From positions 1-25,710 of IMG/VR virus record IMGVR_UViG_3300046777_000068: a stretch of DNA of 25,710 nt, one strand, 5' to 3'. Shown here piece after piece: positions 1 to 25,710 of the stretch. Position numbers and translations under genes: made by a program. The notes beneath the pieces were generated by a model that saw only the letters and a program-made list of their open reading frames with translations, made no database searches and was not told the origin of the DNA. Numbering within the stretch: the first letter of the stretch is position 1; every line of letters starts with the position of its first letter. Source of the stretch: a virus.

Positions 1-53
1 ACGAGGAAAGCAGCTGCCTCAACGGACAGCTTGATGCCGTAGAACTCAATCAT
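1..53 (-). CDS. Partial small gene running off the left edge
   Basis: An ATG at 53 overlaps the upstream stop as TAATG. It opens a frame beginning MIEFYGIKLSVEAAAFL that continues past the window's left end. Only 17 full codons are visible. The start resembles small, hydrophobic proteins that follow fibre genes in cyanophages (possibly membrane or holin-like), but this is a weak inference. Confidence 0.55.
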   Translation of the reverse strand, partial: MIEFYGIKLSVEAAAFL

Positions 54-286
54 TATTGAAGTCCAAAGAGAGTTTTCAGTTCGTCAACCGTCAGCCCCGT
101 TGCTTCCAGCTTCTGCTCAGTGGTGAGCACCGGGGCAGGCTCGGGCTCCGGTGCGGGCTCGGGGGTGTTGCCGGCAGCGACCCACTCCAGATAGGCCTGG
201 TAGTCGGTGTTGGCGGGGTCGGGTGGGATGAAGGCGTTGTCCGCGAGGCGGAGGATGGTGTCGCCGGTGGTGAGTTGGTAGGTCAT
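53..286 (-). CDS. 77-aa tail-fibre-associated protein
   Basis: This is a 77-aa protein of a type often found at the end of phage tail-fibre modules. The N-terminal half carries IPPDPANTDYQAYLEWVAAG, which is frequent in tail-assembly proteins. A Pro/Glu linker follows (PEPAPEPEPAP at 43-52). A small helical C-terminus (TEQKLEATGLTVDELKTLFG) resembles a short SAM/LEM-like helix pair. The DNA is unusually GC-rich (77% at 121-180, by hand). It starts 3 bp after the adhesin gene's stop, and its TAA overlaps the next start (TAATG). Confidence 0.8.
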   Translation of the reverse strand: MTYQLTTGDTILRLADNAFIPPDPANTDYQAYLEWVAAGNTPEPAPEPEPAPVLTTEQKLEATGLTVDELKTLFGLQ

Positions 287-289
287 GGG

Positions 290-1339
290 TTACAGCTCGG
301 CGGTTGCGATTCCCGTGTAGTTGATCTGAAGATTACCGCTAGCGCTAGAGGTTGAATAGATTCTTGCGCTGTAGGAAGTGATCGTGTCTACAGTTGTTGC
401 CGCTGCGTTTGTATTTGCTGCGGCAGTATTAGATGAGAAAGTGGGCGCTACTCTCATCTGGCAAAGAAGGCCAATAGTCTGAGCGAATGGCGCACCAGCA
501 CCGCCTTGATTGTTTGCGTTTAGCGTGACCTGAACCGGAAGGGTATACCTCTGACACAACGCCAGCTCCTGCCCGTAGCTGCGCCGCTCAAACGGGGTGG
601 CGACGGCGCCGGCTTCAAGTTGGACGCCGGTGATGAAGAAGGTGGCTCCATTAGTCCCAACAAGGGATACCGCTCCTGTTACCGATAAAAGATTTGCGTT
701 CTGCCAAGAACCAGCACTTCCAGACCAAGTAGAGCCGGAGCCGAGGCTGAAATGAAGCTGGAGACCACGGCTGTTGCCAACTTCCCATGTTCCTGAAGTA
801 GGACCAGCAATGGTGAGCGTTTTAAACTCCCAGGTATTGGAAGCAGAAATTGAGTAGGAGAATGGGTAAGAGCGATTTTCTGCGTGGTTACGCACCGCTC
901 CGCCAAACGTGCCAGTGAGACTTGAGTAAACCCAAAAAGACAGCGTGATTGCTCTGGCCGACACCGTGCCCCAACCCAAGTCTGATAGGTTAAAACCTTC
1001 AATGGCTTGTGTTACGAGATAATAGTCACCAGCTCCTATGTTGTAGGAAGACTGTGAAGTGACGGAAAGCGAATGCGTGAAGCCAGGGGGCACAACAGGG
1101 GTTGACTGTTGAGCCAAGACTTTTCCTACAACCGATTGGTTTACAGCCCAACGATCTACTGTATATCCGTTGATTGTATTAGCCGTAGCAGCCCCACCAT
1201 TCCGCTGATCAATCCGCATATCGCCATTGATGATGCGATTTCTGGCGCCAGAGATCGGGCCGCCGTTGATGGAGCTGAGGGTGGCTGCGGTGCCGGTGTT
1301 AGAAGGGCCGGTGAGGTTGGTTACGTTGAGTGTGCTCAT
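290..1339 (-). CDS. Tail adhesin with carbohydrate-binding-like domain
   Basis: This is a 349-aa virion protein, probably a receptor-binding accessory of the tail fibre. Residues ~1-33 (LNVTNLTGPSNTGTAATLSS) form a short anchoring module. Residues ~34-256 are a domain widespread in phage tail proteins and similar to CBM4/9-type jelly rolls. It starts NRIINGDMRIDQRNGG and has VDRW at 61, YYLVTQAIEGFN at 106, FWVYSSLTGTFGGAVRN at 135 and GVQLEAGAVATPFERRSYGQ at 238. The end after LALCQRY is a variable C-terminal part (267-349), rich in Asn, Thr and Ala. Sugar binding is inferred from the fold resemblance only. Confidence 0.82.
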   Translation of the reverse strand: MSTLNVTNLTGPSNTGTAATLSSINGGPISGARNRIINGDMRIDQRNGGAATANTINGYTVDRWAVNQSVVGKVLAQQSTPVVPPGFTHSLSVTSQSSYNIGAGDYYLVTQAIEGFNLSDLGWGTVSARAITLSFWVYSSLTGTFGGAVRNHAENRSYPFSYSISASNTWEFKTLTIAGPTSGTWEVGNSRGLQLHFSLGSGSTWSGSAGSWQNANLLSVTGAVSLVGTNGATFFITGVQLEAGAVATPFERRSYGQELALCQRYTLPVQVTLNANNQGGAGAPFAQTIGLLCQMRVAPTFSSNTAAANTNAAATTVDTITSYSARIYSTSSASGNLQINYTGIATAEL

Positions 1340-1341
1340 GA

Positions 1342-1992
1342 TCAGCCCTCGTACAGGATATTGACGCTGCCGGCGTCAAATGTATTGGTTCCATTTTGGG
1401 TCGAAAAGCGCAGGCGATCCAATTGACCTGGGAGTGAAATACTGCCTCCACCCGTCGAAGCGCCCTGGAAGGAGCCCGAAGTGGTGCCAGAAGTGCAAGT
1501 CATTACCCAGTTATTGTTTGAAATGTTGATCAGGAGCACGTTTCCGTAATAGAGATTTCCTGCGCCACCGGTAAAGTTGGTGGTAACCATGAAGCAGTTG
1601 GTAATCGTAATACCTTGCGCTGTGCCGTTAGATGCAATGTATCCGAAGCCGCAGTTGTATTGGCCTGCCGCAGTTACAATCCCTGCAGATGTTCCAAGTT
1701 GGATTGCAAGTGGATCGGCTCCATTTGTGCTAACCCCGTTGAACGTCACAGTAATCCGCTTCACCCAACTCGGAATCCCGGTGAAGTCGATCGCGGTGCC
1801 GCTGGTGGTGGCCTTGGCGGTCTCCAGCACCATGCGGCCGTTGACCCAGCTCAAGTTCCCCGCGCCATCGGTGCCGAGGATGTTGCCAGCGGAGCCGTTG
1901 CCACTAGGCAGCACCAGCGTGTTATTCCCAGCCACTGCCGGAGCATCTAGCTCAGTGTAGCCAGAGGTAGATCCTCCAAGTCGAACGGTCAT
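1342..1992 (-). CDS. Tail fibre/adhesin-like virion protein
   Basis: This is a 216-aa protein. Residues ~1-55 (YTELDAPAVAGNNTLVLPSG, AGNILGTDGAGNLSWVNG) are a common N-terminal module of phage fibre proteins. The remainder is a beta-rich domain (DFTGIPSWVKRITVTFNGVS, LAIQLGTSAGIVTAAGQYNC), a fold type seen at tail tips and often near receptor contact. The 5' part is GC-rich (68% at 1861-1920, by hand) and the 3' part AT-rich (38% at 1501-1560), so the outer domain looks like a swapped piece. The start overlaps the 80-aa gene's stop, and the stop is 2 bp from the next start. Confidence 0.8.
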   Translation of the reverse strand: MTVRLGGSTSGYTELDAPAVAGNNTLVLPSGNGSAGNILGTDGAGNLSWVNGRMVLETAKATTSGTAIDFTGIPSWVKRITVTFNGVSTNGADPLAIQLGTSAGIVTAAGQYNCGFGYIASNGTAQGITITNCFMVTTNFTGGAGNLYYGNVLLINISNNNWVMTCTSGTTSGSFQGASTGGGSISLPGQLDRLRFSTQNGTNTFDAGSVNILYEG

Positions 1993-2231
1993 TGGTTCAC
2001 CTCCAGGGCTGCTTTGATCTCATCAGGGGTTGAGGCGTTATCAATGGCCTCTTGGATGGCGTCGTACTTGACGCGGATCTCTTGGCGTTTGGCTTCTGCC
2101 TCAGTGGCATCCTTGCCGGGGATTTGTTTGGCGATCACCTCGTCATACGGGGCGAACTCTTCTGCTCGCTTCTGACGGCGGATGTCGTGGCCGATCTGTT
2201 TGGCCTTATTAAGGTTGATGGCAATAGTCAT
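1989..2231 (-). CDS. 80-aa helical tail-module protein
   Basis: This is an 80-aa, charged, fully helical protein. It begins MTIAINLNKAKQIGHDIRRQ, has an EFAPYDEVIAKQIPGKD middle, and ends ASTPDEIKAALEVNQ. The N-terminal I-N-L-x-K-A-K-x-I-x-H-D-x-I-R pattern recurs in small proteins that sit beside phage tail-fibre genes, usually paired with a partner like the 57-aa protein encoded just upstream. I take the ATG at 2231; an upstream TTG at 2246 would only add residues shared with the 57-aa gene in another frame. It overlaps its neighbours by 4 bp on both sides. Likely a chaperone or structural partner of the fibre (inference). Confidence 0.82.
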   Translation of the reverse strand: MTIAINLNKAKQIGHDIRRQKRAEEFAPYDEVIAKQIPGKDATEAEAKRQEIRVKYDAIQEAIDNASTPDEIKAALEVNQ

Positions 2232-2401
2232 GGTTGGTACTCCCAAGCAGCGCGGAAGGTGCGGTCGGAAGGGATCTCAGAGGCATTGACGATCTTGTAT
2301 TCGACACCCTCGGGCACATCCTTCAGGGCCAGCTCGACGGACTCGGCGGGGATGATGATGGAGACGCCGCCGGCTTCGTTTTGGTAGATGATTCTGTTCA
2401 T
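2228..2401 (-). CDS. 57-aa tail-module protein
   Basis: This short gene fills the gap between two tail genes. It starts at the ATG at 2401 and ends at TGA 2230-2228. The product begins MNRIIYQNEAGGVSIIIPAE and ends SDRTFRAAWEYQP. The last motif (I-P-S-D-R-T-F-R-x-A-W) recurs in small proteins near phage tail-fibre genes and is shared, to my memory, with cyanomyovirus and other marine phages. The function is unknown; a role as fibre assembly helper or chaperone has been assumed for such genes. Its stop overlaps the ATG of the next gene (ATGA). Confidence 0.82.
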   Translation of the reverse strand: MNRIIYQNEAGGVSIIIPAESVELALKDVPEGVEYKIVNASEIPSDRTFRAAWEYQP

Positions 2402-2407
2402 GGTGAG

Positions 2408-2848
2408 TTACCGGAAGATGGCGACGTTAAGCAGATCTTTGTCGCCGTATGTGCCATTTCCACTGTTTTCAATAGTCACGTTTACGCCTGTTGTTGTATA
2501 CGTATTAAATCCAATTTGGTTACTAATGCCGCTGGGACTGCCAATGCTAGTAGGTTGACCATCGACGCAACAGTAGTTTGCATCCACTAACGCCGTCGCA
2601 AAATTGATCTTATAGTTCCCCACCCCGTTATCCGTAATACTGCTCACGTTGTAGCTCGCACGAATCGCCACGGTGCCGGTGCCGTTGAAGTTCACCCAGG
2701 CTTTGCAAAGTTGGCCCTGCTCAGTGGTGCCAATTTTAGGAAAGGTGACAGCGTTAGCCGCAATGTCATCCGTCGTGATGCAGGCATCCGGCAACCCGCC
2801 AGCACTGAGGCCAGCGATGGTTCCAGAGCCGTTGAGTGTTAATGGCAT
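2408..2848 (-). CDS. Small tail fibre/adhesin-like protein
   Basis: This is a 146-aa virion-type protein. The first ~45 residues (LTLNGSGTIAGLSAGGLPDA, then TTDDIAANAVTFPKIGTTEQ) are a stock N-terminal module of phage fibre-associated proteins. A beta-rich domain follows (KAWVNFNGTGTVAIRASYNV, SSITDNGVGNYKINFATAL) that is common in phage tail-tip proteins and often receptor-facing. The 3' part of the gene is markedly AT-richer than its 5' part (35% GC at 2461-2520 against 62% at 2641-2700, counted by hand), suggesting the outer domain was acquired separately. It starts 11 bp after the gp17-like stop. Confidence 0.8.
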   Translation of the reverse strand: MPLTLNGSGTIAGLSAGGLPDACITTDDIAANAVTFPKIGTTEQGQLCKAWVNFNGTGTVAIRASYNVSSITDNGVGNYKINFATALVDANYCCVDGQPTSIGSPSGISNQIGFNTYTTTGVNVTIENSGNGTYGDKDLLNVAIFR

Positions 2849-2859
2849 GATTCAGTACC

Positions 2860-4179
2860 TCAAACGATCACCCAGCTGGCGCCGGATGGGATGGTGACGG
2901 TGGCGCCGGCGTTAATAGTGACAGGACCAGCAGACACAGCGTTCTTACCAGCTGTCAGTGTGTAACTGGTAGTTACAACTTGGTCGTTTTCAAGAAACAC
3001 CTGATCAGATCCACCACCCTTTGCGCCTCCGCCAATGGTTCCCCAGCTCGTGCCATTGTACCCTTCAAACTGGACAATGTTGGTGTTGAACCGCACGTAT
3101 CCAGTAGCCGGTACGGCATCACGTTGAGCGGTAGTACCAACAGGGATGGCAGCCGAACCAGTGTTTCCTGTTTTGTAAACGCTTTCGTCAATGACCTCCT
3201 GAAGCGCCCCCTGTACGTTGTTAGAGGCTACACTTCCGTACGGAGAAAAGCTGATACTGCTGGCATTACCAGGAACATACGCAGCAACCCACGCAGTTCC
3301 GGTAAACAGCTTCATGATGCCGTCTACGCTGTTGAAGTAAAGCGTACCAGCAACCAGGGGGTTTCCGTCGTTATCTACGGAAGGGTCGCTGGTCTTGGTA
3401 CCAAGGTACCGGTCATCAAAGCTGTCAAAGGCAGCCAGGGCAGAAGCAGCAGAACTGGCAGCAGAAGTAGCACTATTTCCAGCAGCTGTTGCGGAGGCCG
3501 AGGCAGCACTAGCACTGTTGGCAGCGTTGGTGGCGCTTGTCGCAGCAGAGCTTGCAGATCCGGCAGCAGCACTAGCAGACCCAGCAGCAGCAGACTGAGA
3601 AGCAGCCGCAGCAGAGGCCGACGAGGAGGCGCTAGAAGCACTGCTGGCGGCGTTGGAAGCAGAGGTAGAGGCGTTGCTGGCAGAGGTAGACGCAGCAGCG
3701 GCAGAGGCTGCAGCAGACACAGCAGACGCAGACACAGCGCCTACATTGCTGTCCACGTAGGCCTTGGTCGAGGCATCAGCGTTGTCGGTGGGAGTCCCAA
3801 GGTTGGTGATCTTGAACCCACCCATGTTGAGGATGCCACTCAGGGTACCGCCAAGGGTACTAAGTGCCCGAGCAAATACCTCCTGGGCAACGTACAGAAG
3901 CTGAGTAAAGTTCAGGTTCAGGTCAGTGGCTTTAATTGCCGACCCAGCAAAGAACGTAGCTTCCGACTCTTCGTTGTTGGTCTCACGGAAGATGATGATC
4001 GCAGCACCGTTTGCCGGAGCAGACAGGAACTGGATCGTGCTGTCGTTAACAAAGACAAAGGCGGTGGTGAGGACTCCGTTGATGGAGACCTTTACATCAG
4101 CCTCAGAAAGGTAAGAAAAAGACAGGGAATAGAGTGTCTGTACCCCATTCCCCGTGTAGGAGTTCTGAACAATGGCCAT
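2860..4179 (-). CDS. Tail fibre protein, T7 gp17-like N-terminus with Ala/Ser stalk
   Basis: This 439-aa protein has the T7 gp17-type tail-attachment domain at residues ~1-110 (SYTGNGVQTLYSLSFSYLSE, FRETNNEESEATFFAGSAIK). A GGFKITNLGTPTDNADASTK segment at ~120-140 is typical of fibres. A ~100-residue Ala/Ser-rich stalk (150-250) follows. The tip (251-439) includes DDRYLGTKTSDPSVDNDG, LYFNSVDGIMKLFTGTAW and a C-terminal beta-rich end (AGKNAVSAGPVTINAGATVT). It should trimerise and reach the host surface. At 439 aa it is shorter than T7 gp17 (553) and lacks a large receptor domain; the following genes may supply this. It starts 3 bp after the gp16-like stop. Confidence 0.92.
   Translation of the reverse strand: MAIVQNSYTGNGVQTLYSLSFSYLSEADVKVSINGVLTTAFVFVNDSTIQFLSAPANGAAIIIFRETNNEESEATFFAGSAIKATDLNLNFTQLLYVAQEVFARALSTLGGTLSGILNMGGFKITNLGTPTDNADASTKAYVDSNVGAVSASAVSAAASAAAASTSASNASTSASNAASSASSASSSASAAAASQSAAAGSASAAAGSASSAATSATNAANSASAASASATAAGNSATSAASSAASALAAFDSFDDRYLGTKTSDPSVDNDGNPLVAGTLYFNSVDGIMKLFTGTAWVAAYVPGNASSISFSPYGSVASNNVQGALQEVIDESVYKTGNTGSAAIPVGTTAQRDAVPATGYVRFNTNIVQFEGYNGTSWGTIGGGAKGGGSDQVFLENDQVVTTSYTLTAGKNAVSAGPVTINAGATVTIPSGASWVIV
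3430..3732 (-). repeat. Ala/Ser-rich stalk-coding repeat in the tail fibre gene
   Basis: About 100 codons read almost only Ala, Ser, Thr, Asn and Gly, in degenerate units such as SASAAAGSAS and SATNAANSASAA. Small residues recur in a heptad-like spacing, as expected for a thin trimeric coiled-coil or collagen-like stalk. Such tracts change length by slippage and recombination. Confidence 0.8.
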
Positions 4180-4182
4180 TGG

Positions 4183-7100
4183 TTACTGTTGATAGTAGGT
4201 CTCAAGCGGTGCGTATTGGCTGGACTCTTGGCGTGCCTTCAGCTCCATGGCCTTTTCAATACGAGCCCGCAGCTCAGGATCGTTGTACTCCAGCTCATCC
4301 TTTGCCATGTTGATGGTTTCGCTGATCAGCTCACGTGTGCGTGCTCGGAAGAACGGTTCGCCAAACTTCATGCCAGACGGAATGGCCTCGTTTTCCCAGA
4401 GCTTTCGGTCGTCCTTGAACTCAGGAGAGTTGAACAGCTTCTCCAGCTCCTTACGAAGACCAGAGTCAGCCACCATCTTCTGGAGTTTTTCGCGCTGCTT
4501 ACCCGTGTAACGGAAGCCCATGGTGGACACATAAAGCTGTTCCTTAGGCCAGGCGTCAATCTCCATCAGGGTCTTAGCCACAGGATCCTTGTTGATGTCC
4601 CGCGTCTCGAACGGAATGAAGGCATTCCACAAGCCTCCGTTCGGCTGAAGCATGGGCTTGCCGGTCAGAATGCTGCGATCAAGAGCGTTGGTTTGAGACA
4701 GACCAGGAAGCGCATTAGCCAGGGTACGATCAAACATCGTATTGTATTCCCGGTAATACGGATCCATAGCGTTGGAGATGGACCGACGCAGGCTGGAGTA
4801 CGGCAACAAGGAGTTGGCAGCACTAAATGCTCCAGCAGCGATGATGTCAAGGGTACCGTTGGGGTCACCAAAGCGTTCCTTTTGACGGGTCAGCTTTTCG
4901 TAATTACCAACAGGATCCAGGAAGAAGGAAAGACCATCCAGCTGAGCAAGATAGCTCTTCTCCACAAAGCCAGCAGCAATGGAGAACACAAGAGTACTGG
5001 AAAGCTTCTCTGCCTCTCCAACCAAGCCCATACGCTCAAGCGTGCCTAGGTCGGCAGCAGCAGCCATCCAGTTGGACATGGGTTCAAACCAGGAGTAGCT
5101 GACCCACTTGTCACCGATGCGAACAGAGCGAGGAGGAATGCCAGCTTCCCGCCACTGAGACCGCATGACCGGATCCGCAGGCATGTTGCCAGTGATGTGC
5201 CCAGACCACGCCATCGTGTATCCGAGAGACACAATCATGGAACCAACAGCCTCACGCCCCTGGTACTCAGCAATCTTGATGGCGTCACCTTCTTTGATGG
5301 CCTTTTGATACCCACCAAGAAGGCGACTAGCGAGCGGCATCATTTCCAGCTGATACCCCATGATATTGGCAGGGGTCCGCACAAACGGCATCATGAAGCG
5401 GCCAACAGGCACACCGTTGATGTCAGCCTCAGCCAGTCTCTCAAAGGCAGAGAAGAACTTGTTGTCGGGGTCAGCAGGGTTGGTGAAGGTGGCCTTCTCG
5501 GCGTATTCAAGAACGGCATCGTCAAAGATTTGACCGGTCTTGATGTCCATCTTCTTGGAAGCAGCGATTAGGGCGTGCTCCATCCAGCTGTTGAACTCCT
5601 TGGTGTTTTGACCAAGCATCTTCCCACCCACCTTGTCATAGGCAAAGAGGTAGGCGTCCTCGTAGATCTTCTGACGAGCAGCCATGACCTTGATAAAGTC
5701 ATCACCACCCATCATGAGGCGACCAGGAATGCCGGTGAACTCAGAGAAGGCGTTGAGGAATCGCATGAAACCAACCGTCCGCTGCTGAGCAGGAGTCTTG
5801 GCCATCATCTCCATGCCATCCAACAGTGCCATCTTCTCGGCATGACGGATGATCTGGTGTTGGTCCCACGTAGCAGGGATGCCGGTCTTAATCGTAGTGG
5901 CTGCCACCTGAGCCGCATCAAAGAGCGAGGTGAACATGCCGGTGAAGCCCGCCCCAGCCACACCAACCAGCCTGTCATCCCCACGGGTGATACCAGCAAG
6001 GCCAAGCTCGATGGGCTGACCAACAAGGCGGATAGCAGAACCGAAGTTACGGATCAGGGTCTTGGGACCAGAAAGGATGCTGTTCATCCACTGACCAAGC
6101 AGGTTCTGACCCATGTACTTGATGGCGGTCTCAGCAAAGTTGATTGCCTTAGCTGGATCACCGCCGGAAAGAGCCATAGCCATGGTCATCTGACGCATCT
6201 CGTTGATGGCATCAGGATCTCCACTGCGGAGGCCGTTCTTAACCTTAAGAGCCCATTGGTTGAGCATCTTACGGGTCAGTTGTCGGGCCTCACCAAAGGC
6301 TTCAGCACTGTCTAGAGTCTTGGAGGTTTTAGTTGCCCCCCAAGGACCACGACCAAGGGCAAGACGACGACCAGCTTCCAACGACCAGGCCTCCTTACGG
6401 AGCATGATCAAACCGGTGATGGAGTCAATCAGCTTGTCATCTACGTTTGAACCTTTGATGCCAGAAGCCTCAAGGTCGTTACGCAGGTGTCCAAGGTTAC
6501 TTGCCTTGCGGGCCAGATACTTCATCATCGACTGGGTGGCCAGCACAGCAGGAGACTTGAGCTGCTCTACCCCATACTCACCGATGAAGGTCTGATCCAT
6601 GCCACGGAACATCTTGAGCATGTTCTCAGTGACCTCTTCGGACGACTGAGCACTTTCAAGGACCTCCTCGAATGCCGCATACATGGTCTTGTTGAGGCGG
6701 TCAATCTCGGCGGCGGTGTTCTTGCCAAACTTGCGGTACATCTGCTCCAGCTTGTCAGGAGCCAGGGCGTCCACAATAGGTTTAAGGGTCTGGTCCCAAA
6801 CGTCCTGAAGGTTGGCGTTCTTGATACCCGCATCGGTGATCAGGGTAGCACCACTGATGATGTCTTCCGTCAAGTATTTAGTCGACTTAACGGTGGCAGC
6901 TGCTTCATAGACCATCGGCTTGACACCCGGCTCCATCGGCATGATGGACTTGGTGGCAGCGTTCTCGACCTCAGTCAGTTCCAGGTTCAGCTCATCAATT
7001 TTCTTCTGAGCATCAGCGGCATCATCCCAGGGGTCATCCAGACGAGCTTTCTGGGTTTCCAGCTCATCGAGAATGGCTTGACGACGAGGACCAAAGTTGG

Positions 7101-8193
7101 TGTCATCCCAGCGGATAGCCTCCACAGCTTCATCAGCCTCTGCTTGCTTGGCAGCTGCTTCAAGGGAATCATCCAGCTTCTTGCCAGACTCTTCAATGAT
7201 GTCGGTAGCGGGGTTGGCCATGTTTGGCTTGAACCGGAACCCAAGGGCCTTGAGACCAGCGCCAAGGGCATCAGCAGCCACACCAAGGCCCATGTCCTCC
7301 AGAGCCGTAAGGGCCCGGTAGGCAAAGACGTTGTCGTAGTCCGCATCGCCGGCCAGCACGTAGGCAGGCTTCAGCCAATCAGGAGACTTATCCTGAAGCC
7401 ACGCACTGAGGTTGGCAGCATCTTCCTCGTTAGGATCGGCCATGACGTAGCCAGCAGCCGCATCAGGGACGTTCTTGAGGATCTTCTTGGCACCCTTGAG
7501 GTCCTTGTATCCAGGAACATACTTGGTTGCAACCCTACGACCAAGGCGGGTGGCGTTGATAAGACCAAGGATCTTACTGGCAAAGCGACCAGCTTGGGTC
7601 TCAGGAGTCAGACCAAAGTCGGTTTCTGCTCGAATATACCGGTCAGGACGGAACGGATCCTCCTCAGGCTTGACCTTCAGACCGACAGCCTTCTTGGCAA
7701 CAGCAGCAACCCCTTGACCGGTTTCAATGATGGTGTCAGCAGCCTGCTCAACCATCCCAAGGCCAGTGCCCTTGAGCACAACCTTAGCTGCTTCGACAGC
7801 AGGAGCCGCAGCACCACGTGCCTTTTCTACCTTCTGACGAACCTTCTTGTCTGCCTCTCGCTTTTCAGCAATCTGCTCTGGAGTACGGATGGCCCTCTCC
7901 AGCTGCTGAGCGCCTTCAGAAAGTGCGTTGAACGGAGCCATGATAGCTCCACCCACAGCATCACCTACGGCTTTGGCTGGGTTCCACGTTTGGGTTGTTG
8001 CCTTGGGACGGCCCTTGGCTCTGATCTTTTCCCTGTCTGCTTTTTGCTTGTCTTTTGCTTTTTTCAGACGTTGAAGCTCTGCCTGAGTCTCAGCAACACG
8101 CTGTTCCTCTTGAAGTTCTTTGGTTTTCTTACCAGTGCCAGGGTTGACGTACTCGCCGTAGTTGCCTCTGGGGTCCCAGTCTTTAAGTGCCAT
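4183..8193 (-). CDS. Internal virion protein D, T7 gp16-like
   Basis: This is the largest ejected core protein, 1336 aa (T7 gp16 is 1318). It is identified by length, position between gp15-like and gp17-like genes, and helical Ala/Lys/Glu-rich composition. Residues ~20-160 are a highly charged coiled-coil region (ELQEEQRVAETQAELQRLKK). Gly/Ala-rich hydrophobic segments at about 88-100 and 310-325 could meet the membrane. The central and C-terminal regions (GRFMMPFVRTPANIMGYQLE; LLPYSSLRRSISNAMDPYYR) are typical of cyanopodovirus gp16-like proteins. I do not see the N-terminal transglycosylase domain with its catalytic Glu that T7 gp16 carries; that activity seems to have moved to the gp15-like protein. 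The start is the ATG at 8193 without a visible Shine-Dalgarno. Confidence 0.92.
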   Translation of the reverse strand: MALKDWDPRGNYGEYVNPGTGKKTKELQEEQRVAETQAELQRLKKAKDKQKADREKIRAKGRPKATTQTWNPAKAVGDAVGGAIMAPFNALSEGAQQLERAIRTPEQIAEKREADKKVRQKVEKARGAAAPAVEAAKVVLKGTGLGMVEQAADTIIETGQGVAAVAKKAVGLKVKPEEDPFRPDRYIRAETDFGLTPETQAGRFASKILGLINATRLGRRVATKYVPGYKDLKGAKKILKNVPDAAAGYVMADPNEEDAANLSAWLQDKSPDWLKPAYVLAGDADYDNVFAYRALTALEDMGLGVAADALGAGLKALGFRFKPNMANPATDIIEESGKKLDDSLEAAAKQAEADEAVEAIRWDDTNFGPRRQAILDELETQKARLDDPWDDAADAQKKIDELNLELTEVENAATKSIMPMEPGVKPMVYEAAATVKSTKYLTEDIISGATLITDAGIKNANLQDVWDQTLKPIVDALAPDKLEQMYRKFGKNTAAEIDRLNKTMYAAFEEVLESAQSSEEVTENMLKMFRGMDQTFIGEYGVEQLKSPAVLATQSMMKYLARKASNLGHLRNDLEASGIKGSNVDDKLIDSITGLIMLRKEAWSLEAGRRLALGRGPWGATKTSKTLDSAEAFGEARQLTRKMLNQWALKVKNGLRSGDPDAINEMRQMTMAMALSGGDPAKAINFAETAIKYMGQNLLGQWMNSILSGPKTLIRNFGSAIRLVGQPIELGLAGITRGDDRLVGVAGAGFTGMFTSLFDAAQVAATTIKTGIPATWDQHQIIRHAEKMALLDGMEMMAKTPAQQRTVGFMRFLNAFSEFTGIPGRLMMGGDDFIKVMAARQKIYEDAYLFAYDKVGGKMLGQNTKEFNSWMEHALIAASKKMDIKTGQIFDDAVLEYAEKATFTNPADPDNKFFSAFERLAEADINGVPVGRFMMPFVRTPANIMGYQLEMMPLASRLLGGYQKAIKEGDAIKIAEYQGREAVGSMIVSLGYTMAWSGHITGNMPADPVMRSQWREAGIPPRSVRIGDKWVSYSWFEPMSNWMAAAADLGTLERMGLVGEAEKLSSTLVFSIAAGFVEKSYLAQLDGLSFFLDPVGNYEKLTRQKERFGDPNGTLDIIAAGAFSAANSLLPYSSLRRSISNAMDPYYREYNTMFDRTLANALPGLSQTNALDRSILTGKPMLQPNGGLWNAFIPFETRDINKDPVAKTLMEIDAWPKEQLYVSTMGFRYTGKQREKLQKMVADSGLRKELEKLFNSPEFKDDRKLWENEAIPSGMKFGEPFFRARTRELISETINMAKDELEYNDPELRARIEKAMELKARQESSQYAPLETYYQQ

Positions 8194-8283
8194 AAGACGT
8201 TACTGTGTGCCCCCGCAAGGGCGTTGGTTTTGCTTTGGTGGGCAACCCCCCTAACCGCAGCTAGAGGGGCCATATACCCGCTT
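8194..8283 (-). promoter_or_regulatory. 90-bp gap between gp15-like and gp16-like genes
   Basis: This gap has no gene. It holds a 5-bp CCCCT/AGGGG stem with a 12-nt loop at 8248-8269 and a small GCCC/GGGC hairpin at 8209-8222, neither followed by a T-run. A TTGCCCA-x-x-AA motif at about 8245-8236 (minus strand) resembles TTGCCCAAAAA in the capsid leader (about 17196-17186). It could be a shared promoter part, but two copies are too few to claim this. Confidence 0.35.
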
Positions 8284-11200
8284 TTACTTGCCAAGCTCAC
8301 GCTTGATGGACTCGGCAAGCTTTCTCCAACCCTGGTAAGGAGCCATGGAACGGCTACCTCGGGGGGCTGGTTTGAAGAAGTCAATGCTGGTGATGCTGTC
8401 CGCTCCGCGAACATTACCGGCACTTCCTTGTTGGCCAATGATCTGGCCCTTACGCACGGTCTGTCCAATCTGAACCGGACCAGGCGCATTCTGGTGAGAG
8501 TAGAGGACATCCACCCGTTCACCAGAGATTGGGCTAATAGACTCTACTACGGTGTAGTACCCGTATCCAGAGTCAAAGCCTTTGTCCTTGACAACCCCGT
8601 CAATCACAGCGGGGAACTGCTTGTCTTCAAAGTAGATGTCGAGTCCAGGCTGGTCACGAGGACCACCACGCTCAAGAGTTACCGAGTAGACCTTAGGCCT
8701 AAAGGATGCCAGAGAGGTTTGCCGCTTGGATTCGGCCCGCTGTTGACGAGCCTGCCGGAGCATGGTATCTAGCTGTTGGTCCGACACATTCCTGAGAGCA
8801 CTCCATTCAGTACGAATGTCGTTGCGAGCAGCAGCAATGTTTGTGCTTCGACCTTGAACAAAGTCGTTCAAGCCACCACGCCACGGAAGGGCTTCCTCGT
8901 AGATCATCCCATAAGCAAGTCGCTGTTGGGTTTCCTTATTAAAGACAGCGTTTGGGTTGATGCCAAGGCGCTGAGCCACTGCCATCATTGTGTCAGGGTT
9001 GAACTGGTAGGCACCAAAGTGACGGTAGCCTGCGTTGCGCTGCTGCATCACTTGGGCAAGGGTCATTTTGGACAGACCAGGAAGACCACCTGGGGTGTCT
9101 CCAGCTCCGCCTCGGTTGACCGCATCGTAGTTCCCTCCACTGCTTTCCCCATCAAGGATGGATTGCATCAGAGGGGTGATCACTTTACCAGCATCAGCCC
9201 CAATGTTGAGCTGCTGGAGATTGGCACGCTGTTCGGAAACACGCTCAATCTCACGCTCTCTAGCCCGCCGATAATCAGGGGCAAGCCAGATATTATTGAA
9301 AAGCTCAGCGGCTTGTGGATCCTTGTCCAGAAGAGCCTTTCGAGTTTGTTCTTTGTTCTTGTTGGGTTTCCACTCAAATCCTGCCAGGGCTGCTTGGCTC
9401 CTGATGAATTGGTCAACCGTCTGGCCAGCCTGCTTAGCTGCTCCTACCAGAAGGGTGTTTTTTGTGTGGTCGACCCCCTGATCTTCCATGGACTGGAGAT
9501 CATCAAAGTACTCAAGAGGAACCACCTGGGTGTTAGGAGAATACCTACCAGCCATTTGACGGTCAAGACGATCAGCCGTGGCTTTGATCTTCTTGGCATC
9601 CAGAGTCGGGGGAATCCAGTCCTCAAGGGAAATCTTGGCTCCAGGAGTAGGAGTCAGGAACTCTGGATTGACAGGCTGACCCTGTGTGTTGATCTGAACA
9701 GGGCTGCCCTTTGTGGCAAACTGCTGGATGCTTTGAGCAGCAATCTCACGAGCAAGCTCCGCCTGATCAGGGACCTTATCTCCACCTGCGTACTTGGCAA
9801 ACAGCTGCGTACTGACAAGGTTCAGGGATTGAAGAGTAAGAGCCTTCAAGATCAGAGGCTCCTTGCCAAGCTTGAACTTGGATCGGTTAGCCAGGTGGGC
9901 ATTGATGATGACCTCAGCCTCACCACGTGCCCGATCAAAGGTACGCTTCAGGTCCTCAGCCTGGGGAACCATGTTCTTCCAGGTCTCGGCTTCATCCTTA
10001 AGGAATGGGTACAGAGCCACCAGACCATCAAGTTCACCGCTTGTAATCTTCAGTGGATTGCCTTTTTGGAAGTTCTCACGCAGGCCATTGACAGTCGCGT
10101 TCACGTCTGCCGTCTGGAGCTTGGAGATCACCTCCGTTCCCATTCCACGCTGTTGAGCCTCTTTGATGGCTTGCTGACGCAGGCGCTCACCCTCAGCAAT
10201 AGTGGGGGCTGCCCCGATGGCGTTGATGGCCGTCTGGGCCCACTCGTTGTAGGAGGTTTGAAGGGTAGCAGCACGCTCAGCCGCAGCCTTGTCGATGCGC
10301 TCTTCCGCGTTCTTGTACTGATCTCGGAAGTAATCCTTGAGGGGAATGCCGTTGATGGAAAGGTTGCCAAGAGCTTGAAGGCCTTGACGGGTCTCTACAT
10401 CGTTCTGAAGAGCAAGGGCATACCGCTCATTCTTTTCTTGGTTGGTCAGCAGAGGGTCAGCCTCAAGCTGAGCAAACGCTTCCTGGGCAGTAGCTGGATC
10501 CTTAACGGCAGAAAACAGCTGACCAGCCTTGGCACGGAACATGTCCTTGGCAAGACCGATGGCAGCCTCATCCGCATCCTTTTGCCAATTTGTGGTGATC
10601 TGCTTCTGAGCCAGGAACATGTTGAACCCGCCGTGCTCTTGCACAAGCATTGGGTTCAGGTTGCTAAAGCCAGACTGCTCGATCCACTCAGTGGTTAAAA
10701 CCTCAACAGCCTTGCGAACCTGATCTCCTCGGATGTTACGGCTGAGAACAATTGACTCAGTTGTGCCATCAGGATTGGTGTACTGGATGGTACGACCGCT
10801 GCTCTTCTGGGAGTTGAGAAATGCCTCAAGTTCCGTGGGGGCAGACTGGGCCTGAGCAATGGCAGCACCCTCAGCTTCCCAACCTCTCAGGGCCGGAGAC
10901 GCTTTGATGATGGTGCTTGCCGACCCCTCGTTTCCAGGAATCTCAGCAGCAGCACGAGCCAGCTTACCATCAGCAGTGGCAGCTGTCTGAAGAACAGCAG
11001 TTTGTTGCTGGTGCTTAATCTGAGCCTCAGGCTTGATTCGGGTTTCCCCTCGAATGAACTTGGCGTAACCAGAGGCGATGTCACGCTTCCGTTTCTTCTG
11101 GGTGTAGTCGAGAAGGAACTTCCCAAGAGTATCAGAAAACCCAGCCAGGGCCTCCATCTCAGAAGCACTACGCTCCAGACGAGCCTGGTCAGCCCGCTGC

Positions 11201-11355
11201 TGCTGTTGAAGCTGTTGGTTGGCAAGCTGGGAGTCCTGCTCTACCTTGTTAAGAAAAGCGTTGTTTGGGTTGTAGGTTTCCTCAGGATTGAAACCAACGG
11301 CACGCTGCGGCCCCGTCAGTTCTACCTGGCTACCACGGGGTTCGTAGATTGCCAT
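8284..11355 (-). CDS. Internal virion protein C, T7 gp15-like, with lysozyme-like and degenerate M23-like domains
   Basis: This is a core protein ejected with the DNA; at 1023 aa it is longer than T7 gp15 (747). Residues ~1-700 are mostly helical and Gln/Ala-rich, as in gp15. Residues ~725-860 look like a lysozyme/transglycosylase domain: ILDGESSGGNYDAVNRG with probable catalytic E737, then HFGAYQFNPDTM. Residues ~885-1000 resemble an M23 lysostaphin-type fold (GLDIYF, DGVVKDKGF, YSHQNAPGPVQIGQTVRKGQ, IIGQQGSAG). The zinc ligands are broken there: Q902 for the first His, D906 kept, and the HxH motif replaced by S-I-D (990-992). The M23-like part is therefore probably non-catalytic. In T7 the transglycosylase is in gp16. 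An AAGGA-like sequence precedes the ATG at 11355, which is rare in this window. Confidence 0.9.
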   Translation of the reverse strand: MAIYEPRGSQVELTGPQRAVGFNPEETYNPNNAFLNKVEQDSQLANQQLQQQQRADQARLERSASEMEALAGFSDTLGKFLLDYTQKKRKRDIASGYAKFIRGETRIKPEAQIKHQQQTAVLQTAATADGKLARAAAEIPGNEGSASTIIKASPALRGWEAEGAAIAQAQSAPTELEAFLNSQKSSGRTIQYTNPDGTTESIVLSRNIRGDQVRKAVEVLTTEWIEQSGFSNLNPMLVQEHGGFNMFLAQKQITTNWQKDADEAAIGLAKDMFRAKAGQLFSAVKDPATAQEAFAQLEADPLLTNQEKNERYALALQNDVETRQGLQALGNLSINGIPLKDYFRDQYKNAEERIDKAAAERAATLQTSYNEWAQTAINAIGAAPTIAEGERLRQQAIKEAQQRGMGTEVISKLQTADVNATVNGLRENFQKGNPLKITSGELDGLVALYPFLKDEAETWKNMVPQAEDLKRTFDRARGEAEVIINAHLANRSKFKLGKEPLILKALTLQSLNLVSTQLFAKYAGGDKVPDQAELAREIAAQSIQQFATKGSPVQINTQGQPVNPEFLTPTPGAKISLEDWIPPTLDAKKIKATADRLDRQMAGRYSPNTQVVPLEYFDDLQSMEDQGVDHTKNTLLVGAAKQAGQTVDQFIRSQAALAGFEWKPNKNKEQTRKALLDKDPQAAELFNNIWLAPDYRRAREREIERVSEQRANLQQLNIGADAGKVITPLMQSILDGESSGGNYDAVNRGGAGDTPGGLPGLSKMTLAQVMQQRNAGYRHFGAYQFNPDTMMAVAQRLGINPNAVFNKETQQRLAYGMIYEEALPWRGGLNDFVQGRSTNIAAARNDIRTEWSALRNVSDQQLDTMLRQARQQRAESKRQTSLASFRPKVYSVTLERGGPRDQPGLDIYFEDKQFPAVIDGVVKDKGFDSGYGYYTVVESISPISGERVDVLYSHQNAPGPVQIGQTVRKGQIIGQQGSAGNVRGADSITSIDFFKPAPRGSRSMAPYQGWRKLAESIKRELGK

Positions 11356-11360
11356 TTAAT

Positions 11361-12041
11361 TCAAGATCCTTTTTGTTTGCCAGATTGTGCCGGCTTCAAA
11401 CTAGAATAGGTAGACGCTGCTTGGAGACCTGCCCCAGCCAGACCAGTAAGCAGGCCGATAGAGCTGGGCCCGCGCTCCATTTCAGGAACAGCAGGAGTCG
11501 ACGTTGGCTTCATCTGTCGTTGAGACGCTGCCAGGGTGTTAGCAGACTTATTTTCCTGGAAGATACTCTGTGTACCAAGGAAGTAGTCCTCGTTGGCATA
11601 GGCCAGGTTCTGACCAAGCATTGCCAGGTCTCTCCCATACTCACGCTCGGCATCAGCCATCAGAAGGCCGATGGATTGACCAGTGCGTCCAGAAGCCAAA
11701 ACAGTACCCTGTCGTTGCATGGACTGGATCATGAGCTTCTGAGCGTCCTCAGCGGCCTTGCGCTGCTCAGCGCGAAGTTTGTTCTGCTCAGAGGTATAGG
11801 CGCGGTTTGCCGCCTCAGCATTCATCTGGATCTGCTCTTGGTAGACCCGTTGGGATTCCTGATAGGTCAGCATCTGAGCGTTGTACTGATTCATCTGAAT
11901 CCCGTAAGCCTGGAGAGCCTGACGGTTTGCAGCAATGGCCGCCTGTTCTTGTTGTGAGTAGCTGGAAATCGTTTGGATAGCTCCGCTAACGCCTGTACCG
12001 ATGGCGGTTACGATGGCGAGCGTTCCAGGGTCTAGACACAT
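11361..12041 (-). CDS. Internal virion protein B, T7 gp14-like
   Basis: This 226-aa protein matches T7 gp14 (196 aa), an ejected core protein that forms part of the channel in the outer membrane. The N-terminus (LAIVTAIGTGVSGAIQTISS) is hydrophobic and glycine-rich. Long Gln/Ala/Glu-rich helices at residues ~30-110 should form coiled coils, and IGLLMADAEREYGRDLAMLGQ is a typical mid-protein stretch. The C-terminus (IGLLTGLAGAGLQAASTYSS) is again hydrophobic, suggesting membrane insertion on ejection. The start ATG at 12041 lies within the end of the gp13-like gene. The stop is 5 bp before the gp15-like start. Confidence 0.88.
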   Translation of the reverse strand: MCLDPGTLAIVTAIGTGVSGAIQTISSYSQQEQAAIAANRQALQAYGIQMNQYNAQMLTYQESQRVYQEQIQMNAEAANRAYTSEQNKLRAEQRKAAEDAQKLMIQSMQRQGTVLASGRTGQSIGLLMADAEREYGRDLAMLGQNLAYANEDYFLGTQSIFQENKSANTLAASQRQMKPTSTPAVPEMERGPSSIGLLTGLAGAGLQAASTYSSLKPAQSGKQKGS

Positions 12042-12499
12042 GGCATTAGTTTGGCAAACTCAACATAGGTAAGGTTTGACGGACCCACAGTGGTGTAGGC
12101 AAGTCGTTTGAACCCAAGCATATGCAACAGCTTCATGTGCATAGTGTTTCTTGGATCTGCAATGTTATGGAGCATCTCGTACTCAGTCTGTTGACCAAGC
12201 CATTTGCGAGCTTCCTTGAAGAATAGATGTGGGATGTGGCGAACCTCAGGTGTGGTCAGCATCCAAACGGCTCCGCTATGGGCATCTGTTCTGGATACCC
12301 CAGCAACACCACAAATCATTGCAGTATGTGGATTGTAGAACGTGATGGGGTTGTCTGACCCAAGCACAGAATGGACGACGGCATGAGTGGGGTCCAGACC
12401 AAGACCCTCAATCTCACGCCGATCATCCTCTTGCAGGTTCTCGGCCACGTAAAGCGCATCGAGCCTCGTGGCCCTATGGAACAGCTGCTTACATTTCAT
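12032..12499 (-). CDS. Internal virion protein A, T7 gp13-like (GNAT-type fold)
   Basis: This 155-aa protein sits where T7 has gene 13, a minor internal virion protein needed for assembly. The sequence reads like a GNAT acetyltransferase fold: a central strand pair (ICGVAGVSR), a LTTPEVRHIPHLFFKEARKW helix, and a C-terminal NIADPRNTMHMKLLHMLGF like the usual N-x-x-x-x-x-L-x-x-x-GF end of GNAT proteins. The acetyl-CoA pyrophosphate loop (Q/R-x-x-G-x-G/A) is not visible, so catalysis is doubtful and a structural role is more likely. The start overlaps the gp12-like stop by 4 bp; the end overlaps the gp14-like gene by 10 bp. Confidence 0.85.
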   Translation of the reverse strand: MKCKQLFHRATRLDALYVAENLQEDDRREIEGLGLDPTHAVVHSVLGSDNPITFYNPHTAMICGVAGVSRTDAHSGAVWMLTTPEVRHIPHLFFKEARKWLGQQTEYEMLHNIADPRNTMHMKLLHMLGFKRLAYTTVGPSNLTYVEFAKLMPCV

Positions 12500-15441
12500 A
12501 CGGACTTGACGCCGCGATTGTTGTAGGTACCCTCCCAGGTCAGAGAAGTGATGGAGGTGGGAAACGGGGAGTCAGCAATCAAGGACACCTCAACCTGGGT
12601 ACCCTTGGCCATGACCGGCACCTTGTTCTGGGCGTTCCTCAGCATAGGAACGGTGTTGGTCGGATAGAGGTTACCGATGATCTGGGGAAGGCTGACAGTG
12701 TAAGGATCACGCCCATCGGCTTTAACGGTCACAGTGTAAGGACCGGAGTTGTAACTGTCGATGGACATGCGGTTGACCATAGGCACGTTCAATGTATCCT
12801 TCTTGCCCTCACCACCAATCACGTAGAACGCAGGCAGGGTGGCAGAAGCAACATACTTGTACCCAAGGGCAAACCTAGAAGCGGTCTGGTCTCCGTCAAC
12901 CTCAACAAAGTACCGCTGACCAACTGGCTGGGTGAGGTCGGTCTGAATGCTAAGCTCCTGAACTGTGCCAGGGCTGAGTGGATCAAGACTTACCAGAACC
13001 GGTTGGAGGATGCTGTCGTTGAACCCATCCTTAAAGCAGATGTGGGTGGTATCAGTGCCAGCAAAGTAGACCTTGGTGGGGTTGTAGTCCAGCAGATCGA
13101 GGCGCAGGTCCACGTATGCACCATCAAAGAACACAGCACCTGCAGCCGTCTCGGTCAGCAGCTCCACATGACTCAGCACGTAGTTGCTGTTTTGCTTGGT
13201 GACAACAAAGAGACGGTCGTGGTCAAACTCAATCATCTCCACAGGACCACTGACCACCCACTTAAACCAGGAGGCCATGCGACGCTCATTTCCGTCATTG
13301 AAGAATCGGAATAAGTAGATGGCATCTGGCTCTCGGTAGGTGACCATGGCAAAGGTAGTGGCTGAGCTACTGACCTTTAGCTCCTTGACATCAGCAGGGA
13401 TGTAAGAGGGAATGATCCGAGTCAGCTCAACAACAGCAGGCTTAGACCCGACAGAATCCCCTACAAGCATCTCAAAGACCTGAGTGGACGAATCGCTTTC
13501 CTCAAGGAACACGATACTCGGGCCAGTGTCAACAGGGGCAATGCGGGGGCTTTGGTTGTAGTTGGATACGCTGTTGATCTCAGCGGTTGCTGCCGAGAAT
13601 GCCTCAGTGGTGGTCTCAAGGATGTACTGAGTGTTGTCAGCAAACATCACCAAACCTCGGGTGGTCTGGATCGAATGCCGCAGCTCCAAGGGCTTCAGGC
13701 TGCCACAGGACAAGTCGATCGGGTCACTGGCAACGATGGTGAGAACCGTAGAAGCAAAGAAATTGAAGTAGTCTCCAGCCTGAGAAGAAATGACATTCTC
13801 ACGGGACATGAAGATCAAACGGTTCTTGAAGAACGCAATGCCGTGGATCGGGTTTCCGACAAACGAGGGCATCGGGTTGGTATCGTTGTCACCTACCTCA
13901 CGCGGCTTCCAGAACTGCTTGGCAATGGAATCCACATTGAGAGTCACCGAAGCAACAGTATCGACTCGGAACGTATCACCGCTCATGCTGGTGACAGTAT
14001 CCAGTGCCGTGTAGTTTCTTCCTGCTCGGCTGATCTCAACCCCATCAATGACACCAGGGGTTACGGTAGTGATCCGAAGACCAGCTTCTTGCCTGAGCGT
14101 GATGTTGGGGTCTCCAGAGGCAACCGTGTTGTAGGAACCAAGGACTGAGTACCCGTTGTTGCCGATCTCAAAGCTAGAGTCTGAGGTCGTGGTACGGAAA
14201 ATTTCTCCGTTCAGATACCAGTTGTAAGTCTGGCTGCCATTTACATAGACGATTCGCTCAACATAGGAAGACGGACCTGGGGCCCAGGTATAGTCGGTGT
14301 TGGTGACATCAGTCCTAGTTGCTGTGACACGGAGACGTAGGTTAAGACCAGTACCCCCATATACTGGAAAGCTCTGTCCAACAGCATACCGACCGTTGCC
14401 GCTGGTTAGGATCGACACCGACTGAGGCACACCACTCACAGTAGCTGTGGAAGGCGTAGCTGTGGCGGAAGCTTGGTCAAGCTTACGGAAGGTAAAGGTG
14501 CCATTGGCCTCACGGATGATCACGTGAGGAAGAGTGGCCGCATCCACATTCAACACAACCCCACCAGCAATGGTCTCTACCCAAGAGCCAGAGCCCTGGG
14601 CACCGCCGTTGCTGGTTTCAAACACAACCCAGTAATCATCCCCATCTGAGTTTTCAGAAGCTTGGACCTTGATCTTGGCTCCGTTGATGAATTGGGTTGG
14701 AAGCTCAGAAACAACACTGACAACACCCTTGTAGGCCTGAATCGCAGTGCCAGTGGTACCACCCCTTGCTTCCAAGGAAAAGTCAGCATTGTTTGCCCTA
14801 CGGATATGGATGCTGTTACCTACTGCCGTAGCCACATAGGCTGGGTTTGCGTTGATCGAGCTGACCAGTGCGTTGAGAATAGTACCAACACTCAGCTGCG
14901 TGGTCGTGGTGTTGGGAGACGAGTAGCTGAAGGTAGTACCGTCAATGATGACAAAATAGTCAGTCGCGTAGGCTACTGTGTTAATGGAGACAAAGCCAAA
15001 CGGAGTGATCGTAGGGCTTGTCACGCCAGACTCTTCAGCGACCACCACCTTCCGGTTCAACACAAAGGTGTAGTCGTTGATCTGAAGCACAGTCAGATCA
15101 GCTGTGTCCGTGTGGGTGGCGTAGGCTGTGGCTCCAGCAGCAGGAGTGTTGACCGTCTGCTCGATGCCGCTGTCTGCATCCCAGATCCGAAGAACACCAG
15201 CCTTGGAAAACTCGATAATGTACTTCTCTTCTTCATCACGGAAGAGAGTAAACCATGTGCCGTTGCTGGTGGCATTGGTAAGACGCCTGATACCTCGAAG
15301 TCCAGGACGCTTGTCGAGACCAAAGGTAGGGTCAGGGTAGTAGTTGGTACATTCCCTGAGTTGGTTGTTCAGCTTAAGACTATCAGGCTGCTGAGAGACA
15401 CCCCCGATAAGACTAGGGATTTTTTGAAGGATGGCTGCCAT
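12496..15441 (-). CDS. Tail tubular protein B (nozzle), T7 gp12-like
   Basis: This is the tail nozzle protein, which forms the beta-propeller-like hexameric tip below gp11. Typical features are the N-terminus (IPSLIGGVSQQPDSLKLNNQ), the NYYPDPTFGLDKRPGLRGI segment, and ALRHSIQTTRGLVMFADNT-like wording in the middle (LELRHSIQTTRGLVMFADN). At 981 aa it is longer than T7 gp12 (794), with extra beta-rich sequence at about residues 160-520 (many Thr/Ser/Gly and GNGRYAVGQSF-type repeats), as seen in other cyanopodoviruses. It overlaps tail tube A by one base and the gp13-like gene by 4 bp. Confidence 0.95.
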   Translation of the reverse strand: MAAILQKIPSLIGGVSQQPDSLKLNNQLRECTNYYPDPTFGLDKRPGLRGIRRLTNATSNGTWFTLFRDEEEKYIIEFSKAGVLRIWDADSGIEQTVNTPAAGATAYATHTDTADLTVLQINDYTFVLNRKVVVAEESGVTSPTITPFGFVSINTVAYATDYFVIIDGTTFSYSSPNTTTTQLSVGTILNALVSSINANPAYVATAVGNSIHIRRANNADFSLEARGGTTGTAIQAYKGVVSVVSELPTQFINGAKIKVQASENSDGDDYWVVFETSNGGAQGSGSWVETIAGGVVLNVDAATLPHVIIREANGTFTFRKLDQASATATPSTATVSGVPQSVSILTSGNGRYAVGQSFPVYGGTGLNLRLRVTATRTDVTNTDYTWAPGPSSYVERIVYVNGSQTYNWYLNGEIFRTTTSDSSFEIGNNGYSVLGSYNTVASGDPNITLRQEAGLRITTVTPGVIDGVEISRAGRNYTALDTVTSMSGDTFRVDTVASVTLNVDSIAKQFWKPREVGDNDTNPMPSFVGNPIHGIAFFKNRLIFMSRENVISSQAGDYFNFFASTVLTIVASDPIDLSCGSLKPLELRHSIQTTRGLVMFADNTQYILETTTEAFSAATAEINSVSNYNQSPRIAPVDTGPSIVFLEESDSSTQVFEMLVGDSVGSKPAVVELTRIIPSYIPADVKELKVSSSATTFAMVTYREPDAIYLFRFFNDGNERRMASWFKWVVSGPVEMIEFDHDRLFVVTKQNSNYVLSHVELLTETAAGAVFFDGAYVDLRLDLLDYNPTKVYFAGTDTTHICFKDGFNDSILQPVLVSLDPLSPGTVQELSIQTDLTQPVGQRYFVEVDGDQTASRFALGYKYVASATLPAFYVIGGEGKKDTLNVPMVNRMSIDSYNSGPYTVTVKADGRDPYTVSLPQIIGNLYPTNTVPMLRNAQNKVPVMAKGTQVEVSLIADSPFPTSITSLTWEGTYNNRGVKSV

Positions 15442-16040
15442 TATCGTGCAATCGCTCGGAAGGGCGTATAAGACACGTAGAAGTTCTGACCATTCTCTTG
15501 GCCAAAGATATTCACCGCCGAGGTGTCCGTGTCATAAGCAATGCAGTTAGCCCTAAGCAGCGTTTCGTCTTGGGCGTTGAAGGTCACCATTTCTTGGGAA
15601 CCCAGGGCACGGCCAGCGAACACACGGGAGGCTCGTTGGGTGATGTAGTCCTTAAACACTTGAGGCAGGTCTTCAAAGTTGAAGAACCAAACCACGTCAC
15701 ACTTCACCGTGGCCCCAGCAGGGAAGGTAAAGGTGTGGTTGATTTTGTCGTAAAGCTTACCGTCACGCAGTACGGTCTGGTACTTCTGGACATTGGAAAT
15801 CTTGTTATCCGACAGCTGCAGCACGTTCTGTGGCACAGCGATGTCACCGTTCACATCAGCAGTAAGGGGGTAGTTCACTTCGGTGTTGAAGTGCCAGCCC
15901 TCACCCTGTACTTCACGGTTCACCGAGTCAAGGATCGACTCAGCAAGGGCGATTTCAGGATTTGCAATATCGAGAGACACCACAGGCGCCTGCCCGATAC
16001 CAGAAAGCATCTGATTGATTGCTTGGAGTTTAGTGGTCAT
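15441..16040 (-). CDS. Tail tubular protein A, T7 gp11-like
   Basis: This is the gatekeeper/adaptor protein that joins the portal to the tail nozzle. The 199-aa length matches T7 gp11 (196). The N-terminus (QAINQMLSGIGQAPVVSLD), the GEGWHFNTE segment at ~47-55, and LPQVFKDYITQRASRVFAGR at ~125-144 are hallmark stretches of the family. The start ATG at 16040 lies 18 bp after the terminator's T-run, so little leader remains for ribosome binding and I see no clear Shine-Dalgarno. The last base of the start codon of the next gene and this stop share 15441, so the two tube genes are coupled. Confidence 0.95.
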   Translation of the reverse strand: MTTKLQAINQMLSGIGQAPVVSLDIANPEIALAESILDSVNREVQGEGWHFNTEVNYPLTADVNGDIAVPQNVLQLSDNKISNVQKYQTVLRDGKLYDKINHTFTFPAGATVKCDVVWFFNFEDLPQVFKDYITQRASRVFAGRALGSQEMVTFNAQDETLLRANCIAYDTDTSAVNIFGQENGQNFYVSYTPFRAIAR

Positions 16041-16057
16041 TATGGACAGGCATAATT

Positions 16058-16094
16058 AAAGAAAAGGGGTAATCCCTTTAATAAGGACTACCCC
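16058..16094 (-). terminator. Intrinsic terminator after the capsid gene (T-phi equivalent)
   Basis: Minus-strand transcription leaving the capsid gene meets a hairpin of about 12 bp (16094-16066). The outer stem is GGGGTA/TACCCC, continued by TCCTT/AAGGGA pairs with two wobbles, and closed by a 5-nt loop. TTTTCTTT follows (16065-16058). It sits between the capsid and tail tube A genes, exactly where T7 has its T-phi terminator. It would limit read-through and so raise capsid mRNA over tail mRNA. Confidence 0.88.
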
Positions 16095-16110
16095 AGTTAA
16101 AGCCTTAAGG

Positions 16111-17112
16111 TCAGGCCACGTTGCGGAAGGCGCCAGCGCAGGAGACCCGCACAGGACCAGCACCATAGGCCAGACGGCCCACGATCACATCGCCCTGGTA
16201 GATCACCTTGGTGTCGGCACCGGTGGTTTGCACGGAGGGACCAATGGCCTCCACCACACCAGCAGCATCCCGATGGAAGATCAGGCCGCAGCTGTTGGTG
16301 AAGTCAGCAGCCACACCGTAGTTGTTGTTTTCGCCAGTCACAGCAGCCGCATCAATGGCGGTACCGGCAGGAGAGCCGTACTTGCCAAGGAAGGGGATGT
16401 TGTTGGACTTGTAGATCTTGATGCCGGCGATCTCGTAGAGACCCTCACCGCTGTTCAGCGAGCCCTGGCTGTTGCCATACTCACGGTTCAGGATGTTGGT
16501 GTCCACCTGGCTGATCAGGGCGTAGTACTGACGCGGGGACAGCACAGCCACACGACCCTCCTTAGGAGCGGCAATCTCGTCAAGACGAGCAGCAGCTTCA
16601 AAGAAACCGTCGACCAGAGCCTGGGCATCATATTCTTTGCCCACACCCAGGTTCACGCGGAAGCCACCGGGCTCACCGGTCACAGCAGCAGACAGGCCGG
16701 AGGCACGATCCAGCACGCGGAAGATGCGGCGGTCGTAGAACTCAGCCAGGCTTTGACCGATCTGACGGGCGATGGGGCCGCGGATGTCGTACTGAGCGAG
16801 AGTCTCGTTCAGGTCATACACGAACGCCGACGCCACCAGCAGGTCGTCCATGGCGATGGTGGTTTCCGCCACCGGGGGGTTGCCGCTACCAAGAATAGCG
16901 GTGCCGGGGGTGTGGAAGCCAGCTTGAATACGGCCGGTGTGGATGAACTGAGCTTCCTTGCCATTACGCAGGGTGCGGTTCATCACCAGGCCTTTGGCGA
17001 TGGTTGCGTTACGGAAGGCCTCGTAGACCTCGCCCGTGAACAGCTTCAGGAACAGAGCCTTAGTATCACCGGCCTTATTAACTTGGCCGAGTTGAGTAAG
17101 AGTTGCAGTCAC
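16111..17112 (-). CDS. Major capsid protein, T7 gp10-like
   Basis: This is the major capsid protein (HK97-type fold expected from the family), 333 aa against 345 for T7 gp10A. The N-terminal wording (GDTKALFLKLFTGEVYEAF) and the following GKEAQFIHTGR stretch are characteristic of cyanopodovirus capsid proteins. So is the C-terminal half (VLSPRQYYALISQVDTN, IYKSNNIPFLG). The start is a GTG at 17112; the next in-frame ATG is ~44 residues in and would remove the conserved N-terminus. No Shine-Dalgarno sequence precedes the GTG, only a pyrimidine-rich run and TTTTTTCAAA, which is unusual for the most abundant virion protein. There is no sign of a T7-style 10B frameshift extension. A strong terminator follows 17 bp after the stop. 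Confidence 0.96.
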   Translation of the reverse strand: MTATLTQLGQVNKAGDTKALFLKLFTGEVYEAFRNATIAKGLVMNRTLRNGKEAQFIHTGRIQAGFHTPGTAILGSGNPPVAETTIAMDDLLVASAFVYDLNETLAQYDIRGPIARQIGQSLAEFYDRRIFRVLDRASGLSAAVTGEPGGFRVNLGVGKEYDAQALVDGFFEAAARLDEIAAPKEGRVAVLSPRQYYALISQVDTNILNREYGNSQGSLNSGEGLYEIAGIKIYKSNNIPFLGKYGSPAGTAIDAAAVTGENNNYGVAADFTNSCGLIFHRDAAGVVEAIGPSVQTTGADTKVIYQGDVIVGRLAYGAGPVRVSCAGAFRNVA

Positions 17113-17194
17113 TTTGAAAAAAGGGAAAGAAGAATGTTTGCTTGTTTCCCAAGTACTTGGTTTTTATCCGGATTCGAAGTATTCAGTTTTTGGG

Positions 17195-17213
17195 CAATAC
17201 GTCCGTAGTATTG
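17195..17213 (-). promoter_or_regulatory. Competing hairpin in the capsid leader
   Basis: A perfect 6-bp stem CAATAC/GTATTG with a 7-nt loop. It uses bases 17208-17213, which also belong to the larger hairpin at 17208-17238, so the two cannot form together. Whether this acts as a switch is inference. Confidence 0.45.
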
Positions 17214-17238
17214 GGTGTCCGGCGCACCGGGCCAATAC
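17208..17238 (-). promoter_or_regulatory. Strong two-part hairpin in the capsid leader
   Basis: The sequence GTATTGG...CCAATAC forms a 7-bp stem. Inside it a second CCGG/CCGG stem closes a TGCG loop, with a 1x4 internal loop between the stems. It is the most stable-looking fold of the leader. There is no T-tract directly after it on the minus strand, so it is not a simple terminator. Its downstream arm (17208-17213) is shared with the hairpin at 17195-17213. Confidence 0.55.
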
Positions 17239-17283
17239 TCCAGTCATGACTGGGTTTTTAACGAGGTTGTCCCATCCTCAAGG

Positions 17284-17325
17284 GGAATGTGCGGGAATCG
17301 AACCCGCGTGAGCACCAGCCATTCC
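17284..17325 (-). ncRNA. tRNA T-arm-like element with a short acceptor-like stem (not a full tRNA)
   Basis: On the minus strand, 17307-17291 reads GCGGGTTCGATTCCCGC, a perfect 5-bp stem around a canonical TTCGATT T-loop. It is followed by A and CATTCC, and CATTCC can pair perfectly with GGAATG 13 bases upstream of the T-stem (17325-17320). The result is a 42-nt mini-tRNA-like fold with no D-arm or anticodon arm. I looked for a normal 5' acceptor strand 45-60 bases upstream and found none, so it is not a complete tRNA. It may be a remnant of a host tRNA 3' end (as in attachment sites) or a structured RNA element. Confidence 0.45.
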
Positions 17326-17457
17326 AAGACGGCCCAGCCGTGATACGCCTCATGGACGAACAGGGGACTGGGCACTATCCACTTACCGCCTTGGCCCCCG
17401 GACTCAACGGGTTTACAAGGGTTTCGCCGATACAATGCCTCGGACGCGGGCAGCTGT

Positions 17458-18312
17458 TCAAAGCAGATCGCCAGACACAGACAGGCGCTCTTCGATGTCC
17501 ATGCGATAGGCCGGGTCGTTCCGGTACCGAGGATCCGAAATAGCACGTGCCAGCTCGGCCTGGGAACGGAAACCCTTCACCGAATTACGCACAGCCTTAC
17601 CAGAGACCTGCTTGCCCTCAAACCCAACAGCATCCTTGTACCGTTGGTTCAGGGCTTGGACAGCAAAGAAGATGGCGTCCTTGTTGCCGCTGTTGACCAC
17701 GTTGTCGTAAGCAGCAACTTCAGCAGGAGTCAGGTTCTCAGCTGCCCAGGCAAGGGTTTCGCTGTAGGCATCTTGACCACCAACCGACTTCACAATGTCT
17801 TGAGCATCAGATTCGGAAAGCGGCTTTGCTGCCACCGGAGGTGCGTTCTTCTGAAGCTCCAGGTAGGCCTCGACCAGCTTTTCAGAAGGCAGTTCAGAGA
17901 GGCGCTTGATGGTCTCTTCGCTGAGCTTGTTGTCGTTGGAGTAGTACTCCTCAGATGCCTTCAGAATAGCCTGGGCCTCTTCGGAAGAAGTGATGTCCTC
18001 CTCCTCTTCAGAAGGCTCCTCAGAGGGCTCTTCCTGGTCATCAGTGGTCTCAGCCTGGGCTTCGGTGTCCTTCTGCCCAAGCTTCTTTTCTAGCTCCTTG
18101 TAGGCCTTTTCCAGGTCCTCAGCGGACTTAAACTTGCCAGCGTAGCGCAGCTCAGACTCAGCATCCTCTCGGGCTTGGTCGTACTTACGCTGCTCAGCAG
18201 CCTCCTCTTCATTCTGGAGCTTTTCTCCAAGCTCAAGAAGGCGGGCCTCTTCGGTCTGACGAGCCTCGGTCGCGTCAAGGTCGTCGGTGGAATCAAACGT
18301 CAGTTCAGGCAT
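17458..18312 (-). CDS. Capsid assembly scaffolding protein, T7 gp9-like
   Basis: This is the scaffolding protein, which shapes the procapsid and leaves before DNA packaging. The evidence is its position directly before the capsid gene, its length (284 aa; T7 gp9 is ~307) and its composition. It is strongly acidic, with long Glu-rich helices at residues ~15-90 and an acidic run (EEPSEEPSEEEEDITSSEE) at ~92-112. It ends in a basic helical segment (ARAISDPRYRNDPAYRMDIE) that could be the capsid-binding end, as in other scaffolds (inference). Residues ~185-240 form a more ordered stretch (ETLAWAAENLTPAEVAAYDN). The start is the ATG at 18312. I see no Shine-Dalgarno sequence before it. Confidence 0.93.
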   Translation of the reverse strand: MPELTFDSTDDLDATEARQTEEARLLELGEKLQNEEEAAEQRKYDQAREDAESELRYAGKFKSAEDLEKAYKELEKKLGQKDTEAQAETTDDQEEPSEEPSEEEEDITSSEEAQAILKASEEYYSNDNKLSEETIKRLSELPSEKLVEAYLELQKNAPPVAAKPLSESDAQDIVKSVGGQDAYSETLAWAAENLTPAEVAAYDNVVNSGNKDAIFFAVQALNQRYKDAVGFEGKQVSGKAVRNSVKGFRSQAELARAISDPRYRNDPAYRMDIEERLSVSGDLL

Positions 18313-18333
18313 AAATGGCTGCGGTGATTTAGA

Positions 18334-18582
18334 TCAGTTGTAGACGCCGCGAACGACGCCAAAGGTGGGTTTGGAGACCTTGGGACCGTGACTACCAACC
18401 ATAGGCTTGGCAGCATTGGCACGGACCTTGGGTTTACCCGCATACTTGTTACGGGTATTCAGTTCAATGGACTCGGGAACTTCAAAGTCCTCAGGGTTCA
18501 GACCCTCAAGCTTCTCTTCAGGTTCCTGCTGAGGGGACGGTTGGGACGGAGATGTTTCCTTGTTGGAGGTTTGACGCGGCAT
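18334..18582 (-). CDS. 82-aa protein between portal and scaffold
   Basis: I do not recognise this protein. It is 82 aa long, rich in Pro, Glu, Lys and Asn, with low hydrophobicity. Its first ~25 residues (SPSQPSPQQEPEEKLEG) look disordered. The middle (NPEDFEVPESIELNTRNKY) and C-terminus (KPTFGVVRGVYN) look more ordered. The ATG at 18582 gives a 65-bp overlap with the portal gene in another frame. That overlap partly explains the odd N-terminal composition and suggests the gene could have arisen or extended by overprinting. It ends 21 bp before the scaffold start. A role in head assembly is inferred only from position. Confidence 0.75.
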   Translation of the reverse strand: MPRQTSNKETSPSQPSPQQEPEEKLEGLNPEDFEVPESIELNTRNKYAGKPKVRANAAKPMVGSHGPKVSKPTFGVVRGVYN

Positions 18583-20164
18583 TTCTCAAAGAGTCAAGTG
18601 CTTCGGGGTTCTTGGATGGATCCATCAGTGGGGCCTTTGCCAGGTTGCCCATCTGATTAACGATAGACCCTTGCATTGCTTGGGCCTGTTGAGTCTGCAT
18701 CTCAGCAGCCTGCTCTTCCTTGGTCTTGATCAGACTGAGCGGATCAATACCTTGGCTGGCAGCAAGACGCTTGATTGCCTCCTCGGGGTGGATGAACTTC
18801 ATCAGCATCTCAGGGCCCAGCGATTGGGATACGGTGCTCAGGAACATCATGAGAGACTCACGGTCCTGACCACGCCCAATACCATCAAGGCCAGCGATCA
18901 CTGTTGGGAAGACAACACCCTTGGGAAGCTTCGGCAGCTCACCCGCTCGTTGAAGCAGGAACAGCTTGCGCTGAAGATAGGGACGCAGCAGCTCAGAAGT
19001 CAGGTTGCCGTAGATGCCACCGAGCTGTTCGTTGAGTTCCTGCTGGGTAGCACGGATCTCCTCAGCAGTGGTCCTCTCGCTCTGACGGACAGACAGAACA
19101 AGGAAGGCCTCACTAAGGCGTTGAACTAACTGAGTGATCATCTGGAACGCCGAAGCAAAGTCAGCCTGCTTTTGTACCTGAACAGCAGTTACATCCTCTG
19201 CTCGTCCTTGGATGATAGCCCCATTGCCTGCCTTTGCCAGCGTAGAAGGCTTGACAGTGGCAGACGGAGCCACAAGAAACACAACCTTGGCAGCGGCAGC
19301 AGAGCCCTCTACCATGGCCTGCATCAGTCCCTCAAGAGATTTCAGGTCACCAAGGTACTCCTCAATGCGACCACGACCGTAGTCTTCACCATCAACCACG
19401 TTGAATCGCAGCGGCAGCCAGGGGGTGGTGTTCTTGGGGGCCTTGCCCATGGAATCAGGAATGATCATGTCATCGGCTTCTTGCCGCCAACGCCATTGAC
19501 CATCTTGAAGCTTGGCCCACGTATACACAGCTACCTCGTCCTCACCCACCGTCACATCAACGGAAGGAGTAGAGGTGTTGTCGTCTACACGGTTGACCGC
19601 CTGGTTTGGCTTCTGAAACTCCTTAGGAAGGAACTGACGATTGATGGACTCAACCGTAACAATCTCGGTGGGCTGACCCTCTCCATCACGGACGACCACG
19701 AATCGGTCAAGAGGATACAGCTTCACACCCTTGGACCCCATGTATACCAGGACATTCCCGGTCACGATCAGGTGCTTCATCGCCTGGTGAAGGATCACAC
19801 GATCCTGTGATTCGGCGATGTGTTGCATGACTACCCGCTCCATTTTGGAGAGGCTCAAGTCGATCTCAGATCGGATCTTAGCATCAAGATTTGGGTCCGA
19901 GGCCAGTTTGCCATCATTGATCTGAAGCTTGAAGAAAGTCGTGTTTACAGGAAACAGACTCAGCATCAGCTTGGATGCCATCACGTTGACACCCTTAGCT
20001 CCAATGGACTGCCAAGGGGTTGTGAGTTTCTGACCATTGACAACTCCTGTTCTAGTCAGGAGATATGGCAGGCTCAGTTCCGCACAATCCCGAGCAGTAT
20101 CAAGGAAGATCGTCCGATCACTGGCCAGCCTTGCGTAGCGAGACGCAGCGGACTGATTTTCCAT
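18518..20164 (-). CDS. Head-tail connector (portal) protein, T7 gp8-like
   Basis: This is the portal protein, which forms the dodecameric ring at the capsid vertex through which DNA is packaged and on which the tail is built. The 548-aa length matches T7 gp8 (536). The N-terminal part (ASRYARLASDRTIFLDTARD, AELSLPYLL) and the region around KTEEEIRATQQEL-type helices (ERTTAEEIRATQQELNEQLG) are characteristic of podoviral portals. The C-terminal third is helical and Gln-rich (EEQAAEMQTQQAQAMQG). I choose the ATG at 20164. A TTG two codons upstream (20170) is also possible and would overlap the previous stop. The last 65 bp overlap the next gene in a different frame. Confidence 0.95.
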   Translation of the reverse strand: MENQSAASRYARLASDRTIFLDTARDCAELSLPYLLTRTGVVNGQKLTTPWQSIGAKGVNVMASKLMLSLFPVNTTFFKLQINDGKLASDPNLDAKIRSEIDLSLSKMERVVMQHIAESQDRVILHQAMKHLIVTGNVLVYMGSKGVKLYPLDRFVVVRDGEGQPTEIVTVESINRQFLPKEFQKPNQAVNRVDDNTSTPSVDVTVGEDEVAVYTWAKLQDGQWRWRQEADDMIIPDSMGKAPKNTTPWLPLRFNVVDGEDYGRGRIEEYLGDLKSLEGLMQAMVEGSAAAAKVVFLVAPSATVKPSTLAKAGNGAIIQGRAEDVTAVQVQKQADFASAFQMITQLVQRLSEAFLVLSVRQSERTTAEEIRATQQELNEQLGGIYGNLTSELLRPYLQRKLFLLQRAGELPKLPKGVVFPTVIAGLDGIGRGQDRESLMMFLSTVSQSLGPEMLMKFIHPEEAIKRLAASQGIDPLSLIKTKEEQAAEMQTQQAQAMQGSIVNQMGNLAKAPLMDPSKNPEALDSLRNAASNLQQGNISVPTVPSAGT

Positions 20165-20166
20165 GA

Positions 20167-20502
20167 TCAACCAATGTTAAGTTTTACAGAGCTACCAGAA
20201 GCTCCAGACGGGGTACCACCACCCAGGGACACGCCGGTAGTGGGAATACGCAAAGCAGAAGCACCCATGGCTGCAGCTCTCTGAGCACCACGCTTGCTAC
20301 GCTTCGACGTTACGCGAGCAGGAGACTCGTTGACCCCAACCGGAACCGGAGGAGGCACTGGTTTGTTTTGTTCGGCCTGTTGACGCATGATGGCCAGTTC
20401 GTCCTGGTACATGCGCTGTTGATCAGCAATCTGCTGAGCTACAACACGCTTTTCAGCTTCGGCTGCGTGATGAGCACGCCGTTCGGCTCCACCAACACAC
20501 AT
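20167..20502 (-). CDS. Small helical protein upstream of the portal gene
   Basis: This is a 111-aa protein with no assigned function. Residues ~8-48 (AERRAHHAAEAEKRVVAQQ onward) form a charged, Gln-rich helix likely to be a coiled coil. A Pro-rich linker (PVPPPVPVG) and a basic patch (SKRSKRGAQR) follow, then a Gly/Ser-rich end closing in SSVKLNIG. The MC-start and a C-terminus rich in LRIP/LNIG-type motifs recur in small proteins near phage portal genes; this is memory of a pattern, not a search result. It lies two bases after the upstream stop, and its TGA overlaps the region of the portal start. A role in head assembly or connector function is plausible from position only. Confidence 0.72.
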   Translation of the reverse strand: MCVGGAERRAHHAAEAEKRVVAQQIADQQRMYQDELAIMRQQAEQNKPVPPPVPVGVNESPARVTSKRSKRGAQRAAAMGASALRIPTTGVSLGGGTPSGASGSSVKLNIG

Positions 20503-20504
20503 GA

Positions 20505-20708
20505 TTACAATTCCTTCTTTGATTTAAGGTACCTGATGATTTCAATACATCCAGCCATTCGACCAGCTTCCCACGTAGTCATTTCATGGTCAGGGTATTT
20601 GTCTGGATACATCTGATCTAGTTCAGCGATGAGCTTATCCAGATCGACGTTGCCCCCAACCACGCGGGCCAGGGGCAAGAGTTCAGGGTCAAGGTAGGGA
20701 TTAGCCAT
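20505..20708 (-). CDS. Conserved-looking 67-aa protein of unknown function
   Basis: I do not recognise this short protein. It begins at the ATG at 20708, which overlaps the end of the RNR beta gene (TATGGCTAA holds both the start and the upstream stop). An open frame continues upstream to 20798, but that part only shadows the beta gene. The product starts MANPYLDPELLPLARVVGG and contains a DxDKLIAEL helix, then PDKYPDHEMTTWEAGRMAG and a basic tail ending YLKSKKEL. It looks soluble and helical with no cysteine pair or membrane segment. It is the last gene of the nucleotide block and precedes the head genes by two bases, so it could belong to either set. Confidence 0.75.
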   Translation of the reverse strand: MANPYLDPELLPLARVVGGNVDLDKLIAELDQMYPDKYPDHEMTTWEAGRMAGCIEIIRYLKSKKEL

Positions 20709-21435
20709 ACTGTGGCAAATCGGTGTTGGCGGCCTCGAAGAACGCAGGCATCCGAGCACGCTGGGTGTCCGACAGACCAGGAGCCTTTCCACGCTCATAC
20801 AGCGAGTCAGACTGGCTCAGCCAGAAGTCCTTGTCCAGGTACTTGTTTTCGCTGGACTTGAGGCTGTCAACTACCCATCCCACAGTCGCTCGACGTAGGC
20901 GATTGAGGCTTGGTGTGGACTTGATGCCAAGCTCGGAGCAGACCATGCTGTGGATGGCGACGTGGGTTTGCTCGTCTCGGCTGATGTCTGCGGCTGTGGT
21001 GCGGATTCCGATGTCTCCATTGAACCGGTAGAAGGGAAGGAGGACGAAAAAGACACTACGCTCCAGGATTGCGGCCTTGAGGATCGGGTGTTCGGGGGCA
21101 TCCATCCAGGCCTTCAGGATGTGACGCCCTTCAGCTTCAGCTTTGGATTCGGTGCCATGAGCGGCGACCACATACTCCAAGGCTTGGTCGTGGCGCTCTT
21201 CATCCAGGATGTTGGACTGAAGGGCTTCCACCACACCAGGAGTCTTAGGCAGTTCCTTCTCAAGACCCTGCTTAAGGAACTCAGACACCGGCAGTTCCAG
21301 ATGACGGAGGGCAAGAGCCCGGTAGATCGACTCCTCAGAGCCGTCAACCAGCTTGCCACGTTGAACCGCAACTGGGGTCCATTTTCGCTTCCGCGACACC
21401 ACCTGGGTGTAAGGCGATTCAGTAATGGTCATCAT
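20701..21435 (-). CDS. nrdB: Class I ribonucleotide reductase, beta (radical) subunit, Tyr-less
   Basis: This is a 244-aa ferritin-like beta subunit that should generate the oxidant for the alpha subunit encoded just upstream. Metal-ligand pattern: an acidic residue on the first helix (E47 likely), E79-x-x-H82 (LDEERHDQ), E125 (ILERSVFF) and E155-x-x-H158 (RDEQTHVA). In E. coli the radical Tyr122 is four residues after H118; the matching residue here is L86, codon TTG at 21178-21180, with Y88 the nearest tyrosine. A classical tyrosyl radical is therefore not expected; a metal-based oxidant as in class Ic is one option (inference). The C-terminus (DLPQYG) keeps a Tyr that could serve as the Y356-like relay. 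Start: ATG at 21435, overlapping the alpha stop as ATGA; a second in-frame ATG follows at 21432. The protein is shorter than cellular NrdB (~375 aa). Confidence 0.85.
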   Translation of the reverse strand: MMTITESPYTQVVSRKRKWTPVAVQRGKLVDGSEESIYRALALRHLELPVSEFLKQGLEKELPKTPGVVEALQSNILDEERHDQALEYVVAAHGTESKAEAEGRHILKAWMDAPEHPILKAAILERSVFFVLLPFYRFNGDIGIRTTAADISRDEQTHVAIHSMVCSELGIKSTPSLNRLRRATVGWVVDSLKSSENKYLDKDFWLSQSDSLYERGKAPGLSDTQRARMPAFFEAANTDLPQYG

Positions 21436-22865
21436 TCAGCACAGGAAGAGCAAGAACCGTCAGTTGGACAGAAACCTTCGATCTCCTCGTCATCCTCAAA
21501 GGCAGACGTGTCGATCTCATCAAACTTGAAGAACTCGTGGAAGCTCTCGTTAAGGGCAGCCAGGGCATCATCCTTGGCTTGGGTGTCAGGCATCACCTGA
21601 AGGGCGTAGTACAGGCTGGTCTGAGGTGAAGCAAGCCACTTCTTCAGAAACTCCTTGTCGTAGGTAATCACGTCGCTCCAGCTGTTATAGCTGTAGCCAT
21701 GGAACAGTCCAGTGACCTGGTAAAGGCTCACGATTCCGTCTACGACTCGGTTGTAGTCCTCCCAGCCAACCTCTGCTGCGATCTCGACATCCGGCGGATA
21801 GTCATAGGACTGAACTCCAAACGTGCCAGAATCACGATCAACATGGCGACTGATAGGAGGAGCCAGCTCAGGGGTGGTAGTGTAGCCGCGCCGATCAGTG
21901 TACTGATAACTACAAGAAGCTGTAGGCGCGATAGCGAAAGCACGGCGCATCCCAGCCCGCTCAGCAACGTAAGCAGCATCCCAGATAGCTTGAGCCAGAC
22001 ACGAGGCCAGAAGGTCAGCTTTATTCTCGGGGTCAGGCGTCCCGTTTCTGTATCGGTCCAGGGCGTACCCGAACTCCTTATAGCTGACCTCGTTCTGCGC
22101 CAGGAAGTTTGCAAGACCCAGCAGCCCGAGCCCAACCTGCCGATCAACATCAGGCGAGAGATACTCTCCAGTCTCTCCAACTCCCGTGCGGCCGTGCAGT
22201 TCAATGAGTTCGGACATACCCTGGGTGAAAGCAGCAGAGAGATCCTGCGGCTCCACGGCGCCAAGGTTAATGTGCTGGAGAAGGCACGTTCCCCGCGATG
22301 GCAGATACACTTCCAGGCAGACGTTTCCGTAGATGCGTTTGCCATTCTGGTCGTAGCGGATTTTGTTTAGCCAGATGTCACCCTTTTTGATGCCGTCAAG
22401 AGTAGCCTCAATCAGTTCAGGACTGGCATCAGTAAGGAAGTTCCGGTCCACGTTCAGGCAACGTTTCACCCAAGGCAGTTCAGACCGCTTTGCCTCGATG
22501 AACTTAATTGCATCTGGGTGCGTGTAATCGAGGTGAATGACCACAGCGCCGTTCTTGTAGACCCCACCGCGGCGCAGGGTCTCGTTGAGGGCAGAGTAGA
22601 TTCTGGCAAACGACACAGGACCAGAGGCGGTCAGGCCTGCTCCGTTGTCGTGCCCCTCAGGGCGAAGCTTGCTCAGGTGGATGGCACACCCAGCACCATT
22701 GCGAAGGGCGTGAGAGGCAAAGCGCCACGAGGCCTCAATGCCTTCCGGTCCTTCCATGCTGTCCTCCACAACGAAGACAGTGCAGGACACGGGAAGCCGG
22801 CTGGTAGGGTTGTCGATCCAGTTCTGGACTCGGCCGGTGCGAGCGATCGGACTGGTGTTGGTCAT
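21432..22865 (-). CDS. nrdA: Class I ribonucleotide reductase, alpha (catalytic) subunit, compact form
   Basis: This is the catalytic subunit of ribonucleotide reductase, making dNDPs (or dNTPs) from ribonucleotides. At 477 aa it is far shorter than E. coli NrdA (761). The N-terminal ATP-cone is absent, so overall activity may not be under dATP feedback. Catalytic residues line up with E. coli: C28 (C225), N181, C183 as thiyl cysteine (C439), E185 (E441) and C194 (C462). The tyrosine pair Y419-Y420 matches Y730-Y731 of the long-range radical path; it marks class I and is not needed in class II. The tail CPTDGSCSSCAE supplies redox cysteines C466, C472 and C475. Cyanopodovirus RNRs were once called class II; I recall that P-SSP7 was reannotated as class I. 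It overlaps the genes on both sides by 4 bp. Confidence 0.93.
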   Translation of the reverse strand: MTNTSPIARTGRVQNWIDNPTSRLPVSCTVFVVEDSMEGPEGIEASWRFASHALRNGAGCAIHLSKLRPEGHDNGAGLTASGPVSFARIYSALNETLRRGGVYKNGAVVIHLDYTHPDAIKFIEAKRSELPWVKRCLNVDRNFLTDASPELIEATLDGIKKGDIWLNKIRYDQNGKRIYGNVCLEVYLPSRGTCLLQHINLGAVEPQDLSAAFTQGMSELIELHGRTGVGETGEYLSPDVDRQVGLGLLGLANFLAQNEVSYKEFGYALDRYRNGTPDPENKADLLASCLAQAIWDAAYVAERAGMRRAFAIAPTASCSYQYTDRRGYTTTPELAPPISRHVDRDSGTFGVQSYDYPPDVEIAAEVGWEDYNRVVDGIVSLYQVTGLFHGYSYNSWSDVITYDKEFLKKWLASPQTSLYYALQVMPDTQAKDDALAALNESFHEFFKFDEIDTSAFEDDEEIEGFCPTDGSCSSCAE

Positions 22866-23236
22866 AGGAGATCAGAAAGAATTGGGGGTTGGTAGTTGGG
22901 GCCCTTGAGGACTTTACCATCTTCTCGGCGAAGAGGCTTGCCGTCAACGAGCTTGGACATGTTGGACTCAAAGACCCGACGCATGGCCTCGTCTAGGTTC
23001 CACCCACGGGCAGCAGCGTACTGATAGCAGACAAAGACCAGATCCGAAAGCTCCTTTAACTGGTTCTCTTTTGAGCCACTATCCAGCTCAGTGAGGTACT
23101 CTTCACGCAGCTCACTGAACTCTTCTTCGATCAACTTGAACTGAAGCTCGTGAACAACTTCGTCCGTTGTGTTGATCGGTTGCTCCATGACCTGACGGAA
23201 GGTGATGGCCTGCTGGAGCAGTGAGGGGGAACTCAT
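22862..23236 (-). CDS. MazG-like nucleoside triphosphate pyrophosphohydrolase
   Basis: This is a 124-aa all-alpha NTP pyrophosphatase of the MazG/HisE type, which hydrolyses (d)NTPs to monophosphates and PPi. The Mg-binding signature is visible: E38-E39-x-x-E42 on the first helix and E62-x-x-D65 (ELSD) on the second. The C-terminal stretch (SNMSKLVDGKP, then RREDGKVLKGPNYQPP) is typical of phage MazG-like proteins. It is a single-domain form. The start ATG overlaps the DUF3310 stop (ATGA), and the TGA stop overlaps the RNR alpha start in the same way. Its place beside RNR fits dNTP pool control or house-cleaning. Cyanophage MazG has also been proposed to act on ppGpp-type alarmones, which the sequence alone cannot test. 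Confidence 0.87.
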   Translation of the reverse strand: MSSPSLLQQAITFRQVMEQPINTTDEVVHELQFKLIEEEFSELREEYLTELDSGSKENQLKELSDLVFVCYQYAAARGWNLDEAMRRVFESNMSKLVDGKPLRREDGKVLKGPNYQPPILSDLL

Positions 23237-23448
23237 CGGTTACGGTCTTCAGAAAGTGCTTTGATCTTGCGGTCAACGTAGGCCTTCACCTTAAGCCAGT
23301 CATCCAGCTCAGACTCATGGCTTTTGTGACCAGCACGGCAGATGTACTTGATGCAGTTACCAGCGAGGTAGTCCAGGCCTTGGTCAATAATGAAGTCCCA
23401 AACCTGAATCTTCCCACGCTTGTAGTGGCTGGGGTCGTACTTACTCAC
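23233..23448 (-). CDS. DUF3310 protein
   Basis: This is a 71-aa DUF3310 protein. The domain fills the whole product: a DPSHYKRGKIQVWDFI motif at residues 5-20, then LDYLAGNCIKYICRAGHK at 25-42, and a basic C-terminal helix. As I recall, the family is common in phages and overlaps the nucleotide kinase T7 gp1.7, but the short form here has no visible kinase P-loop, so I do not assign an activity. I place the start at the GTG at 23448, directly before the conserved motif and overlapping the upstream stop. A TTG start at 23670 would add 74 low-complexity Ser/Thr residues that run antiphase through the 93-aa gene. The stop overlaps the ATG of the MazG-like gene by 4 bp. The setting among nucleotide-metabolism genes suggests a role in dNTP supply (inference). 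Confidence 0.85.
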   Translation of the reverse strand: MSKYDPSHYKRGKIQVWDFIIDQGLDYLAGNCIKYICRAGHKSHESELDDWLKVKAYVDRKIKALSEDRNR

Positions 23449-23722
23449 GGTCTTTGAAGAACTCTTTGTAGGCTGGGTTGTTGCTGATTCGCCAGAGGCA
23501 GTACTCGTTCCAGAGTTTGCCCACGGGTCCTCGGTGGAGCATCGCTTGGCGGTCGAGCCAGAGTCGTACTCGGAGGGTTTGACTAACCCAAGCTGTTCTA
23601 AGAGCTGTTGGTGCGTGGCCGAGGAGGAGATCAATCGCATGGAATACATTGCGGTCAAGAATGTAGACAAGAAGAGCGACTAACGATATGTCTAAGGCAA
23701 TCAGGGAAGCGGTGGGGTCCAT
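23441..23722 (-). CDS. Small protein with an N-terminal membrane-like segment
   Basis: I do not recognise this 93-aa protein. Residues ~4-24 (ASLIALDISLVALLVYIL) are hydrophobic enough for one membrane-spanning helix, and the rest is basic and rich in Trp and Arg, ending in WRISNNPAYKEFFKDRE. The ATG at 23722 lies inside the end of the exonuclease gene (22-bp overlap). Its TAA stop is nested in the start of the next gene (GTGAGTAAG), so it fits a translationally coupled series. A different frame of the same DNA (from 23670) reads as a longer version of the DUF3310 gene. I prefer this 93-aa frame because it closes the gap to the exonuclease exactly and its composition is protein-like. Possible roles such as membrane anchoring are speculation. 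Confidence 0.68.
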   Translation of the reverse strand: MDPTASLIALDISLVALLVYILDRNVFHAIDLLLGHAPTALRTAWVSQTLRVRLWLDRQAMLHRGPVGKLWNEYCLWRISNNPAYKEFFKDRE

Positions 23723-24546
23723 AGGATCGGCTCCTTGGTGGTTGAGTTGTACTCACCAGGCCGGAGGATCCGTGCCAGGCGTGCGTTGCGGAGGGCATCC
23801 TCCTCAGTTAGCCCAGCCTTTTCGTAAGCAGCAAGGATGGCAGGCCAGGGCTCTTCAGCTTTGTCCAGGATCTTCTTTGCGCCTACGGCTCCGACACCAG
23901 GAACCCCCTTATAGCCATCCACTGGGTCTCCGGTGATGGTCTGGGTCCAGAACCAGTAGTCGGCTTCCTCAGGAGTGACGTTGATCTCCTCCTCACCATT
24001 GAACAGGCGACAGGCGATCTGCCTCATGTCCTTGTCCGGGCTCACCAGAACAAAGTCAGAAGGATCAAGGTGACACTCCAGGCCAAGGGCGTCGTCAGCT
24101 TCAAGCTTTGGATAGCGGACCACCCGATAGTTCTCAGAGCACCAGGCCAGCAGACGCTTGTACCCCACTGGCTTTCGTTTGGTTCGCTTGCCCTTGTACT
24201 CGGGGTCGATCTCCTTTCGGAAGTTGACCGTGTCCGAGAAGTAAAGGGTGACGTTGCTGGTATCGAAGCGGCGTTTGAGGCTTGTGATTTCGCTGTCGAA
24301 GGTCCGTATCACCTCCTTGAAGTTGGAGGCAATGGTGATCAGGTCGTCACCCCAATCAAGCTCAGTTTCATTTGCTGAGCAGGACCGGTAGGCAAAGAAG
24401 TCAGCATCTACCCGAAGGTGGGTATCAGTGACAGTCTGCCCACGATGTGCCGTGCTTGGCTTCCGCTGCGAGCGGGACTTTGAGGCCGAGGTCTTCCCCG
24501 ACTTGTGGCATGGTGTTGACGAGGATGTTTTTGATGAGGGGGACAT
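23701..24546 (-). CDS. T7 gp6-like 5'-3' exonuclease / flap endonuclease
   Basis: This is a FEN-family exonuclease like T7 gp6, which removes primers and degrades host DNA. Visible acidic metal-site residues are D47 and D49 (RVDADFFAYR), E149/D151/D152 (LEADDALG), D171/D173 (SPDKDM) and D207/D210. They are followed by a helix-hairpin-helix stretch (GVPGVGAVGAKKIL) and a C-terminus like that of gp6 (ARILRPGEYN). The family-like part begins near residue 43. The only ATG, GTG or TTG upstream of it in frame is the ATG at 24546, which makes the gene overlap the polymerase by 122 bp and adds a ~40-residue Ser/Lys-rich leader. The true start may therefore be non-canonical and lie near 24430; a GTC codon sits where relatives may have ATG (inference). 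The stop overlaps the next gene's start. Confidence 0.9.
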   Translation of the reverse strand: MSPSSKTSSSTPCHKSGKTSASKSRSQRKPSTAHRGQTVTDTHLRVDADFFAYRSCSANETELDWGDDLITIASNFKEVIRTFDSEITSLKRRFDTSNVTLYFSDTVNFRKEIDPEYKGKRTKRKPVGYKRLLAWCSENYRVVRYPKLEADDALGLECHLDPSDFVLVSPDKDMRQIACRLFNGEEEINVTPEEADYWFWTQTITGDPVDGYKGVPGVGAVGAKKILDKAEEPWPAILAAYEKAGLTEEDALRNARLARILRPGEYNSTTKEPILWTPPLP

Positions 24547-25710
24547 ACTTAGGTGCTACAGCAAGCTGCTGTTCGTCGTGGATAAAACCGAGTGGTTGGT
24601 AGTCAATACCAAGGATGAGGTCTTCGCTTCTGATGCAGTGATGGGTCTCGACCACCCAAGACTTACAAACGATGGCACCAGCAGACTGGAGTAGGTAGTT
24701 GAGGGCGGCGTGTTTCTTTCCTTGAAGGCGTATGGGACGACCATCAAGGCCCTTGAGCACATCACCCTCGGCTTTCTTAGCCACTGCTTTAAGAAGCGAA
24801 TCTAGGCCAGGAATCGCTTCAGTGAACTTGCGGCGGATCTCCTTACCAAGGTGCTTGGCCTTATCACCCTTAAGCAGTGGGTCGGTGGTCATACCAAGCT
24901 TCTCATCTCCTCCTCCGTAGATGAAGCAGTAGGTGATTGACTTCACCGCCTTACGGGTCACCCCAACTGCATCGGCGTTGATCTGGTGGATGTCACCGTT
25001 CACAACAATGTCAGCGAAGCGACCCCCATCAAAGAACGCCAGGTAGTGACCAAGCATCCGAAGCTCCAGGCCTGAGGCGTCTGCCCCCACCTGAATCATT
25101 CCATCGCCAGGAAGGAAAAGTGCTCGACAACGTGGATCGCTGCTCACCTGCCCCAAGTTAGGACGACTGTGGGCATTGCGACCGGTGTTGGTGGCCAGCT
25201 GACAGGCGTGGTGGATTCGACCGCCCTTGGTGACCTGTTTGAGCCAGGCGTTCTGACCTTCGCTGATCTGTCCGATGGCCTTCTGGAGTTCGAGTAAACG
25301 AGCAAAGGTCTTTGACTCTTTGGTGTCCATGGCCAATAGGACACTTTCGTCAATTTTCGGACGACCTGTGTCCGTAAACTCCTCGGGCTGCCAGTCCCTC
25401 CAGGTCTTGAAGGCCCAGGCGATGTGATCACGAGAGGTGGGATTGAACTCGGTCAGCTTGGTAAATGGTGCCCCGGCGATATACCCCTTGGTGGAGTTGT
25501 TTCGCTTTGGGGTCATCTCCTTGCCAGCCACGTAGGGGAAGGTGATTCGCATGGCGTCTGCCAGCTTATCTGCCTCCTCACGAAGCTCACCCTCCAAACG
25601 CTCAGCAGCGGCCACATCAAAGGGCCACCCAAGCTGTTCCTGCTGGGCCATGATCCGGGCGCACTCGTGCTCCAGCTTGATACTGCGGCCGTACTTGGGA
25701 ACCTTATCAG
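24425..25710 (-). CDS. T7-like family A DNA polymerase, 5' end cut off by window edge
   Basis: This is the polymerase half of a family A (T7 gp5-like) replicative DNA polymerase; only the last ~427 codons are in the window. The reading frame stays open from the first ATG at 25651 to the right edge, and the upstream residues look like normal polymerase sequence, so the gene is partial. Numbering from that ATG, motif A is at 189-199 with catalytic D191. Motif B carries R233, K237 and Y241, matching T7 R518, K522 and Y526. Motif C is H358-D359-E360. Y241 is the position of E. coli Pol I Phe762, so this enzyme has the T7-type tyrosine there. The C-terminus (AEAKHGTSWADCH) resembles T7-like polymerases, so the 3' end looks intact. 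The 3'-5' exonuclease domain would lie outside the window. The exonuclease gene follows and overlaps it. Confidence 0.96.
   Translation of the reverse strand, partial: DKVPKYGRSIKLEHECARIMAQQEQLGWPFDVAAAERLEGELREEADKLADAMRITFPYVAGKEMTPKRNNSTKGYIAGAPFTKLTEFNPTSRDHIAWAFKTWRDWQPEEFTDTGRPKIDESVLLAMDTKESKTFARLLELQKAIGQISEGQNAWLKQVTKGGRIHHACQLATNTGRNAHSRPNLGQVSSDPRCRALFLPGDGMIQVGADASGLELRMLGHYLAFFDGGRFADIVVNGDIHQINADAVGVTRKAVKSITYCFIYGGGDEKLGMTTDPLLKGDKAKHLGKEIRRKFTEAIPGLDSLLKAVAKKAEGDVLKGLDGRPIRLQGKKHAALNYLLQSAGAIVCKSWVVETHHCIRSEDLILGIDYQPLGFIHDEQQLAVAPKYVPLIKNILVNTMPQVGEDLGLKVPLAAEAKHGTSWADCH

Follow-up and report, generated by a model that had tools for sequence, protein, structure and literature searches.

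The locus described here raises the question of how a ribonucleotide reductase (RNR) obtains its radical when the β subunit has no tyrosine at the usual radical site. It lies in a 25.7-kb uncultured virus record, the whole of which (25,710 nucleotides) was analysed and is referred to as the window. An earlier note on this DNA had drawn attention to the β gene at 20701..21435, in which a leucine codon occupies the position of Escherichia coli Tyr122. The ORF coordinates and residues are as that note gave them; the gene is on the minus strand, as are all features of the window given with coordinates below.

The α/β pair and its genomic setting

The gene order in the window is DNA polymerase, exonuclease, kinase-like ORF, nucleotide pyrophosphohydrolase, RNR α, RNR β, a small ORF, portal, head assembly, major capsid and tail. 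Both the order and the gene families are typical of a T7-like cyanopodovirus. The local order is closely similar in Syn5, SS120-1, P-SSP7, S-CBP4 and others; the nucleotide pyrophosphohydrolase (MazG-like; 22862..23236) lies upstream of α, and gene order comparison places it likewise in Syn5. No match was found for the whole window against phage records with megablast, or in a plasmid search.

The α gene (21432..22865, 477 residues), which overlaps the start of the β gene by its last four bases, matches the class Ø α subunit of S-CBP4 (7urg) with an E value of 1.3e-202. Only PF02867 is matched in Pfam, and the protein is short and without an ATP cone. It contains the Y419-Y420 pair, C183, C28/C194, a C472-S-S-C475 tail and the finger loop NVCLE (in GNVCLEVYL), the loop reported for class Ø (PMC9669993). 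The tyrosine pair, which the earlier note had also read from the translation, is present in all 232 distinct α sequences.

The β gene encodes a ferritin-like protein of 244 residues, identified from the ORF translation, the PHROG match, a structural model and a fold search. It matches phrog_6799, an RNR β family, with an E value of 5e-116. It has no match in Pfam, including PF00268 (NrdB), which is weakly matched by 14 of 71 β relatives (best E value 0.0067). Relatives were drawn from annotated phages, IMG/VR and GTDB genomes, giving 239 distinct sequences; identity is at most 66% to the isolates found and 95% to the nearest viral contig.

By sequence, the α/β pair is a class Ø RNR of a T7-like cyanophage (Cyano SP, proposed subclass 'If'). 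The assignment draws on the similarity of α and on motifs, and every trait examined was found. With P-SSP7, Syn5 and S-CBP4 the α subunit shares its length, the YY pair, the NVCLE loop, a C-terminal Cys pair and the lack of an ATP cone. The β subunit shares its position directly downstream of α, a length of about 240 residues, E-E-H-E-E-H ligands with a D/D second sphere, Leu or Phe at the tyrosine site and an end one residue past the relay tyrosine. The window differs from these isolates only in sequence distance and in an α tail that is CXXC rather than CXC.

Much of this has been described before. The β subunit of P-SSP7 was identified and its missing tyrosine reported by Harrison et al. 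(2019; PMC6370689), who also tabulated the E-E-H-E-E-H ligands with their D/D second sphere and proposed the new subclass If (Cyano SP). Both the missing tyrosine and the short β are published (PMC6370689; Burnim et al., 2022, PMC9531940), and the tyrosine-less β is thus already known, from 2019 and 2022, as typical of the whole Cyano SP/class Ø family. The suspicion in the earlier note that cyanopodovirus RNRs might already be described was correct, and these papers cover the whole of its finding, including the unusual shortness of β. A 2026 preprint still refers to the group as biochemically uncharacterised (PMC12918982). We found no later biochemical study of class Ø in the open literature (subscription journals were mostly uncovered), and the papers found contain no metal, EPR or activity data for any class Ø member.

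Metal ligands, position 86 and the relay

The first-shell ligands are E47 (21295..21297), E79 and H82 (E79-x-x-H82; 21190..21201), E125 (21061..21063) and E155 and H158 (E155-x-x-H158; 20962..20973), with the second-sphere residues D78 and D154 immediately before the two ExxH motifs. E79xxH82, E125 and E155xxH158, listed previously as ferritin-like ligands, were all found in the translation. That list had left out E47, a Glu as in classes Ic and Id, where classes Ia and Ib have Asp (ligand table in PMC6370689), and a residue that is invariant in all 234 relatives covering the position. All six ligands, D78 and D154 are invariant where covered in the 239-β alignment, which is the class Ø pattern. 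The gap between E125 and E155 had been counted as 30 residues; the two are indeed 30 positions apart, a distance fixed in 236 of the 236 relatives measured, and 29 residues lie between them.

Leu86 (TTG, CAA on the plus strand; 21178..21180) corresponds to E. coli Tyr122 and Chlamydia trachomatis Phe127, as judged from the translation, a profile alignment and the family alignment. For the mapping, a family profile was compared with all PDB sequences. The top three matches were to C. trachomatis R2c and were sub-threshold (E value about 0.2); this sub-threshold alignment pairs L86 with F127, H82 with H123 and Y88 with Y129. Of the 239 distinct β sequences, 220 have Leu at this position, 16 have Phe and three have a gap; the codons here are ordinary Leu and Phe codons. 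The alignment to F127 and the occurrence of tyrosine in none of 236 relatives bear out the earlier placement of L86 at the radical-tyrosine site. Sequencing error or chance at this codon was rejected because two base changes separate TTG from either Tyr codon and the relatives agree.

The residues of the putative radical relay are retained. Judged from sequence, β still has its four Glu and two His ligands and a C-terminal relay tyrosine, and α keeps its tyrosine pair, the thiyl-forming cysteine and the reducing cysteine pair. The C-terminal tyrosine of the earlier note is Y243 (20707..20709), invariant and penultimate, the protein ending Q-Y243-G244. Trp19 (21379..21381) is invariant and, from its position, probably the counterpart of E. 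coli W48; both W19 and W187 are invariant where covered. The assignment of the relay residues is probable, supported by their conservation and by the S-CBP4 α structure. The combination that had been noted for this one protein, a missing tyrosine store with ligands and relay residues kept, holds family-wide.

An AlphaFold2 model of β was built from 71 relatives, with six annotated-phage rows left out of the alignment (mean pLDDT 91.7, pTM 0.87). The ligands sit on predicted helices 34–58, 68–93, 117–139 and 142–169. A Foldseek search of the PDB returned mostly NrdB/NrdF proteins (probability about 1.0, best E value 1.4e-3), with C. trachomatis R2c and the class Id protein of Flavobacterium johnsoniae near the top; class Ie β subunits and a Prochlorococcus aldehyde-deformylating oxygenase were also among the matches. 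Kinship of β to class Ic in particular is at most weakly suggested, because the PDB sequence matches are sub-threshold and the best fold E value is 1.4e-3.

The source of the oxidant

The explanation that we consider likely as a whole is a class Ø RNR in which a metal-centred oxidant feeds a Trp/Tyr relay. O2 or a reduced oxygen species would oxidise the dimetal centre in β, and the oxidising equivalent would stay on the metal because no tyrosine adjoins the centre. It would then pass through W19/D154 to Y243, on to Y420 and Y419 of α and finally to C183, where ribonucleotide reduction would start. That the oxidant is metal-centred rather than a tyrosyl radical, as in class Ic, is probable. 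A Mn/Fe centre specifically is a lean and not a result, because the first-sphere ligands fit classes Ic and Id equally well, and we give it about an even chance.

The comparison with class Ic has two sides. Class Ic pairs Phe with Glu (PMC8463856); R2c has no tyrosine at the radical site (Phe127, here L86), a Glu as first ligand (here E47) and a tyrosine two residues further on (Y129, here Y88). However, R2c is about 100 residues longer, has a C-terminal binding tail and shows no significant sequence similarity to the window's β, in which the usual tail for binding α is missing. Its second sphere has Glu before the first ExxH, whereas the window's β has D78 (ligand table in PMC6370689). The resemblance to class Ic is one of chemistry only; the second-sphere Glu and NrdB membership are absent from the window's β.

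A dimanganese centre activated by superoxide, as in class Id, is possible instead of Mn/Fe, if on the unlikely side. The first-sphere ligands are identical to those of the F. johnsoniae Mn2 protein, matching Ic and Id equally, and class Id β subunits are among the best fold matches; against this, class Id retains a tyrosine at the site (not radical-bearing) and has Cys/Ser in the second sphere (ligand table in PMC6370689). A rather unlikely extension is that class Ø β subunits use an undescribed kind of metal-centred oxidant, with a metal pair or activation route peculiar to them and determined by the second-sphere Asp and the Leu/Phe; if true, this would be the smallest class I-like radical generator.

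It is very improbable that another tyrosine carries the radical, the most plausible being Y88 (21172..21174), the nearest in sequence and, by profile and family alignment, the counterpart of C. trachomatis Y129. Y88 comes two residues after L86; 209 of 236 relatives have Tyr there, and Phe86 and Phe88 never occur together. However, 25 relatives have Phe and two have Asn at this position while keeping all ligands, and Y88 lies about 180° from E79 on a continuous helix (68–93, pLDDT about 97), whereas L86 faces the ligands, at 20° from E79 and 40° from H82; these angles are ideal-helix geometry and not measured distances. The only tyrosines present in every relative covering their position are Y9 and Y243, and Y38, Y136, Y199 and Y213 are variable. 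A radical on Y88 or another tyrosine, for which the earlier note had allowed, is thus disfavoured by variability and helix phase, and Y88 was rejected as the radical site. Open papers yielded nothing useful on Tyr129 and F127 of R2c.

A metal-free modified-residue centre is exceedingly unlikely and was rejected: class Ie β subunits do occur among the Foldseek matches, but carboxylate ligands are lost in class Ie, which depends on a tyrosine for DOPA, whereas here all six ligands are invariant and the tyrosine is absent. Equally hard to credit is a decaying β or a non-RNR protein such as a ferritin or oxygenase, for which the oxygenase fold match and the absence of a Pfam match would speak, since conservation reaches at least 99% at dozens of positions across the 239 relatives, the gene overlaps α, Y243 is invariant and phrog_6799 is an RNR β family.

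Relatives in other genomes and significance

Several features of the relatives deserve mention in their own right. A single-base difference at AAAAATTTTGG interrupts the β genes of S-CBP4 (locus L082, about 3080–3100) and P-GSP1 (L088, about 3082–3097), which lack one T that intact relatives carry there; the annotated protein thereby loses its C-terminal tyrosine. A programmed −1 frameshift was considered and rejected in favour of a probable sequencing error, because IMG/VR has the shifted form in only one contig, equal in length to the S-CBP4 record, versus 109 intact. A group I intron (RF00028, 86.5 bits) lies inside the β gene of a phage-type contig (L100, 4067–4345), between the codon for D154 and that for E155, both invariant residues. 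A class Ø β relative from an uncultured marine virus (BFVD A0A0F7LCH0) has 313 residues, about 70 above the family norm.

Of the 13 matches in bacterial or archaeal assemblies, 12 (L091–L098 and L100–L103) adjoin cyanopodovirus-like proteins, mostly portal or RNR α at roughly 65–85% identity, and also exonuclease and polymerase. The assemblies of the matches are labelled Planctomycetota, Dehalococcoidia, Euryarchaeota, Flavobacteriales and others, including a Prochlorococcus single cell. Because of these neighbours we regard the 12 'cellular' loci as phage contigs in bins. The exception (L099, 3926–4717) is an orphan class Ø-type β among cellular-looking genes of Calothrix membranacea FACHB-236, with all metal ligands, N88 and a PEYY end. 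No class Ø α and no match to PF02867 or PF00268 was found in this assembly, and a 79% identical copy of its β lies at the edge of a virus record (L252).

The window's member adds breadth to class Ø and raises no new question. In the family, for which a position ancestral to RNRs of classes I and II has been proposed, not one of 236 β subunits has tyrosine at the usual site, and a tyrosyl-radical mechanism there is accordingly very unlikely. Nearly all of the 'cellular' copies in this set are phage contigs, which bears on the true owner of the enzyme; the loci seen here suggest that class Ø members reported as 'bacterial' should undergo the same neighbour check.
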